64,000 nucleotides of DNA, from assembly GCF_011398925.1 (NCBI RefSeq), contig NZ_AP022842.1:2344001-2408000 (forward strand), given 5' to 3'. Positions 1-64,000 of the stretch are shown here, in pieces. The DNA is from Bacillus sp. KH172YL63 (GTDB taxonomy: Bacteria; Bacillota; Bacilli; Bacillales; Bacillaceae_B). Every line of letters starts with the position of its first letter. The first letter of the stretch is position 1. Below the pieces are notes generated by a model. That model searched no databases. It saw only the letters and a program-made list of their open reading frames with translations, and was not told the DNA's origin. The position numbers and the translations under genes were made by a program.

Positions 1-96
1 CATATGGATCATCACTTCCCACTCCCTTTTTTGTCAGTTTATTCTTCATCCCACCATTGTAACATCCATTCCCATATTTTGGACCCTCTTATCAAT

Positions 97-125
97 AAAA
101 AAGACCACCTTTTAAAAGTGGTCTT
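97..125 (-). terminator. Intrinsic terminator of the yhfK-like gene
   Basis: An 8-bp stem (AAGACCAC/GTGGTCTT) is followed on the minus strand by a run of T. It sits just beyond the stop of the gene at 141-779. No gene is seen in positions 1-96. Confidence 0.75.
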
Positions 126-140
126 CTTCACAGTGTTAGA

Positions 141-779
141 TTATACGTTTAGGATGGCGTCTTGAATGTCTGCATCACCTGAAACAAGGTCAAATCCCTT
201 GTTGAAAGTTTGTTTCGCTGTAAGAGAAGCGACGATCGTTCTTGCCACATCCTCACGGGGAATTGAGCTTCTTGAGAGGTTTTCGCCTGCTGAAACCTTC
301 CCTGATCCCGGTTCATTCAATAAGCCTCCCGGACGGATGATCGTATACGTCAGGCCACTCTGTACAAGGGCACGGTCTGCAAAGTGCTTCGCCACATAAT
401 ATGGCTTGAGCGATTCATTCCAATTCTCCCTGTTGTGAGCTTGAAGGGCGCTGACCATGATGAAGCGGTCGATTCCTGCCTGCTTGGCTGCTTCCATCGT
501 TTTCACTGCGCCGTCGAGGTCGATGAGCAGGGTTTTGTCGGCACCAGTACTTCCGCCTGAACCGGCTGTGAAGATGACTGCCTCCGCATCTTTCAACCCT
601 TCCGCAATCTCATTGACCGTTCCTTCCAGGTCTACAAGAGAGGCATTCACGCCTGCTTCCTCAAATTCCCGGACTTGTTCTTCCTTTCTTACAATCGCCC
701 TTGGGGTGTGGTCCTCCTTCAGGAACCGGATGACTTGCTTCCCGATTTGTCCGTTTGCTCCAACTACGGCTACGTTCAT
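141..779 (-). CDS. yhfK: NAD(P)-binding SDR-like protein, YhfK family
   Basis: A 212-residue protein with an N-terminal Rossmann nucleotide-binding motif GANGQIG at residues 7-13. Conserved blocks such as FTAGSGGSTGADKT and MVSALQAHNRENW match what I remember of B. subtilis YhfK, an atypical short-chain dehydrogenase related to NmrA/flavin reductase-like proteins. The substrate is unknown. It is probably cytosolic. The ATG is preceded by a good GAAGGAGA site about 7 nt upstream, and a terminator follows the stop. It appears to be monocistronic. Confidence 0.85.
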   Translation of the reverse strand: MNVAVVGANGQIGKQVIRFLKEDHTPRAIVRKEEQVREFEEAGVNASLVDLEGTVNEIAEGLKDAEAVIFTAGSGGSTGADKTLLIDLDGAVKTMEAAKQAGIDRFIMVSALQAHNRENWNESLKPYYVAKHFADRALVQSGLTYTIIRPGGLLNEPGSGKVSAGENLSRSSIPREDVARTIVASLTAKQTFNKGFDLVSGDADIQDAILNV

Positions 780-848
780 CTCAACATCTCCTTCTTTGGA
801 AATTTTGACTATGAGATTATTTTTGCATGAGCCGTGGCCGTTTTCAAA

Positions 849-1409
849 TCATCTGTTTGAGGCGTGCTTTTCATTTATGATTCCGTACAAAACTAAATCT
901 TCAAATCTATCATTCTTAAATAAATGATCTTTTAAGGTGCCTTCATACTCCATCCCGCATTTTTTCATGATTGCCCCGGAAGCAGGATTCGACCCGAAAT
1001 ACCGGGCGTAAACCCGGTGATAGTCCTTCTCCTTGAAGACAAACTGGATCACGGCTTTGGCAGCCTCTGTGCCATAGCCCTTTCCCCAATATTCCTCACC
1101 AATCCAGTAGGCAATCTCTCCGTTTTTGTCCCGTGCTTTATTCGAGATCCCCACAGCGCCATACAGCTTCCCGCTTTCTTTATCAGTCACGGCGAACTCA
1201 TACATCCGGTCCTGATCAAAGTTCTCTTCATGGCCACCGATCCAGTAGCGGGCATCTTCCTCCGTATAAGGATAGGGCAAATTCAATGTACTGCGATAAA
1301 GATTATAGTTATTGCATAACCTGCTGACTTCGCAGGCATCCGACTCATTGAACATCCTCAAATATAATCTCTCCGTTATGATTGCTTTCTCACTTTTACA
1401 CTCATTCAA
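849..1409 (-). CDS. GNAT family N-acetyltransferase (RimJ/RimL-like)
   Basis: A 186-residue single GNAT domain. It starts with the typical TERLYLRMFNESD strand and carries the acetyl-CoA binding segment IGEEYWGKGYGTEAAKAVIQF (about residues 105-125, R/QxxGxG/A type), then an NPASGAIMKKCGMEYEG block typical of RimJ/RimL-like enzymes. Such proteins acetylate protein N-termini or small amines; the substrate here cannot be read. The predicted start is TTG at 1409, with a distant GGAGGGG about 12 nt upstream, so the start is uncertain. Confidence 0.85.
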   Translation of the reverse strand: MNECKSEKAIITERLYLRMFNESDACEVSRLCNNYNLYRSTLNLPYPYTEEDARYWIGGHEENFDQDRMYEFAVTDKESGKLYGAVGISNKARDKNGEIAYWIGEEYWGKGYGTEAAKAVIQFVFKEKDYHRVYARYFGSNPASGAIMKKCGMEYEGTLKDHLFKNDRFEDLVLYGIINEKHASNR

Positions 1410-1530
1410 ACGACCCCAACCCCTCCACTGTTTTTTGGAAAATAATGATAATATAAATGTATCAGGTTTTCTTACTTCAGAACATCTTTTTATGCATCAT
1501 GAAGGGTTGTTTTAAAATATGGTGGATAAA

Positions 1531-1800
1531 CTATATCAAAGAATAGCTCAATGCAAAGAAACTGATAGAAAGCAGTAATGAGGTTGCCGCCTTCTGTTTC
1601 AATAAAAGGTTTTCGATCCCGCCAAGCAAGTGCATCAGCCCGAAAGCCACCATCGCCCAGGCTATAGAACCCCCTGATCCCCACGCGATGAAAAAAAGAG
1701 CCGCTCCAACCAGCCCTAATGCGATATGTAACATTTTCATCCATTGAATTGACCGTTTATTTTCTTCCTCTTGAAAGAACAACCGGAATACCCGATTCAT
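1531..1800 (-). CDS. Small membrane protein, unknown function
   Basis: 89 residues with a charged N-terminus (FFQEEENKRSIQ) and about three hydrophobic segments (residues 24-42, 46-60 and 70-88). I do not recognise the family. A GAGGGG site precedes the ATG, and the small gene 1817-1945 ends 17 nt upstream, so it is probably the last gene of a three-gene minus-strand unit (2197, 1945, 1800). An overlapping reading frame at 1490-1744 was not called because it lacks a ribosome binding site. Confidence 0.6.
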   Translation of the reverse strand: MNRVFRLFFQEEENKRSIQWMKMLHIALGLVGAALFFIAWGSGGSIAWAMVAFGLMHLLGGIENLLLKQKAATSLLLSISFFALSYSLI

Positions 1801-1816
1801 TGTTTCAGCACCCCTC

Positions 1817-1945
1817 TTATGACTCCCTATCTTTCATTTCCTTTAAAAGTTCGACAATACGTTCATTTGTTTGATTCAATTTTCTCAACTGCAATTCCAC
1901 TGCAAATAATATAATAATGATTCCGATTCCTATGATAAAATACAA
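1817..1945 (-). CDS. 42-residue small membrane protein with TTG start
   Basis: Translation from TTG at 1945 gives a protein with a hydrophobic N-terminal helix (YFIIGIGIIIILFAVELQL) and a charged, possibly coiled-coil tail (RKLNQTNERIVELLKEMKDRES). A GGGAG site lies 8 nt before the TTG. It sits tightly between two other small membrane protein genes on the same strand (17 nt from the next). The one-helix-plus-amphipathic-tail layout is common in small membrane-anchored regulators. No function can be assigned. Confidence 0.6.
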   Translation of the reverse strand: MYFIIGIGIIIILFAVELQLRKLNQTNERIVELLKEMKDRES

Positions 1946-1978
1946 GATTGATTCTCCCTATCTATTCACTCATTTTCT

Positions 1979-2197
1979 TTACATCCATTTAAAAAGCGAT
2001 TCATACAGCTTGTCATAACCAAACGGCAAAGAAACAGCAAGTACTGCGCCGATCAAAATAGATCTCCTCACCAGCATTTTATGCTTCGCAATCGTGATTT
2101 CTTCTCGTTCCACGGCAATCCGAAACACCTTTATCAACGACCCTACCGTTTGACATATGATCATGACTGAAAAGAAACTGATGATCCATACAACCAT
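1979..2197 (-). CDS. Small two-helix membrane protein, unknown
   Basis: 72 residues starting MVVWIISFFSVM. There is one helix at residues 2-22, a basic/acidic linker (REEITIAKHKMLVRR) and a second helix at about 48-62. The start was chosen at 2197 because GGGAGGG lies 7 nt upstream; an in-frame extension to 2263 has no such site and overlaps the terminator at 2252-2280. First gene of the three-gene unit of tiny membrane proteins. Family not recognised. Confidence 0.55.
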   Translation of the reverse strand: MVVWIISFFSVMIICQTVGSLIKVFRIAVEREEITIAKHKMLVRRSILIGAVLAVSLPFGYDKLYESLFKWM

Positions 2198-2251
2198 AAT
2201 CTTCCCTCCCCGCATCCTGATTTTACCACATGAAAGACACTCCCTACATAT

Positions 2252-2280
2252 AAAAAGCGCCACAATTCATATCGTGGCGC
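2252..2280 (-). terminator. Terminator after the VOC gene
   Basis: A GCGCCAC/GTGGCGC stem with a 10-nt loop is followed on the minus strand by TTTTTATA. It ends transcription from the gene at 2293-2688. Confidence 0.75.
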
Positions 2281-2292
2281 ATTCATCACATA

Positions 2293-2688
2293 TTACTTTG
2301 CATCTTTATCAGGCTGGTGGATGCCGAAGACATTGCCTTCTGTGTCTATGTAATATCCTTGCCAAGCCATTCCCGGCAGTGCATACTTCGGCATGGCCAC
2401 CTGTCCGCCATTTTCGAGGATCTTTTTCTCTGTAAGGTCGTAATCCTCTACACCCATCGTACATGCATATCCGTTCACAGGTTGATTCGCCTGAGGAGGA
2501 GGACCCTGCCGCTGCATCAGGGCACCGTTGATTCCCATATCATTTTCATCGCCGGTTACCGCACCGAAGTATGGCATCCCCGCAAACTCACTCCAGTCAT
2601 CAAACTGCCATTGAAACACTTCACCATAAAACGCCTTTGCTCTTTCCATGTCATCTACATGGACTTCGAAATGAACCACTCTACTCAT
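2293..2688 (-). CDS. VOC family protein (glyoxalase/bleomycin resistance-like)
   Basis: 131 residues in the vicinal-oxygen-chelate fold. It opens with MSRVVHFEVHVDDMERAKAFYGEVFQW, the typical first beta-alpha unit with a metal-ligand His (H9), and ends with YIDTEGNVFGIHQPD, the usual last strand with an EGN turn. Members bind metals or small aromatics, but many are uncharacterised. A GGGG site precedes the ATG. A terminator follows. Single gene. Confidence 0.85.
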   Translation of the reverse strand: MSRVVHFEVHVDDMERAKAFYGEVFQWQFDDWSEFAGMPYFGAVTGDENDMGINGALMQRQGPPPQANQPVNGYACTMGVEDYDLTEKKILENGGQVAMPKYALPGMAWQGYYIDTEGNVFGIHQPDKDAK

Positions 2689-2782
2689 CGTATACCCCTT
2701 TAGATTTTAGATTTTTCTGAAATATCCTCGCTGTTACTTAAGCTTATCCATTTTCCTAAGGAAGTTCAATAGGTTTCCAGAT

Positions 2783-2825
2783 AAAAAAACAGCCATCGTA
2801 AGTCTTATTCCAACTTGCGATGGCT
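2783..2825 (-). terminator. Terminator after the DUF1232 gene
   Basis: AGCCATCG pairs with CGATGGCT, with further pairing inside (AGT/ACT), followed on the minus strand by a T-rich run. Confidence 0.75.
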
Positions 2826-2837
2826 TTGCTCAGTTCT

Positions 2838-3206
2838 TTATAATTTGCCGTCAACCTCAGAAGTATCTACATCTTCGCCGAACCAGTCCTGCAGTTTCGC
2901 CCTTGCCTGTGCTTTTACATCATCATCAATATACATGGCAACCTGAATCAGTGCCAGTCCAAGTGCACCAAAGTCATCGGTGAACCCGATCCCTACAGCG
3001 AAATCCGGGATGAAGTCTGTCGGCAGAATGAAGTACCCCAGCGCGCCGATAATCACCATTTTGGCTTTCTTAGGAACGTCAGGTTTTTGCAGCACAAAAT
3101 AGAGGAGCAATGCTGTGTAGACCACAGAATGGCCTGCTTTGACGCCGTATTTCTTTAGTTTCCCCCAGAATTTTTCGTCTGAGTAGTGTTTTTCTGTGTT
3201 GTTCAT
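2838..3206 (-). CDS. DUF1232 (YkvA-type) membrane protein
   Basis: 122 residues. The central segment YFILPTDFIPDFAVGIGFTDDFGALGLAL is the hallmark of DUF1232/YkvA proteins (P-x-D-x-I-P-D, then DD). A hydrophobic helix precedes it (about residues 24-45). The biochemical role of the family is unknown. A strong GAAGGAGGA site lies before the ATG at 3206. A second DUF1232 protein is encoded at 40511-40792. Monocistronic, ending at a terminator. Confidence 0.85.
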   Translation of the reverse strand: MNNTEKHYSDEKFWGKLKKYGVKAGHSVVYTALLLYFVLQKPDVPKKAKMVIIGALGYFILPTDFIPDFAVGIGFTDDFGALGLALIQVAMYIDDDVKAQARAKLQDWFGEDVDTSEVDGKL

Positions 3207-3319
3207 TTCTGCCTTTCCTCCTTCAAAAAAAGTATCTCAGCGTACTTTTCTATCTCTGACTTAATACTATTTTAAAAGTTTTATGGAAAATAGACAAATT
3301 CCTGGGTACTGAAAATACC

Positions 3320-4354
3320 TCAGCTCTTTAGCCAAGCAACTAATTCAGGAATCCTATCCGTATACCCCTTCAACTCACCTATCGTCCCAATCACTTCATC
3401 CGTCCCCAGTTTCTGTTCTGCTTCATCCGCACACTCAATCCCCAACGACCGTTTCAAGCTGTATTCCAGCCATGCTAATTTACTTTGGAATCCAAGAGAT
3501 AAGACATTTTCCCAGTCAGCATTAATTTCTCCTCGGATTCTTTTATACCCGTCAAGAAAAGCGAGGAATCTATCTTGGTCAATGTTCCCCCTGTCCGTCG
3601 CCCAGTAAACGGCTGTTTCGATTACATCAAGTGATGGATTGATCATGCCGGCTGACTCCCAATCAATGATGATGGGACTGAACTCACTTCTCCAAAGCAC
3701 ATTTTTCGGATCAAGGTCCCGGTGGCTCATAATCTGTTGCTTGGAAAGAGCCTTGGAAGCTTTGACTGCTTCATGATTCCAAAGGATTAATTCATCCATA
3801 TAATCACTGAGCAGCGAAGTCCATTCAGTCCCCTTCTCAAGTCCGATAAGGAGATATTGATGCCAATCCACGACTTCCACATGGTTAATATTTAAGTGAT
3901 GACTTTCAAAATCATTGTTATGTATGTCAGCAAGGATGCCGCCTATCATTTCCGCATGCTTAGGTGAAATTTCATTGGATGTTAAACTTTTACCGTCCAC
4001 CCAATCAAACACTTGATACATCTGTTGATCGATTTCATGGAGGGTTGAACCATCCCACTCTTTTGCCGGAAGGCTTGGAATTTTCACAGCAAGGGACTGG
4101 GCAAAACGTTCCGAACGTGTATAATTCTGCAGTGCGTCAGGCCGTGAGGTGATGTTGGGATTCAATGCTTTCACTGCGAATATGTCTGAATGGGTTTCCA
4201 CACGAAACATTTTGTGCAGCAGTCCGCCGGGGATTGGTTCTGCTTCGCTTACCATCTTTCCAAGTTGTAATGTCTTACACAGTGCGTCCAGTTTGATATT
4301 GTACTCTTTTACGCTCATTTTCTTCACTGCTTTCGTTTTTACTAATTTTACCAC
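3320..4354 (-). CDS. Aminoglycoside phosphotransferase-fold kinase (APH/choline kinase family)
   Basis: A 344-residue protein with the kinase signatures of the APH superfamily: catalytic loop HRDLDPKN at 211-218 and the metal-binding DWES at 231-234. The N-lobe (about 40-110) is less conserved. Members phosphorylate aminoglycosides, choline, homoserine, thiamine or other hydroxyl compounds. The substrate cannot be predicted and antibiotic resistance should not be assumed. The GTG at 4354 has no clear ribosome site; ATG at 4318 (MSVKEYN) is an equally good start. Confidence 0.75.
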   Translation of the reverse strand: MVKLVKTKAVKKMSVKEYNIKLDALCKTLQLGKMVSEAEPIPGGLLHKMFRVETHSDIFAVKALNPNITSRPDALQNYTRSERFAQSLAVKIPSLPAKEWDGSTLHEIDQQMYQVFDWVDGKSLTSNEISPKHAEMIGGILADIHNNDFESHHLNINHVEVVDWHQYLLIGLEKGTEWTSLLSDYMDELILWNHEAVKASKALSKQQIMSHRDLDPKNVLWRSEFSPIIIDWESAGMINPSLDVIETAVYWATDRGNIDQDRFLAFLDGYKRIRGEINADWENVLSLGFQSKLAWLEYSLKRSLGIECADEAEQKLGTDEVIGTIGELKGYTDRIPELVAWLKS

Positions 4355-4378
4355 GAAGTTATGAAGTTCTATGGAAAA

Positions 4379-4410
4379 ATAAAAAGACTCTCCTGTATGA
4401 AAGGAGAATC
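4379..4410 (-). terminator. Terminator of the 4419-5571 unit
   Basis: A GACTCTCCT/AGGAGAATC stem with one G-T pair is followed on the minus strand by TTTTTATTTTT. Confidence 0.75.
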
Positions 4411-4418
4411 TCCAGCCC

Positions 4419-4856
4419 TTATTTCACTTCCACTTTAAACATATAACTTCCGTCGCCCTTTCCCCAGTACACCATCAGGTGGTAAACATAAATCCCTTTA
4501 TGTGCGGGAGCATAGATAGCGTGGTCCTTCAGTTTCACTTTTTCTACTGAGCCGTCGTCCATCCTTGTTTCCAGCAGAACTGTGTCAGGCTCCATATCAA
4601 ATTTCACTTTCATGACTTCGCCCGGCGATACGATGATGGGCGCCGCTGTATCGGCACTCATATATTCTTTCTCAACGCATTCTACAGAAAAGAGTCCGTC
4701 CCAGCAATAGGAACCCTCTGTAACGGGGATCACCACTTCACCTGCCGTCACATGGGGTGTCGGGGGCTCGGTTCGGAACGGTTGGAGAATAAAGAGGACG
4801 ATTGCGATTAGTCCAATGATATTGAGGACGGTTAATACTTTATTCATCTTACTCAC
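4419..4856 (-). CDS. Membrane-anchored extracytoplasmic protein, unknown
   Basis: 145 residues with one N-terminal helix (residues 6-25) and an exported domain holding two Cys (C51 and C60, in SYCWDGLFSVEC) that could form a disulfide. The fold looks beta-rich and ends MVYWGKGDGSYMFKVEV. I do not recognise a named family. It overlaps the end of the YwaF-like gene by 8 nt, so the two are co-transcribed and may act together at the membrane. Confidence 0.65.
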   Translation of the reverse strand: MSKMNKVLTVLNIIGLIAIVLFILQPFRTEPPTPHVTAGEVVIPVTEGSYCWDGLFSVECVEKEYMSADTAAPIIVSPGEVMKVKFDMEPDTVLLETRMDDGSVEKVKLKDHAIYAPAHKGIYVYHLMVYWGKGDGSYMFKVEVK

Positions 4857-5571
4857 CTCTTAAACGGGTTACCCTTTCCATCTTACCGATCATCCCCATT
4901 GGAATATAGGTCACTAGAAAGACGACAAGGGCTGCAATTTCAAGATTCATATAATACGTGATGCCGGATCCGAAGAAGGACAGTATCGTTTTGGACTCGG
5001 TAGGATTTGCAAGATAGAAGAAATTTGTATGGAGGAACAGATTCAGGAAGTAGATCGGGACCGCGATCAGGTTGACCGTGAGAAAGCCGGTCCATACAGC
5101 TCTTAGAGGAACACGGTATCTTTCATAAACGATGAAATACAGGACAGACCAGGCGATCGCTGCATGATGAAGGAAGTATTTAAGAAAGCGGAAATGGGGG
5201 AATTGGTATGCCATTTCAGGTGTAACCATACTTAGGATCGGAGGAAGGAACCCGATAAAGTACAACAGATAAAAAGCCTTCCTGTTCGGTTTTAGGAACA
5301 GGTAGAGGGCAATAAAGGTGCTGATGGAACAAAGCTGCAGGGGTAAATCCCCCACCTGCCACGTGCCGGTAGCGAGAAGCCATACATGCCATGACACTTC
5401 ACTCAATGCAAGCATGGAGAAAAGAAACCACTTCAACAGGGGTTGATAGTGCTTCAACATATGTCTAAACGACACCATCCAACAAGATAGGGCGAAAAAC
5501 AGCAACATGACCGTGCTATGAGGAGCAGAAAAAATCTCAAACGTTCTCATCTCTGTGACGGAAAACATCAT
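4849..5571 (-). CDS. TIGR02206 family membrane protein (YwaF-like)
   Basis: 240 residues with about six membrane helices. The sequence opens with FEIFSAPHSTVMLLFF and holds HVWLLATGTWQVGDLPLQLCSIS, a pattern of the TIGR02206/YwaF integral membrane family. Function is unknown. It is translated from an ATG with AAAAGGGGTGG upstream and overlaps the next gene (4419-4856) by 8 nt. Confidence 0.8.
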   Translation of the reverse strand: MMFSVTEMRTFEIFSAPHSTVMLLFFALSCWMVSFRHMLKHYQPLLKWFLFSMLALSEVSWHVWLLATGTWQVGDLPLQLCSISTFIALYLFLKPNRKAFYLLYFIGFLPPILSMVTPEMAYQFPHFRFLKYFLHHAAIAWSVLYFIVYERYRVPLRAVWTGFLTVNLIAVPIYFLNLFLHTNFFYLANPTESKTILSFFGSGITYYMNLEIAALVVFLVTYIPMGMIGKMERVTRLRGE

Positions 5572-5655
5572 GCCACCCCTTTTACTCTGGAGTTGGTTAT
5601 CATGAATAGTTTATTCCGCTACCCGTGAGATAAGACTTCCTGACTGAAAATATAT

Positions 5656-5682
5656 GAGCCCCCTGAAAAACAAGGGGCCCTC
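5656..5682 (-). terminator. Likely terminator of the SDR gene
   Basis: A GC-rich stem (GGGCCCC/GGGGGCTC, imperfect) lies just downstream of the stop at 5686 on the minus strand. The T-rich tail is weak. Confidence 0.45.
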
Positions 5683-5685
5683 TCC

Positions 5686-6519
5686 TTATACAGAAAATGG
5701 CGGGATGTAGCGGCCGTCCACATCCGTAAATCCGTATTCCTTTGCCAGATCTCCGGCTTTGAACACCTGACCTGATTTCTCCATCACATCAGGATCGGTT
5801 GCTAGTGCAGTGATCCCACGCCCAATATAGTAGGGTGTTTCGGATTTACTCAATTCTTCTGTCTCCTGCCAGTGATCCTCATCAACCCCCATATGATCAA
5901 GGACCAGTTCAGTCCTCATAAATCCTGGAGATACAGCAAGAACTGCAATGCGGTCTTCTTTTAATTCTGCAGACAGCCCCTGGGCCATCCGAACGAGGGC
6001 ATTCTTTGCCAAATCATAATAGAACTGTCCTATATACTTGCCATCATCCCAGAAAGTTGTGTGTATGATCAAGGAACCGGGATTTTCACGAAGCAAAGGA
6101 ACAGCATAGTGATTTGTCGCTAGCTGTGCCCGTACACCGGCAGTGAACATCGTATCCCAGTTCTCAAGTGGCAGCTCCCAGAATTTCCCCGGATGTACAC
6201 CAATGTCATGGGCACCCCAAACGTTGTTGATCAGAATATCAAGTTTCCCCTGTTCTTCCCTGATCTGACGGATGACCGCTTCTGTTTCCCGATCGATCGT
6301 ATGGTCACAACGTATGGCAATCCCCTTGCCGCCTGCTTCGTTGATTTGAAGCGCAGTGTCATCGATTGTCCCTGGAAAATCCTTTGTTGAATCCCCTTTT
6401 ATACTCCGGCCCGTGACGTAAACCGTCGCACCTGCTTTTCCAAGTTCGATTGCAATGGCCTTTCCTGCGCCCCGGCTTGCGCCTGTTACGAGTGCTGTTT
6501 TTCCAATTAATGATGTCAT
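5686..6519 (-). CDS. Short-chain dehydrogenase/reductase (SDR)
   Basis: 277 residues. It has the classical SDR cofactor motif TGASRGAGKAIA (about residues 10-21) and an NNVWG variant of the NNAG motif. The active-site region is odd: YYDLAKNALVRMAQGL supplies the Y-x-x-x-K motif, but the usual catalytic Ser region reads IIHTTFWDDG. Substrate unknown. The start was set at 6519 because AAAGGATG lies 8 nt upstream; an open extension to 6558 lacks a site. Confidence 0.8.
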   Translation of the reverse strand: MTSLIGKTALVTGASRGAGKAIAIELGKAGATVYVTGRSIKGDSTKDFPGTIDDTALQINEAGGKGIAIRCDHTIDRETEAVIRQIREEQGKLDILINNVWGAHDIGVHPGKFWELPLENWDTMFTAGVRAQLATNHYAVPLLRENPGSLIIHTTFWDDGKYIGQFYYDLAKNALVRMAQGLSAELKEDRIAVLAVSPGFMRTELVLDHMGVDEDHWQETEELSKSETPYYIGRGITALATDPDVMEKSGQVFKAGDLAKEYGFTDVDGRYIPPFSV

Positions 6520-6574
6520 ACTCTTCATCCTTTCATTGATCAATAACATTAACTGCAATGATTGACGATCACTG

Positions 6575-7600
6575 TTAATTTATCAATTTCCCCTCTTTAC
6601 TATTAATTTCTATAGTATAAGAATCATCTTGAATCAACAAGCTTACCTTTTCTGATTTTAAGTAATCCCGTATTCTGTCTTCGAGCTGTTCAGCAAATTT
6701 TTTTGCTCCTACATCTCTACTCGAAATAGAAAGCGTCACCATAATCTTTGGTTGGGGGTATACTGTATATCCGACAGTTTGCACTTTATACTCTTTTTTA
6801 CCTATCAAATCCTGGTGCAATCCTGTCAGGACCTGTCCCCATCTTGTTTCCTGTATTTGTTTTGAAACATTCACTTTCTTTATTTTGACTGGTTTTTCTT
6901 CAAGGTGATGAGTGGTCATGATATTTGTTACGATCTCTCTAAGTTCTTTTGTTCTACTTTCCGTGTCCGGAATTTCAATCAAAATGGATTTGGGTTTTCC
7001 CCTAAAGTAGATGGCCTGAACATCAATATTAAGTTTCGCGGCTGCTTTTCTCGTTTCAGAGTCGATCAGGGAGTCATTTTCACTTCTCTTCTGGACTTCC
7101 TCGCTCTTAACCGGTGTTTTCTCAGCCCTTGCGCGGACTACTTTCCAAGTATAAGCATCGTATCCGTTTGATTGAAGAACATCCGAGACGATCGTTCCAA
7201 TCTTCTCTTCAATCAATTCAAAGTTATTTACGTGCCCTTTGATTCCAATCTGAATTTCTTTTTCTTGCGTGATGCTTATATTGAAATGATCTTGATTGAT
7301 CCCTTCTTCTATAAGTCTCTCGGAAATAGAGGCTGAAACCCCTTCATCTTTAAATAATATCTCACCGAAAAAAGGAATTTTCGAAACGACTGTCCCCATT
7401 GCCGGGGATACTGCTCCTGAGCCAAGAAAAAGTCCTACAAGTAGCACCGCAGTACTCGAAGCATATATCCATTTTCTTCTCTGCTTTTTCTTGTGTCGCA
7501 TCCCTTTCTCAATTGCCTGTTCAATTGCATGATTTAATTTATGTTCCGGAATAGAAACCTCGTCGATCTTTTGTTTTAACCGATTAGATAAATCGTTCAT
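6575..7600 (-). CDS. Anti-sigma factor-like membrane protein (DUF4179/DUF4030 type)
   Basis: 341 residues. Residues 1-45 are cytosolic and basic (RHKKKQRRKW), one helix follows at about 46-68, and then a large extracytoplasmic domain. The post-helix motif AVSPAMGTVVSKIPFFGEIL resembles DUF4179 proteins, and the C-terminal half resembles DUF4030; both are assigned from memory. It overlaps the sigma factor gene by 17 nt, the standard arrangement for an ECF sigma factor and its membrane anti-sigma. By inference it binds the sigma factor and releases it on envelope stress. Start at 7600 has GAGGTGA upstream. Confidence 0.7.
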   Translation of the reverse strand: MNDLSNRLKQKIDEVSIPEHKLNHAIEQAIEKGMRHKKKQRRKWIYASSTAVLLVGLFLGSGAVSPAMGTVVSKIPFFGEILFKDEGVSASISERLIEEGINQDHFNISITQEKEIQIGIKGHVNNFELIEEKIGTIVSDVLQSNGYDAYTWKVVRARAEKTPVKSEEVQKRSENDSLIDSETRKAAAKLNIDVQAIYFRGKPKSILIEIPDTESRTKELREIVTNIMTTHHLEEKPVKIKKVNVSKQIQETRWGQVLTGLHQDLIGKKEYKVQTVGYTVYPQPKIMVTLSISSRDVGAKKFAEQLEDRIRDYLKSEKVSLLIQDDSYTIEINSKEGKLIN

Positions 7601-8111
7601 CAGATTCACCTCTTTCAAGATCCGTTTTCAACTGTTGTATGGCTCTATGTATTCTTGTTTTAACCGTTCCCTGGGGACATTTTAATAATGCTGCTATTTC
7701 CTTGATCGGGAGGTCATGATAATACCTCAAAATGATAGCCGTTTTATAATGGGGGTCCAAACGCTCAATTGCTTCACCCAAATCTAACTCATCTTCCACT
7801 CTAATATGCTGAGAATTTGGAAAATCCCCCATGTCCTCAAAAGGGACAACCTTATTTTTCTTTTTCATATAATCCAGAGCAGAATGAATCAGGATTCTTG
7901 TTAACCAGGTTGAAAAATACCGTGGTTCCTTTAATTTTTTGATTGAGATAAAAGCCTTATAAATTGTATCTTGTACGATATCAAGCGCATCATCTTCATT
8001 TTTTACATATATATAGGCCATTCGATAGAGCTTGTTTTTTTCTTCTTCAATAAGCTCCTGGAATGCCTTGTCATCACCTTTTTTTGCTCTGCGGACCTTT
8101 TTCTCCTCCAT
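7584..8111 (-). CDS. ECF-type RNA polymerase sigma factor (SigV/SigX-like)
   Basis: 175 residues. Region 2 is at about 15-80 (AYIYVKNEDDALDIVQDTIYKAF, the -10 recognition helix), and region 4 at about 120-170 (YHDLPIKEIAALLKCPQGTVKTRIHRA, a helix-turn-helix). The size fits ECF sigma factors. The start at 8111 is preceded by GAGGTGAGG. Coupled by overlap with the anti-sigma gene. An ECF-like promoter just upstream suggests autoregulation. The exact B. subtilis counterpart is not certain. Confidence 0.85.
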   Translation of the reverse strand: MEEKKVRRAKKGDDKAFQELIEEEKNKLYRMAYIYVKNEDDALDIVQDTIYKAFISIKKLKEPRYFSTWLTRILIHSALDYMKKKNKVVPFEDMGDFPNSQHIRVEDELDLGEAIERLDPHYKTAIILRYYHDLPIKEIAALLKCPQGTVKTRIHRAIQQLKTDLERGESDERFI

Positions 8112-8138
8112 CAATGCCTCACCTCTTTTTCTACACGT

Positions 8139-8167
8139 TAGACTGAGGCAATCAGTAAAACGTTTCA
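8139..8167 (-). promoter_or_regulatory. Candidate autogenous ECF promoter
   Basis: On the minus strand TGAAAC is followed after 17 nt by AGTCTA, close to the TGAAAC-N16-CGTC consensus of Bacillus ECF sigma factors. It lies 28 nt upstream of the sigma factor start. The -10 element is imperfect. Confidence 0.45.
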
Positions 8168-8221
8168 TAAATATTGAATGTTTTCTAACTGACCTATACA
8201 AATATTGATACACACAAAACG

Positions 8222-8251
8222 AGAAGACCCGTCAATCGTGACGAGTCTTCA
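8222..8251 (-). terminator. Terminator between methyltransferase and sigma genes
   Basis: A 12-bp GAAGACCCGTCA/TGACGAGTCTTC stem with one mismatch and a 4-nt loop, followed on the minus strand by TCGTTTTG. It ends the gene at 8289-8942. Confidence 0.65.
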
Positions 8252-8288
8252 TCATTCTACTCTCAAAATAAACCTGCAGTGATGTACT

Positions 8289-8942
8289 TTATTTCCTCAC
8301 CAACAACTCCACCAACCCATGATAATGAGGCTCCCCGTGGCCAACGTCCAATTGTAATGACTGAGAAGTCGATATAATCTCATATCCTTGAAAGAATCCT
8401 TCAAGCTCTTCTTTCGTAAAATAATGGGTGTAGTTCCGTGTTTTCGGATTGAATACCGTATTCGACTCGGCATCCACCTTTAGATGGCTCCTTCTTTCAA
8501 AGCTCGGATCATTGGTATCAAAGGCGTGAATGTAAATCATGCCTCCCTCCATCAACCCTTTCTTCACTTTGGTAATAATGGCTGCGATCCCCTCGTCATG
8601 GAAGAAGTTCAGGACGTTGGATAGGATGATCAAAGAGCACGAACCAGCCGGAATATCGTACTCGGTCAGGTCTGCCACCGTAGTTTCTAAGTCCACTCCG
8701 GCAAGGGAAGCATTCTCCCTGCACCGGGCAATCGCCTCATTCGAGACGTCGACTCCTTCCACATCAAAACCTTTGCTGGCAAAGTAAATGGCATTTTTCC
8801 CTTCACCTACTCCAAGGTCAAGAACTTTTCCGTTTAGTGGTATCACATTCTCATAGCGAACCAGTGTGTCTTTTGGCTGACACCCCCAAAGAGTTTGGTT
8901 TTCTTTATACTTTTTATTCCAATACATCTGTGCTTTCCTCAT
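8289..8942 (-). CDS. Class I SAM-dependent methyltransferase (TehB-like)
   Basis: 217 residues. Motif I VLDLGVGEGKNAIYFA (about 40-55) and the acidic strand end GFDVEGVDVS are typical of class I methyltransferases. The N-terminus (WNKKYKENQTLWG-QPKDTLV) resembles the tellurite-resistance TehB/thiopurine methyltransferase group. Substrate unknown. The start overlaps the stop of the upstream small membrane protein gene by 4 nt (ATGA), so the two are translationally coupled. Confidence 0.85.
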   Translation of the reverse strand: MRKAQMYWNKKYKENQTLWGCQPKDTLVRYENVIPLNGKVLDLGVGEGKNAIYFASKGFDVEGVDVSNEAIARCRENASLAGVDLETTVADLTEYDIPAGSCSLIILSNVLNFFHDEGIAAIITKVKKGLMEGGMIYIHAFDTNDPSFERRSHLKVDAESNTVFNPKTRNYTHYFTKEELEGFFQGYEIISTSQSLQLDVGHGEPHYHGLVELLVRK

Positions 8943-9184
8943 GTGTCCCTCCTCTTAGACGTGCTGATCAAGTACAGAATGATAGCGGACAATACAATTG
9001 AAATAATTGAGACAATGGCTGAATATCGGGTGATGGTAAAAAAGAAGTCGGGATAGGGAGTGGATGTGACCGTATATACCCCGTCCCCCTCCGGTTCCTT
9101 CCATACTCTTTTCGTACCGATCAATAAGAGTAAAAATGTTAGAATAAAAGAGTACATACCCGTTTTGACGATGATTTTCTCCAT
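8939..9184 (-). CDS. Small membrane protein, unknown
   Basis: 81 residues with two hydrophobic helices (about 9-24 and 50-73) flanking an exported loop (KEPEGDGVYTVTSTPYPDFFFT) and a basic C-terminus (STSKRRDT). Not recognised. It is the promoter-proximal gene of a two-gene unit with the methyltransferase, and ATGA overlap joins the two. Confidence 0.6.
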   Translation of the reverse strand: MEKIIVKTGMYSFILTFLLLLIGTKRVWKEPEGDGVYTVTSTPYPDFFFTITRYSAIVSIISIVLSAIILYLISTSKRRDT

Positions 9185-9342
9185 TCCAATCCCCTATTCC
9201 TTTATCATTTTTTGTACATTCATTTTTTTTATAGCTGATGTCTCTCGTACTACGAGTATACTAAACGTTGGATAATACTTCCATACCCAACAACAAGATA
9301 TGGAAGAGCTGATATAATAAAGCTTAAAGGAGGAAAGCGGCT

Positions 9343-10104
9343 ATGATCATACGGGAAAGGGAACATTCATTTATCATGATCGAACAGCATCACCACGCAT
9401 TTATTTCAGGTGAAATCATTCAGCATATCGACAGAAAGTTTCTGCAATCAACTGATTACTTCGAATCTCTCACTCTGTCTGCTTACCAACACGACAGAAG
9501 CTGGATCGGACTCGATGCATGCCCGATTTGGAATGACAGTGAGAAGAAACCCTTCTCTTTCTCTGACTTTCCCCTTTTGCTGAAGCTGGCCTTTTACCAG
9601 AAAGGGGTAGATGAGATCGAAAAGATGAATCTGTATGCCGGCCTCCTATGCAGCATGCATTTCTATTCATTCTTCACACAATCATCAAACCGTGATTGCC
9701 TGGCATTTATGGATAAAGAGGATGAGAGACAAACACGTATCAAAAAGGAGCTGCCTGAACTAGATAAAGAACTTCTTCAGCAACATTTCACACTGCTGCA
9801 ATTTTCTGATGATCTCTCTTTATATCTTTGTTTAAACGAACCGGGTGTGGAAAAAAGTAAAGAGCATCCCTGGTTCATCAAAGGATTCAAGCATACAGAC
9901 ATGTTTTCCAAAACTCAAAAGCTCCTCAACGCCCGCTGGCTTGATGAGGTTCACGTCGGACTGGATCCATTCCCTTTTGCAGATGAATGCAGGGTCCACC
10001 TGCCGTATAAAAAAGTCTCTAAAGAAAAGATTGAGAAGCTTGGAATTGCGAAAGCTTATGAAAACAGTGAGAGAAAGGAACATAGCTTTATTTTTACTGA
10101 TTGA
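9343..10104 (+). CDS. DUF3891 family protein
   Basis: 253 residues, soluble, no signal. It begins MIIREREHSFIMIEQHHHAFISGEI and holds HDRSWIGLD and LLCSMHF blocks, with conserved His and Asp residues typical of DUF3891, a family related by appearance to HD-type metal proteins; that relation is inference. Function unknown. AAAGGAGGAAAG lies upstream of the ATG. It is divergent from the 8939-9184 gene and ends about 160 bp before the insertion sequence at 10276. Confidence 0.75.
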   Translation: MIIREREHSFIMIEQHHHAFISGEIIQHIDRKFLQSTDYFESLTLSAYQHDRSWIGLDACPIWNDSEKKPFSFSDFPLLLKLAFYQKGVDEIEKMNLYAGLLCSMHFYSFFTQSSNRDCLAFMDKEDERQTRIKKELPELDKELLQQHFTLLQFSDDLSLYLCLNEPGVEKSKEHPWFIKGFKHTDMFSKTQKLLNARWLDEVHVGLDPFPFADECRVHLPYKKVSKEKIEKLGIAKAYENSERKEHSFIFTD

Positions 10105-10267
10105 AAAAGATCCGGCTCTCTTCCGCATCCACCAACAGGTCGAGCGGACTAAGAGCCTCATCCCTTTTAAAGGGCCAAATCGAAGTAAGCCTCACTGACT
10201 AACATCGAGCAAATGGATATGCTCAAAATCCCCCTTGAAATTCTGTTCCCCGTATCCAATCTATTTA

Positions 10268-10275
10268 AAATAGAA
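10268..10275. repeat. Target site duplication, left copy (AAATAGAA)
   Basis: The 8 bp directly before the left end of the IS are AAATAGAA, identical to 11797-11804 directly after the right end. Eight-base duplications are typical of IS1595-family elements. Confidence 0.9.
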
Positions 10276-10411
10276 GGCTGTTTTCGTAAACTTTGTTGTT
10301 ATGTTAATAGATTTTCGGACTTTGTGCTATTTTATATTTATATAGGAACTTTCTGAAACTTAATATTGGTTGAACCGTATTAAAAGAGTAGAGATGAAAG
10401 GAGATGGTTCT

Positions 10412-10630
10412 ATGGCCCAATGCACAAATTGTGATTATAAGTGGAAAGCCAAAGAAATATGGTCACTCGGATTTTCAAAGAAGGGAAAAGACTGTCCTAA
10501 CTGTGGGGTTAAGCAATATATTTCCTCTGAAACTCAACGGACATTTACTTTAGGGTATCTAAGTCTTGTATTTATTGTGATTTTCCCTTTCATTATTAAG
10601 TTGAGCGATAAAGACGAACCTTTATGGTAG
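10412..10630 (+). CDS. CxxC-N-CxxC zinc-ribbon membrane protein carried by the IS (TIGR04104-like)
   Basis: 72 residues. Two CxxC pairs (CTNC at 4-7 and CPNC at about 30-33) flank a basic spacer (DYKWKAKEIWSLGFSKKGK), as in the cxxc_20_cxxc family TIGR04104. A hydrophobic helix (about 48-65) follows, so it is probably a membrane-tethered zinc ribbon. Start chosen at 10412, with AAAGGAG 9 nt upstream. It lies wholly inside the insertion sequence and is not needed for the known transposition mechanism, so it is a passenger gene. Role unknown. Confidence 0.75.
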   Translation: MAQCTNCDYKWKAKEIWSLGFSKKGKDCPNCGVKQYISSETQRTFTLGYLSLVFIVIFPFIIKLSDKDEPLW

Positions 10631-10700
10631 GTTCTCAATAAACACAATTGATAATCTCAAAAGGCAAAAGGCTAGTAATTGCTATCCTTTTTTTATGTCC

Positions 10701-11561
10701 TCACGCAATCTTTCTAAATGAATTTACAGTTGCATAATTAGATTTTTGACACACAGAAACAAGCATTTGCTCTACTCGTTTATCAAATGCTAAATCCTTT
10801 CCTAATTCGAGCCAACGGAACCAATAAAGGTAATTGTCCAAATAATGTGTACCCACACCTTGGAAACGCCCGAACCACCCTTTTAAGCGGTTGTGAAAAT
10901 TATTAACGTGTTGTATGTGGTAGATACCCTTCTTAACACGTTGTTTTTGTCGTTCATTAACTGTTTCGTGCAATAGTCCTTTGAGTTTGGCAAACTTCTT
11001 GTACTTAGTGGCTGTATCTGTGCATAACAAAGCAGACGGGTGAATATACTCACCTATCACAGTGTCAATTTCTCCGGATTTAATACGCCCTGTTCCCGCT
11101 TTTCGAGCAACCATATTGCCATTTCTATCTTGTGCTACTACAACAGCAATTTTAAGGTTAGAAATACCTCTTTTCTTGTCTTTTTCACCACGTTTCTTGG
11201 CTTTTCTGTGTGTAATTTCACGACAACCTTTTAAAGACTCACGAAAGAAGGTTTCGTCACTTTCTATGATACCTTGCAATTGATTAAAACCAAGTCTTCC
11301 TAATGCGTTCAAGATTTTATGTCTCCAATAAAATGCAGTAGAAGTGTGTATTTGAAGTTTTTCAGCGATTTTGGGTAGAGTAAATCCATCCACCATTAGT
11401 TCAATGTATTTAACCCATTTTTCAGGATAGCGTGAGCCTGAAAATGGCGTATTGGTCATATCATTGGATGTTTTATTGCAATCCTTACATAGATAGCGTT
11501 GGCGAGTACGATATTTAGCATTACGTTTAACAGACGTACTTCCACAATGAACACAAGCCAT
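10701..11561 (-). CDS. IS1595-family transposase, main frame
   Basis: 286 residues from the internal ATG. An N-terminal zinc ribbon (CVHC at 3-6, CKDC at about 26-29) is followed by a helix-turn-helix region (LPKIAEKLQIHTSTAFYWRHKIL) and an ISXO2-like DDE-type catalytic domain: ESDETFF, LCTDTATKY, then HVNNFHNRLKGW, giving D-D-N with a downstream Lys as in IS1595. The open frame continues upstream of this ATG (IREARFASG), which shows that the true protein began earlier; the upstream part is in another frame (see 11581-11715). Confidence 0.85.
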   Translation of the reverse strand: MACVHCGSTSVKRNAKYRTRQRYLCKDCNKTSNDMTNTPFSGSRYPEKWVKYIELMVDGFTLPKIAEKLQIHTSTAFYWRHKILNALGRLGFNQLQGIIESDETFFRESLKGCREITHRKAKKRGEKDKKRGISNLKIAVVVAQDRNGNMVARKAGTGRIKSGEIDTVIGEYIHPSALLCTDTATKYKKFAKLKGLLHETVNERQKQRVKKGIYHIQHVNNFHNRLKGWFGRFQGVGTHYLDNYLYWFRWLELGKDLAFDKRVEQMLVSVCQKSNYATVNSFRKIA

Positions 11562-11580
11562 ACCTGAAGCAAAACGTGCT

Positions 11581-11715
11581 TCACGAATAGTTTTGAGTAA
11601 TTTTGTTATTTTTATCTGGCTCTTCGGGAAACAAATCCTGTTTCATAGCGTCAAATAAAGCCATTTGCTCTGATTTCGTCAATTCTCTGAATTCTTCATA
11701 TACATCTTTCCACAT
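11581..11715 (-). pseudogene. Frameshifted N-terminal part of the transposase
   Basis: A 44-codon frame starting MWKDVYEEFRELTKSEQMAL and reaching FPEEPDK matches the usual N-terminal extension of IS1595-type transposases. It then leaves frame and stops. Removing one base from the five-A run (T5 at 11609-11613 on the plus strand) restores continuity into ITKLLKTIREARFASG and the zinc ribbon. So the transposase is broken by a single inserted A, or the run is a sequencing error, or slippage occurs on it. Confidence 0.7.
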
Positions 11716-11796
11716 ACTCGAACGCCCCGTTAAACTGCATTATATAAACCTTTATACTGTATGGTCAAGAAAGCAACAATCTATACGAAAACAGCC

Positions 11797-11804
11797 AAAT
11801 AGAA
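11797..11804. repeat. Target site duplication, right copy (AAATAGAA)
   Basis: Identical to 10268-10275; see the IS entry. Confidence 0.9.
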
Positions 11805-11998
11805 AAATCACTTCTCCCCCCCTATTTGTGTGGTAAAAAGAAAGTTTATATGGATATTTTGTTACATCACAACTTTTTTTCAATTCTTTTCATTCACAAT
11901 CTATTGTTTCATCATTGCCCTTTATCTATCATAGAATCTATCACTCTTGAGTAATGAAGATGATCTCAGTTACAACTATGAAAAGAGGAATGAAGAAT

Positions 11999-13333
11999 AT
12001 GAAAAACAATTCACCCTATCGAACGATCTGGAGGTGGCATTTTTATGCGGGAATCATCATAGCCCCCTTCTTGCTCATACTCGCTGTCACAGGCTCCATT
12101 TACTTATTCAAACCACAAATTGAACACACTCTTTATAAGGACTTCTATGAAGTGAAGGCACAAGGCGAGATACTTTCCCCTTCCGAGCAAATCGAAATAA
12201 TCAAAGGTCTGTATCCAGATGCCCAGATCACTAAATATCGGCAAGGTGAAAATCCCGAGCGTTCAAGTGAGATCGGGATCATTACAGACAACGGTTCTAC
12301 AACAGTATTCTTAGACCCGTACTTCGGTAAAGCATTGGGGGAATTAAAGCCGGAAGATAAAATCATGAATAAAGTTGAGGAAATCCACGGCGAATTGATG
12401 GCCGGCACGTTCGGAGACCGAATCGTGGAACTTGCTGCATGCTGGACAGTCGTGCTGATCGTTACTGGCCTGTACCTTTGGTTCCCACGTAAAAAAGATA
12501 AGCTCCATGGTGTATTTTTCCCACGTTTCCGAAAAGGAAGAACCATTTTGTTCAGGGATCTCCACGCCGTACCCGCTTTTTGGATTACAACCGGCATGCT
12601 TTTTCTGATTATGACTGGATTGCCTTGGTCAGGATTCTGGGGTGCGAATTTCCAAAATATCATGACAAATACCGGTGCGGGGTATCCCCCTTCCATCTGG
12701 TCTGGTGAGCCGCCTGAGTCCGCATTGAAAACAAAGGAAATCGCAGAGGTACCATGGGCCGCCGAAAATCTAGAGGTCCCGGTATCCGCATTGGAGGGGT
12801 TCACTCCCCTGTCATTGAATGATGTGGCAGCTATTGCAGAAGGAAAAGGAATCAAGCCAGGCTATACCGTATATATCCCACAGAATGAAAATGGAGTCTA
12901 CACTCTTTCAGCTTTCCCAGACAGGGCTCAGGATGAAGTCACGATGCATCTTGATCAATATACAGGAGCGGTACTGTCAGATTACCGTTATGTCCATTAC
13001 GGTCCCGTTGCTAAAGCCGTAGCCCTCGGCATCACGCTTCACACCGGAAAGCAATTCGGGTTGATCAACCAGTTGTTCAGCCTATTCATCTGCCTTGGGA
13101 TCATTTTGGTCGTCGTAAGCGGATTCTACCTATGGTTGAAACGGAAACCGAACACAGGAATGGGTGCACCTAAAGGGCCTGGCATCTTAAAAATGAAACC
13201 TTTCCTTTTGTTGATGATTCTGTTAGGAATCCTGTTCCCGCTTGTTGGACTATCACTCATTGTTGTATTGATTCTCGATTGGCTCGTCATCAAAAGAATC
13301 CCTGCCTTGAATCAGTTTCTAGGTGGGGAATAA
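11999..13333 (+). CDS. PepSY-associated transmembrane helix protein
   Basis: 444 residues. It starts with an amphipathic segment and TM1 (YAGIIIAPFLLILAVTGSIYLF, about 15-37), then an extracytoplasmic region with PepSY-like features, an EIHGEL motif, TM2 (about 135-155), TM3 (about 190-210), another PepSY domain and C-terminal helices. This is the layout of PepSY_TM proteins, many linked to iron, heme or flavin-dependent redox at the membrane. Conserved His residues (H in RWHFYAG, EIHGELMAG, ITLHTGKQFG) fit a heme or metal role (inference). Start at 11999 is preceded by GAGGA. Two more downstream helices end the protein. Transcribed with the lipoprotein at 13349. Confidence 0.8.
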   Translation: MKNNSPYRTIWRWHFYAGIIIAPFLLILAVTGSIYLFKPQIEHTLYKDFYEVKAQGEILSPSEQIEIIKGLYPDAQITKYRQGENPERSSEIGIITDNGSTTVFLDPYFGKALGELKPEDKIMNKVEEIHGELMAGTFGDRIVELAACWTVVLIVTGLYLWFPRKKDKLHGVFFPRFRKGRTILFRDLHAVPAFWITTGMLFLIMTGLPWSGFWGANFQNIMTNTGAGYPPSIWSGEPPESALKTKEIAEVPWAAENLEVPVSALEGFTPLSLNDVAAIAEGKGIKPGYTVYIPQNENGVYTLSAFPDRAQDEVTMHLDQYTGAVLSDYRYVHYGPVAKAVALGITLHTGKQFGLINQLFSLFICLGIILVVVSGFYLWLKRKPNTGMGAPKGPGILKMKPFLLLMILLGILFPLVGLSLIVVLILDWLVIKRIPALNQFLGGE

Positions 13334-13348
13334 GAAAGGAAAGTATGT

Positions 13349-13813
13349 ATGAAAATCTTGATAAAATCTATCAGTCTTTTATTCCCTTTCATGATACTCG
13401 GTGCTTGTTCGCTGAACGAGAATGCAGCCGACCTCTATCATCAGGAATCCCCTCTTCAGGCAGAAGTAAGCATGCCAGAAGATTTTTCCGGAAGTGAACC
13501 AATAAAAATTTATCTTGAGCAAGACGGGCATCCGGTTGAAGAAGCTGATTTCGCCCATGTGGAAATATGGAAGGGTGACGGAAAAATCCATGATGAAATG
13601 AAGGAAGCAAGAAACGTAGGACAAGGAAACTATACATTCAGCAGGAAGCTGAGCGATGATGGATTGTATTACATCAAAGTTCATGCAGGAAACAACGGCT
13701 CGATCATCATGCCGACGCTTCCTTTTGCTGTAGGGGAGCTGTCTAAAGCAGATATCGAAGCATTAAATGCCCAGACGACCGTTGAAAGTGACACTCACAG
13801 TGGCCATCATTAA
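13349..13813 (+). CDS. FixH/YtkA-like lipoprotein
   Basis: 154 residues. A lipoprotein signal (lipobox LGAC, Cys at about 20) is followed by a YtkA/FixH-like beta-sandwich domain (LQAEVSMPEDFSGSEPIKIYLEQDGHPVEEADFAHVEIW, then GLYYIKVHAG). The C-terminus is His-rich (DTHSGHH), which hints at metal binding. It begins 15 nt after the PepSY gene, in the same operon, and ends at a strong terminator. YtkA-like proteins often occur near copper or cytochrome oxidase functions; the role here is inferred only. Confidence 0.75.
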   Translation: MKILIKSISLLFPFMILGACSLNENAADLYHQESPLQAEVSMPEDFSGSEPIKIYLEQDGHPVEEADFAHVEIWKGDGKIHDEMKEARNVGQGNYTFSRKLSDDGLYYIKVHAGNNGSIIMPTLPFAVGELSKADIEALNAQTTVESDTHSGHH

Positions 13814-13829
13814 AAAAGTATGTATGAAG

Positions 13830-13862
13830 AAGACCGGATGAAGGGTCACCCGGTCTTTTTTT
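13830..13862 (+). terminator. Intrinsic terminator of the PepSY operon
   Basis: AAGACCGG pairs with CCGGTCTT across a 12-nt loop and is followed by a T7 run. Confidence 0.85.
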
Positions 13863-13900
13863 GCTATTTTTCGGCTGCAAGATAGGGTGTCTGATGAAGA

Positions 13901-13990
13901 TATCGGCGGAATTTTAATTTTAACGGCGATATCTCACGTTTATCGGCGAAATCCCAGATATAACGGCGGTTTCTCACTTTTATCGGCGAA
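13901..13990. repeat. Tandem 20-nt repeat (T-A-T/A-CGGCG units)
   Basis: Units start at 13901, 13921, 13941, 13961 and 13981, exactly 20 nt apart. Each begins TATCGGCG or TAACGGCG, alternating, and most continue with a T/C-rich tail such as TCTCAC. It lies between two convergent transcription units and before the MFS stop. Confidence 0.8.
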
Positions 13991-14008
13991 CATCACTTTC
14001 CCCCTACC

Positions 14009-15280
14009 TTAAGAAGAAACCGATGCCTTTACTTCCTCCACCACTTCTTTCCTTTCCAGTGTTGTCGTAATCACATAATATAACACGGTTCCGGTCAATC
14101 CCAGCACAAGCAGGATACCTCCCATCGTCAGCGGGCTGACCCATTCTCCTACGATAATAAGAAGTGATGCGATGATCATCGCGCCATAAAACGTCAAACT
14201 GTAAAAGGCCATGTATGTGCTTCGGGCGTTTGAAGGTGCAAGGTCTCCGATCATCGCCTGTTTCACAGGTACGTACATCAACTCACCGAATGTGCCGATA
14301 AAGGCCAGTAGGAACAGAAACAGAATGTTGTTCGTGAAAGCAAAGGCACTGAAACAAAGGGTAAAGATGAACATCCCCGTCACTAACGTCCACTTGTCCT
14401 TCCACTTTCTAAACAGGAACAGCACGACCGCTGATAATACAACGACGAGAATCGTATTCTCGGTTCTCAGGAAGCCGAGCATCCTAGTTCCGTCAAGCAT
14501 AAAAGAGAAGCCAAACAGCGAAGTGGTTTGTTCAGGGATATCCCTCTCCAGCCTGATGCCGACATAGTTCGTCAGGGATTGCTCGAGTGTGAAAATGAAG
14601 ACGGCCCCGATGATGTAGAACATGAATAATTTATCTTTTAATACGGTTGAATAGCTCTGAACCATTCCTGCGGATGAAGTCTTGCCCTCTGATGTAGAAG
14701 GTTCTGGTGTGTAGGTTTCTGAGATGAAGAGAATTGTCATCAGGACAGAAAGGAGCGTGACCCCTGATATGCCAAGAAACAATTCGAAGAGATAAGACTT
14801 GAAGAGAAATGCTCCAATGATGCCCCCGATGGCTGTTGCAAGGTTTCCAAGCCAGTAGCTGATCGTAAATACAAGTTTCCTTGATACAGAATCTGTCACA
14901 TCAATGATCATCGCCTGTGCAGCCGGTTGGAACATGCCGCCTGCGAACATATTCAAAACGAAAAATGCTGCCGATACATACGGAAGATCAAACCATGGTG
15001 AATTGCACAGTGCAATGAAGAGGTATGTTACCATGATCCCCAGTTCTGCATAAATCATGATTTTTTTGCGACCGATTTTATCCGAGACGTGCCCCCCGAT
15101 AAACCCGCCGATAATGCCGCTGATCACGATCAGGACGAGGATGATGCCTGTCTGTGTTGCCCCGATTTTCTGTGCAAAATAGATGGCCATGAACGGGATG
15201 ACAGCCATGGATACAAGTCCCCCAAGAAACTGCATCGCGAGCCGCAATTTAAGGTTCGGGTGAATATCTCTTATTCTCAC
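14009..15280 (-). CDS. MFS transporter, probable drug efflux
   Basis: 423 residues with 12 predicted helices. The loop 2-3 signature GGHVSDKIGRKKIMIYAE (about 60-80) is the classic MFS motif A. A cytosolic loop rich in Ser/Glu splits the two halves at about residue 200. Its start overlaps the TetR gene stop by 4 nt, so pump and repressor form one operon. This layout predicts induction by a substrate of the pump. The substrate is unknown. Confidence 0.85.
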   Translation of the reverse strand: MRIRDIHPNLKLRLAMQFLGGLVSMAVIPFMAIYFAQKIGATQTGIILVLIVISGIIGGFIGGHVSDKIGRKKIMIYAELGIMVTYLFIALCNSPWFDLPYVSAAFFVLNMFAGGMFQPAAQAMIIDVTDSVSRKLVFTISYWLGNLATAIGGIIGAFLFKSYLFELFLGISGVTLLSVLMTILFISETYTPEPSTSEGKTSSAGMVQSYSTVLKDKLFMFYIIGAVFIFTLEQSLTNYVGIRLERDIPEQTTSLFGFSFMLDGTRMLGFLRTENTILVVVLSAVVLFLFRKWKDKWTLVTGMFIFTLCFSAFAFTNNILFLFLLAFIGTFGELMYVPVKQAMIGDLAPSNARSTYMAFYSLTFYGAMIIASLLIIVGEWVSPLTMGGILLVLGLTGTVLYYVITTTLERKEVVEEVKASVSS

Positions 15281-15885
15281 AGTGGACCACTTCCCTTCTT
15301 ATCCGGTCCGAACAGCCTCAGCGCCTGCACTTTCATATTGTGCCAAATCGGATTCGAGTGATCATCGATGAATGTTAACCTCAACCCGTTCAGCAGGGAT
15401 ATGTATGATTGAGCTATCAAGACAGGTGAACCTTCGTAAAATTCCCCGAGCTCCTGCCCCGCTTCTATTACAGGGTGGATGCGCTCGACAAACACATCGA
15501 CGAATTCACTTAATTCATTAAACAATACCGGGTACCGGTCCGGCCTTGCCAGCACCTGCTGTGACAGGCGAAGGAAGTCTTTATTCCGTGCAAACACATC
15601 GAGCTGACAATCGATCATATTCTTTACAATTTCCATGGGCGTACCCTCATACCGACCTTCAATCTCAATGAAGTATGGCTTGATTTCCTCCAACGGCTCA
15701 AGTATCGCTGCTTCAAATAGCACTTCCTTTGTAGCGAAGTAAGTGAACACCGAACCAAAGCTGACTCCCGCTTCCTTTGCTATGGTGGAGATTGTTGTTT
15801 CAGCAAACCCGTTTTCACTGTATACCTTCACGGCGGCTTCAAGAATCGCTGCTCTTTTTTTCATTTTATTTTCCTCACGGGACAT
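15277..15885 (-). CDS. TetR/AcrR family repressor
   Basis: 202 residues. The N-terminal helix-turn-helix is at about residues 10-55 (ILEAAVKVYSENGFAETTISTIAKEAGVSFGSVFTYFATKEVLF), and the C-terminal ligand domain is divergent. First gene of the operon with the MFS pump. GAGGGAAACGC precedes the ATG. A perfect 16-bp palindrome just upstream is the likely operator, implying autorepression. Confidence 0.9.
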   Translation of the reverse strand: MSREENKMKKRAAILEAAVKVYSENGFAETTISTIAKEAGVSFGSVFTYFATKEVLFEAAILEPLEEIKPYFIEIEGRYEGTPMEIVKNMIDCQLDVFARNKDFLRLSQQVLARPDRYPVLFNELSEFVDVFVERIHPVIEAGQELGEFYEGSPVLIAQSYISLLNGLRLTFIDDHSNPIWHNMKVQALRLFGPDKKGSGPL

Positions 15886-15909
15886 GCGTTTCCCTCCTCT
15901 TTCAAAATT

Positions 15910-15925
15910 GATTGATTAATCAATC
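15910..15925. promoter_or_regulatory. Perfect 16-bp palindrome, likely TetR operator
   Basis: GATTGATTAATCAATC is its own reverse complement and lies 25 nt upstream of the TetR start codon. The place and form fit a TetR-family operator. Confidence 0.7.
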
Positions 15926-16032
15926 TTTATTCTAATCGCAACAAATTCCATATTCAACCAATAGTTTTCGACAAAAAAACCGTTTATTGACGTGTGCACC
16001 CATCAATGAACGGTCATCATTTCATTCCAAAA

Positions 16033-16425
16033 TTACAGGTTTTTGTGTTTGTTTTTCATACACTCTTTGTCCTTGTATACTTTCACAACGACTACTTCCC
16101 TATCAAGGGTTTCATTATTACGGGCATCCTTCAGCTCCACGTAAAAGTAGTACGTCCCCCGCCGGTTGTACGTAGAGACGATACTGCCACATGAGTTTAT
16201 TATCACTGGTTCAAATATATGGACACCGACTCTATTAAAACGAATCGCTTCTCCATTACTGAATGAAAATTCGATGTCATGTCTCTGATCGCTGTCTCCG
16301 AGCGTCACTTGTATATACGTCGGGATCTCTGTTTCCTCCGTTGAAAGTGCACACACCTGGATAGGCTGCTGCTGACCGACAACAGTAAAAGCAGGTACGC
16401 CTACTAACTTTACCGCATATGCCAT
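16033..16425 (-). CDS. Conserved hypothetical protein, beta-rich
   Basis: 130 residues, no signal peptide or membrane helix. The sequence alternates short beta-like strands (AYAVKLVGVPAFTVVG, YIQVTLGDSD, GTYYFYVELKDA) and could be a sandwich domain. Not recognised. The start at 16425 is set by a near-perfect AAGGAGGTGATC site 4 nt upstream, which implies high translation. The C-terminus is basic (YKDKECMKNKHKNL). Single gene. Confidence 0.65.
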   Translation of the reverse strand: MAYAVKLVGVPAFTVVGQQQPIQVCALSTEETEIPTYIQVTLGDSDQRHDIEFSFSNGEAIRFNRVGVHIFEPVIINSCGSIVSTYNRRGTYYFYVELKDARNNETLDREVVVVKVYKDKECMKNKHKNL

Positions 16426-16524
16426 ACTGATCACCTCCTTTATGAGAGGATGGAATAGTATATGAAAATAATAGAGAAAGTGGTTAGATGTTTAACTAGA
16501 GAAATGAAAAATTAGAATAAATGA

Positions 16525-16560
16525 AAGAGGAACCCGACACATGGCCGGGTCCCTCTTCTT
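16525..16560 (-). terminator. Terminator after the DUF4177 gene
   Basis: An imperfect AAGAGGAACCCG/CGGGTCCCTCTT stem with T-rich flanks on both strands. Confidence 0.7.
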
Positions 16561-16576
16561 TTGTCCTTTACTCTAT

Positions 16577-16765
16577 TCAGTTAACTGAGAGCATTCTCTC
16601 AAAAATAATCTCGTAGTCGGTCGGCTTACCATGGCCATTATACTTCAATGGCAGGACCTGCACCAATCTCCAACCTTCAGCTGCATACTCCTCTATGATT
16701 TCCCGATGCTTCGGTTCGGTGAAAAATCCTCCTAAACTTGTCTGGACGTATGTGTATTCATACAT
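16577..16765 (-). CDS. DUF4177 domain protein
   Basis: 62 residues, a single DUF4177-type domain: MYEYTYVQTSLGG, then REIIEEYAAEGWRLVQVLPL, then the YEIIFER strand. The E-x-x-A-x-x-G-W-R-L-V core is diagnostic for the family, whose role is unknown. A GGAGGGGTC site precedes the ATG. Confidence 0.8.
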   Translation of the reverse strand: MYEYTYVQTSLGGFFTEPKHREIIEEYAAEGWRLVQVLPLKYNGHGKPTDYEIIFERMLSVN

Positions 16766-16971
16766 GATGACCCCTCCGTTTCTTTCTATATATACGGACG
16801 GAGCTGATAATCGGTTTCATGTTTCTACTGTGCTAAAAAACACAAAGAAATCTTCAAACGTGTCGATGATGACTTGGCATACTCCATCATTGCGGCTCAG
16901 TCTTTTTGTGTGTATCAAAATTGTTATGAAAAAAGGAACATCACGCGTCACTCCCCCATTTCGATGCACCT

Positions 16972-17003
16972 AAAAAACAGCCCTGCATCGACAGGGCTGT
17001 TTC
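16972..17003 (-). terminator. mqo terminator
   Basis: AACAGCCCTG/CAGGGCTGTT stem with a 5-nt loop, followed on the minus strand by a T run. Confidence 0.85.
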
Positions 17004-17012
17004 TACATCTAT

Positions 17013-18512
17013 TTAACTATACGCTACCTCTTTATCCCTCAACCCCAACGCTTTTGCCGTCGACGTATGGATTTCTCTGAAGAGCTCAGGGTTTTCACCA
17101 AGCGCTATCCCATAAGAAGGAATCATTTCTTTGATCTTCGGCTCCCACTCTTTCATATGCTGCGGGAAGCATTTGTCCAATACTTCAAGCATGACATGAA
17201 CGGCAGTGGATGCGCCTGGAGAAGCTCCCAATAGGGCGGCGACGGATCCGTCGGCAGCGCTCACCACTTCTGTACCGAACTGAAGTGTTCCCTTGCCTGC
17301 ATCTGTGTCTTTGATCACCTGAACACGCTGGCCTGCTACGACGATATCCCAGTCCTCGCTCTTGGCGTTCGGGATGAATTCACGCAATTCTTCCATGCGC
17401 TTTTCATTGGACAGGAGTACCTGCTGAATCAAATACTTTGTCAGTCCCATCTCCTTGACGCCGGCTGCTAGCATGGTGAAGAGATTATTCGTATTCACCG
17501 ATGTGATCAAGTCCAAATTCGAGCCGGTTTTCAGGAATTTTGGTGAGAATCCGGCAAATGGTCCGAATAGAAGGGATTTCTTTTTATCGATATAACGTGT
17601 ATCCAGATGGGGCACCGACATCGGAGGCGCTCCGACCTTCGCTTTCCCGTATACCTTTCCGTGGTGCTTTTCGATGACTTCAGGGTTGTTGCACACCATG
17701 AAGAGTCCACTTACCGGGAATCCGCCGATCTGCTTGGATTCCGGGATGCCGGTTTTTTGAAGCAACGGCAGGCTTCCCCCGCCTCCACCGATGAAGACGA
17801 ATTTCGCCGTGTGGTATTCCATTTTAATGCCGTCGATGTCATGGACCTTCACTTCCCAGGAACCATCGGGCTTCCGCTTAATGTCTTCCACACTGTGTTG
17901 ATAGTTGATTTCGACGCCTTTCGTCTCTAAGTGATCGAACAACATACGTGTCAGTGCACCGAAATTGACATCGGTACCTGAATCGATTTTCGTCGCCGCG
18001 ATGGGATCCTCCGATGTGCGCCCTTCCATAATGAGGGGGATCCACTCCTTTAATTTCTGTGGATCATCTGAAAATTCCATGCCTTCAAAAAGAGGGCTGC
18101 CTGACAGCGCTTCCAATCGTTTTTTCAAAAATTCAACGTTTTCTTTTCCCTGTACCATACTCATATGAGGAATCGGCATGATGAATTCTTTCGGGTTGCT
18201 GATCAGATTCTGATTAACGAGATAAGACCAGAATTGACGTGACAGCTGGAATTGTTCGTTTACTTTGATTGCTTTTGTAATATCGATCGAACCGTCAGGC
18301 TTTTCGGATGTATAATTGAGCTCACATAGAGCAGAATGGCCCGTGCCGGCATTATTCCATTCGTTTGAGCTTTCTTCGCCTGGACTTGCTAGTTTTTCAA
18401 ACACTTTGATTTCCCAATCCGGTGCCAACTCTTTCAGCAACGCACCTAACGTCGCACTCATGACTCCGGCTCCGATTAAAATAACGTCTGTTTTCGTCTG
18501 TAAGCTGCTCAT
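17013..18512 (-). CDS. mqo: Malate:quinone oxidoreductase
   Basis: 499 residues, the family's usual length. FAD-binding motif [16 protein letters not shown] lies at about 10-25. The Mqo-specific segments [19 protein letters not shown] and [13 protein letters not shown] are present. The enzyme oxidises L-malate to oxaloacetate with FAD and passes electrons to the membrane quinone pool, an alternative to cytosolic malate dehydrogenase in the TCA cycle. Start at 18512 is preceded by GAGGAAGG; a longer frame to 18527 has no site of its own. Monocistronic, terminator at 16972. Confidence 0.95.
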
Positions 18513-18527
18513 AATAACCTTCCTCAT

Positions 18528-18855
18528 CCACTATATTTGCAGGCGCGAAATACAGGCACCTTCATGTGTTCATATAAAATCGATTCTTATACCATTATAC
18601 TTATTTACTGGGTAAATTATCTAGTATTATCTGATAATTATAAACTATTTTAAGAAAAAACAAAAGTGAGAATACTATATCTTTTCAATCATATACAGAG
18701 GTAAACAGAGGCCGCGCGCCTCTATTGAGCCATTCAGGCATCAAAATATCGATGATGAATCTTCCTGCAGGATAAAGGTAAGAAATCGTTTTGCAGAAAA
18801 ATATTTATTATGCTTGGAACACTTTCTCAGTCATTCCTCAGGTGATCCCTTGCCT
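18528..18855. other. Intergenic region between mqo and a lipoprotein gene
   Basis: A 328-bp stretch that is AT-rich and holds the upstream region of mqo. A short GC-rich hairpin (AGAGGC/GCCTCT around 18706-18724) is seen. No gene is supported. Confidence 0.4.
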
Positions 18856-19188
18856 CTAATCACGGTACCCTTTTCCTATTACCTTTCCATTTTCTTTAGA
18901 TATGTACACATCGATATCCCCCCTTGAATGGTTCCCTGTATAAAACACGACGATATAGACAAACTGTCCTTCATACTTCATATCATTTAAGCGTCCCATC
19001 CTGCCGTCGATTCTCTCCTCCTTGATCGAAGCATTCTCCCACTTCCCTCTGAGTTCTTTCTTCTCAAAAGAGGAAAGGGAGTTATATGCCTGGATGATGA
19101 TTGGATTGATGTCATCATTCCCTTCCACTGAGCCGCACCCAGCCAAACATACAATACACGTTACTGCGATCAACCAACCTTTTAACAT
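18856..19188 (-). CDS. Small lipoprotein, unknown
   Basis: 110 residues with a lipoprotein signal (LAGC, Cys at about 18) and a short exported domain (PIIIQAYNSLSSFEKKELRGKWENA, then YEGQFVYIVVFYT, then DIDVYISKENGKVIGKGYRD). The last segment looks like a PepSY-type or membrane-anchored beta-sheet end. The family is not recognised. Divergent from fadR. Confidence 0.65.
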   Translation of the reverse strand: MLKGWLIAVTCIVCLAGCGSVEGNDDINPIIIQAYNSLSSFEKKELRGKWENASIKEERIDGRMGRLNDMKYEGQFVYIVVFYTGNHSRGDIDVYISKENGKVIGKGYRD

Positions 19189-19247
19189 GATGAATCCCTG
19201 CTTTCATCTTTAATAGTGAGAATCGACAAATAAAATTTCAGAATATA

Positions 19248-19278
19248 TTGACAAAACACGTTATGGGAATCATATAAT
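19248..19278 (+). promoter_or_regulatory. Sigma-A-type promoter of fadR
   Basis: TTGACA at 19248-19253 and TATAAT at 19273-19278 with a 19-nt spacer, a little long. The first FadR-like operator begins inside the -10 box. Confidence 0.6.
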
Positions 19279-19289
19279 GGTAATACCAT
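19277..19289. promoter_or_regulatory. FadR-like operator 1
   Basis: ATGGTA-A-TACCAT, a perfect inverted repeat centred on one base. The core TGGT-N3-ACCA has the same form and spacing as the E. coli FadR operator core. Confidence 0.7.
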
Positions 19290-19296
19290 AATCATT

Positions 19297-19311
19297 ATTG
19301 GTAATACCAAT
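19297..19311. promoter_or_regulatory. FadR-like operator 2
   Basis: ATTGGTA-A-TACCAAT, a 15-bp inverted repeat 21 nt (about two helical turns) after operator 1. It ends just before the ribosome binding site of fadR. Confidence 0.75.
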
Positions 19312-19324
19312 TTGGAGGTGTTGA

Positions 19325-20020
19325 TTGTTGAAAGAACGTTCATCCGACATCATAGCCCGGGACATTTCCCGTTCCATCTTACAGGGGGAACTGAAATCCG
19401 GAGACTCCCTTCAGGCGGAAAGGGAAATGGCCGCCCGCTATAAAGTGGGAAGGCCGACGATCCGTGAAGCCCTGCATCGACTTGAAAGCGATGGATGGAT
19501 TACAAGCAGGAAAGGAATGCCTGCAACCGTGAATGACTACTGGAAACAGGGAAATTTAATGACCATCGTCACCATCCTTCAACATGAAGATGAGATTCCT
19601 GACGAATTCATCGTTCATATGCTTGAGCTGCGGATTTCACTTACCCCGGCATACTTCAAGGATGCGATGGAACATAACAGATTAAAGATCATCTCTTTAT
19701 TCATTCCGATTGAGGAAGGGTTAGATACTCCACAATGGTATGCAGAGTTTGATTGGCGTATTCAGCAGGAGGTGGCCATGCTTTCAAACAACCCCATCTA
19801 CTTCCTCATCCTGAACAGCTTCAAGGACATCTATTTAAGAATGGCTGAAAAATACTTTCAGGACCCGAAACACCGGGCAGCATCCCGTGAATATTACGAT
19901 ATTCTGCTTAAGAGACTGTTGGATGGTGATATTAAAAAGGCTGAACACACGGTCCAGGACATGATGGAAAAAAGTCTGGAACTTTGGAAAAAGAAAATGA
20001 ATGGAGGCAGTGACGAATGA
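19325..20020 (+). CDS. fadR: GntR-family FadR-type acyl-CoA-responsive regulator
   Basis: 231 residues. A GntR winged helix lies at about 5-75 (QAEREMAARYKVGRPTIREALHRLESDGWITSRKGMPATVNDYW) and a FadR_C-like helical domain at about 80-225 (LSNNPIYFLILNSFKDIYLRMAEKYF). The layout closely follows E. coli FadR, including the R-E-x-x-R-L-x-x-D-G-W recognition helix and the P-x-x-VN-x-x-W linker. E. coli FadR binds long-chain acyl-CoA and regulates fatty acid synthesis and breakdown. The TTG start at 19325 is set by GGAGG 6 nt upstream. Autoregulation is predicted from two operators. It overlaps the hydroxylase gene by 4 nt. Confidence 0.8.
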   Translation: MLKERSSDIIARDISRSILQGELKSGDSLQAEREMAARYKVGRPTIREALHRLESDGWITSRKGMPATVNDYWKQGNLMTIVTILQHEDEIPDEFIVHMLELRISLTPAYFKDAMEHNRLKIISLFIPIEEGLDTPQWYAEFDWRIQQEVAMLSNNPIYFLILNSFKDIYLRMAEKYFQDPKHRAASREYYDILLKRLLDGDIKKAEHTVQDMMEKSLELWKKKMNGGSDE

Positions 20021-20634
20021 AAGAAAATCGTTTGTACCGGGATTTCTTCCTTCACTTCGATATTTTGGTCATGGTGGGGATATTTCTTGTTGTTCTTGGG
20101 TTCCTAATCTCAATGGAGCTCACATTATTCAGTGTGCTGTTTTTTCTGATAGGAATTGTAACCTATATGTTCAGCGAGTACCTTACCCACCGATTCCTCT
20201 TTCACATCAAATCACCAAAGAATCCTTTTCTACTGAAATTAATCAAACGCTTACACTATGATCATCATAAAGAACCTAACGACTTGAAGCTGTTGTTTCT
20301 TCCCATCTGGTATAGCGCCCCCAACCTGTTTCTGCTCTGCTTGATATTTTATTTTGTGACCGGGTCCATTACCGCAACTCTCGCCTTTACCACGGGCATC
20401 CTGTTTATGTTCTTTGTGTATGAATGGAAGCACTATGTCGCTCACCGGCCTTTCAAACCGAAAACAAGATTCGGCAAATGGCTGAAAAAAACGCATATCC
20501 TGCATCATTACAAAAATGAAAATTATTGGTACGGTGTTTCCACGCCTTTCATCGACGTTTTGTTCGGGACCCTGAAAGACGAAAAAGAGGTGGAAACGAG
20601 CCAGACTGCAAAGGATTTAGAGAAAAGAGCATGA
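20017..20634 (+). CDS. Fatty acid hydroxylase superfamily membrane enzyme
   Basis: 205 residues with about four helices and the di-iron histidine motifs of the sterol desaturase/fatty acid hydroxylase superfamily: HRFLFH (about 57-62), HYDHH (about 84-88), HYVAHR and HILHH. Such enzymes insert oxygen into lipids using a membrane-facing di-iron site. The cellular substrate is unknown, perhaps a fatty acyl chain, given co-transcription with FadR (ATGA overlap). Terminator at 20640. Confidence 0.85.
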   Translation: MKENRLYRDFFLHFDILVMVGIFLVVLGFLISMELTLFSVLFFLIGIVTYMFSEYLTHRFLFHIKSPKNPFLLKLIKRLHYDHHKEPNDLKLLFLPIWYSAPNLFLLCLIFYFVTGSITATLAFTTGILFMFFVYEWKHYVAHRPFKPKTRFGKWLKKTHILHHYKNENYWYGVSTPFIDVLFGTLKDEKEVETSQTAKDLEKRA

Positions 20635-20639
20635 TAAAG

Positions 20640-20676
20640 AGTCCAGCCTGGCAAACCCTGTCAGGCTGGACTTTCT
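20640..20676 (+). terminator. Terminator of the fadR operon
   Basis: AGTCCAGCCTG pairs with CAGGCTGGACT, then TTTCTTATTATT. It also serves the converging ABC transporter unit. Confidence 0.85.
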
Positions 20677-20678
20677 TA

Positions 20679-21770
20679 TTATTCCCACTTAAACACATAG
20701 CTGGCAAGTGTGAAACCGACAACAAGCCAGGCACTTAAAATAAAGGTTTCCATACCCAGTTCCATAAATGGTGTGCCAAGGTTCATCGTTTCCCTGAGCG
20801 CTGAACTCAGATGAGCGATGGGAAGGATTTTCACAACAGGCTGGAGGAGTTCCGGCATATTGTTGATGGGGAAAAATACGCCCCCAAGGAATAGCATCGG
20901 AAACGTGACGAATCCGGCAATCGGCCCTGCACTTTCCGGGTTCTTCGCGAGTCCTGCAATGATGAATCCGAGAGCCATGAATGCAAGCGTGCCAAGGACG
21001 ATAAAGAATATCATCGCAAGCCATGAGCCTGCTACATTGATATCAAAAATAAGGTCGGCGATGAGTACGACGAGCAGTGCCTGTGTGCCATTCAATACCA
21101 GCCTGGCCGATATCTGGGCCGCGATGAAGGTTGAAGCCTTCAGGCGCGTCCCCTGCATCCTCCGCAATATGCCCCTTTCTCTCCAGGCGGAAATTTGTCC
21201 CGCCACCCCGTTCATATTGTTGCTCATGATCATCATGGCAACGATGCCTGGTACAAGGAAATCCACATAGCGCAGGTTCAACGCGTCGATCCCTATCTTT
21301 TCGATCGTGACGAGGGGCTTATAACCGGCGAGGTCTTTGCTGTATTGATCAATGATCCCATTCACGACCGTCAATCCAAGTTCTGAAGAGGCCAAATTTT
21401 TCTCATTGAAATAAACTGGCAGGGAAAATGCGGCATTTTCATCGTTCACGTTCTTTTCATATCCTTTAGGGATGTCAATCAAGAGCTGGATGTCTCCATT
21501 TCCAACTGCATCTTTCCCGGCTGAAACTTTACTGTATGTAGCCGCTTCGATTCCTTCATGCTCTAGGAATAATTCCGTGATTTCCTTTGAAGCGTCTGAC
21601 TGATCATTGTCGACAATCCCCACTGTGAGCGAAAGGGAATTTCCTCCGCCGGCAAATGAACCCAGTGCCACCATCAAGATGACCGGGAAAAGTAATGTGA
21701 AAAACAGGACCTGCTTGTTCCGTCCAAAAATCCGTAGTTGTGCCAATGTCAGCTGCCAATAAGCTCTCAT
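20679..21770 (-). CDS. ABC-2 type exporter permease
   Basis: 363 residues: one N-terminal helix (about 20-38), a large exported loop with beta-like sequence (about 45-170), then five helices (about 180-360). This is the ABC-2/DrrB-type permease layout, with QISAWRERGILRRMQGTRL as the coupling segment. It overlaps the ATPase gene by 4 nt. Exports a drug, lipid or peptide; substrate unknown. Confidence 0.9.
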   Translation of the reverse strand: MRAYWQLTLAQLRIFGRNKQVLFFTLLFPVILMVALGSFAGGGNSLSLTVGIVDNDQSDASKEITELFLEHEGIEAATYSKVSAGKDAVGNGDIQLLIDIPKGYEKNVNDENAAFSLPVYFNEKNLASSELGLTVVNGIIDQYSKDLAGYKPLVTIEKIGIDALNLRYVDFLVPGIVAMMIMSNNMNGVAGQISAWRERGILRRMQGTRLKASTFIAAQISARLVLNGTQALLVVLIADLIFDINVAGSWLAMIFFIVLGTLAFMALGFIIAGLAKNPESAGPIAGFVTFPMLFLGGVFFPINNMPELLQPVVKILPIAHLSSALRETMNLGTPFMELGMETFILSAWLVVGFTLASYVFKWE

Positions 21771-22693
21771 GATTCACGGAGCCTCCTTCCTGTCATGGAA
21801 ATGAATACGTCTTCCAACGTAGCTTGCCGGGTCACGAGATCCTGTATGGTCATGTTCCCCTCTGTCGCTGACTGGATCAGGGAAGTAAGTGTCTGCTGAA
21901 CGTTATTTGTATATAACTGGACAAACCTATCCTTGATCGAAGCTTCCTCTACCCCGTCCAATCCCAGAAACCACGATTGCTCCGGTGGATCTGAAAGATG
22001 GAATTCAATCGTACTCGTCGACTGAAGGGTCTTGACGAGATTCATAGGCGTATCAAGTGCGATCAGTTCACCTTGATCCATAATCCCGATCCGATCACAA
22101 AGCACATGGGCTTCATCCATATAGTGGGTGGACAGTATGACGGTTTTCCCCCTTTCCTTCAATCTCAATACAATGTCCCAAAGGGTCCGCCTCGCCTGAG
22201 GGTCAAGCCCTGTCGTCGGCTCATCGAGGAATACGATATCCGGATCATGAATCAGTGCAAGGGCAATCGCCAATCGCTGCTTTTGTCCGCCTGACAATCC
22301 TTTCACCCGGTCTTTCTTCTTTTCGGTGAGAAGCATGTCCTCAACCAGCCCGTCTATATCCACATGACTCGGATAAAAGCTGGCGTACAGCCTGAGGATT
22401 TCATCCACCTTCAATAATTCAAACAAGGAAGTGGATTGAAGCTGGACCCCGATCACCTCTTTCACCTGATTCACTTGAGTCCGCACGTCAAACCCGGCCA
22501 GACTCGCCGTTCCTTCATCAGGCTTTCTAAGTCCGACAAGCATTTCGATCGTGGTCGTTTTACCTGCACCGTTAGGCCCGAGCAGCCCGAAGATTTCCCC
22601 TTTCTCCACCTGAAAACGGACGCCATTCACTGCTGTAAATCGGCCGTAGGATTTCACAAGATTCTTTACATCCACCATGACTTCATTTGGCAT
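21767..22693 (-). CDS. ABC transporter ATP-binding protein (DrrA-like)
   Basis: 308 residues. Walker A GPNGAGKT (about 39-46), signature LSGGQKQRL (about 135-143), Walker B IVFLDEPTTGLDPQARR, H-loop STHYMDEA. The C-terminal extension (about 235-308) resembles DrrA-type ATPases of ABC-2 exporters. First gene of a two-gene operon, preceded by AAAGGAGGA. Confidence 0.95.
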   Translation of the reverse strand: MPNEVMVDVKNLVKSYGRFTAVNGVRFQVEKGEIFGLLGPNGAGKTTTIEMLVGLRKPDEGTASLAGFDVRTQVNQVKEVIGVQLQSTSLFELLKVDEILRLYASFYPSHVDIDGLVEDMLLTEKKKDRVKGLSGGQKQRLAIALALIHDPDIVFLDEPTTGLDPQARRTLWDIVLRLKERGKTVILSTHYMDEAHVLCDRIGIMDQGELIALDTPMNLVKTLQSTSTIEFHLSDPPEQSWFLGLDGVEEASIKDRFVQLYTNNVQQTLTSLIQSATEGNMTIQDLVTRQATLEDVFISMTGRRLRES

Positions 22694-22753
22694 AGTCTTC
22701 CTCCTTTAAAAAGAAATGTGACCGCCCATAAAAGAGCGGTCGTCTTCTGCTGC

Positions 22754-23182
22754 TTATACGCGATGATGATCCCCACGCCAGTTCTGCACTGCAAGCTTAA
22801 TGTCGTTCGGACTTAGTGACTCTGACACAGCTCTTTCAACCAGTGCAGGAAATTCTTCATCCGGTGCGAATCGCAGCGCAATGATTTGCTTCAATTCAAG
22901 CCGTGAATCGAGCTCTTTACCTGTCAACCTGTAATAACGGAATTGTTCCTCTGTCCTGATGACCCGGTCCTGCACCTGAAGTGCATATGTCCGCACCTTT
23001 ACCCCGATCATGATGACCGTGAAGACGAGAAACAGTACAATGAAACTGATTAACGTCTCATCCCCAACATTCTTCACAAAGAATACGACAGTCAGAATAA
23101 GAGTAATGAGTGCCGACAGACCGATTCCAACATGATAGACAGGATCCAACTTTCTGTGGTTTTCATAATTTTGTTGATTCAT
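22754..23182 (-). CDS. DUF6526 family membrane protein
   Basis: 142 residues beginning MNQQNYENHRKLDPVYH, with two helices (about 20-40 and 48-66) and a soluble C-terminal part (QFRYYRLTGKELDSRLELKQIIALRFAPDEEFPALVERA). These features fit the DUF6526 family as I recall it; function unknown. Start at 23182 is set by TTGGAGG 6 nt upstream. Confidence 0.75.
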   Translation of the reverse strand: MNQQNYENHRKLDPVYHVGIGLSALITLILTVVFFVKNVGDETLISFIVLFLVFTVIMIGVKVRTYALQVQDRVIRTEEQFRYYRLTGKELDSRLELKQIIALRFAPDEEFPALVERAVSESLSPNDIKLAVQNWRGDHHRV

Positions 23183-23398
23183 ATAGGCCTCCAATGGTTG
23201 ATGTATTCATTATATACTAGAAATAGATATTATTGGGCTTTCTGCAACTTAATATCATATTCCCCTAGGACATATAGAATTCATAAAGACAGGTGTTTTT
23301 TTATTATTCTATATTTTCCCATTTGTTGGTGATATTATTAAAGATAGAAACAATCTAATCGGTGTCTACTTCATATTTTATGACTGGAGGTGTTTCAC

Positions 23399-23590
23399 AT
23401 GGTTTGGTTATTCGTCCTGATTCCTTTTTCATTTATGTGTGGGGTTGTCATTGTAGGAAGTATCAAAGAGACCATTTTTGGTCAAGGCTACCTGAAAGGA
23501 GACTGCTACGACACATACAAAAATGAAGGGTTTGAAGCGCACTGCAGGGGGCAATCCAATCATCTGAAGTTCTGGACGGGTGGACGATAA
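23399..23590 (+). CDS. 63-residue protein with membrane helix and Cys pair, unknown
   Basis: An N-terminal helix (WLFVLIPFSFMCGVVIVGS) is followed by a polar tail with two further Cys residues (GDCYDTYKNEGFEAHCRG). Not recognised. Start at 23399 is set by GGAGGTG 6 nt upstream, a very good site. Monocistronic; a repeat-like GC-rich region follows at about 23690. Confidence 0.6.
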   Translation: MVWLFVLIPFSFMCGVVIVGSIKETIFGQGYLKGDCYDTYKNEGFEAHCRGQSNHLKFWTGGR

Positions 23591-23675
23591 AACGATTATT
23601 TAGGAATAATGCCGGGACATAAATAAAAGCACCTCACTCCAAAGACCCACCATTCCCTGCTAACATTATCCAAAT

Positions 23676-23800
23676 TACCTGTAGGGGCCCTGGTGAATTC
23701 CGCAGAAGGCTTCGCTTTCCGCGGAATTTGGGGTCTCACCTAGCCCGCTTCTCCTGTAGGATCCTTGGCCTTGCATTCCAATCAACAACGGGAGACCGTT
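23676..23800. repeat. GC-rich hairpin block resembling the MITE core
   Basis: It holds an AATTCCGC/GCGGAATT stem around 23694-23728, a GGGGTCTCACC segment, then a CAATCAAC segment near 23784. The order GGTCTCACC, GCTTCTCCTG, CAATCAAC parallels the GC-rich core of the repeats at 42682 and 45561, though the terminal inverted repeats are absent. It may be a diverged relative. Confidence 0.4.
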
Positions 23801-23869
23801 TGAACTTTATTCCAAATGAAAACAAAAATGTATTTTCTCAAACCTACTTGCTATATCCCCCACCAATTC

Positions 23870-24046
23870 TTAATCTACTGCATGCCACTTCAGATCTTCA
23901 TCTCTGAAAACATTTGTGTTTTCAGGATATCCAAAGAAATACAGCTTATTTCCTTCCTGATCATATGCACCTGCACCAAGGTCATCCAACTGCGGGGTGA
24001 AGGGAAGCAGAAACGAAACCCTCTCTCCCTTGGTTATGGATTTTCT
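23870..24046 (-). pseudogene. Possible gene remnant without start codon
   Basis: A minus-strand frame of about 56 codons ending at TAA (23870-23872) gives a protein-like sequence (SFLLPFTPQLDDLGAGAY, then GNKLYFFGYPENTNVF). It has no start codon or ribosome site and runs into the next gene's stop. It could be the 3' end of a decayed gene. Family unknown. Low certainty. Confidence 0.3.
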
Positions 24047-24057
24047 TTTCCCGGCTT

Positions 24058-24237
24058 TTATTCCTTGAGGGCATTTTTATAACGTAAAGCCCTTTTGATT
24101 ACGAAGAAGAGAGAGAAGACAATCACTGCACCGTACATCAACTGCTTTGTCATATACCCTGCGTAAGTCTCAGGCTGATACCCAAAGTTCACCAACAATA
24201 GTATTAGAATGACGCTGATACTGAATGATTTTTTCAT
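24058..24237 (-). CDS. Small two-helix membrane protein, unknown
   Basis: 59 residues with helices at about 3-18 and 32-50 and a basic end (KRALRYKNALKE). Start at 24237 is set by GGAAGGAGGGAAGG upstream, one of the stronger sites in the window. Family not recognised. Confidence 0.55.
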   Translation of the reverse strand: MKKSFSISVILILLLVNFGYQPETYAGYMTKQLMYGAVIVFSLFFVIKRALRYKNALKE

Positions 24238-24299
24238 TATTCCTTCCCTCCTTCCCACCAACTGTCAGCCTACCACACAAGCTGATCTCGTGACAGGGC

Positions 24300-24749
24300 T
24301 CATTGGTTTTTCATTGAAGCCCTCACCTTGTTAATCTCATACTCCGATACCTGCACCAACCCGATGGCGGCACTTTCACCATCACAGCCCTGCAGCGAAA
24401 TGAAACCACTTTTTTCTTCCACCCCGTCACAAGTTGCACTGTTTGTTTCTTCCCCTGTTTCTGATGTCACCATATAGTTCACCTGGTTGCCGTCATATTT
24501 CAATTCATTGATACTGATTTGATTGTTATAAAAGTTGGAAACCGTCACTTCAACCTCATTTTTGTTTCCTACCATATCCACAAATGTCAGTAGTTTATTC
24601 AGGTTCGTGACATTCCCTTCCTCATCCACAATCGTATCCCCGTTTTCAGTCGCTTCCTTCAATGTGTAATGATTACCCTCATCTTCCTGGGAACATCCTG
24701 TGAATAGGACTGATCCTGTCAGCATCATCAACGCGATTCTTTTAAACAT
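24300..24749 (-). CDS. Lipoprotein, DUF4362-like
   Basis: 149 residues with a lipobox (FTGC, Cys at about 19). The segment YTLKEATENGDTIVDEEGNVTNLNKLLTFVDMV, the two Cys (in NSATCDGVEEKSGFISLQGC) and the C-terminal IGLVQVSEYEINKVRAS fit my memory of DUF4362 lipoproteins in Bacillus. Function unknown. Attached to the outer face of the membrane. Confidence 0.6.
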   Translation of the reverse strand: MFKRIALMMLTGSVLFTGCSQEDEGNHYTLKEATENGDTIVDEEGNVTNLNKLLTFVDMVGNKNEVEVTVSNFYNNQISINELKYDGNQVNYMVTSETGEETNSATCDGVEEKSGFISLQGCDGESAAIGLVQVSEYEINKVRASMKNQ

Positions 24750-24912
24750 ATCCCCATCTCCCCATCATTCTTTTATATTGAGTATAGCGGATACATGATG
24801 GGAATGAATCTTCCCCATATTTTTGTTTTCCATATTTCTCATAGGAAAAGCTTCTTTTTTCGCGCTTAACCTTATCAAAATATTAATATTGTAATAATGT
24901 AGGGATCCCTTT

Positions 24913-25965
24913 TTACTCGTATACGTCTTCCCTTAAGTGGAATCCATCGGCGATGATCGTTTCATCAATATTTGATCTGTCTACAGATATGGGTTCGAGC
25001 AGGACTGAAGGCACCTCGATTTTGCCATTGTTGATTTTCTTATCCGTGTCGATGTATTCGTTTTTTGCAAGGGCGATGGCGAGAGAGGCCGCTTCCCGGG
25101 CAAGGGTGTTGATTGGTTTGTATACGGTCATGGTCTGGGTACCATGTACGATCCGGCGGGCAGCGGCAAGCTCTGCGTCTTGACCTGCGATGGGGATTTT
25201 CCCTTCAAGACCCGCTTCCTTCAATGCTTTCAGCGCCATGCCTGCAGTTGCATCGTTCGCTGCAATAACGGCATCAATTTCAAGTTCATTCGCCTGCAAC
25301 GCTTCCTTCATGTTGACGTAGGCATTTTCCGGGAGCCAGTTTTCTGTCCACTCATCGTATACGATTTGGACATCCCCTTGATCGATTGCTGCATTCAACA
25401 CGCTGAACACACCTTTTTTCATCAAATGCGCATTATAATCGGTATCCGCCCCGCCGATATAAACATATTTCCCTTGAGGGACAAGGTCCTTGATCGCCTT
25501 GGCCTGAAGTTCCCCAACCCGTTCGTTATCAAAAGATACGTACAGGTCGATATCGGCATTTCGGACGAGACGGTCATAGGAAACCACTTTGACCCCTTCA
25601 CGGTGGGCTTTCTGGACAATCGCCGCTGCTGCTTCCGCATTGTAAGGTACAATGACGAGCACATCGATCCCCTGACTGATCAATGTTTCTGCCTGCATGA
25701 CCTGGAGCGCGTCGTTCCCCCTCGCTTCCATAATTTCCACTTCTGCACCCATCTCTTCAACGGCTTGTTTAAAAAGGTCCCGGTCCCTCACCCACCGCTC
25801 CTCCTCGAGTGTATCCATCGAGAATCCAATCTTTACGACCTCTAAAGAAGCTTTCATTTCTTCCCTTTGTATCTGCTCGACTGGATTCTTTTTCTCACAG
25901 GAGAAGAGAATCAGAATCATGACCAATACGAGGGTTGCGTATATCCTTTTCTTCCAATGAAACAT
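24913..25965 (-). CDS. XylF-like sugar-binding lipoprotein
   Basis: 350 residues, lipobox-like LFSC (Cys at about 23). A type I periplasmic-binding fold: IGFSMDTLEEERWVRDRDLFKQAV, DVLVIVPYNAEA, VVSYDRLVRNADIDLYVSFDN and AVIAANDATAGMALKAL closely resemble D-xylose-binding protein XylF. It is the last gene of an operon with a YesM/YesN-type two-component system, so it may sense a pentose rather than transport it. There is no ABC permease directly beside it; the nearest is MmsAB at 30078-32785. Confidence 0.8.
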   Translation of the reverse strand: MFHWKKRIYATLVLVMILILFSCEKKNPVEQIQREEMKASLEVVKIGFSMDTLEEERWVRDRDLFKQAVEEMGAEVEIMEARGNDALQVMQAETLISQGIDVLVIVPYNAEAAAAIVQKAHREGVKVVSYDRLVRNADIDLYVSFDNERVGELQAKAIKDLVPQGKYVYIGGADTDYNAHLMKKGVFSVLNAAIDQGDVQIVYDEWTENWLPENAYVNMKEALQANELEIDAVIAANDATAGMALKALKEAGLEGKIPIAGQDAELAAARRIVHGTQTMTVYKPINTLAREAASLAIALAKNEYIDTDKKINNGKIEVPSVLLEPISVDRSNIDETIIADGFHLREDVYE

Positions 25966-25980
25966 GGCGTCTATTCCCCT

Positions 25981-27504
25981 TTATGCATGTGATCCAAGTA
26001 AATTCTTTCGATACTCTTTCGGAGAAAGGAGTGTGACTTTCTTAAAGACCTTGCTGAAGTAATTCGGGTCATGATAGCCGACTTCAAAGGTGATTTCCTT
26101 GATGCTTTTCTCCATATCCGTCATCAAAACCTTCGCCTTCTCCATCCGGCACTCAGTCAGGAAATCGATGTAATTGATCCCTTGTTTTTCTTTAAACATT
26201 TTACTGATGTAAATAGGGCTTAAATTTACTTTTTGAGCGAGGGATTCCAATGAGATGTCTTCATGGGAATGCTCTTTGATGAATTGCTTGATAAGATGGA
26301 ACGTATCGCTCTCGACATGTGTGAATCGATTAATATAGGCTTCCTTCATCCGGGTAAAGAGCCGTTCCGTTTCCAGCCAAAGCCTCCGCGTATCACCGGG
26401 CTGTATGTAGAATAGGGGCGCCTCTGTCTCCACCCCGCATTCACTCAACGTCCAGGATATCCTCCAGAGCACCTCTTGTGTCCGCTGCTGGATGTATGCC
26501 GGCGTCCGTTCTTTCTCCATCAGTGTGAATGCCGCTTTCATCTGGGAAAGGACCTCGTCCCATTTTCCGGTTCTGATTTTTTCCATTATGTCTTTTCGGT
26601 CCATCATTTCTTCATGCCGTTTACCAGAAGCGTTCGAGTGGTGATCAAAGAATGTGTATGTATGTCCCAAACCGGCTTCGGCAGTAGCCAGCAGCGCTTC
26701 CTCGTAAGATTGACGCACCATGTCCATAGAGTCGTACACTTTACCGATTCCGATGGTCCATGCCTGCCCGCTCCCCATACCGATCGAGAGCAGCTCCCTT
26801 GCAAGGGTGGTTGCCTGGCTTCGATAGGTGACACCCGGTTTCCTGAATACAATGATCGGAAGCTGCCTTCCGTACAGTGCCCCAGTCCATCCATCCTTCA
26901 TGACTCTCTGCCTGATGGATGAGTAATGGTTCTCACCTGCTTCAGGGATGGAGATCACCATGACGAACATGTGATGTGAAGCACGGAAGTCCATCATGTC
27001 CATCAGCATATCGACATGAACCTCATGTACGTGATCGAACAATAATTGCGTAACCACATCGGTCTCCATCAGCATCTGAGCTTTCTGCCATTTATCTTTT
27101 AGCCGGAGTTCTTTCTCCAACTGCTCACGCTCTTTTTCAATATCTTCAATCACCCTTCCGATTGTCTGGACGATTTCGGAAGCCTTGCTCGGCTTTAATA
27201 TATAGTCTCGTGCCCCAAGCTTGATCGCGGCTTTCATGTAATCGAATGTATCGTAGGCTGTCACCATGATGAACTGAGTATCCCTTTGCTCTCTTTGAAT
27301 CTGTTCCATTGTTTGAAGTCCATCCATACCCGGCATTTTGATATCCATCAGGATCAACTCCGGGGCATGCTCCCTCGCCAAATCTACAGCCATATTCCCA
27401 TTCTTTGCCTGGTAGAGGATGAGGTCGGGAAAATTCCTTTCAAGGATCGCCTTCACCCCATCCCTTTCCAGTTGTTCATCATCCACTATTAGAAGCTTGA
27501 TCAT
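25981..27504 (-). CDS. AraC-type response regulator (YesN-like)
   Basis: 507 residues. Receiver domain 1-120 with phospho-acceptor D54 (LILMDIKMPG) and K104. A central region of unknown fold (130-390) precedes two AraC helix-turn-helix motifs (about 405-500: ISLESLAQKVNLSPIYISKMF and IKEITFEVGYHDPNYFSKVF). It acts with the kinase at 27479, overlapping it by 26 nt. Probable target: the chvE-mmsA-mmsB transporter or its own operon (inference). Confidence 0.9.
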   Translation of the reverse strand: MIKLLIVDDEQLERDGVKAILERNFPDLILYQAKNGNMAVDLAREHAPELILMDIKMPGMDGLQTMEQIQREQRDTQFIMVTAYDTFDYMKAAIKLGARDYILKPSKASEIVQTIGRVIEDIEKEREQLEKELRLKDKWQKAQMLMETDVVTQLLFDHVHEVHVDMLMDMMDFRASHHMFVMVISIPEAGENHYSSIRQRVMKDGWTGALYGRQLPIIVFRKPGVTYRSQATTLARELLSIGMGSGQAWTIGIGKVYDSMDMVRQSYEEALLATAEAGLGHTYTFFDHHSNASGKRHEEMMDRKDIMEKIRTGKWDEVLSQMKAAFTLMEKERTPAYIQQRTQEVLWRISWTLSECGVETEAPLFYIQPGDTRRLWLETERLFTRMKEAYINRFTHVESDTFHLIKQFIKEHSHEDISLESLAQKVNLSPIYISKMFKEKQGINYIDFLTECRMEKAKVLMTDMEKSIKEITFEVGYHDPNYFSKVFKKVTLLSPKEYRKNLLGSHA

Positions 27505-28939
27505 ATCTTTCCGCTCCTTCCCTTGTGATCCTCAACATAATATTGGTCCCTTCTCCTACTTTACTTTGAATCCGGAGTACATCTTCATATCCATAAAATA
27601 ATTGAAGCCTTTTCACTACATTGCTGAACCCGATCCCAGTGGAATGTCCTTCCCGGGATACTTCTTCATGGAGGATTTCCCGAATTTTTTCCTGGGGCAT
27701 TCCGGCTCCATCATCCTGGATTTCAATACAGATGTACGAATCTTCTTCATATACCCGAAACAGAATCGTCCCTCCATCCTCTTTCGGTTCGACTGCATGG
27801 ATGACGGCATTTTCAATGATTGGCTGCAGTGTCAATGCCGGTATCCTTGCATCGAGGCAAGTCTCATCAATATCCGTATGGAGCTGAAGACGGTCGGTAA
27901 AACGTGCTTTCTGTATATGAATGTATTGCTCGAGCACCAGTATTTCATCCCGTAAAGTAACGGAACGGTTCTGGCGTTTCAGGTTATATCGAAGAATGCC
28001 TGCCACGCTTACAAGAAGATCGCTCGTTTCTTCCGACCCTTCCAGATATGCTTTCTTTGAGAGTGTGTTCAGTGTATTAAATAGAAAATGGGGATTGATC
28101 TGACTTTGAAGGCTGCGAAACTGACTTTCCTGCAACAGAAGCTTGCTTTCCTGCAGTTCCCTCTCCAATGTTGCCTTCTGTTTCATTTCCAGAATAAGAT
28201 TATTAATGTTGATCCGCATCCGGTCGAAAGTTTTGGCTAAGAAGGCAATTTCACCGCTTCCTTCGACCCTCACCTGCCGGCTGAAATTCCCCTTGGACAA
28301 TTCATTTGCCGCCTTCGTCAGCTGAAAGACCGGGCGAGTGATACCCAGTGAGAACCAATAAGAGCCCACGAGGAGGATGCACGTGATGAGAAGGAGAACC
28401 CAGATGCCAAGCTTGATGACTTCCGCCGATTGTTCCATGATTCCCCTGTACATCCCGTTATACGTCGTCAATTCTTTATCGATGAGGTTCAATGTCATTT
28501 CAGAAATATAGCTCGAGATCCGGTTCGCTTCGGCAAACTCTTGCGCCGAGGCTTCAGCATCCCGCTCTTTCTGAAAAAGTATGAAGCGGTCCGTCGTTTC
28601 CACGAGGCTGTCAATCAAATGAAGATAGTTGGTCAACGTAAAGTCATTGTCCACATTCCTTAAAGAATAGATTCCTGTTTTCGCCTCTATCAGCTGTTCC
28701 TTGCTATTTTCCAGTTTTTGAAGCGTATCATGATTGGTGTCCACCATATAATTATTCAAGTCGGTCACAACCTGCTGACTCGTCCTGGATGCTTCATTCA
28801 TATCAAGGTAGCGATTCAGAATCTCATTATACTGTTCGTGAGTCCGGTAATTATAATAGGTAAGCGCAAGCCATATCGCTGACATGATGATCATGACCAG
28901 CGATGTCAAGGTAAGGATCTTTTTCTGGATGATCGTCAT
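27479..28939 (-). CDS. Sensor histidine kinase (YesM/LytS-like)
   Basis: 486 residues. TM1 (about 8-28), extracytoplasmic sensor (about 30-170), TM2 (about 175-197), HAMP (about 200-250), His_kinase domain with phospho-acceptor H284 in INPHFLFNTL, and an ATPase domain with N-box IIENAVIHAVEP and GIGFSNVVKRL. The sensor region has no obvious binding site of its own, so it may read the adjacent sugar-binding protein, with which it overlaps by 4 nt. Confidence 0.9.
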   Translation of the reverse strand: MTIIQKKILTLTSLVMIIMSAIWLALTYYNYRTHEQYNEILNRYLDMNEASRTSQQVVTDLNNYMVDTNHDTLQKLENSKEQLIEAKTGIYSLRNVDNDFTLTNYLHLIDSLVETTDRFILFQKERDAEASAQEFAEANRISSYISEMTLNLIDKELTTYNGMYRGIMEQSAEVIKLGIWVLLLITCILLVGSYWFSLGITRPVFQLTKAANELSKGNFSRQVRVEGSGEIAFLAKTFDRMRININNLILEMKQKATLERELQESKLLLQESQFRSLQSQINPHFLFNTLNTLSKKAYLEGSEETSDLLVSVAGILRYNLKRQNRSVTLRDEILVLEQYIHIQKARFTDRLQLHTDIDETCLDARIPALTLQPIIENAVIHAVEPKEDGGTILFRVYEEDSYICIEIQDDGAGMPQEKIREILHEEVSREGHSTGIGFSNVVKRLQLFYGYEDVLRIQSKVGEGTNIMLRITREGAERYDQASNSG

Positions 28940-29916
28940 TGGTCCTTCTCCACTCTCATGATTTTCAATCCCGTCATATACCCATTTTCATGAAGGGGGA
29001 CGGTCTCTCCGTTCAGCCACTCTTCCATCAGCCTGACGCTCCACTGCCCCATCTTCTCCGGCTCCTGCTGGACGACACCGTCGATCAACCCTTGAGACAG
29101 CAGCGTCATGGACTCAGGTCCATCATCAAATGAATAGATGTAGTACGCCTCTTCTTGTGAGCGCTTACTTATTTCGTCGATCATTGCCCCCAGATTCCCA
29201 GCATTGACGGAGATGAAACCGGTGATGTCTGGATAATGATTCATCACGTCCCTCGTTGCGGTGATGATCTGGTCACGCTCCCATCCGGTTTCCCCGACCA
29301 CAAGCTCTATGCCGGCATGCCCCTTCATCACGTCCCTGATGCCTCTCACACGTTCCTCCTGATAGTACTCTGGTTCACGGTCCATCATCAGGACAATCCG
29401 GCCCTTTCCGTTCATCTTGTGGACGATTTCCTCTGCGATCAGCTTCCCTGCTTCATACTGATCTGATCCTATATATGTACGGCGCAGACTTTCCTCCATC
29501 GGCACATCATTGGCGACCGTGATCACCGGTATCCCGTTAAAAGAAGCCTTCACCTTTGTCAGCTCCTTGAATTCAGGTGTATCAAGACCCTGTATCAGGA
29601 TCCCGTCGACCTTTGCATGAATGGCGACTTCGATATTTTTCAGGAATTCCTCCTGATTTCTGCCGAAGCTCCCCCATACCTCAAGGTTCACCCCTTCCTC
29701 TTCCGCCTGCTGTTTCGCCCCTTTGGCCACCTTGTCCCAAAACGGCGTCTGTGTATCCTGGGTTATCAGCACGATCCTGTGCCGGTCTTCACTTGCCGTC
29801 CATTTCACCGCGGGGAGGTGGACGTCTGCTTCCAACACTCTTTTCGCTGATAAAAATGTTAAATGACACAATATGAGCATGGCTATCAAAAGCCCTATCA
29901 AACGTATTTTACGCAC
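28936..29916 (-). CDS. Ribose-type sugar-binding protein, sensor component
   Basis: 326 residues with an N-terminal signal or anchor (IGLLIAMLILCHLTFLSA) and a type I periplasmic-binding (LacI/RbsB) fold: HRIVLITQDTQTPFWDKVAKGAKQQAEEEGVNL, DGILIQGLD, YIGSDQYEAGKLIAEEIV. There is no lipobox Cys in the usual place, so it may be anchored by its helix. GTG start with GGGAGGG upstream. First gene of the kinase/regulator operon, which fits a three-component sugar-sensing unit. Confidence 0.85.
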   Translation of the reverse strand: MRKIRLIGLLIAMLILCHLTFLSAKRVLEADVHLPAVKWTASEDRHRIVLITQDTQTPFWDKVAKGAKQQAEEEGVNLEVWGSFGRNQEEFLKNIEVAIHAKVDGILIQGLDTPEFKELTKVKASFNGIPVITVANDVPMEESLRRTYIGSDQYEAGKLIAEEIVHKMNGKGRIVLMMDREPEYYQEERVRGIRDVMKGHAGIELVVGETGWERDQIITATRDVMNHYPDITGFISVNAGNLGAMIDEISKRSQEEAYYIYSFDDGPESMTLLSQGLIDGVVQQEPEKMGQWSVRLMEEWLNGETVPLHENGYMTGLKIMRVEKDQ

Positions 29917-29954
29917 CCTACCGTTCCCTCCCGACAGTGAAAACTCCTACTTTT

Positions 29955-29960
29955 ATCATA
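29955..29960 (-). promoter_or_regulatory. Extended -10 promoter of the sensing operon
   Basis: On the minus strand TGCTATGAT forms an extended -10 element 38 nt before the GTG start. No good -35 box is seen. Moderate support only. Confidence 0.4.
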
Positions 29961-30044
29961 GCACAGGGTTCATACCCGGAGTGATGCTGCCAACTATTTT
30001 TTCTGAACAAAAGGGAGACGGCCTTCCCGGCTGAAATACAACAA

Positions 30045-30070
30045 AGCCAGACTCCTTAGGAATCCGGCTC
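30045..30070 (-). terminator. Terminator of the chvE-mmsA-mmsB operon
   Basis: An imperfect AGCCAGACTCC/GGAATCCGGCT stem just beyond the mmsB stop, followed on the minus strand by TTTGTTGTATTT. Confidence 0.65.
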
Positions 30071-30077
30071 TATCCTA

Positions 30078-31250
30078 TTATCTTTTCTTCCGAGTCATCA
30101 CATCAAAGATGACCGCACCCGCAAGCACGCCTCCCCGGATCATATATTGATAAGAGATCCCTACACCAAGCAGGTTCATTCCACTCGTCAATGATGCCAT
30201 GACGATGGCACCGATGATGGCACCTGTCACTTTTCCGACACCGCCGGCCGATGATACCCCACCGACGTAGGCGGCAGCAATCGCATCAAGCTCAAATAAT
30301 GTACCGGCAGTGGTCGTGGCCGATTGAAGACGGGAGGTGAATAATATCCCTGAAAGTGCGGCAAGCATCCCCATCGAACCGAAGACGATATACGTGATTT
30401 TCTTGACATTGATTCCGCTCAGATGAGCCGCTTCCGGGTTGCTTCCAACCGCATAAATATGGCGGCCGAGAACCGTCCGGGATGTCAGGAAGTGGTACAG
30501 GATGACGACGATTAGGATGATGATGACCGTCCATGAGAAACCATGGTATCCAGCAAGGATCCATGTCACATAGCCGATGATGGCTGAAACGAATACGAGC
30601 TTCAAAGCAAAGATCGGCAGAGAGATGACTTCAAAATCATATTTGATCTTGTTCCGTCGTGTGGAAAATTCACTGTAAATATAAAGAATGATGCCAATTA
30701 GCCCCACGAGAAGGGATAGAAGATGCAGTCCGTTCACTTCCATGATGGAAGGGATGAACCCGTTGCCGATGGCATTGAAATGATCATCCTGGATGATGAT
30801 TGTCCCCGTCTTTTCCGTTACCTGCAAAAGCGCTCCCCGGAAAATCAGCATTCCTGCCAACGTTGCAACGAATGATGGGATCCCGATCTGAGCCACGAGC
30901 AGGCCGTTGAACAATCCGACGATCGCACCGATAACAAGGATGATCGGAATCGTCAGCCAGGTTGAAAGTCCGGCCTGTGTGAGCAGAATTGCGGCAATGG
31001 CACCGAGGAAACCCGCAGCATAACCGACAGACAGATCAATATGCCTGATGACGATGACAAGGGTCATGCCGACAGCAAGCACTGCGATATAACCTGCAGA
31101 ATCCAATAGATTGCTAATGTTTCTTGACGTAATGAATAAACCGTCTGTCATAAAAGTAAATGTCAGTATGATAACAAATAGTGCAATATACATGCCGTAA
31201 TCACGGATATTATCGCGAATCAGCATTCTCGCTTCCTGAAAAATATTCAT
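30078..31250 (-). CDS. mmsB: Monosaccharide ABC transporter permease MmsB (GguB)
   Basis: 390 residues with about 9-10 helices; the segments NISNLLDSAGYIAVLAVGMTLVIVIRHIDLSVGYAAGF and GRHIYAVGSNPEAAHLSGINVKK are signature regions of the ribose/xylose-type BPD_transp_2 permeases. Works with MmsA and ChvE to import aldoses such as xylose, glucose, arabinose or galactose. It starts 15 nt after mmsA, in the same operon. Confidence 0.9.
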   Translation of the reverse strand: MNIFQEARMLIRDNIRDYGMYIALFVIILTFTFMTDGLFITSRNISNLLDSAGYIAVLAVGMTLVIVIRHIDLSVGYAAGFLGAIAAILLTQAGLSTWLTIPIILVIGAIVGLFNGLLVAQIGIPSFVATLAGMLIFRGALLQVTEKTGTIIIQDDHFNAIGNGFIPSIMEVNGLHLLSLLVGLIGIILYIYSEFSTRRNKIKYDFEVISLPIFALKLVFVSAIIGYVTWILAGYHGFSWTVIIILIVVILYHFLTSRTVLGRHIYAVGSNPEAAHLSGINVKKITYIVFGSMGMLAALSGILFTSRLQSATTTAGTLFELDAIAAAYVGGVSSAGGVGKVTGAIIGAIVMASLTSGMNLLGVGISYQYMIRGGVLAGAVIFDVMTRKKR

Positions 31251-31264
31251 ATGTCTTTACCCCC

Positions 31265-32785
31265 TTATTGCGTTGCAAGCTCCATTATTTTTTCCTGGTT
31301 GGCGTCTTCCACAGGCAGTTCCCCTTTGATTTCTCCCTGGGCCATGACGTACACACGGTCACTCATCCCAAGTACCTCCCCGAGCTCAGAGGAGATCATG
31401 ATGATGCTTAGACCCTGTTCGATCAGCTCATTCATCACCGTATAGATCTCAAACTTTGCCCCGACATCGATTCCACGTGTCGGCTCGTCAAGGATGAGAA
31501 GCTTCGGTCCGACAAAGAGCCATTTACCGATCGATACTTTCTGCTGATTTCCCCCGCTCAAATTCCCGACGAGCTGTTCAAGGGAAGATGCTTTTATATG
31601 AAGAGAGGAGTGATAGCGTTCCGCCACTTTGATCTCCTCATTATCATTGATGATTCCTTTGGTAGAGATTCCGCCTAAGTTGGCAGCTGATATATTGCTT
31701 TTTATATCCTGAAGGAGGAAAAGGCCGTCATCTTTCCTGTCCTCTGTGACATACGCGATTCCCGCTTTAATGGCATCCTTCGTATGTTTCAGCGTGGTAA
31801 GACTGTTATCCCAGACAAGACTGCCTTCAAGCTTATAGGATTTCGCATTGCCGAAAATACTCAGTGCAAGCTCTGTTCTTCCTGAACCCATCAACCCGGC
31901 AATTCCGACAATCTCTCCTCTCTTCACGTGGAGATTTACGTCCTTGACCACCTCTCTGCCAAGCTGAGGATCATATGCAGACCAGTTTTGCAGTTCCAGA
32001 ATAGTTTCGCCGTGGAATTTATTCGGCCGTTTCGGATAGATATCTTCAATATCCCTGCCCACCATGTTCTTGATAATGACTCCTTCTGACACTTCACCTT
32101 TTGATGCATCCAGGGTGCAAATGGTCAATCCATCCCGGAGGACGGTCGCCTTGTCAGCGATATGAATAACTTCCTTCAGCTTGTGTGAAATCATGATACA
32201 GGTGATGCCCTGCTTTTTCAGATCTTTTAACAATTCAAGGAGATTTTCACTATCGTCTTCATTCAGTGCGGCAGTCGGTTCATCGAGAATCAATAATTTC
32301 ACGTCTTTGCTTAACGCTTTCGCAATCTCAACGAGCTGCCTCTTCCCTACGCTGAGGTCCCGCACGAGCGTGTCCGGATTCACATCGAGCTTCACCTTCT
32401 TCAGAAGCTTCTGCGCTTCCACAATGGTCCGGTTCCAATCGATGAATCCGCCTGCCTTCACTTCGTTTCCTGCAAATATATTTTCATATACTGTCAGATC
32501 AGGAAAGAGCGCCAGCTCCTGATAGATGATGGCAATCCCTGCGTTGACACTGTCACTGATTTTGTTAAATTGCTGAACGGACGCGTCGAACACGATGTCT
32601 CCCGTGTACGTCCCATAAGGATATACGCCGCTCAGCACCTTCATTAACGTAGACTTCCCGGCCCCGTTTTCACCTATCAAACAATGAATCTCTCCTTCTT
32701 CCACTTTGAAATTCACATCACTCAATGCTTTCACACCGGTAAATTCCTTGGAGATATCATTCATTTCCAGCAAATACTTATTCAT
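31265..32785 (-). CDS. mmsA: Monosaccharide ABC transporter ATP-binding protein MmsA (GguA)
   Basis: 506 residues, a tandem ATPase: first half with Walker A GENGAGKST (about 38-46), second half with an altered P-loop (GLMGSGRTEL, about 295-304) as usual for this sugar family. The segment VYPYGTYTGDIVF distinguishes the MmsA/GguA/XylG group. Signature LSGGNQQKVSIGKWL in the second half. Energises sugar import. Confidence 0.95.
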   Translation of the reverse strand: MNKYLLEMNDISKEFTGVKALSDVNFKVEEGEIHCLIGENGAGKSTLMKVLSGVYPYGTYTGDIVFDASVQQFNKISDSVNAGIAIIYQELALFPDLTVYENIFAGNEVKAGGFIDWNRTIVEAQKLLKKVKLDVNPDTLVRDLSVGKRQLVEIAKALSKDVKLLILDEPTAALNEDDSENLLELLKDLKKQGITCIMISHKLKEVIHIADKATVLRDGLTICTLDASKGEVSEGVIIKNMVGRDIEDIYPKRPNKFHGETILELQNWSAYDPQLGREVVKDVNLHVKRGEIVGIAGLMGSGRTELALSIFGNAKSYKLEGSLVWDNSLTTLKHTKDAIKAGIAYVTEDRKDDGLFLLQDIKSNISAANLGGISTKGIINDNEEIKVAERYHSSLHIKASSLEQLVGNLSGGNQQKVSIGKWLFVGPKLLILDEPTRGIDVGAKFEIYTVMNELIEQGLSIIMISSELGEVLGMSDRVYVMAQGEIKGELPVEDANQEKIMELATQ

Positions 32786-32862
32786 TACAGTTAACCCCCT
32801 TTAACAAAAGCAATGACAATACGGAATGGCGGCGGACACTCCGGCCACCATTCCGCTACCTG

Positions 32863-33969
32863 TTATTCTTTTAAACCTGTAAATTCTTTCGCTTCGTAAT
32901 ATCCTGAGTCGATCAGCTCCGCTTTCACGTTGTCGCCATCAACCACGATGACTTCCGTTTGTTTCGCTTCCACTTCTTTCTCTCCGTTGTCATAAGATCC
33001 TGTCGTTTCAGGCGTTTTACCATCCAGTACGTCAACGGCAATACCCATTGCATCGGTTACGAGCGTACGGACATCCTTGAAGACTGTCATGGACTGCTTG
33101 CCATCGATCACATATTGAACAGACGCTTTCTCCGCATCCTGACCTGTCACGACGAAGCTTGTAACTGCCTTGTCGGAAGCAAATACATCGGCGATGGAAC
33201 GGGCTGTTCCGTCATTCGGTGCAAGCACGGCCACATCACCCTTCATGTCTGCACCTGCGGCTGTCAAATGTGTTTGTGCTTTGTTTTTTGCTTCGTTTGG
33301 ATCCCAGTTCGTTGTCACCTGACCAAGAATTTTACTCATCTCGTCACGGCTTAGCTCAGCTTTCTCTTTCAAGGATTCTGCTTCGCTTGAATTGGCGATT
33401 TTAAACGTTCCATCCGCTATTTTTGGTTGAAGGACGTTCCAGGCTCCCTCAAAGAACAAGAACGCATTGTTATCAGAAGCTGCACCTGCATAAAGATAAA
33501 GTGGTACATCCTTTCCTTCAGCGTGATCGATCAAGTATTGTCCCTGGGCTTCCCCAACGGCAACGCTGTCAAATGTGACGTAATAATCAACTGCATCTGT
33601 ATTCGTGAGCAAGCGATCATAAGAAATGACCGTAATGCCTTCCTTCTTTGCTGATTCGACTGCAGCTGATGCTGCATCCCCATCCTGCGGTGTGATGATG
33701 AGCACATCGATCCCTTTGTTGATTAATGTTTCTACATTTTCTTTTTCCTTGGCAGAAGATCCTTGGCTGAATAGAATTTCAGTTGTATACTCTGAATCCT
33801 TCAGTGCATCTTTGAAGCGTTTTTCATCCTGCACCCACCTTGGCTCATCCTTAGTAGGCAATACAATTCCTACACTGACACCCTTTTTTCCACCCGTACT
33901 GTCGCTGCCGCATGCTGCAAGCAAGCCAATAAATAAAATGAGAATCATGAACATTGAAACCTTCTTCAC
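32863..33969 (-). CDS. chvE: Monosaccharide-binding lipoprotein ChvE
   Basis: 368 residues. Lipobox LAAC (Cys at about 20), then a type I sugar-binding fold: VGIVLPTKDEPRWVQDEKRFKDAL, DVLIITPQDGDAA, VISYDRLL, GYYEAKEF. ChvE-type proteins deliver several aldoses to MmsAB. GTG start with AAAGGGGG 8 nt upstream. First gene of the operon; transcription is predicted to be repressed by CcpA through the cre site at 34029. Confidence 0.9.
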   Translation of the reverse strand: MKKVSMFMILILFIGLLAACGSDSTGGKKGVSVGIVLPTKDEPRWVQDEKRFKDALKDSEYTTEILFSQGSSAKEKENVETLINKGIDVLIITPQDGDAASAAVESAKKEGITVISYDRLLTNTDAVDYYVTFDSVAVGEAQGQYLIDHAEGKDVPLYLYAGAASDNNAFLFFEGAWNVLQPKIADGTFKIANSSEAESLKEKAELSRDEMSKILGQVTTNWDPNEAKNKAQTHLTAAGADMKGDVAVLAPNDGTARSIADVFASDKAVTSFVVTGQDAEKASVQYVIDGKQSMTVFKDVRTLVTDAMGIAVDVLDGKTPETTGSYDNGEKEVEAKQTEVIVVDGDNVKAELIDSGYYEAKEFTGLKE

Positions 33970-34004
33970 TTCTTATTCCCCCTTTGTGATCAAGCTCAAG
34001 TTTA

Positions 34005-34033
34005 ATTATATGAAGGATTGAAAGTGATTGTAA
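34005..34033 (-). promoter_or_regulatory. Sigma-A promoter of chvE
   Basis: On the minus strand TTACAA (34028-34033) and TATAAT (34005-34010) are 17 nt apart. The cre site covers the -35 box. Confidence 0.65.
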
Positions 34034-34042
34034 TCGCTTTCA
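34029..34042 (-). promoter_or_regulatory. CcpA cre site
   Basis: TGAAAGCGATTACA on the minus strand matches the cre consensus TGWAANCGNTNWCA at every defined base. It overlaps the -35 region of the chvE promoter, a position typical of carbon catabolite repression. Confidence 0.8.
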
Positions 34043-34088
34043 CTAGCACTCTTTTGGTATCGTCTGTACTTTTTTGGTGTGGTGCATG

Positions 34089-34128
34089 AAAAAAAGGACG
34101 TTCCGTTTCGAGCCGGAACGTCCTTTTT
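34089..34128. terminator. Terminator downstream of vmlR
   Basis: AAAAAGGACGTTCCG pairs with CGGAACGTCCTTTTT, with A/T tracts at both sides. It ends vmlR transcription on the minus strand and insulates the chvE promoter. Confidence 0.85.
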
Positions 34129-34130
34129 TA

Positions 34131-35759
34131 CTACAATTCATTGATTTGTTTTGTTAATTCGATAAACCTTTTATCCAGCGCTTCGTACCCTTCGTCACCC
34201 GGAAGCATGAAACTCAACCGCCCAAGCACTTCCTGTCTCTCCGTCTCGAGCTTCATCCGCCGATCTTCATGATCATTCCGTTCGGATGCCGGTTCTTCGA
34301 GTTGTTTCCTGACCGTCCGATTTTCGATCACAAGCTTCATCTCAGACGTTCTCTCAAGAAAGTAGCGGTCGTGTGAAACGATAATAAGCGTTCCGTTGTA
34401 TGCGGAAAGCGTTTCTTCAAACTGTTCCCTTGAAGGAAGATCCAGGTGGTTCGTCGGTTCATCAAGGATCAACACGTCTTTTTCCCCGAGTATGTCTTTC
34501 ATTAGCTTAATTTTCACCCGTTCCCCCATGCTCAAGTTCCCGATAGGCGAATGCCAATGGGAAGCCTGGAATCCAAGGTGCTTCATCAGTGTCTGGACTT
34601 TTCCTCTTTTCGCAAAGGTTTCACTGTAAAATAGATCCCCAGGCGTTTCATTGAGGGGAAGATCGAAGACTTCCTGTGTCAGGTATCCGATATGTGCGGA
34701 AGGTGACATCCATACCTCCCCTTCGGCGGCTTCCATTCCCAACAGTACCTTAAGAAGTGTCGTCTTACCGCTGCCATTCGGTCCTGTGATCGCAACCTTC
34801 TCTCCATGTTGTATGGTAAATTGAACATTTTCGAACAAGGTCCGTCCCTCGAAGCTTTTCTTTAGATTCTTTACTTCGAGGAACCGTTTGCCTGTCTTAT
34901 GGGTGGCTGGGAGGGAGAATGTTACGGTTGGATCCTCCTCGACCTTGGTCACTTTTGTTTTCTCCAGTTCCTTTTCCAGGCGCTTTTGCTTCGATTTGAT
35001 TTGGCTGTCCATGCGTTTTGCTTTGACGCGGTAATATTCTTTGTAGCCTTCCTGTTTTGTCGACTGAGCATGGGCTTTGTCTGACCAGGCAGAGAGCTCC
35101 TTCATCTGCTTCTCGATCCTCTCTGCCATTTTCTCTTGTTTTTCAAGCTCCCGCTGTTGCGTCAACCTTCGCTCCTTTCGCACTTTGGTATAACTTGAAT
35201 AATTGCCTTTATGCTCAACCAGCTTCTTCCCTTCAATGGACCAGATCTTCGACACTGCTTCATCCAGAAAATATCGGTCATGGGATACGAGGAGGATTGT
35301 TCCCCTATATTCTTTGATCAACCTCGCCAGAAGCTCGAGACTCTGTTCATCCAGATGATTGGTCGGCTCATCAAGGAGGAGCAGATCTGCTTTCTCCGAA
35401 AAACCTTTTGCGAGTCTCGCCTTTAGTTTTTCTCCTCCGCTTAACAGCCGGAATTCGTGTTGAGGCACCTGCCATTTATCCAGTAACTTTACTTGCGAAG
35501 GGGTCATTCCTTCAGACGGATGGTTTTCGGTTTCCTGCTCCACAAGGATCTTCTTTGCATCATTCAGAAACCACTGAATCTGTCCCTCCGTCGGAATCCT
35601 GTTACCGGCAATTAATTGGAGAAGCGTCGACTTCCCTGCTCCATTCATGCCGATTAAACCAATGACATCCCCTTCCTGGATGCTTCCACTCACCTCATCC
35701 AATATCTTCTCGTCCATCACTTCATAGCTTACGTTCAATAACTTCATGATTTCTCGCAA
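34131..35759 (-). CDS. vmlR: ABC-F ribosomal protection protein VmlR
   Basis: 542 residues, two ATPase domains: Walker A GMNGAGKST and GPNGSGKTT, signatures LSGGEKLKARLAKG and LSMGERVKIKL, Walker [12 protein letters not shown] twice, no membrane segment. The linker and QEVFDLPL segment closely match what I remember of B. subtilis VmlR, which ejects virginiamycin M, lincomycin and tiamulin from the ribosome. The TTG start at 35759 (GGGGAAG upstream) gives MREIMKLLNVSYEV, lining up with VmlR's N-terminus. An attenuator lies in the leader. Confidence 0.9.
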   Translation of the reverse strand: MREIMKLLNVSYEVMDEKILDEVSGSIQEGDVIGLIGMNGAGKSTLLQLIAGNRIPTEGQIQWFLNDAKKILVEQETENHPSEGMTPSQVKLLDKWQVPQHEFRLLSGGEKLKARLAKGFSEKADLLLLDEPTNHLDEQSLELLARLIKEYRGTILLVSHDRYFLDEAVSKIWSIEGKKLVEHKGNYSSYTKVRKERRLTQQRELEKQEKMAERIEKQMKELSAWSDKAHAQSTKQEGYKEYYRVKAKRMDSQIKSKQKRLEKELEKTKVTKVEEDPTVTFSLPATHKTGKRFLEVKNLKKSFEGRTLFENVQFTIQHGEKVAITGPNGSGKTTLLKVLLGMEAAEGEVWMSPSAHIGYLTQEVFDLPLNETPGDLFYSETFAKRGKVQTLMKHLGFQASHWHSPIGNLSMGERVKIKLMKDILGEKDVLILDEPTNHLDLPSREQFEETLSAYNGTLIIVSHDRYFLERTSEMKLVIENRTVRKQLEEPASERNDHEDRRMKLETERQEVLGRLSFMLPGDEGYEALDKRFIELTKQINEL

Positions 35760-35790
35760 AACATCTTCCCCTCTCTTTTAAAAGGGAGAA

Positions 35791-35822
35791 TAAAAAAATC
35801 CTCCCAATGATGTTGGAAGGAT
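35791..35822 (-). terminator. Intrinsic terminator in the vmlR leader (attenuator)
   Basis: ATCCTTCCAA/TTGGGAGGAT stem (one mismatch) with a 5-nt loop, followed on the minus strand by a T7 run. It lies 32 nt before the vmlR start, so full-length transcription needs read-through. An upstream AGCTAT/ATAGCT hairpin (35847-35868 region) could compete. B. subtilis vmlR is known to be controlled by such attenuation. Confidence 0.75.
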
Positions 35823-36032
35823 CAGCCGGCAACGTACACAAAGAAAGCTATCTTGCATTCAATAGCTAACACGTTATTAAAAATGGGCAGACTAATCCTA
35901 TTTAGGTTCATTTGAAATATGGAATTTCAAACATCTCGAAAATAAGATTAGTTCTTCATTGTCCACCCATCACTCCTGTCATATTCAGTAAATTCACCTT
36001 ACCACAAATGCAGACTCCCTGGCAAAAGAAAA

Positions 36033-36054
36033 AAGCCGACACCATGTCCGGCTT
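36033..36054 (-). terminator. Terminator of the yhcN-like gene
   Basis: A short AAGCCG/CGGCTT stem with extra internal pairs; T-rich on the minus strand. Confidence 0.65.
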
Positions 36055-36069
36055 CCTTCTTATGATGAT

Positions 36070-36582
36070 TTACCCTTCGCTTGGAAAAATCCGCTTCACC
36101 ATTTCTGCCATTTCTTCTCCGAATCCTGCTATCGGTTTTCCGTTTTCGGCTTTATCTGCATAATCCCTCATCCGATCGACAAAATCTGGGTTCGTGGAGA
36201 CATACACTTTGCGGATGCTTCCATTTTGACTTTTCACCTGATCTGATATTTTTTTCTCGAGTGACTTTGTTACTTTCCCGTTCATGCGATCTTCAAGGTT
36301 CGCTGCAACATAGGCATGTTGATTCGTCGTCATGACATAAGCACTTTTCACTTCATTAAGCTCGGCTACCGCTTTTGCCTCCCGTTTGGCAAGGGAATAC
36401 GCTCCATCCACCATTCCGTTATTGACGTAATCCCTGTTTGCCTGGTTATTGTTGTAGTTCACTTTTTCGAGATTCTGATTATTCAATTGCTGCCCTTCTT
36501 CAGTCGTATTGCTTGTGCCGCAACCTGCAGCGCTGATCATGACCATCAACCCTGTCACTGAAATCAATATAAACTTTTTCAT
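36070..36582 (-). CDS. YhcN/YlaJ family sporulation lipoprotein
   Basis: 170 residues. Lipobox AAGC (Cys at about 21), a low-complexity Asn-rich linker (NNTEEGQQLNNQNLEKVNYNNNQ shape), then the YhcN/YlaJ domain with AKAVAELNEVKSAYVMTTNQHAYVAANL and VYVSTNPDFVDRMRDYA. Members are found in the spore inner membrane region and help germination or outgrowth. Start at 36582 is set by AGGAGG 7 nt upstream. Confidence 0.85.
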   Translation of the reverse strand: MKKFILISVTGLMVMISAAGCGTSNTTEEGQQLNNQNLEKVNYNNNQANRDYVNNGMVDGAYSLAKREAKAVAELNEVKSAYVMTTNQHAYVAANLEDRMNGKVTKSLEKKISDQVKSQNGSIRKVYVSTNPDFVDRMRDYADKAENGKPIAGFGEEMAEMVKRIFPSEG

Positions 36583-36715
36583 AGACATACCTCCTGGATT
36601 AAAATCATCCTTACTTTCCCCTGCTTTTCAAAAAATATTCAGCCTATGATGTGTGTTTCATCCATGAGAAATAAAGGGAAAACTTGAAGGGCAGAATATG
36701 TTTGGAGGTGGAATG

Positions 36716-37441
36716 ATGTTTCAGGCAGCTTTATGGGGAGGAATCACAAGTCTATCTCTCCTGATTGGAGCATTCATGGGGATATTTCTTCATATCCCAA
36801 AGCGTGCAGTTGCATATATTATGGCACTTGGTACAGGATTGATCATTGGTTCGAGCACATTTGATTTGTTGGGTGAAGCAGAAGGAAAAGCAAATCTGCT
36901 TCTTTTGATTTCAATGTTTTTGCTTGGTGCACTCATCTTCACTGTATTTGAGATTGTCATTTCAAAAAAAGGTGGCAGCGAACGGAAAAGGTCAAAGCAA
37001 AATCCCCATGGCCATTCAGGTTTAGCGATTTATTTCGGAACATTGATGGATGCGATCCCTGAATCGATCATTATCGGCGTCAGCTTCCTTGAAAGTGAAT
37101 CCATGGGATGGATGTTCATCACCGCTATTTTTATCAGCAATCTACCGGAAGCGTTATCGAGCAGCATCGGCCTAAAGATGGATCAATACAGCACGAAGAA
37201 AATCCTTTTTTTGTGGGGAAGCGTCGTCATCTTGTCTTCACTCAGCGCGTTACTTGGATACACCCTATTAGAAGGGGCACCTGAAAGCACTTCATACATT
37301 ATCGGTGCCTTTGGTGCGGGAGGATTGCTTGCCATGGTTTCGTCTACCATGATGCCGGAAGCCTTTGAAGAAGGCGGTCCAGTGGTGGGATTCCTTTCTT
37401 CATTAGGCATCATCCTGTCGTTTGTTTTCAGCACGTTATAA
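36716..37441 (+). CDS. ZIP-like membrane transporter lacking the usual His ligands
   Basis: 241 residues with eight predicted helices. The positions that in ZIP zinc transporters read HNxPEG and HExPHE appear here as MDAIPESIIIG and ISNLPEALSSS, so the fold matches but the metal-binding His residues are replaced by Asp and Asn. A basic, His-containing loop (KRSKQNPHGHSG) lies between helices 3 and 4. Substrate may differ from zinc. Start 36716 has GGAGG 7 nt upstream; 36698 is also possible. Confidence 0.7.
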   Translation: MFQAALWGGITSLSLLIGAFMGIFLHIPKRAVAYIMALGTGLIIGSSTFDLLGEAEGKANLLLLISMFLLGALIFTVFEIVISKKGGSERKRSKQNPHGHSGLAIYFGTLMDAIPESIIIGVSFLESESMGWMFITAIFISNLPEALSSSIGLKMDQYSTKKILFLWGSVVILSSLSALLGYTLLEGAPESTSYIIGAFGAGGLLAMVSSTMMPEAFEEGGPVVGFLSSLGIILSFVFSTL

Positions 37442-37528
37442 GCACATTTAAATCCGGACACACCCGTATTCTCTTTAAAAACACGGATGTTCGTCCGGAT
37501 TAATGTGTGACGCCTTCATACCCTTTCT

Positions 37529-39466
37529 TTATTCTTCGTGGTCGATGGTCATGCCTTCAACAAAGCGTTTACCCATCACTTTATCTTTCTTTCTGTACGC
37601 TTTGCTCTTAAAGATGATATCAAAATCATACCCGTCCGGATAAAGCTCTTTCGCTGAAACATAAAGATTCAATCGTTTATGATTCACTGTCTTCTTCTCC
37701 CCTTTCACTTGCACAACATAATCGCCACGGTCATTTGGCCCTTCGAATATGATGCCAAACTCCCCTTCTGGTGAAACTTTCACATTATCCCCCATCTCAA
37801 AAAGCTTCGCGGAATCCATTGCTCTGTTCATCTGGGATTTCCCATGATTCCTCTTCTTATATTTGTTCACGATCACCTGCTTCTCCATTTCTTTCATAAC
37901 ATGATCATCGATTGGTTGAACACGATAGGTTTTCTTTTCTTTATAGGTGATTTCGTGTGCATGTTCGATGATCTCGGGATGCATCCCGAGCTTCAAGGCA
38001 ATCGAAAATGCCTGGCTCTCCCCGCCTTTGCCAATGATGAGACGGTAAGTTGGCTGCAGCGTCTCGAGATCGAATTCCATGCTGCCATTGGTGAAACCAT
38101 CGTGCTCTTCCGCGAAATATTTGATTTCACTATAATGGGTCGTGGCGAGGATGGTAGCCCCCTTCTCAAATAACTGATCAAGGATTGCAGTAGCTAGTCC
38201 CATACCTTCCAAAGGATCAGTCCCGGAACCCAGTTCATCCAATAACACGAGTGTACGGTCATTTGTTTCTTTTAGGATTTCAACAATGTTCTTGATATGG
38301 GAGCTGAATGTGCTTAAGTTTTGCTGAAGACTTTGACCATCCCCTATGTCTAATAAAATCTGCTGAAAGATGCTGATTTCACTGCCGGCTTCTGCAGGAA
38401 TGTGGAGTCCGCACTGTGTCATGATGGTCAGAAGGCCGACCGTTTTAATGGTAACCGTTTTACCCCCTGTATTCGGTCCGGTTATGACAAGGGCATGGTA
38501 GTCTTCCCCGATCTCCACGGATAATGGGACTGCCCCCTTTCCGAGCAAAGGATGGACTGCATTCTTCAACTTGATCCTGTGGTCTTCATTGACGATGGCA
38601 CTCACCCCATCATAGGAACGGCTGAGTTTCGCCTTGGCAAACAAGACATCGTAGTGAACCATCGTTTCGACGGCGAGCCTTAGTTGCGGTTCATAAGACT
38701 GCACCATCCCTGTCAGCGCCCAAAGGATATTCTCTATTTCTCGCTCTTCTTCCACTTTATAAATCAGCATCTGGTCCTGTTGGTTAGCAAGCTCCTCCGG
38801 CTCTATATACAGGGTGGAACCGGATGCGGATGTATCCAGGACGGAACCCTTCAGCTTCCCCCTAAACTCTTTTTTGATCGGCAGCACATAGCGGCCGTTC
38901 CGTTGGCTCACAATCGATTCCTGCAGGAATGATTTATATTTCGCAGACTTTACGATTGACTGGATTTTGTCTTTCAGTCGTTCTTCCTGTATCGTCAATT
39001 GCTTCCTGATCCGCAACAGCTCTTTGCTTGCATCATCATCCACCCGGCCGTTTCTGATGCACCTGTTGATTTCATCCATCAGGTCGGGAAGGTCTTCAAT
39101 GCTGTGTACATAGGATGAGACCCTGGGCGCCAGCCATTGTTTATCATCCATATACCTTTTTAATTTCTTGCATGCATCCAGAAAATAATACAGGTTCATC
39201 AGTTGATCCGGACGGAGGGGTACACCTTTTGTCAGATTCCCCATCATCGTGTGGACACCGTCTAGCGCATGTATCGGGACAGAGCTGCTTTTTTCGAGAA
39301 TTCTTACGGCTTCTGTCACCTCATCAAGGCGCATGTCGATTTGCCGCTTATTCGTTGAAGGAGTCAGCTTCCACAACTCTTTCTTCCCCTCCTCTGTAAG
39401 GGCAAAATGACTCAATGCTTCCTTAACCAAGTGAAACTCCAATACCTGAAACGTTTTATCGTTCAT
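37529..39466 (-). CDS. MutS2-like ATPase without Smr domain
   Basis: 645 residues. MutS core helices (about 1-300), ATPase with Walker A GPNTGGKT (about 325-332), signature STFSSH, Walker B VLLDELGSGTDP, and a KOW-like region near the C-terminus (VKVSPEGEFGIIFEGPNDRGDYVVQVKG). Canonical MutS2 is about 785 residues and ends with an Smr nuclease domain, which is missing here; the end is KRFVEGMTIDHEE. It is probably a paralog of chromosomal MutS2; its role in collided-ribosome rescue or recombination is unknown. Start 39466 has AGGAGGAG upstream. Confidence 0.85.
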   Translation of the reverse strand: MNDKTFQVLEFHLVKEALSHFALTEEGKKELWKLTPSTNKRQIDMRLDEVTEAVRILEKSSSVPIHALDGVHTMMGNLTKGVPLRPDQLMNLYYFLDACKKLKRYMDDKQWLAPRVSSYVHSIEDLPDLMDEINRCIRNGRVDDDASKELLRIRKQLTIQEERLKDKIQSIVKSAKYKSFLQESIVSQRNGRYVLPIKKEFRGKLKGSVLDTSASGSTLYIEPEELANQQDQMLIYKVEEEREIENILWALTGMVQSYEPQLRLAVETMVHYDVLFAKAKLSRSYDGVSAIVNEDHRIKLKNAVHPLLGKGAVPLSVEIGEDYHALVITGPNTGGKTVTIKTVGLLTIMTQCGLHIPAEAGSEISIFQQILLDIGDGQSLQQNLSTFSSHIKNIVEILKETNDRTLVLLDELGSGTDPLEGMGLATAILDQLFEKGATILATTHYSEIKYFAEEHDGFTNGSMEFDLETLQPTYRLIIGKGGESQAFSIALKLGMHPEIIEHAHEITYKEKKTYRVQPIDDHVMKEMEKQVIVNKYKKRNHGKSQMNRAMDSAKLFEMGDNVKVSPEGEFGIIFEGPNDRGDYVVQVKGEKKTVNHKRLNLYVSAKELYPDGYDFDIIFKSKAYRKKDKVMGKRFVEGMTIDHEE

Positions 39467-39493
39467 TTTTTCTCCTCCTAATAAATAAAAATA

Positions 39494-39522
39494 GGCCGCA
39501 ATGAACAATGTCCATTACGGCC
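39494..39522 (-). terminator. Hairpin plus T-rich tract directly before the MutS2-like gene
   Basis: GGCCGTAATG pairs with CATTGCGGCC on the minus strand (one G-T/C variation), followed by TATTTTTATTTATT and then the ribosome binding site. It has the look of an attenuator rather than an ordinary end-of-gene terminator. Confidence 0.5.
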
Positions 39523-39617
39523 TTCTATCACATGTATACGACTCCCACCGGGCTGCACGTCTTGATCGTTCCCCCCTGATATTTATGAACAGTGGGGAAT
39601 GAACTTGGATTTTGCGC

Positions 39618-39836
39618 ACAAAAAAAGAGCTGTGCACAAAGACACAGCTCTCCGGATTAAGGAAGTGAGTATGCTATGATCATTGTTCTTAACTACACTG
39701 TACAGACACAGCTAAATAAGCTGATCCAATAGCCGCGAAAGGCGATTGGTTGCACAATGTCCGTATTCATTTACGGTTAGTTAAGAACGACACCTAACAT
39801 ATAACATACTCCCTTTTGTATACGAGTTTAATATTC
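39618..39836 (-). ncRNA. Candidate structured RNA of about 220 nt, unknown family
   Basis: On the minus strand a promoter (TTGACA 39866-39871, 17-nt gap, TACACT 39843-39848) leads into nested pairings: GAGTATG/CATACTC, GTTCTTAACTA/TAGTTAAGAAC (11 bp), CCGTA/TACGG, ACATTGT/ACAGTGT and CCAAT/ATTGG, then an intrinsic terminator (39627-39651). No open reading frame fits. It could be a stand-alone small RNA or a riboswitch-like leader of the MutS2-like gene. I compared it from memory with T-box, 6S, SRP, RNase P and common riboswitches and could not match it. Confidence 0.6.
39627..39651 (-). terminator. Terminator of the structured RNA
   Basis: AGAGCTGTG/CACAGCTCT stem with a 7-nt loop, followed on the minus strand by a T7 run. 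Confidence 0.8.
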
Positions 39837-39842
39837 TATTTC

Positions 39843-39871
39843 AGTGTACGACGGGTACCATTCATTGTCAA
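39843..39871 (-). promoter_or_regulatory. Sigma-A-like promoter of the structured RNA
   Basis: A perfect TTGACA -35 box and TACACT -10 box (4 of 6) with a 17-nt spacer, just downstream of the DUF4395 gene. Confidence 0.55.
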
Positions 39872-39875
39872 CAGG

Positions 39876-40295
39876 CTACTGCAAAGATCTTTTGTACTGG
39901 AACCTTTTCCATTGAAAGCGGATAAAGCACCCGATGCAGAATCCTGCAAGTGCAATGGATGCTGCAAGGAATACCATGCCGGAGAAAAGGAAGAATCCAG
40001 TGGCCCACCCTGCAAAAGCACTCATGAGGGCAGCGCCTAAACAGATGACTGCGATGATGTTGTTGAATTGCTGCTGATCCGCGTCTTCTGGCGGATACGC
40101 TGATAGGTCCTTTTTCAAGAAAGGTTTAGACACCTTCATGACCGGGTTGAACTTAAATATCAGAGCAGACACCCCTGCAAGAAATGGGAGAAATAGTATT
40201 GCTTCTATATTGGAAAACCATGAAGCAGCCACTGTTAATACTATGAACCACTGATTGACCTGGACTAACGGTTTGGGTATTGAATTGGGATTCAC
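39876..40295 (-). CDS. DUF4395 family membrane protein
   Basis: 139 residues with four helices. MNPNSIPKPLVQVNQWFIVLTV at the start and GFCIGCFIRFQWKRFQYKRS at the end are the DUF4395 pattern (P-K-P-L-V-Q-x-N-Q, then C-x-x-G-C). A family often found with thioredoxin-like proteins, here standing alone. The Cys pair near the end may be redox-active (inference). Confidence 0.8.
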   Translation of the reverse strand: MNPNSIPKPLVQVNQWFIVLTVAASWFSNIEAILFLPFLAGVSALIFKFNPVMKVSKPFLKKDLSAYPPEDADQQQFNNIIAVICLGAALMSAFAGWATGFFLFSGMVFLAASIALAGFCIGCFIRFQWKRFQYKRSLQ

Positions 40296-40368
40296 TTTAA
40301 TTCATACCTTTCTGATTGGAATTAGTGTATTTATAGTGTAACGGAAAATTTTAATAAAATCAAAAGAA

Positions 40369-40413
40369 AAAACCGGTATGAGCCGCCCATTTTTTGGAGG
40401 ATACCGGTTTTCT
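40369..40413. terminator. Intergenic terminator hairpin
   Basis: AAACCGGTAT/ATACCGGTTT stem with a long loop, T-rich on the plus strand and A-rich on the other side. Lies between the two minus-strand genes at 39876 and 40511, 73 bp past the start of the former. Confidence 0.55.
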
Positions 40414-40510
40414 TCATTATAGGGTTTTCACCAATGCTGCATGATGCCCTTCAGGATTGGCAGCGCCCATAAACATACGTCATGTAAGGGACAGATGTGG
40501 TTCATTTTCA

Positions 40511-40792
40511 CTAAGTGAGTCTGTACCTCTCCTTCATTTCAAGGGGAGCCATCTTCACGATCAGCTGTACCATCAATCCAAACACAGCCAGGTCGTCCAC
40601 AATCCCCACCAAAACCAGCACATCAGGAATCACATCCAACGGAAGCCAAAAATAAAAAACCACCAATCCGATCGATAACAGTTTCTTCCACAGCACTACA
40701 TCCCGGGAACGGAAGAATTCCACGAGAAATGGAACAGAACGGCGGATATTCAACAGAAACTTTACTCTTTTGATGAATTTCATCATATTCAT
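40511..40792 (-). CDS. DUF1232 (YkvA-type) membrane protein
   Basis: 93 residues. FYFWLPLDVIPDVLVLVGIVDDLAVFGLMVQLI holds the DUF1232 core (P-x-D-x-I-P-D, then DD). Start chosen at 40792 because AAAAAGGCG lies 7 nt upstream; an extension to 40816 lacks a site. Second family member in the window (first at 2838). Confidence 0.75.
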   Translation of the reverse strand: MNMMKFIKRVKFLLNIRRSVPFLVEFFRSRDVVLWKKLLSIGLVVFYFWLPLDVIPDVLVLVGIVDDLAVFGLMVQLIVKMAPLEMKERYRLT

Positions 40793-41006
40793 TTCAACGC
40801 CTTTTTCATCCATCATATCATACCATGATGAAGGACCGAGTCACCATTTCTTTCTTATGATAGGAAAAAAATAGACCTTTAACATTGACTAACACAGCCC
40901 CACATCAGATTTCGTCTGTTTCCGTAAACACCCGGTAAATTTCGCACAGTTCCTGCCTATCCTCTATCTTTTTCACGCAGTCGCGTGTTATAATCTGTTA
41001 GATTGA

Positions 41007-42629
<1,623 letters not shown>

Positions 42630-42647
42630 TGGAATATCAGTCAAAAA

Positions 42648-42678
42648 AGCAGACGCCCGTGGGCATCTGCTTTTTTGT
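42648..42678 (+). terminator. ykpA terminator
   Basis: GCAGACGCCC/GGGCATCTGC stem with a 2-nt loop gap, followed by T6. Confidence 0.85.
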
Positions 42679-42681
42679 TAT

Positions 42682-43039
42682 GGCAGTTTTCGTAAACATT
42701 GTTGCTTTATACAAGCGAGATGCGGTTGATTTCCGCTCCAGATGCTCGCTTTCCGCGGGGATGGCGGTGAGCCTCCTCGGACTTCGTCCTGCGGGGTCTC
42801 ACCTGTCCATCAGTTCCCGCAGGAGTCGAGCATCTTCCGCTCCAATCAACCATCGAAGGTAAAAACCAATATTCACTGTATTAACTGCTTATTCATCTTT
42901 TGAATAGTAATGATCAACGTAATTCCAATACATTACCCTTGATCAATTGCTATTTCAATTTTTTTATTCCACAATCTCAAATTACCAAAGATGCTCACAT
43001 TAACGTTTAATAATAGCAACAATCAATGCGAAAAGAGAC
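42682..43039 (+). mobile_element. MITE copy A (IS1595-type ends), 358 bp
   Basis: Left end GGCAGTTTTCGTAAACATTG, right end reads GTCTCTTTTCGCATTGATTG when reversed; both resemble the IS ends at 10276 and 11796. TTTGTTAT lies on both sides (42674-42681 and 43040-43047), a perfect 8-bp target duplication. The interior has a GC-rich hairpin (42724-42851) and an AT-rich right half; no gene. Confidence 0.85.
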
Positions 43040-43056
43040 TTTGTTATATTCAGGGT

Positions 43057-45183
43057 TCAATCACTCAAGCCGTTTTTCACTAAATATCCTTTTATTTGAA
43101 AATAGCTTATTTCTTTCGGTAATTCTTCTTTAATCGGTTTTAAAGGGGAGGGGCCGACCTTCGAAACGGCTTCACCGATTAAGATTTCCTCCTCCGGTGT
43201 AAAGAGAATGCCCCAGTCGTCCATCATTCCTTCCTGATACACACGGATAATGTGATTCTCAATCGTTGCCGTGCTCATCCCCCGCTCCTTCGCAATATCC
43301 TTAATTCCTTTATGGTCTTTGAACAATGCAAAGCTGATCAGGTATGAAGGTGTGTCTGAGCTCTGTGCCTTTCGTGGTGAGCTTTTTACAATTTCTGTAT
43401 GGTGTTCTGGGTTTTCTTTAAGGAAAGCTGCAATCTCCTCTATGAAAATGTGTCCATACCGCTCCATCTTGCTTTCACCCACTCCGCTGACTCCAAGGAA
43501 TTCTTCAGGCGTGTTTGGTTTCTTTACACACATGTCCTGAAGGGATTTGTCTGAGAAAATGACAAATGGCGGTACACCTTCTGAGTCGGCGATTGTTTTC
43601 CGGAGGTTCCGCAATGCCTCGAACAATCCATCTTCTTTATGGATGATACCAGATACGGCAGGCTGCACTTTCCTCATGACCCCACGCTCGCCGGTCAACA
43701 CCTCTTTACCTTTCGAAGAAACCTTAAGGATCGGATAGCTCCCCCCTTCCACGTGAATGACTCCTTCAGAGATCAAGTAGTCGATGAACAATCCAACTTC
43801 TTTTTGGGATTGATCCTTCATCAGTCCGTAGGTGGAGAGTCGGTCAAATCCAAAGTCACGTATTTTCTTCCCTTTCGATCCGGTAAGGACACCGCTGATG
43901 AGAGAAGTCCCGAACCGTTCGTTCATCCGCATCATGCAGGAAAGGACCATCTGCGCTTCCCGTGTGACATCCTCTGACTCACGGTCATCGAGACAATTGC
44001 TGCAATGGCCGCACGGCTCGTCCACCTGTTCACCGAAATAGGTCAAAATATAGTTTTGCAAACAGGCTTCCGTATGGACAAAGTCGATCATATCCCGGAG
44101 CTTCTGCATTTCGTTTTGGTGGAGGTCGGGATTTACGATATTCTGGTCAATGATATAACGTTGCGTCTGGATATCCTGAGGGGAAAACAACAGGATACAT
44201 TCACTGTCCACCCCGTCACGACCTGCCCTCCCTGCCTCTTGATAATACCCTTCCATATTCTTAGGTATTTGATAATGGATGACGTACCGGACGTTCGACT
44301 TATTGATTCCCATCCCAAATGCATTTGTCGCAATCATGATGGTGACCGAATCATTCAGGAAAGCTTCCTGCTCCTCTTGGCGAATGACATCATTCAATCC
44401 ACCGTGGTATTTTCCGACAGCATACCCCTTTTTTTCAAGATATGCATGAAGATTCTCCACTTCCTTCCGGGTGGCACAATAGATAATGCCTGAATGCATT
44501 GCATTCTTCTTTACATAGCTGTCCACCCAGCGCTTGCGGTCTTCGCCTTTTACCACCTGAAAGAAAAGGTTCGTCCGCTGGAAACCGGTTAATACTTTAT
44601 ATTGATCAGGAATATGTAAATGATGAAGGATATCTGCCTGTACTTCCGGAGTAGCGGTTGCTGTCAGAGCAAGAATGGTAGGATTTGATTGCAGTTGATT
44701 CACTGCTTTGGATATTCCGAGATAACTCGGCCGGAAATCATGTCCCCATTGGGATAAACAGTGGGCTTCATCGACTGCTACAAGGGGAATCGGCAGTGTA
44801 TTGAGAAAACGGATAAATCCATATGACTCTAAGCGTTCCGGGGCGATATATACGAGCTTGTAATCCCCTGATGCGATCTCTTCCATCCTCTTGTCTGCTT
44901 CACTGTTGGTCAGTGTACTGTTGATATAGGTAGCAGGTATTCCCTGGTGCACGAGCGAATCCACTTGATCCTTCATCAGGGAGATGAGTGGCGATATAAC
45001 GAGCGTCACACCATCTAGCATAAGGGCAGGCACCTGGTAACAAATCGACTTACCGCCGCCTGTAGGCATGATCCCGACCGTGTTATGTCCCTGGAGTATA
45101 TATTCTATTATGTCTTCTTGCCCTTCCCTGAATGTGTCGTAACCGAAGTATTGCTTTAAAACCATTTGCGCTTCTTTAATCAC
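43057..45183 (-). CDS. recQ: ATP-dependent DNA helicase RecQ
   Basis: 708 residues. Helicase domain 1-330 with Walker A PTGGGKS and DEAH box VDEAHCLSQWGHDFRPSY; zinc-binding region with C-x-x-x-C...CGHCSNC (about 370-395); RQC winged helix; HRDC domain (about 505-585); and a C-terminal helix-turn-helix extension (IKDIAKERGMSTATIENHIIRVYQEG). B. subtilis YocI is shorter, about 590. The GTG start at 45183 is set by GGAGGGAAG 5 nt upstream. Unwinds DNA 3'-5' in repair. Flanked by direct MITE copies. Confidence 0.9.
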   Translation of the reverse strand: MIKEAQMVLKQYFGYDTFREGQEDIIEYILQGHNTVGIMPTGGGKSICYQVPALMLDGVTLVISPLISLMKDQVDSLVHQGIPATYINSTLTNSEADKRMEEIASGDYKLVYIAPERLESYGFIRFLNTLPIPLVAVDEAHCLSQWGHDFRPSYLGISKAVNQLQSNPTILALTATATPEVQADILHHLHIPDQYKVLTGFQRTNLFFQVVKGEDRKRWVDSYVKKNAMHSGIIYCATRKEVENLHAYLEKKGYAVGKYHGGLNDVIRQEEQEAFLNDSVTIMIATNAFGMGINKSNVRYVIHYQIPKNMEGYYQEAGRAGRDGVDSECILLFSPQDIQTQRYIIDQNIVNPDLHQNEMQKLRDMIDFVHTEACLQNYILTYFGEQVDEPCGHCSNCLDDRESEDVTREAQMVLSCMMRMNERFGTSLISGVLTGSKGKKIRDFGFDRLSTYGLMKDQSQKEVGLFIDYLISEGVIHVEGGSYPILKVSSKGKEVLTGERGVMRKVQPAVSGIIHKEDGLFEALRNLRKTIADSEGVPPFVIFSDKSLQDMCVKKPNTPEEFLGVSGVGESKMERYGHIFIEEIAAFLKENPEHHTEIVKSSPRKAQSSDTPSYLISFALFKDHKGIKDIAKERGMSTATIENHIIRVYQEGMMDDWGILFTPEEEILIGEAVSKVGPSPLKPIKEELPKEISYFQIKGYLVKNGLSD

Positions 45184-45304
45184 AAGCTTCCCTCCATCTG
45201 TATATTGTCTCCCTTTATTGTATTTCACAAAAAGGCACGTGCCAATACACTTGGCTGAATTTCCTTAGAGAGTGCCTTCCCTGCACGGTGATTTGCGTCT
45301 TAAC

Positions 45305-45342
45305 GAAAAAGGCCGTACATGAGAATTTCATCATGTACAGCC
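45305..45342 (-). terminator. Terminator after the 43-residue gene
   Basis: GGCTGTACATGA/TCATGTACGGCC stem followed on the minus strand by TTTTTCG. Confidence 0.75.
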
Positions 45343-45348
45343 ACTTCA

Positions 45349-45480
45349 TTAAAACCATTTAACCGTTTTTTCTTCTTTATTCACTTCAACGGGTTTTGAC
45401 AGCTTCCAGAAGCTATCCCATACGGTATCCTTTTGATCGGCGGTGGTGTTTTTTGGCTCTTTCTCTTTTTTATTGGACAT
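45349..45480 (-). CDS. 43-residue basic small protein, unknown
   Basis: Starts MSNKKEKEPKNTTADQKD and ends WDSFWKLSKPVEVNKEEKTVKWF. Charged, no membrane helix, two Trp-rich patches. AAGGAGGGAGCG immediately before the ATG is a very strong ribosome site, and a terminator follows. It lies between recQ and MITE copy B. Small, Lys/Glu-rich proteins like this are common in sporulating Bacillaceae; no named family recognised. Confidence 0.7.
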   Translation of the reverse strand: MSNKKEKEPKNTTADQKDTVWDSFWKLSKPVEVNKEEKTVKWF

Positions 45481-45560
45481 AGCGCTCCCTCCTTCATGCC
45501 TCATTCCCTACATACTATTCAATTTTCAAAAAAGAGTTTAAACAATTTTTAAAAGCGTAA

Positions 45561-45915
45561 GGCTGTTTTCGTAAACATTGTGGCTTTTAGACAATCGAGG
45601 TGCGGTTGATTTCCGCTACAGATGCTCGCTTTCCGCGGGGATGGCGGTGAGCCTCCTCGGCTTCGCCTGCGGGTCTCACCTGTCCATCAGTTCCCGCAGG
45701 AGTCGAGCATCTTCCGCTCCAATCAACCATCGAGGATAAAAACCATAAATTCACTGGGTTAAATGCTTATTTATCATCTAAAAAATAGTGATAATCCTAA
45801 TTCAAGTGCATTGCCTTTGATTTATTGCTATGGCATTTTTTATTCCACAGTATGAAATCACCGAAGATGCTCACATTAACGTCTAATAATAGCAACAATC
45901 TATGCGAAAAGAGCC
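45561..45915 (+). mobile_element. MITE copy B (IS1595-type ends), 355 bp
   Basis: Ends GGCTGTTTTCGTAAACATTG and, reversed, GGCTCTTTTCGCATAGATTG. Same order of GC-rich hairpin and AT-rich half as copy A. No 8-bp direct repeat is seen; instead the flanks GTAA and TTAC extend the inverted repeat by four bases. Confidence 0.8.
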
Positions 45916-45945
45916 TTACAAAAAGATTCTTTTATAGAACCAAAA

Positions 45946-45971
45946 AAGAACCGGTCAGCTGACCGGTTCTT
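45946..45971 (-). terminator. Terminator of ydjO
   Basis: A perfect 26-bp palindrome built on AGAACCGGTCAG/CTGACCGGTTCT, followed on the minus strand by TTTTGG. Confidence 0.75.
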
Positions 45972-45979
45972 ACAATCGA

Positions 45980-46195
45980 TTAAGATGATTTCATCGTTGG
46001 GTGCGGATTGTCTACCACTTGCAGTACTTTAGTGGATGTGACCATATCTTCTTTACAGAGCGGGCATTTAGGTGTGTCTTCACTTTTGAAATTGTCCCGC
46101 ATCCAGCCTTTACATCCTTCCGATGAACAGGCCCAGATTTTTGTTTCTTCTGTTTTGATTTCTTCCTCAACTTGATTTCTACGACCAAAAGCCAT
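45980..46195 (-). CDS. ydjO: Cold-inducible protein YdjO
   Basis: 71 residues. Zinc-ribbon form with C-x4-C (CSSEGC) and C-x2-C (CPLC), KIWACSSEGCKGWMRDNF matching the YdjO family. B. subtilis ydjO is induced by cold; its role is unknown. AAGGAGGACG precedes the ATG. Single gene ending at a palindromic terminator. The MITE copy B lies just downstream. Confidence 0.85.
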   Translation of the reverse strand: MAFGRRNQVEEEIKTEETKIWACSSEGCKGWMRDNFKSEDTPKCPLCKEDMVTSTKVLQVVDNPHPTMKSS

Positions 46196-46411
46196 TGAAC
46201 GTCCTCCTTTAAGGTAAGTAGGATTTTCTTGCTAAGCTTTCTAACAGGAAAATAATGTTGTGGTAATGTATGCTGCAGATCATATGTGGATATCATCGTT
46301 CGATAAATAAATCGGATGTTTTGCTTCGATTATTTCCATTATACCATACTTTTATCCATTTTAATATACGAACACCAAAGTATTGGCATTTATGTACCGT
46401 TCCCGATTTTG

Positions 46412-46543
46412 TTAATTTCTTGTTTGTTTTCTTGATGATGAAGCTTTCACGCCACCTTGAAGCTCCTCGTTAGTCGTTCCTTGTGCTTCCACTTCCGGAG
46501 AACCAAGTCCTGCTTTAGACGGATCTTTCTTCTTTTTACCCAT
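46412..46543 (-). CDS. 43-residue basic protein, possibly a small spore protein
   Basis: MGKKKKDPSKAGLGSPEVEA...GGVKASSSRKQTRN, highly basic at both ends, Gly/Ser/Gln-rich, no hydrophobic helix. GGAGGTGAT lies directly before the ATG. The composition and size suggest a small acid-soluble type spore protein, but I cannot match a named Ssp protein with certainty. It lies divergently upstream of the ger operon, which would fit a sporulation context. Confidence 0.6.
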   Translation of the reverse strand: MGKKKKDPSKAGLGSPEVEAQGTTNEELQGGVKASSSRKQTRN

Positions 46544-46653
46544 CGATATCACCTCCACCCATACTTTTCCCAAATTTATACTTATTTATGTACCAAGTCC
46601 CCTTCTATTCTTGTGCTGAATGTGGATATAGCCATTGGTTTGTGGGAACTCTA

Positions 46654-48201
46654 ATGACTAAATTGACATCCAGGGTGTTGAATACATTGTTTAAACGAAG
46701 AAAAGTGCAAAAGGAAATCGACGAGGGTCTTCCACACAGCTTCGACATACAAGAGTTCCATGAAGAACTTCTTTTTCTCGTCAGCAACAGTGAGGACTTG
46801 GTTTTACGCACCATTACGCTTGACGGGCAGGAAGTGGCGATTGCCTATTTCGAAGATCTGGTCAATGCTTCATTCATGCAGGACAGCATCGTACGGCCCC
46901 TTGAAGAATTCACCGGTGAAATTGATTATCGTGGGATCAAAAATACAATAAATATTGCAAAGCTGACCGAGACCAATTCCATCACTGATGTGGTGGATAA
47001 TTTAGTGAACGGGACCGTTTATATTTTCAAACAAGGCGATACCCATGGCATACTTGCTGATATTGCCGATAAAGGTACACGGGCCCTGGAAAAGGCTGAA
47101 ACAGAATCACTCGTCTTCGGACCAAAAATTTCCTTCACTGAATCCATTGCAAAAAATTTAAACCTGATTCGTTCCAACGTCAACGATCCTAAACTATGCG
47201 TAGAAACATTCATGATCGGGACCAGGACAAAAAAGAAGGTACAGCTGATTTACATAAAAGATATTGCAGAAGAAGACAACGTCAATACATTCCGTCAAAG
47301 AATCACCGATATAGAAGTGGACAGTATCATAGACTCGACTGTGCTTGCACAAATGATTGAGGATGACTCCTACACGATTTTCCCTCAATTCATCACAACT
47401 GAACTTCCAGACCGCTGCACCATTTCCCTCCTCCACGGGAAGATCGTATTACTGGTTGACAGAAGCCCGACAGCGATCATCGGGCCGTCGACTTTGATGA
47501 ATTTCTTCGAATCAACCGAAGATATATATATGAGATGGAATATGGGCACTTTCTTGAGGATGATCCGCTTCGTTGCCATCTTTTTCTCGATATTGCTGAC
47601 ACCTGCATACGTGGCAGTGTTAACGTACCATTACGAAGTGATTCCATCCGCCCTGCTCGTATCCCTCGGTCAATCCAGATCCAATGTGCCATTCCCTCCC
47701 GTGTTCGAGGCACTGTTATTGGAATTCATCATTGAACTGTTAAGGGAAGCTGGGGCGAGACTGCCTACAAAGGTAGGTCAGACGATGGGAATTGTCGGCG
47801 GGATTGTCATCGGACAAGCATCTGTGCAAGCCGGCTTCACGAGCAATATCCTGATTATCATCATTGCCATTTCTGCCCTGGGCTCGTTTACAGCGCCGAG
47901 TTATGCGATCGGTACCGCTGTCCGCATCCTCCGCTTTCCGATCATTGTGATGGCGGGTTTATACGGAGGTGTCGGGATCATGTTCTGTTTTTGTTTCTTG
48001 TTGATTCATCTATTGAAGATCACGACGTTGGGGAGGCCATATTTGTCCCCTATTTATCCATTCAGGTTCTCTGATTTGAAATACAGCATTTTTCGCCTTC
48101 CCTATCAATTTTTAGATAAGCGTCCGGTATCGAACCGGCCGATCGATCAGGGTCGGATCCCGGTTAAGAAGGCACATATGAAGAAAGACGTTGATGAATG
48201 A
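46654..48201 (+). CDS. Spore germination protein, GerA family (GerXA)
   Basis: 515 residues. An N-terminal cytosolic domain (about 1-300) with GerA family blocks (FHEELLFLVSNSEDLV, IDYRGIKNTINIAKLTETNS), then about five helices from residue 305, including FEALLLEFIIELLREAGARLPTKVGQTMGIVGG, the typical channel-forming region. The A subunit of a germinant receptor complex in the spore inner membrane. The frame is open to 46588, but the best start is 46654 (GGGAA upstream); start not certain. Followed with ATGA overlap by the B subunit. Confidence 0.9.
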   Translation: MTKLTSRVLNTLFKRRKVQKEIDEGLPHSFDIQEFHEELLFLVSNSEDLVLRTITLDGQEVAIAYFEDLVNASFMQDSIVRPLEEFTGEIDYRGIKNTINIAKLTETNSITDVVDNLVNGTVYIFKQGDTHGILADIADKGTRALEKAETESLVFGPKISFTESIAKNLNLIRSNVNDPKLCVETFMIGTRTKKKVQLIYIKDIAEEDNVNTFRQRITDIEVDSIIDSTVLAQMIEDDSYTIFPQFITTELPDRCTISLLHGKIVLLVDRSPTAIIGPSTLMNFFESTEDIYMRWNMGTFLRMIRFVAIFFSILLTPAYVAVLTYHYEVIPSALLVSLGQSRSNVPFPPVFEALLLEFIIELLREAGARLPTKVGQTMGIVGGIVIGQASVQAGFTSNILIIIIAISALGSFTAPSYAIGTAVRILRFPIIVMAGLYGGVGIMFCFCFLLIHLLKITTLGRPYLSPIYPFRFSDLKYSIFRLPYQFLDKRPVSNRPIDQGRIPVKKAHMKKDVDE

Positions 48202-48212
48202 AGGGTGAGTGT

Positions 48213-49322
48213 ATGAATGTAAATGTGAATCCCCATGACCGGTTAATGTTCAATGCTTTTTTAATCATGTTCATCATTCACACCGCCCAGACAGGCGTGG
48301 GGATCGCAGGACTCCCACGTGTCATTTTCCTCGAGACGAACCGGGATGCCTGGATCTCTGTCTTTCTTTCCGGCTTCCTTGTGGCCTTCGTCCTTTTCAT
48401 TATGGTGAAGATGCTTGAAACATACCCCAGTGCTGATTTATACGGCATCCACATGGATGTATATGGAAAATGGTTGAGCAAAGCCTTCAATCTTCTCTAT
48501 ATCCTCTATTATCTCAGCATCACCTATGTGATCCTTATGAACTACATTGAGATGGTACAGGCATGGATATTTCCCAAAATGCCCAATTGGCTCTTGATGG
48601 GACTATTGCTCTTTTTACTTGTATACGCCGTACTCGGAGGGATCAGGGTAGTGGTCGGAATCGCATTTCTTGGTCTCATTCTGGCTTTCTGGTTATTATT
48701 CATGATCTACACCCCCATAAAATATATGGATTTTAATCATCTTCAGCCGGTTTTGACGTCTTCGCCGAAGGAACTCATGATGGGGGTTTACAAAACAAGC
48801 TTTACAATCATCGGATTTGAAATGCTGCTGTTTACTTATCCTTATATAAAAGAAAAGAAACAAGCATTGAAATATGCCCTGTTCGGGACAGCTTACACCA
48901 CGTTTCTCTACACCGTCGTGACCGTAGTTTGCATCGGGTTCTTTTCGGAAGATGCATTGACCAAGACAATTTGGCCTGTATTGTCAATGTTCAAGATTCT
49001 ACGAATCCCAAACCTTGAACGCTTCGAATTCATCGCTGTATCATATTGGATGCTGGTGATTTTGCCGAATATCTGCTTATTTTTCTGGGCATCCACACGG
49101 GGTATGAAGAGGGTATTTAAGCTGTCACAGAAGAAAGCCATCTTTTTATTCGCCGGGATACTGTGGATATGTTCTATTTTGGTCAAGGACCGGATGACGA
49201 TGAATATGATTACGGATAAGATCGGAACAACGAGCTTCATCCTCTCTTTCATCTATCCCTGCTTTTTATTCCTTCTTGTGAAAATAAAAAGATTGGTCAA
49301 TAGGAAAGGAGCGGACATATGA
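48213..49322 (+). CDS. Spore germination protein, GerB family (GerXB)
   Basis: 369 residues with about ten helices, APC-type (GerAB/ArcD/ProY) transporter fold: QTGVGIAGLPRVIFLETNRDAWISVFLSGFLV at the start. The B subunits bind the germinant amino acid or sugar. The frame opens at 48198 overlapping the A gene stop; 48213 has GGTGAG upstream and is preferred. In the gerA-B-C order, overlapping the C gene by 4 nt. Confidence 0.9.
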   Translation: MNVNVNPHDRLMFNAFLIMFIIHTAQTGVGIAGLPRVIFLETNRDAWISVFLSGFLVAFVLFIMVKMLETYPSADLYGIHMDVYGKWLSKAFNLLYILYYLSITYVILMNYIEMVQAWIFPKMPNWLLMGLLLFLLVYAVLGGIRVVVGIAFLGLILAFWLLFMIYTPIKYMDFNHLQPVLTSSPKELMMGVYKTSFTIIGFEMLLFTYPYIKEKKQALKYALFGTAYTTFLYTVVTVVCIGFFSEDALTKTIWPVLSMFKILRIPNLERFEFIAVSYWMLVILPNICLFFWASTRGMKRVFKLSQKKAIFLFAGILWICSILVKDRMTMNMITDKIGTTSFILSFIYPCFLFLLVKIKRLVNRKGADI

Positions 49323-50458
49323 AGAAAAAGCTCTCATGCTTCTTGCTCTGCCTTTCTGTTTTCTTTTTAAGTAGCTGTGTCGAAACCAAGTATCTTGAAA
49401 AACTTGGACTCATCACAGCGGTTGGCTATGATCAGGCTGACGGTGAAAGAATCAAGGGAACGATCGTCCTGTATCAGTTTAACCCTGCCATGGAAGATGT
49501 GGAGAAAATCCTCACAAGTGAATCCAAGACAAGCAAAGGGATTCGTCTTTCACAAAATTTAGAAACCGACCATAAGCTTGTGTCGGGTCAACTCAGGATC
49601 GCTGTATACGGTAAAGAATTGGCCAAGAAAGGCATCGCACATTTAGTGGATACGCTAGAAAGGGATTCAGCAATCGGGAATATGGTGTACCTGGGAATTG
49701 CCGAAAACACAGCAGAAGAAATCCTCTCCTATCAAATGGAGGAAACCCCTTCTAACAAAGGAACATATCTATACAATCTAGTGAGACAAAATGTTGAGTC
49801 TGAAATGCTTGTGTCTCCTACTTTACAAGAGTTCATCACTGATTACGGCAGTGTCGGGAAGGATCCGATCCTACCCTTACTAAAAGCAGCCGACGGCAAA
49901 GTCGGAGTAGACGGGTTCGCACTCTTTTCCAGGGATCGATTCATAAAAGAGATACCTAAAGAAAAAACTTTCTATATACGATCATTAATAGAAGATTATA
50001 AATCAGGAAGCGTAGAGGTGGAATTGCCAATCGAAAAGTTCAAGCCATACTTGGCAAGTCTTCACCTCGGGCAAGAAAATGATAAAGTGTTTATGATGAT
50101 CGACAGCATCCATTCTTCACACAATATCAAAGTGACCGATAAGGAAAAGCCAGAATTCAATATTCAGCTAGATATGAAATCCAGGGTACTGGAGTTATCA
50201 GAGGAAATGAGCCTTTCTAAACCTGATGTTTTGCACCTGCTTGAACAAGAGGTAAGTGCGTACATTGAGAAAAATATCAAAGACATCGTCCTCATGCTGC
50301 AAGAGGAAGGGACGGATCCGATCGGTTTCGGATTGGAATTAAAAAGCCTCAGGGGAAACCAGCATATGACGAGGAAAGAATGGGATAAGAGATACAGTGA
50401 GGCGGTCTTCCATGTATCTGTGAAGAATGAAATCATCCGTACCGGTGTGATTGATTAA
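49319..50458 (+). CDS. Spore germination lipoprotein, Ger(x)C family
   Basis: 379 residues. Lipobox LSSC (Cys at about 20), then the Ger(x)C domain: VETKYLEKLGLITAVGYDQ, RLSQNLETDHKLVSGQLR, LVSPTLQEFITDYGSVGKDPILPLLK, and a C-terminal domain ending FHVSVKNEIIRTGVID. The C subunit of the germinant receptor on the outer face of the spore inner membrane. Coupled to the B gene by ATGA. Ends near a bidirectional terminator. Confidence 0.9.
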   Translation: MKKKLSCFLLCLSVFFLSSCVETKYLEKLGLITAVGYDQADGERIKGTIVLYQFNPAMEDVEKILTSESKTSKGIRLSQNLETDHKLVSGQLRIAVYGKELAKKGIAHLVDTLERDSAIGNMVYLGIAENTAEEILSYQMEETPSNKGTYLYNLVRQNVESEMLVSPTLQEFITDYGSVGKDPILPLLKAADGKVGVDGFALFSRDRFIKEIPKEKTFYIRSLIEDYKSGSVEVELPIEKFKPYLASLHLGQENDKVFMMIDSIHSSHNIKVTDKEKPEFNIQLDMKSRVLELSEEMSLSKPDVLHLLEQEVSAYIEKNIKDIVLMLQEEGTDPIGFGLELKSLRGNQHMTRKEWDKRYSEAVFHVSVKNEIIRTGVID

Positions 50459-50548
50459 TCATATGAGCGCCGAGCATTACTATTGATTCCAAAGCTGCGT
50501 CTCTCCATGATCAGTTAGTATTCTTTTAAAAAACGGTTATGTATAATA

Positions 50549-50603
50549 AAATCCGAACGAATGGGGTTTTCCTTGAAAATTTCCCAATTCGTTCGGATTT
50601 TTT
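50549..50603. terminator. Bidirectional terminator between ger operon and DUF1033 gene
   Basis: A 14-bp stem (AAATCCGAACGAAT/ATTCGTTCGGATTT) with further pairs and a large loop; T runs on both strands. Confidence 0.8.
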
Positions 50604-50626
50604 TAACTGGAGCCAGCTATTTTCCC

Positions 50627-50977
50627 TCATACTTGGCCAACGGTTCTATTCACTTCAAGAATGATGTCTTCCTCATGGATGTCCATCGGCTTGTTTCCTT
50701 CAAAGATGACCAATCCGTGATAGAGCTGAAGGTCATCGTCACAAGCTTCACAAAAAGATATTTCCTCAGGATTCCAAAATGCAATGGTATTTTCACGTTT
50801 GCGCTTGGATTCCGGATATTGTCTCTTGAGTGCCTTCATTTCTTCCAAAAATGCATCGAGTGCTGCCTGCCTGCTTTCGAATTTCCGCTCAGAAACGATG
50901 TCACGCTCCCAACCTTCAAAAAACCACCATGGCTCCGCATCACTCTTTGTAGTCAGTACTGTCCAAGTCTGTTTCAA
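50627..50977 (-). CDS. DUF1033 family protein
   Basis: 116 residues. WTVLTTKSDAEPWWFFEGWERDIV and AALDAFLEEMKALKRQYPESKRK are the DUF1033 (YpoP/YsaA-type) core; C-terminal CEACDDDLQLYHGLVIF. Soluble, small. Known only as a conserved Bacillales/Lactobacillales family. A GGAGGGTG site is upstream. Confidence 0.8.
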   Translation of the reverse strand: MKQTWTVLTTKSDAEPWWFFEGWERDIVSERKFESRQAALDAFLEEMKALKRQYPESKRKRENTIAFWNPEEISFCEACDDDLQLYHGLVIFEGNKPMDIHEEDIILEVNRTVGQV

Positions 50978-51232
50978 TGCTTCACCCTCCTATCTTCCTG
51001 ACCAAATTGTACAAAAAAATCAGTGGAAAGAAAAATATTTTAACCCTTCACCTATAAATGATTGACAAGATCGGCCCTGTACAAGCATAGGCTGAAGAAA
51101 AGACTATTTTTCTATACATCGTTGCATCACAAGCGAGAGGTGCTGGATTTCCCTTGTATAGGAGAGCCTTGCCCTTCTTTTCGCTTGATCAACATCCCGA
51201 TATACTGACCGACATTCCGGGAGGGAAAATTC

Positions 51233-51688
51233 ATGAATTTTATTGTACTCAAAAAAGGCTCCATCATTGCCATACTCGTTGCAGTGTTGATCATTACGGT
51301 CGGAACGCTGTGGTCACATTCTTCGAAGAACACTTATCCTACTGTCTCTTTGTCTGAGAAACCTGCCAAAAAGCAGGTTTTCGAGTTTGTGACCGGGGAA
51401 TACTCATCCACATCCCCGACGGGAGAAAAAATCGAAGTCTACCGTTGGGATCCCGGGACGATCGTCGTGGAAAAGGGAATTGAGGTTGAACTTAGGATCC
51501 ATGGTGTGAACGGGACCGAGCATCCGTTTTACATCGAAGGAACCGATGTAAAAGGCATCATCAAAAAAGGAAAAGAGACTGTTGTCACGGTGATTTTTCC
51601 TGAAGAAGGAACTTATCGGCTCATATGCGAAAGGCACGAAACCATCGAACAAAATGGTCCTATGATTGCTTATATTGTTGTTGACTGA
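51233..51688 (+). CDS. Membrane-anchored cupredoxin-domain protein
   Basis: 151 residues. N-terminal membrane helix (about 8-27) then an exported beta-sandwich (PGTIVVEKGIEVELRIHGVNGTEHPFYI, GKETVVTVIFPEEGTYRLICERHETI) with His, Cys and His in the cupredoxin positions (H in NGTEHPF, C and H in ICERH); the axial Met is doubtful. This is the mononuclear copper fold. RBS GGGAGGG. May handle electrons or copper at the outer face. Confidence 0.7.
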   Translation: MNFIVLKKGSIIAILVAVLIITVGTLWSHSSKNTYPTVSLSEKPAKKQVFEFVTGEYSSTSPTGEKIEVYRWDPGTIVVEKGIEVELRIHGVNGTEHPFYIEGTDVKGIIKKGKETVVTVIFPEEGTYRLICERHETIEQNGPMIAYIVVD

Positions 51689-51695
51689 ATCATGC

Positions 51696-51730
51696 AGGTC
51701 CCCGTTATTGTAATATTATCGGGGACCTTT
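51696..51730 (+). terminator. Terminator of the cupredoxin gene
   Basis: AGGTCCCCG/CGGGGACCT stem with a 15-nt loop, followed by a T-rich stretch. Confidence 0.75.
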
Positions 51731-51883
51731 AAATTTTTTCAGCATGCAATGAAACCTTTTGTTCACAAAATCGTATAAAGTATTACCATGGATTCTCCAG
51801 GTGTTTAGCAGTATACTTGAAGGGTCATACCATGATTTACAATCTCCATATTACTACACGAACCATATAAGGAGTCATTTCCA

Positions 51884-52165
51884 TTGTCTTTCATCTTACT
51901 ACAAGATCTATTGGATCTTTATCTAAGTCCGATGTACATCAGCATGGTCCTTCTGTTTTTTATGGCATTGATATGGAATCAGCTCCCAGCCGGGTTTCAG
52001 ATCTTTGCACATCCTCATGATGAAAAAATCGAAGGAACATCCTTACTCGTTAAGCATGTCACCAATCACGACCTGCCTCCTGTGAGGGTTTGGTTTACAA
52101 CGTGCATGAAATGTCAATTCTATCATCATGATAATGATGAAGAAGCCTCCTCTATTCTTATCTAA
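51884..52165 (+). CDS. Small membrane protein, unknown
   Basis: 93 residues with one membrane helix (about 15-35, SPMYISMVLLFFMALIWNQLP) and a hydrophilic C-terminus with a Cys pair in CMKCQFYHHDNDEE. The TTG start at 51884 is preceded by AAGGAG 9 nt upstream. It lies 32 nt before yidC on the same strand and may be co-transcribed. Family not recognised. Confidence 0.55.
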   Translation: MSFILLQDLLDLYLSPMYISMVLLFFMALIWNQLPAGFQIFAHPHDEKIEGTSLLVKHVTNHDLPPVRVWFTTCMKCQFYHHDNDEEASSILI

Positions 52166-52197
52166 CCAGAAAGTATAGATACTGAGGAGGAAAAACA

Positions 52198-52959
52198 TTG
52201 AAAAAAATATCATTCATATTCGCATTCATTTTAATGACCATGACGGGCTGTCAAAGCGCCACCACGGACGGCGCATTCTTTCATGACTATCTCGTGCAAC
52301 CATTTTCATTCCTGATTCATGAAATCGGCACATTCCTTGGAGGTAACTTCGGAGTGGCCATCATCGTCATCACATTGCTCATCCGCCTCATCCTGCTCCC
52401 CTTTATGCTGAAAACGTATAAAAATCAGCAGGATATGAAAGGAAAAATGGCTCTGGTCAAACCTGAAATGACTGCCATCCAGAATAAAATGAAAGAAACA
52501 AAAGATAAAGAAGAACAAAAAAAGCTGCAGCAGGAACTGATGATGCTCTACCAAAAGCATGGCGTGAACCCACTGAATATGGGGTGTTTACCATTACTGA
52601 TTCAAACGCCTATATTGATTGGATTGTATTATGCGATACGGTCATCATCAGAAATTGCGAGTCATTCCTTCCTGTGGTTCAACCTTGGGCAACCGGATCA
52701 CATCATGGCAATCATTGCAGGGCTTGTGTACTTACTCCAGTCCCGGGTAACCTTGATGAATATGCCTGCTGAACAACAGGCACAGATGAAGATCATGGGC
52801 TTATTATCGCCGGTGATGATCTTTATCTTTTCACTGAACGCACCGGCTGCACTTCCTCTTTATTGGGCAGCGGGAGGAGCGTTCCTTATCGTTCAAACAT
52901 TGATCGGCAAGACGCTTTATCAGGAAAAACCTTCGATTGGCAGGCAGGAAAGTCAATAA
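52198..52959 (+). CDS. yidC: Membrane protein insertase YidC/OxaA
   Basis: 253 residues. Lipobox MTGC (Cys at about 18) and five helices, including the conserved LPFMLKTYKNQQDMKGKMALVKPEM loop and MGCLPLLIQTPILIGLYYAI. YidC inserts and folds membrane proteins alone or with SecYEG. The length fits the short Gram-positive form (B. subtilis SpoIIIJ/YqjG), with the TTG start at 52198 set by GAGGAGG. Only one copy lies in this window; a second elsewhere in the genome is likely. Confidence 0.9.
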   Translation: MKKISFIFAFILMTMTGCQSATTDGAFFHDYLVQPFSFLIHEIGTFLGGNFGVAIIVITLLIRLILLPFMLKTYKNQQDMKGKMALVKPEMTAIQNKMKETKDKEEQKKLQQELMMLYQKHGVNPLNMGCLPLLIQTPILIGLYYAIRSSSEIASHSFLWFNLGQPDHIMAIIAGLVYLLQSRVTLMNMPAEQQAQMKIMGLLSPVMIFIFSLNAPAALPLYWAAGGAFLIVQTLIGKTLYQEKPSIGRQESQ

Positions 52960-52967
52960 CAATAAAA

Positions 52968-53005
52968 AAACCGAACCCATTCACCCATGAATGCGTTCGG
53001 TTTTT
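52968..53005. terminator. Bidirectional terminator between yidC and dac gene
   Basis: AAACCGAACCCAT/ATGCGTTCGGTTT imperfect stem with T runs on both strands. Confidence 0.8.
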
Positions 53006-53039
53006 CATTATGTTCCATCAGACACTATGTTCAGAGCTT

Positions 53040-54218
53040 TTACTTGTCTATTGCTTTCTTTCGGAATCGTGTCAGTCCTGCTATCCCTAATAACATCATA
53101 TAGATCATGAACGGATAATAGAGGATTTGCTGCTCCACGTCACTCCCGAATAATACACCCGAATGGTGACTGGAAGCCACTGCTTCCTTATGGTCTGCCG
53201 GTGACATTTTTTCCGGGATGAGGGTTGTCGTCAACATTTTTTGATGGTCTTCCCCCAACAGAGTCAGCATCCCATCTGGTCCTACCTCTTCTGTTATCTT
53301 CCCTGAAGCCGGCTGGGTATAGGGTAGATCTTCATGAAGTTCATAAAGAATGCCATCCCGATCGTAGACTGTCCCCTTTGGGATCACGCTCCGTACAAAT
53401 CCGTTCAGCCCATAATCGAGGAGTTTCGTCGTGTCAGCATATATGGCCCGCTTTGATTGAGCACTCATCGTCACGACGACAACTGATAATTTTTCATTTT
53501 CAGCCGAAGTCACGAGTGTGTGCCTGGATTCATCAATGAATCCATTTTTCCCTCCGGTCACTTCTGGATACGGGATTTCCCCTTTCACCATTTTATGGTG
53601 ATTATATAGGGTTGTATCCCAGCCTTCTGTCTTCCAATCAAGTGAACCGATGTCGAAAAGTGAACGGAACTGTTCATTTTTCAAAGCATAGCTCGTGATT
53701 TTGCCCATATCATGAGCTGTCGTATAGTGGTTTTTACCATACAGTCCATGGGGGTTCTCAAAGTGGGTATCACGGACCCCCACTTCTTCTTTCAGGAAGA
53801 TATTGAGCTTTTCGACAAATTGCTGAACCGATTCTTCTGTATGCTCAGCGATGGCCACAGCAGCATCGTTTCCTGAATTGACCATCAATCCTTGAAGGAG
53901 CTGTTCCAATGAAAGTGTCTCACCTGCAGTCAAATAAACGGTGGATCCTTCAGTATTACTTGCTTTTTCACTGATCGTCACCTGCTCATCAAGCCCGCTA
54001 TGCTCAATCGCATAAATTGCCGTTGCTATTTTGGTGATGCTTGCAGGATTCATCCGCTTTGACGGATTTTTTGCATACAGGACGCTGCCTGTATCCGAAT
54101 CTATGATAATAGCCGAGTCGCTGTAAAGGTTTTTTGGCTTTTGAATCGTATTTGCTTGTACTGATGCACTGGCTGCAGTGAACCAAAGGCAAGCCAGCAC
54201 GAAAAATATCCTTTTCAT
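53040..54218 (-). CDS. D-alanyl-D-alanine carboxypeptidase (S11, DacF-like)
   Basis: 392 residues. Signal peptide 1-22, then the S11 motifs: S60-I-T-K63 (catalytic Ser and Lys), S115-G-N117, and K224-N-G226 where most members have KTG. A C-terminal beta domain and a C-terminal membrane anchor (about 365-385, PFMIYMMLLGIAGL) with basic end. Trims the terminal D-Ala of peptidoglycan. The Asn for Thr in the third motif may weaken activity or alter penicillin binding. Monocistronic. Confidence 0.9.
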   Translation of the reverse strand: MKRIFFVLACLWFTAASASVQANTIQKPKNLYSDSAIIIDSDTGSVLYAKNPSKRMNPASITKIATAIYAIEHSGLDEQVTISEKASNTEGSTVYLTAGETLSLEQLLQGLMVNSGNDAAVAIAEHTEESVQQFVEKLNIFLKEEVGVRDTHFENPHGLYGKNHYTTAHDMGKITSYALKNEQFRSLFDIGSLDWKTEGWDTTLYNHHKMVKGEIPYPEVTGGKNGFIDESRHTLVTSAENEKLSVVVVTMSAQSKRAIYADTTKLLDYGLNGFVRSVIPKGTVYDRDGILYELHEDLPYTQPASGKITEEVGPDGMLTLLGEDHQKMLTTTLIPEKMSPADHKEAVASSHHSGVLFGSDVEQQILYYPFMIYMMLLGIAGLTRFRKKAIDK

Positions 54219-54355
54219 TTATCCACACACCTGTCTTGTCATTATCGACTTACTAACCCATTCTACCAAAAATCCTCCCCCCTTAATCAACGCTTCGACA
54301 ATTGTTAAGAAATTGAAAGAATGATGTCAATTAATGACAGGTGAGTATCTGCAAA

Positions 54356-54572
54356 TACTGACTATGTAAAGATTGTGGCATCTTCCGCTCCAATCAACGA
54401 ACGAAGTTAAAAACCAAAAATTCACTGGATTAACTGCTTATTCACCTTTTGAATAGTAGTGTCAAGTAATTCCAGTACATTACGCTTGATTCATTGCTAT
54501 GGCAATTTTTTATTCCGAAGTCTCAAGTTACCGTATTTGCTATTAATAACAACAAACAATGCGAAAACAGCC
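54356..54572 (+). mobile_element. MITE copy C, internally deleted and degenerate
   Basis: The left end is worn (GTAAAGATTGTGG where copies A and B have GTAAACATTGTGG), then jumps directly to CATCTTCCGCTCC, losing about 140 bp that include the GC-rich hairpin. The right half and right end (ACAATGCGAAAACAGCC) match A and B. No target duplication is seen. The left boundary is by alignment. Confidence 0.65.
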
Positions 54573-54696
54573 AAACAATTTACCTTACATCGTTTCCATT
54601 TTCCGTCTGTTTCCACTAAAATGAAGGTATAGGTATGAAACCTTTCGAATAATCAATCGTATGTATAGTAAGCATCTTTCATAAGGGGTAGATGAA

Positions 54697-55326
54697 ATGA
54701 ATACATTTCTGCAATTCATGTTACGATCGGTCATCGGATTCAGTATGGGGACCAGCAGTTTTATCGCCTACTTACTCCTCTTCGACCTGGGATTCCCGCT
54801 GACACTTCTTGCAAGTATCGGGACGGGTTTATTCTTTTACATCACGGTAAAAGCGGTCCAGAAGAAATGGTGGCTTGGTAAAAACGGTCTCTCTTCAAAG
54901 GAATTCCGGTATATTAATAGAAATTTAAAAGAAGCGAAAGAAAAAGTGAAGCGGCTTCAACGTCAGCAATTGAAGGTCCGTTCACTCGGTGCTTTTAAAC
55001 AGATCCTTGAAATCAACCGGCTGAGCAGAAGAATATATGTCCTTGTCAAAAAAGAACCGAAACGCTTTTTTTCGGCAGAGTCGTTTTTCTTCTACCATTT
55101 GGATTCGGTTGTCGAGATCACGGAAAAGTACACGTTTCTTGCATCACAACCTGGAAAAAACAAAGAGGCGTTCCTTTCTCTCCAACAAACCCGTACGACG
55201 TTGGATGATCTGACAGATTCATTAGAAAAAGATCTGCATAAAGTTTTGGCGAATGATATGGATACGCTGCAATTTGAACTGAACTTCGCGAATCAACATC
55301 TTTCTCACAAAAAAGACTTAAAATAG
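54697..55326 (+). CDS. XpaC family protein (5-bromo-4-chloroindolyl phosphate hydrolysis)
   Basis: 209 residues with two helices near the N-terminus (about 12-50), then a mostly helical charged region ([66 protein letters not shown]). Fits the XpaC family, which occurs next to TelA in Bacillus (yceN-yceH style cluster); the enzymatic name is historical. Transcribed with the TelA gene 18 nt downstream. Confidence 0.8.
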
Positions 55327-55343
55327 ATTTCGGAGGTAATATC

Positions 55344-56483
55344 ATGGAACAACGCAATGAACAATCAGAATTGGATCTGCTCCTTTCAAATCCGTTCGGT
55401 GATGAAGTCCCTGCCGTCAGTGAAGGAACGAAATCGCCCCTGCTCCTCGACCGGTTACCCAAGGAACAGCAGGAAAAAGCAAGGCAGCTAGCCGAGCAAA
55501 TCGACTATAAAGACTATGAGGCCATCTTGAAATACGGTACAGCTGCCCAAACACAGCTGTCCACCTTCTCCCATTCCATGCTTGATCATGTCCAAAAAAG
55601 AGATATCGGCCCGATCGGTGATGTGCTGGGGGACTTGATGAAAAAGCTTGAGCAGATGAATCCCGATGATCTTCAGTCTAAACAAAAAGGGGTATTCAAA
55701 AAGCTCTTTCGCAAAGTTTCTTCCTCATTGCAGGAAGTATTGTCAAAATATCAAAAAATCGGATCGCAAATCGACCGGATCTCTGTCAGGTTAGAGCATT
55801 CAAAGAAAACCCTTCTTGATGACAACCGCCTGCTTGAAACCCTGTATGAGAAGAATAAAGACTATTTCCAGGCCCTTAATATGTACATCGCTGCAGCTGA
55901 GCTGAAGCGGGAAGAAATCCAGCACACGCTTCTCCCCTCTTTGCGAAAGAAGGCGGAAGAAACCGATGATGAATTGATCTACCAGGAAGTCAACGACACG
56001 ATGCAGTTCCTTGACAGGCTGGATAAGCGGATCCATGACTTGAAATTAAGCAGGCAAATGACAATTCAATCTGCCCCACAGATTCGTTTGATTCAAAATA
56101 CGAACCAGGCACTGGCAGAAAAAATCCAAGCCTCTGTCCTGACTGCCATTCCTTTATGGAAGAACCAAATAGCGATTGCCCTCACCCTTCTCAATCAACA
56201 GAAGGCTGTAGCGGCGCAGAAACAGGTATCCCGTACAACAAATGAGCTGCTTCTGAAAAACTCGGAAATGCTCAAAACGAACAGCATAGAAACCGCAAAA
56301 GAAAACGAACGTGGCATCATCGACATTGATACATTGAAGAAGACCCAGGAAAACCTTATTACGACAATCGAAGAAACATTGGCGATACAGGCAGAAGGCC
56401 GCCAGAAACGTCAACAGGCCGAACAGGAAATGGTCACAATGGAACAGGATTTAAAACAAAAGCTGATTGAAATCAGAAAATAA
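55344..56483 (+). CDS. TelA family toxic anion resistance protein
   Basis: 379 residues, soluble and largely helical. N-terminal acidic segment, then [51 protein letters not shown] core (about 48-100), long helical region, and an [35 protein letters not shown]-terminus, all typical of TelA/YceH. Proposed roles include tellurite and cell-envelope antibiotic resistance; mechanism unknown. GGAGGTAATATC precedes the ATG. Confidence 0.9.
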
Positions 56484-56530
56484 ATAGGTTATAAAGAGGC
56501 TCGTTCAAGGGAGCTTCCGCAAAAAAAAGA

Positions 56531-56572
56531 AAAATCCGAACGAGTGAAGAAATCTGACTCGTTCGGATTTTT
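56531..56572. terminator. Bidirectional terminator between telA and antiporter gene
   Basis: AAAATCCGAACGAGT/ACTCGTTCGGATTTT stem, T run on both strands. Confidence 0.85.
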
Positions 56573-56613
56573 CTCTGCCTTAAGGATTTCATCTGCCTTC
56601 AGTTTGCAAATCC

Positions 56614-58188
56614 TTATTTTCCTTCATTATGGACGATGCTGTTTGTAATGGCATCGTACTCCTTTTCTGCTATGGAACTGGAGATGATTTCTTCTTTCTC
56701 CAATTTAGTGATGGCTTCGTATTCTGCATACAGAGCGTGCTTCCTCAATGTAGAAATTTGATCTGCTTTTAGCTCAGGATTGCGTTCAAATAAATCATCC
56801 AATTGGGCTTTCAGCATATCAATTCTTTTCTTGTACGTATCAATAAGATCGTTGGACACGGGATCGGTAATATAAAGCTTCTGCTTTACCCGGTGTATTT
56901 CAGAAATCGCAGTTTCATACCTGTGAAGCTGACTTAACAGCTTCTCAAATTCTTCATGCCCCTCTTCCTTCGGCTTGACACCCAATACATTGATCAACGG
57001 CTTGATTGTCAATCCTTGTACAACAAGGCTGAATAACACTACGCTGAATGCAAGCACCAACACATCTTCCCGCCCGGGGAAATCCCTTGGTAAACTGAGT
57101 ACAAGGGCAATCGACAGGGACCCTTTCAATCCGCCCCAGTTGAGGATATGCTTCCAAAGATGTGGGAAATTCCCGATCAAAGACAAGCTTGTGTAGACGG
57201 CTATACTTCTTGCCACCACAACAAGAAGGATCGCCGCAAAAATATACGGCCACTTCTCAATAAGATCGATTCTCGTTATTTCTAGACCGACCATCAAGAA
57301 TACCAGTGAATTGGCAAGTAGGGCAGCAACATCCCAAAAGCTATTGATATTCAGCTTCGTTGTTGGACTCATGCCGATCTTGCCGCCAAAATTCCCAAAG
57401 ATCAAGGCCGCGATGACAACCGCAATGACCCCTGAAGCATGAACACTTTCGGCAAGCAGGAAAGACCCGTAAAACAGGATGACGCTGAAGATGATCTCAA
57501 GCGGATAATCATCGAAGTACTTCGTTAGTATTGAAAAGCCGTAACCCAGTGATCCACCAATGATCACCCCTAACGAAACAACCCGGATGAACTCCCAAAT
57601 GCCGCTCCCCAATCCAGCCCAACCGGCATCTATGTATGAGACAAGGTAAAATGCTGAAATATTAAATAATACAACTGCAAGACCGTCATTGAATAAGCTT
57701 TCTCCTTCAATGACAACGGCGAGGCGTTTCTTGACCCCGACACTCTTGAATATGCTCAAGACACTGACAGGGTCCGTCGCACTCATAAGCGCACCAAATA
57801 CGAAGGCGGCCGGAATGGAAAAGTCAAAGAAATAATAAGCAGAAAATCCTATGATCAAAAACGAGATCAGTGTCCCGCCAAAGGCAAGGGCAAGGATAGG
57901 CTCCTTATTCTCCCGCAGGTGCGAGTAAGGGAGCTTTAATGCAGCTTCGCCTAATAGTGCAGGAAGGAATAATGTGATGATGACAAAATTAAACACTTCC
58001 CCTTCAGTAATGAAATCCTTTAATGGCCCCAATACAGGGATATTAAATAATCCAATCAGTGCACCTACAATGACGAGGGCAATCGGGTACGGCTGTTTGA
58101 ATTTCTTGGCGACCGCTGTGATCCCGGCTGCGATCATCACTAAAAATAGACCCAGTTCAAAAATATGGTGCATATCCAACTCATGCAT
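56614..58188 (-). CDS. CPA1-family cation/proton antiporter (NhaP-like)
   Basis: 524 residues: about 12 helices (about 5-400) followed by a cytosolic tail (about 405-524) with coiled-coil-like sequence. The core FVFGALMSATDPVSVLSIFKSVGVKKRLAVVIEGESLFNDGLAVVLF holds the ND/DP motifs of the CPA1 antiporters. Exchanges Na+ or K+ for H+ in pH or salt homeostasis. Start at 58188 (ATG) with GGGAGGA about 10 nt upstream; TTG at 58197 is too near that site. Confidence 0.85.
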   Translation of the reverse strand: MHELDMHHIFELGLFLVMIAAGITAVAKKFKQPYPIALVIVGALIGLFNIPVLGPLKDFITEGEVFNFVIITLFLPALLGEAALKLPYSHLRENKEPILALAFGGTLISFLIIGFSAYYFFDFSIPAAFVFGALMSATDPVSVLSIFKSVGVKKRLAVVIEGESLFNDGLAVVLFNISAFYLVSYIDAGWAGLGSGIWEFIRVVSLGVIIGGSLGYGFSILTKYFDDYPLEIIFSVILFYGSFLLAESVHASGVIAVVIAALIFGNFGGKIGMSPTTKLNINSFWDVAALLANSLVFLMVGLEITRIDLIEKWPYIFAAILLVVVARSIAVYTSLSLIGNFPHLWKHILNWGGLKGSLSIALVLSLPRDFPGREDVLVLAFSVVLFSLVVQGLTIKPLINVLGVKPKEEGHEEFEKLLSQLHRYETAISEIHRVKQKLYITDPVSNDLIDTYKKRIDMLKAQLDDLFERNPELKADQISTLRKHALYAEYEAITKLEKEEIISSSIAEKEYDAITNSIVHNEGK

Positions 58189-58277
58189 GCCTGTCAATTC
58201 CTCCCTTATGTGCTGGTTTCAATCATTTCTGTTTACTTACTAACCTTCCCCTACAAGGGCTCGAAGAAACAGAAAAA

Positions 58278-58304
58278 AATGACTTTTATTATTCAAAAGT
58301 CATT
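58278..58304 (-). terminator. Terminator after the 45-residue gene
   Basis: AATGACTTTT/AAAAGTCATT stem with T7 on the minus strand, downstream of the gene at 58349-58486. Confidence 0.7.
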
Positions 58305-58348
58305 CTACTTCATTATACAATTTTTACCTCTGCTTACAAACCTTATCA

Positions 58349-58486
58349 TCATTTGAGATGTACATACCAGGTAGTCCACCAGTATTTTTTCTTATATGGC
58401 CTCCCTCTCCACCCTTCTTGATTGATGCACCGATTCAACGTATGATATTCGATGATCCCGACGTGTAAATCAGATTGATTTGTCAT
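58349..58486 (-). CDS. 45-residue aromatic-rich small protein, unknown
   Basis: MTNQSDLHVGIIEYHTLN...GWRGRPYKKKYWWTTWYVHLK. Five Trp/Tyr in the last 14 residues and a basic patch, no membrane helix. AAAAGGGGATGGG lies before the ATG. It has its own terminator at 58278 and lies in a 510-bp gap otherwise free of genes. No family recognised. Confidence 0.55.
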   Translation of the reverse strand: MTNQSDLHVGIIEYHTLNRCINQEGWRGRPYKKKYWWTTWYVHLK

Positions 58487-58633
58487 CGTCCCCATCCCCT
58501 TTTATTTGGCTAACCTCAGTATATAAGAACTGCTTTCCTGCCGGATCGGGAGTATGGATGATTTCTGCTCAATCTTGGGGATGAATGGTTTTCCGGCTTT
58601 TGGATGGATGAGTGTCATTCTTTTCCATTAAAA

Positions 58634-58686
58634 AAATCCGAATTCAACCGACACTAATTCACAATGTCGATTGAAGATCCGGATTT
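58634..58686 (-). terminator. Terminator of the MoxR/VWA operon
   Basis: AAATCCGGATCTTCAATCGACA pairs (imperfectly) with TGTCGGTTGAATTCGGATTT; T7 on the minus strand. Confidence 0.8.
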
Positions 58687-58707
58687 ACATGTTGCTAACA
58701 CGAAAAA

Positions 58708-60627
58708 TCAGATGCTTTTATACAGCAATTTTCTCAGTAGTGGAAACAGCACTTCGGGAAGTTCTTCTACATCCGATACCAGAATGCTGTAGTTTCCATA
58801 AATGTTTTGAATCGTCTTTCGTTGACCTTCGTCGATTTCTCCGTTTGCCAGAAAGACGTTGATCACTTCGATCCCTTGTTTTCTAGCGTCGAGGACTGCT
58901 TCGTGGGTATCGACGATTCCATTTTGTTCGTATTCCATCGCTGCAGGCTCTCCGTCTGAGAAGACGAGCAGGAACTTTTGTTTTTCATTCCGTCTCAGTA
59001 TCCTTTCCGTCATTAAACGGATTGCAAATCCGTCACGGTTGTCTTCCTCAGGCTGAAGTTGCATAATTTCTGACCCGCTGTTCGGCTTCAAGGATGAGTA
59101 GAAATCCAGGACAGGGTTGAGATAATTTGGCTGACTTGTTTTCGTCGCCCGGTTCGTATCCTCCCAAAACCCTACTACTTCGTGTGGGACACGGACGGAT
59201 TTTAATGATTCATGAAACAGGGTGATCCCAAGCTTTGTTTGATCCATTTTATCAAACATGGATCCAGAGCAATCCACCAACAGGGAGAAAACTGCGTCAA
59301 TTTCAGAAGAAGGATTTTGCTTTTTATAGAACAGACGCGGATTGTCGTCAGTAAGGAATCTCAGAAGCTTTTTATTCAGCCTCCCAACATGCAGATCCGT
59401 TCTCGGTTGGATCCTTTTATGTTCCAACGTCTTTTCAATCATCTTCTGCAGCTTTTTCTGATAAGGTGCAATCATCCCTTTATATTGGGTGTACATATTC
59501 TTTTCATTTGCAGTGGGAATGGAAGGGGTAAGGAAATGAGCGACCGCAAATCGATTGTCTTTTCCATACTGCCCTTCCCCACCTGCAGGTTCATCCTTTT
59601 CCTGTTCCTGGGCTTTGACATTTTGATACTGCTCACGGTCTGATTCCTTGGCAGCGCCTTGAACCATTGCCAATGCCTGATCTCCGTCATCGCCTTCACG
59701 GACTCCTTCTCCCATGAGGTCAGATTGAGATCCCTGATCGAGATCAAATTGAAGGAAGGATTCCCCTTTTTCCTCTGATTCCCTGTGCCAGGTGCGGAAT
59801 TCTTCATCAAACACTTCTTCTTCACCAGTACTCTCTTTCTCAAGAACATCCTGATTTGCAAGAGGGTCTTTCCTTTTCAGGTCTTCAAACGTATCACCAA
59901 GGGGCTCTTCTTCTTCATAAACATCTTCAGGTAAATGGAAATACTCATTGAGCATGTCTCTTCGGACGATCTCATCCACTACTTCCACGATTTCCAGACA
60001 AACCCCTACCACATCCTGGGTCGACCGGGTCTCGAAAAACCGGGTGATCTGTCGATGGATGAACGGCATCGCCAAATCAATTTCTTCGTTTATGTTTACC
60101 GGCTCCTCCAGTGGAGATTGTGCATGAAGCAATAGAAAAATTGAATTGAAGAGGGCATCTGTAAACACACTCTTGGTCAAATTCACCTTAAGCTGGGCTT
60201 CAAAGTGTTGCCGGTATAATTTCCTCCGGGTGTCAAACGGTTTCTTTGTGCCAGGACGCTTCGATTTACAGATTTCTTCCAATCGGGTTTCTTCACCGAT
60301 AACAAAAAGCTGCTTTGCAAATTTCGGAACAGAGGTCCGTTTCACTCGATCGATATAATCGAGCACAGCCTCGGTCTCCGTTTCATGGTAATTCCCTATG
60401 GTTCTTAAATAAATATCACTTTTTAGACCGTGGACCTCTTCTTCTTTCCTTCTGTGATCCCAAAAATGACTCACATAGACTGCTTCCCCTTTGAAATCCA
60501 GGTAGGAGAAAGGTCCGTACTTCAACTCCATATCCCCGTTCTTTGTCAGGGTTTTCGTCAAATCGGCCATTTCCATCACTAAAAATGAGTCGACGGTTTC
60601 ATCATTGAATTGAATAAAACGATGCAT
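58708..60627 (-). CDS. VWA domain protein, partner of MoxR ATPase (YojO-like)
   Basis: 639 residues. A long N-terminal helical part (1-260), an acidic linker (about 265-350), and a C-terminal von Willebrand A domain with MIDAS motif DCSGSMFDK (about 450-460). Resembles B. subtilis YojO and NorD-like VWA proteins. With a MoxR ATPase it likely acts as a chaperone pair for assembly or metal insertion of a target complex. Overlaps nothing in the ATPase gene but follows it with 11 nt gap at 60627-60638. Start 60627 has GAGGGA upstream. Confidence 0.85.
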   Translation of the reverse strand: MHRFIQFNDETVDSFLVMEMADLTKTLTKNGDMELKYGPFSYLDFKGEAVYVSHFWDHRRKEEEVHGLKSDIYLRTIGNYHETETEAVLDYIDRVKRTSVPKFAKQLFVIGEETRLEEICKSKRPGTKKPFDTRRKLYRQHFEAQLKVNLTKSVFTDALFNSIFLLLHAQSPLEEPVNINEEIDLAMPFIHRQITRFFETRSTQDVVGVCLEIVEVVDEIVRRDMLNEYFHLPEDVYEEEEPLGDTFEDLKRKDPLANQDVLEKESTGEEEVFDEEFRTWHRESEEKGESFLQFDLDQGSQSDLMGEGVREGDDGDQALAMVQGAAKESDREQYQNVKAQEQEKDEPAGGEGQYGKDNRFAVAHFLTPSIPTANEKNMYTQYKGMIAPYQKKLQKMIEKTLEHKRIQPRTDLHVGRLNKKLLRFLTDDNPRLFYKKQNPSSEIDAVFSLLVDCSGSMFDKMDQTKLGITLFHESLKSVRVPHEVVGFWEDTNRATKTSQPNYLNPVLDFYSSLKPNSGSEIMQLQPEEDNRDGFAIRLMTERILRRNEKQKFLLVFSDGEPAAMEYEQNGIVDTHEAVLDARKQGIEVINVFLANGEIDEGQRKTIQNIYGNYSILVSDVEELPEVLFPLLRKLLYKSI

Positions 60628-60637
60628 GGTTAATCCC

Positions 60638-61522
60638 TCATTCAAATAAGGTTTCTGCAATATTTAGGATGGCTGCTTTTTCACGTTCATCTTCAAGTTT
60701 ATCCACGATCCCTCGTTGAATCGCACGCGTTGCCGGGAGATAGACAGCCAGATCACATGCATCAAGGAGCGCCCGAATCGAAGCGGCTTCTTCTGATATC
60801 TGTCCATTTTTCACTTGGACAAGTAAATCAGACGACAAAGCCACAAACTGTCTAATCAGCTTGGAGTCGGAAAGCTGGCTTTGATTTTCAATGACTGTCT
60901 TTAACGTTTCCCCTTCAATATAAGGGACGTCAATCACGACAAATCGGTTCTTCAATGCTTCATTGAGCGGGACGGTCCCGACATAGCCTTCATTGATGGC
61001 CGCCACCACACCAAATGTCGGAGCAGCCTTGATGACTTCCCCGGTAAACGGGTTGGTGATGCTTCTGCGATAATCCAATACCCCGTTTAGAATCGGCAGT
61101 GTTTCAGGCTTCGCCATATTGATTTCATCGATATATAACAGATGACCTTTCTTCATTGCTTGTATGACTGGTCCTTCAATGAATTCAATCGTACTTTTCC
61201 CTTCTTTTTCACTGATCGTTTTATACCCCAATAATGCTTCTGCATCAAGGTCGACAGAACAGTTGATGCTGTGCATCGGTTGAGAAAAAATTGAGGACAA
61301 TGTGTCGGATAGCTTGGTTTTTCCAGATCCGGTCGGTCCTTTTAGGAGAAGATTTTTTCCGATCGACAAGGAGATGATACTGTCTTCGATGATATGATCT
61401 TCACTCGCCGTATAACCTCCTTCTCCGATCATGGAAGCGTACGTGCTCCCGGAAAATTGCTGCTTTCTTTCATTTATTATAGCCGTTACCGATTTCGGTA
61501 ATTGATTTTCCACATTCATCAT
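60638..61522 (-). CDS. MoxR/CbbQ-type AAA+ ATPase (YojN-like)
   Basis: 294 residues. Walker [19 protein letters not shown], Walker [21 protein letters not shown], and a sensor region [22 protein letters not shown]. MoxR-family chaperone ATPase. Paired with the VWA protein downstream in a conserved two-gene unit (yojN-yojO in B. subtilis). Start at 61522 has AAAGGATG upstream. Target unknown here; there is no nor or cbb gene nearby. Confidence 0.9.
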
Positions 61523-61611
61523 TTGACATCCTTTCCATTTCACATACTAGTCATTCTACATGTAATAGGGCTTACACTGCAAAGGGTCTGTTCCATTTCT
61601 CTATATTAATG

Positions 61612-61635
61612 AAAAAGACACCCTGTTCGGGTGCC
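61612..61635 (-). terminator. Terminator of the double-GNAT gene
   Basis: GGCACCC/GGGTGTC stem, then TTTTTC on the minus strand. Confidence 0.75.
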
Positions 61636-61637
61636 TT

Positions 61638-62543
61638 CTACACGTTCAAATCATACCTGGTATATCCCCGGTACACGTACATACCGGCTTTTTGATACAC
61701 AATCGTCGCTTCTGTCGGACTGCTGCTGTCCACTGCGAGGGCTGCAGTTGTCATCCCGTAATCCTTTAAAGTCTGAAAGGCTTGATGGAGCAAGTCATGG
61801 GCCAACCCGTTTCTTCGCCAATTTCTGCGAATTCCGATATGGGTGATTTCCCCCAATTTTGTTTCTTCATTAACCGCAGAAAAGGCAAATCCGACCAAGG
61901 TATCGCCCTTCCATAAAAGGTACCATAGATTCGGATCAAACGCCGGTGTTTGAAATCGCTTCTTAAAGTCTTGAAGAGTTGAAGGATGATAATCAAAGTG
62001 GTCAGAAAATACTTCCTCAAACGCTTCATGGAGCTTTTCCGTATCAGAGGCAGGTTGAAAGCTTGAAATGCGGTAAACAGCCGGCAAGGTTGGATCGGGT
62101 AAGCTTCCGAGTTCTTTTTTCATTTGGAACCAGTAGCGGGCAGGTGTGAAACCGCATGTTTCAAATGACCGCTTCTCTACTTCAATGTTTGCGGACAGGA
62201 TGATGATCAAATCCCCCTGGCCATCCTTTTTTTTCGCCTTGGCTGATGAAATCAACTCATTTAACAGCATCGTGATATACTGACCCATCTTCTCATTGGG
62301 TTCCGCGATGACCAGCGCAGGAAGACGATGATCTTTCACAGTCAGGATGGAAGCGGCTGAAAGGTCCCCATTTTGAAACAGGCCGATCCGATCTGTTTCA
62401 GGAATGCCGTTTAGCATGTTCCGGATTTCATCTTCACCCGTCTGAATTTCTCCAAACACTGATGATTCATATCGATTGAACAATTCAATCATAGCAGGCA
62501 AATCACGTATTGTGATGACTCTTTTACTGATTCCAACCAACAT
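61638..62543 (-). CDS. Double-domain GNAT acetyltransferase
   Basis: 301 residues. The N-terminal half (about 1-145) looks like a degenerate GNAT fold, and the C-terminal half (about 155-300) has the canonical acetyl-CoA motif IGIRRNWRRNGLAHDLLHQA and a DSSSPTEATIVYQKAGMYVYRGY C-terminal strand. Tandem GNATs of this kind occur in antibiotic and MshD-like acetyltransferases. Substrate unknown. GGAGGAGAAT precedes the ATG. Confidence 0.8.
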   Translation of the reverse strand: MLVGISKRVITIRDLPAMIELFNRYESSVFGEIQTGEDEIRNMLNGIPETDRIGLFQNGDLSAASILTVKDHRLPALVIAEPNEKMGQYITMLLNELISSAKAKKKDGQGDLIIILSANIEVEKRSFETCGFTPARYWFQMKKELGSLPDPTLPAVYRISSFQPASDTEKLHEAFEEVFSDHFDYHPSTLQDFKKRFQTPAFDPNLWYLLWKGDTLVGFAFSAVNEETKLGEITHIGIRRNWRRNGLAHDLLHQAFQTLKDYGMTTAALAVDSSSPTEATIVYQKAGMYVYRGYTRYDLNV

Positions 62544-62582
62544 TATTCTCCTCCATTTGTTTGCTGTACAATGGTATAAAAA

Positions 62583-62617
62583 AAGCTGATTTCTTCATTC
62601 AAGAGAAGAAATCAGCA
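62583..62617 (-). terminator. Terminator of the DUF6501 gene
   Basis: GCTGATTTCTTC/GAAGAAATCAGC 12-bp stem with T7 on the minus strand. Confidence 0.85.
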
Positions 62618-62623
62618 GTGGCA

Positions 62624-62827
62624 TTATACTTCTTCAAAGTATTCTTTGTAGAAGCCGCCCATCTTTCCACTTTCATCGATCACGAAGTAATAATCTTCAG
62701 ATTCATTCTTCACTTCGTATTCTTTGCCGATGGTAAGGACATTCTCCACCGTGTATTTTTTTGCATCTGTATGTACACACTTAATTTTCTTTCCAGTTTT
62801 GCTTTCGGTCCAATTTTGATGGATCAT
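62624..62827 (-). CDS. DUF6501 family protein
   Basis: 67 residues: MIHQNWTESKTGKKIKCVHTDAKKY, then TIGKEYEVKNESEDYYFVIDESGKMGGFYKEYFEEV. Matches DUF6501 (a short Bacillales family) as I remember it; role unknown. Start 62827 has AAGGAGGTTG upstream. Confidence 0.8.
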   Translation of the reverse strand: MIHQNWTESKTGKKIKCVHTDAKKYTVENVLTIGKEYEVKNESEDYYFVIDESGKMGGFYKEYFEEV

Positions 62828-62982
62828 TTCAACAACCTCCTTAGTGAATAGAACTATGCTACTAGTATATTCCTCGAGCGCCATTAGTTCAACCACATTT
62901 GTATGTCCATGGTTAGATGAAACTTTCCCACCCCTTCATTCGTATATATATATGGAAATGATGAAAAGGAGTGGTATATAGG

Positions 62983-63189
62983 ATGAAGCATGATAAAGGG
63001 TGTATGAAATGTGGTGGAACCGAAGCCGGCACGAAGGATATTTCCACATCCGGTACCGGCCTGTCCAAGATGTTTGATGTACAGCACAACCAATTTACCG
63101 TTGTCTACTGCAAAAATTGCGGCTATTGTGAGCTATACAATAAACAGAGCTCAACCGCTTCAAACATTCTGGATCTGTTCTTGGGATAA
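62983..63189 (+). CDS. Zinc-ribbon protein, nucleic-acid-binding type (COG3478-like)
   Basis: 68 residues. Two CxxC pairs (CMKC at about 7-10, CKNC at about 44-47) plus a Cys-x-Tyr-x-Glu end. KHDKGCMKCGGTEAGTKDIS and VYCKNCGYCELYNK are the COG3478 pattern. Start 62983 has AAAGGAG about 11 nt upstream. MITE copy D begins at the base after the stop codon. Confidence 0.75.
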   Translation: MKHDKGCMKCGGTEAGTKDISTSGTGLSKMFDVQHNQFTVVYCKNCGYCELYNKQSSTASNILDLFLG

Positions 63190-63546
63190 GGCTCTTTTCG
63201 CATAGGTTGTTCCTATTATTAGACGTTAATGTGAGCATCTTCGGTAATTTGAGACAGAGAATAAAAAATGCCATAGCAATGAATCGAGTGCAATATACTT
63301 GATTGACGTTGATCACTACTATTCAGAAGATGAATAAGTAGTTAATCCAATGTATTTTTGGTAGTTATCTTCGATGGTTGATTGGAGCGGAAGATGCTCG
63401 ACTCCTGCGGGAACTGATGGACAGGTGAGACCCCGCAGGACGAAGTCCGAGGAGGCTCACCGCCATCCCCGCGGAAAGCGAGCATCTGCAGCGGAAATCA
63501 ACCGCATCTCGCTTGTCTAAAAGCCACAATGTGTACGAACACAGCC
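63190..63546 (-). mobile_element. MITE copy D (inverted), 357 bp
   Basis: Reverse orientation relative to A and B. Left end GGCTCTTTTCGCATAGG, right end reversed GGCTGTGTTCGTACACATTG. The flanking 8-mers TGGGATAA (63182-63189) and TAGGATTA (63547-63554) match at 6 of 8 positions, fitting a decayed target duplication. The core hairpin is intact. The left boundary touches the stop of the gene at 62983. Confidence 0.8.
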
Positions 63547-63656
63547 TAGGATTAACAATTTGTGAAGATTGGGAGAAAATTGTCTTTTTTTCAATTATTT
63601 TGTCACACCACCCTGTATATATGGTATATTATAGGAGGTTAAGGGGTGGAAATGAA

Positions 63657-63995
63657 ATGGAAACAGCTAAATATTTACACAGATTGGGCATGTTCCTCAC
63701 AGCCCTACTGATTATTTACATGTGTTCACACCGTCCGAGTGAAGCCGAGTTTTATTCCTGGCTCCTGGATAAATACCATATAGAGTGCCATGACTCCATC
63801 ACCTGCACGAAGGTTGATGAAGGTCACTCCTATACAACGATGATTGAGACCGGTTCTAATATTAAAAATGGTTATCTGCTTTTCAACACAATCGGAAAAA
63901 TTTACGAAGATGAACACGGTACCCGAACAACCGTGAAAGCGATGGGGATGTTTGGTAAATATTTCACCATCATCGTGGATGAACAAGAGAAATAG
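63657..63995 (+). CDS. Membrane-anchored exported protein, unknown
   Basis: 112 residues with an N-terminal anchor helix (LGMFLTALLIIYMC, about 9-22) and an exported beta-rich part (YSWLLDKYHIECHDSITCTKVDEG, then GYLLFNTIGKIYED). Two Cys at EC-x-x-x-x-x-TC could pair. Not recognised. Start 63657 has AAGGGGTGG 8 nt upstream, plus a further AGGAGG at 63633; the frame is open to 63513 through the MITE, which I reject. Confidence 0.6.
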   Translation: METAKYLHRLGMFLTALLIIYMCSHRPSEAEFYSWLLDKYHIECHDSITCTKVDEGHSYTTMIETGSNIKNGYLLFNTIGKIYEDEHGTRTTVKAMGMFGKYFTIIVDEQEK

Positions 63996-64000
63996 ACTGT

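Follow-up and report, generated by a model that had tools for sequence, protein, structure and literature searches.

IS1595-ended MITEs near terminators in a Bacillus genome and the hairpin module that they very probably carry as separate cargo

Introduction

The window analyzed here, meaning the whole 64-kb stretch of Bacillus DNA, contains a short element without a transposase gene (copy A), the ends of which resemble those of an insertion sequence (IS) located in the same window. Three related sequences, B, C, and D, lie nearby. The initial annotation tied these copies, and with them a common Bacillaceae repeat, to an IS1595 transposase that could move them in trans. The locus thus raises the question of how much of the repeat is accounted for by IS1595-type transposition. 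Bacterial MITEs are short, non-autonomous, multi-copy elements with terminal inverted repeats and target duplications, and the target duplication of the IS1595 family is 8 bp long. Taken as a whole, our analysis indicates that copies A to D are very probably MITEs dispersed by an IS1595-family transposase, situated near terminators and carrying a separate hairpin cargo. The relevant features of the window are as follows.

10276..11796, forward strand: IS1595-family insertion sequence, with the exact 8-bp duplication AAATAGAA at 10268-10275 and 11797-11804
10701..11561, reverse strand: IS1595-family transposase reading frame, 286 aa; its N-terminal part, 11584-11715, is in another frame
42649..42676, forward strand: intrinsic terminator, hairpin plus T-run; the T-tract is the insertion point of copy A
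42674..42681, forward strand: left target duplication of copy A, TTTGTTAT
42682..43039, forward strand: MITE copy A, 358 bp, without transposase gene
42682..42705, forward strand: left terminal inverted repeat of copy A, IS1595-type
42725..42850, forward strand: GC-rich hairpin core module GTTGATT...AATCAAC of copy A, common to stand-alone copies
42851..43015, forward strand: AT-rich tail of copy A, divergent among copies
43016..43039, reverse strand: right terminal inverted repeat of copy A
43040..43047, forward strand: right target duplication of copy A, TTTGTTAT
45561..45915, forward strand: copy B, both ends good, 87% identical to A; duplication 3/8, that is, none
54356..54572, forward strand: copy C, internal deletion, degenerate left end; duplication 1/8, that is, none
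63190..63546, reverse strand: copy D, 88% identical to A; degenerate duplication, 6/8

Results and Discussion

Ends and target duplications

The inverted ends of copy A are imperfect, and the 8-bp duplication TTTGTTAT flanking them is exact. BLAST comparison of copy A with the IS at 10276-11796 matched only the terminal 23-27 bp (87-91% identity), in agreement with the IS1595-type ends assigned to this copy in the initial annotation. A transposase gene is absent, the longest open reading frame overlapping copy A being 77 aa. The 8-bp duplication, which had been made part of the definition of the family, is exact only at copy A within the A-D set, the other three being relatives in which it is degenerate or missing.

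The genome, a single contig of 4.25 Mb, was then treated as a whole. We examined 83 of its regions, taken among the matches listed, so that the true copy number may be higher, and accepted pairs of ends with at most 6 mismatches each, at most 10 together, and a spacing of 90-900 bp. This gave 49 elements at 48 loci; 35 of the 83 loci had no accepted pair, and two of these each hold one end of the IS. An exact 8-bp duplication flanks 16 of the 49 elements and is lacking in 33, and 29 have a duplication with at most one mismatch; the corresponding values for shuffled pairings were on average 0.29 (maximum 3) and 2.42 (maximum 7). The signal is confined to length 8, lengths 7 and 9 yielding 2 and 0 cases among the same elements. 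End-like sites with at most three mismatches occur 129 times in the genome versus 11 times for the reversed pattern.

Other records gave a similar picture. From 120 stretches, again among the matches listed, 75 elements were drawn, 47 of 122 junctions having been dropped because the right end was missing or the locus edge was too near. Exact 8-bp duplications were present in 38 of the 75 (control 0.26), and duplications with at most one mismatch in 53 (control 2.66). The titles available for 80 of the 120 stretches name Rossellomorea, Pseudalkalibacillus, Gottfriedia, Fictibacillus, Cytobacillus, Metabacillus, Peribacillus, many Bacillus sp., and one Pseudomonas sp.; these names refer to the 120 stretches as a whole. 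The proposal of a MITE family with IS1595-type ends and 8-bp duplications is borne out by both sets, and the duplications that the initial annotation suggested looking for in further copies occur genome-wide, far above shuffled pairings.

Empty sites and terminators

When the flanks of copy A are joined without the element, they give a single continuous alignment with at least 20 of 35 congeners, at 72-77% identity, so the comparison of occupied and empty sites called for in the initial annotation shows the copy A site to be empty in these genomes. The alignment at the joint is gappy, yet the same terminator, with a T-run behind it, can be made out in several congeners. At three further loci the flanks, once joined, also align over the joint: for L083 in three relatives, for L091 in two, and for L098 in two, with gaps adjoining the joint in the last two cases. 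End pairs, 8-bp duplications, and empty sites, each directly observed, identify the copy A family as a genuine MITE family of the IS1595 type.

The 34 nt preceding the left duplication of copy A fold at -14.6 kcal/mol. This location is representative of a wider preference. Among the 46 elements with an unbalanced T/A duplication, which were those tested for terminators, a hairpin of -9 kcal/mol or below is present on the terminator side in 21 and on the opposite side in one. Intergenic AT-rich control sites have such a hairpin in 5.3% of 1366 cases (Fisher p=4e-14; neighboring terminator control sites overlap, which makes the p-values optimistic). In other species the hairpin was found in 24 of 65 elements on the terminator side and in 6 of 65 on the opposite side. 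Hence the elements favor T-tracts directly behind intrinsic terminators, which may reflect either target choice or the survival of harmless insertions.

An orientation bias was considered as well. In the own genome the right end points towards the terminator in 16 of 19 oriented cases (binomial p=0.004), copy A being an exception; in other species 14 left-facing and 10 right-facing elements were counted. Since the bias is not replicated outside the own genome, we do not claim it.

The insertion sequence and its transposase

The initial annotation was right that the same genome contains an IS1595-family transposase, encoded by an IS whose ends match. The IS at 10276-11796 has ends resembling those of copy A and is flanked by the AAATAGAA duplication, which the initial annotation did not record. 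Its transposase matches PF12762 (E=4.6e-16) and NF033547, the NCBIfam model of IS1595 (E=1.5e-60), both above cut-off. The N-terminal zinc-binding domain is recognized by NF050000 with 41.5 bits against a cut-off of 28; matches to the Pfam zinc ribbons are below cut-off. This IS provides the sole PF12762 match in the genome. The transposase frame is broken near the N-terminus, whereas in the nine relatives displayed, out of 18 loci, it is uninterrupted; this copy of the IS is therefore possibly inactive. It is doubtful that the IS of the window moves the MITEs in trans at present, and it is better regarded as a relative, later or surviving, than as the family's proven motor.

In other genomes, ISs that have ends of this type and are flanked by exact 8-bp duplications were found at 7 of the 18 loci (L245, L246, and L248-L252), and three loci (L235, L243, and L244) carry other ends. 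Cognate transposases thus exist in the order. Among 15 other congeners sampled, a PF12762 match was found in one only (G339), and the ends of that IS are unrelated.

Two further observations concern additional genes in such elements. A small open reading frame of 86 aa inside the IS (window positions 10370-10630, opposite to the transposase) has zinc-ribbon-like cysteine pairs, its Pfam matches being weak and below cut-off; it is a possible passenger gene. Elsewhere in the genome, an 813-bp element (L071:751-1563, G000:C1:2130138-2130950) has IS1595-type ends on both sides and the exact duplication ATTTCAAA. It contains a 140-aa lipoprotein-like frame without Pfam match and no second frame of at least 80 aa, and has the appearance of a non-autonomous element bearing a passenger gene.

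The hairpin core as a unit apart from the ends

The core stands without the ends both in the own genome and elsewhere and is therefore a separate hairpin unit: IS1595 explains the vehicle, not the cargo. One stand-alone core (L099) is identical to that of copy A over 127 bases, with no ends nearby. IS1595-type ends were found at none of the seven stand-alone cores of the own genome and, on both sides, at all ten MITEs tested. For other genomes, cores were fetched by the core pattern alone and scanned for ends with at most 6 mismatches in 21 positions; 52 of 81 cores (37 genomes) have no recognizable IS1595 end, and 29, from 12 of the 37 genomes, have one on one or both sides. The same scan in control windows gave 0/163 on the left side and 4/148 on the right. 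Cores with an end make up 10/12 in G395, 5/5 in G046, and 4/4 in G379, and 1/10 in G056, 0/4 in G183, 0/4 in G314, and 0/3 in G137; 27 of the 37 genomes gave one core each. Locus L058 of the own genome is a visibly eroded MITE.

The pairing of the core with IS1595-type ends is nevertheless seen repeatedly, in several genera. Among the 397 genomes of the order, 35, representing 16 genera, contain GTTGATT at 12-36 nt behind a left end of the IS1595 type (reversed control 0). In 12 of the 17 junction genomes displayed (9 genera) the core is visible by eye, and in five (G030, G041, G066, G129, and G337) no clear core could be seen behind the junction. Exact duplications are visible in G064 (L222, L223, and L227). 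By eye, the linkers at the junction are unrelated between genera, and in G307 and G234 the core is inverted relative to the ends. These two features, unrelated linkers and both orientations, suggest that IS1595 MITEs of several genera acquired the hairpin module or exchanged it among themselves.

In two genomes of another family, G314 (L168, L176, L184, and L192) and G097 (L167, L175, L183, and L191), for each of which four cores were displayed, the cores appear by eye to be flanked by a repeat containing CTACCCTGAAAATA or close variants. This repeat is possibly a different vehicle. As a tentative reading, the core may be a portable DNA hairpin that changes vehicles, occurring in IS1595 MITEs, beside the other repeat, or alone, and that is actively kept uniform, through selection or conversion, independently of the vehicle.

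Some MITEs have no core body and keep a short palindrome and a single 8-nt motif, GCAGCGAG in L088, L093, and L105 and TCCGCTCC in a second element of L156, whereas full cores carry a motif of this kind at either side (identical in 44 of 52 cores, mixed in seven, and unclassified in one). All four combinations of arm states occur among these 52 cores (aa 42, ba 4, ab 3, bb 2, one unclassified), a mix compatible with exchange between copies, though not proof of it. The one-versus-two pattern can arise in either of two ways, by insertion of the core accompanied by an 8-bp duplication or by deletion through slippage across the hairpin.

Some cores contain a further insert of about 120 bp. In the own genome the insert TAGC...CTCGAGGTCATAAG... 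is nested in the cores of L055, L056, L059, L081, and L086, and elsewhere in those of L229, L230, L231, and L293; it is apparently a second dispersed structured module, present in several species. The congener G183 has a tandem array of cores (L135:1467-2517) with a period of 226 and 4.6 copies.

That the core is a mobile unit of another enzyme, the MITE being just one of its landing places, seems to us rather doubtful. Stand-alone cores, both orientations of the core in MITEs, the cores beside a different repeat in two genomes of another family, and the single 8-nt motif of core-less MITEs as opposed to two in full cores all agree with such a unit, but slippage deletion across the hairpin predicts the last pattern equally well. 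Moreover, no clean empty site of the core alone was found at L099, L100, L101, or L102. At the site orthologous to L100, four relatives shown hold core sequence of different core subtypes; at L101 two relatives also hold core sequence, with differing subtypes or with changes; at L102 the gap in two relatives exceeds the core, and at L099 the right flank is unaligned.

Structure and conservation of the core

For 46 cores, chosen from 115 for diversity and by the anchors GAGCCTCCTC and GGGGTCTC, 91.0% of the pairs in the drawn hairpin are standard versus 85.3% after shuffling, and 24 pairs are changed on both sides versus 11.1. The covariation score is 0.158, compared to 0.071 for shuffled data; none of 500 shuffles reached it, and slid versions of the hairpin scored 0.036-0.056. 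Seven pairs of helix 6 never vary, which is a consequence of selecting the cores by these anchors.

When pairs that are commonest as G-U are excluded, the changes are strand-symmetric: 31 G-U and 36 A-C states remain (77 and 36 with these pairs included), and therefore a fold of the RNA strand is not favored. A first automatic fold of 121 cores had given 262 G-U versus 58 A-C states, mainly from two columns. The Rfam search of the window at the gathering threshold left the core unmatched, and searches with L099, L081, and L056 at E up to 1 yielded weak matches only, far below gathering scores. The only Rfam match in the window lies elsewhere, at 35792-35992 on the reverse strand (the Bacillus sRNA ncr1575, 129 bits).

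The core is also better preserved than the rest of the element. In the 28 elements of 340-361 bp used for this comparison, divergence from the consensus is 0.027 in the core and 0.100 in the tail, roughly a fourfold difference, and lower in the core in 27 of 28 copies (p=4e-6). In the tail GC sites change faster than AT sites, yet the core diverges less. Mean pairwise identity is 0.95 for the core and 0.88 and 0.85 for the two ends. Either selection or gene conversion could account for this uniformity. A Mantel comparison of core and tail distances had a positive control (one half of the tail against the other) that was itself null (r=0.03).

Strong covariation and slow divergence, together with the intergenic site of L100 where four relatives hold cores of different subtypes, would suit a structured RNA element, that is, a regulatory or processing signal that is under selection and is disseminated by MITEs on account of being useful or harmless. 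We regard this as unlikely, in view of the symmetry of G-U and A-C changes and the lack of an Rfam match in the tests made; template switching is another way in which the two arms of a palindrome in DNA may be corrected.

Distribution across the order

The core pattern is present in 185 of 397 genomes and 58 of 135 genera of the order, at up to 291 places per genome (reversed control 0). PF12762, counted at E at most 0.001, was detected in 90 of the 397 genomes, with 82 of these 90 exceeding the curated cut-off. The co-occurrence of repeat and transposase that the initial annotation proposed to look for was not observed: PF12762 is found in 44 of 185 genomes with the core and 46 of 212 without it (Fisher p=0.63), and in 9 of 35 genomes with the MITE junction versus 81 of 362 others (p=0.67). 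As to repeats in genomes with no history of such a transposase, which the initial annotation had named as speaking against its proposal, present-day gene content shows no PF12762 match in 141 of the 185 core genomes and 26 of the 35 junction genomes. With 52 of 81 cores lacking ends and no tracking of the transposase, an IS1595 origin of the common Bacillaceae repeat is unsupported.

Thus it is improbable that the repeat is the IS1595 MITE itself and its copies lacking ends are eroded MITEs: erosion is visible at L058, the junction extends to 16 genera, and most or all cores of G395, G046, and G379 have ends, but the L099 core is identical to that of copy A with no trace of ends, the stand-alone cores of the own genome lack ends in all seven cases against none of the ten MITEs, and the majority without ends elsewhere, exemplified by G056, G183, G314, and G137, is joined by the many core genomes without a PF12762 match.

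Among phage records no match to copy A was found. Fifteen plasmid records match, and in 14 of them the best place is confined to positions 37-172 of copy A; the extent of the match alone does not show that ends are missing, because a BLAST alignment would stop at linkers that are unrelated. Six plasmids were fetched; three cores in all, located on two of them, met the core pattern, with no left-side end and one right end-like stretch, numbers too few to serve as evidence.

Proposed mechanism

We propose that an IS1595-family transposase recognizes ends of the form GGCTnTTTTCG...TTGTTGC and disperses non-autonomous MITEs, on which it would act in trans. Insertions show a preference for T-tracts behind intrinsic terminators, probably with little damage. 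As separate cargo the MITE would carry a covarying hairpin of about 127 nt, which is found across much of the order both in company of the ends and in their absence. Once inserted, the module may stay more uniform than the rest of the element, via selection or gene conversion among copies.

A large set of Bacillaceae repeats is hereby assigned to a transposase family, and its vehicle is separated from its cargo, so that the function or mobility of the cargo itself becomes open to test. Both data sets show the bias towards terminator T-tracts, and this bias suggests a route to high copy number at little harm. If the core is a portable hairpin, it would be a recurrent cargo of MITEs and not dead filler.

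Comparison with known systems

In the titles and abstract openings that made up the literature covered, with few subscription papers among them, none names this repeat or a Bacillaceae MITE with IS1595 ends, and the portion of PMC10969869 consulted has no matching passage. The IS1595 type also includes larger elements that carry other genes, and for MTnSag1 and tISCpe8 25-bp inverted repeats and a target duplication are described (PMC5704250). The elements analyzed here share with the IS1595 family (PF12762 / NF033547) the transposase family, inverted ends of about 25 bp, and the target duplication, but they carry a hairpin module in place of a transposase, resistance, or mobilization gene.

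Like bacterial MITEs in general, of which MITEAba12 (PMC6382973) is an example, they are short, non-autonomous, inverted-ended, target-duplicating, and multi-copy. They differ in an interior that, the ends apart, is dissimilar to the IS by BLAST, in containing a hairpin repeat that is found order-wide, and in their bias towards terminator T-tracts. The core can be likened by description to Bhal-1, a 74-bp stem-loop repeat family of Bacillus halodurans (PMC2267715), both being multi-copy stem-loop repeats of Bacillaceae. The part of that text consulted gives neither a sequence nor a vehicle for Bhal-1. The unusual part of the present system is its order-wide hairpin cargo, which is common to stand-alone repeats and better conserved than the vehicle.
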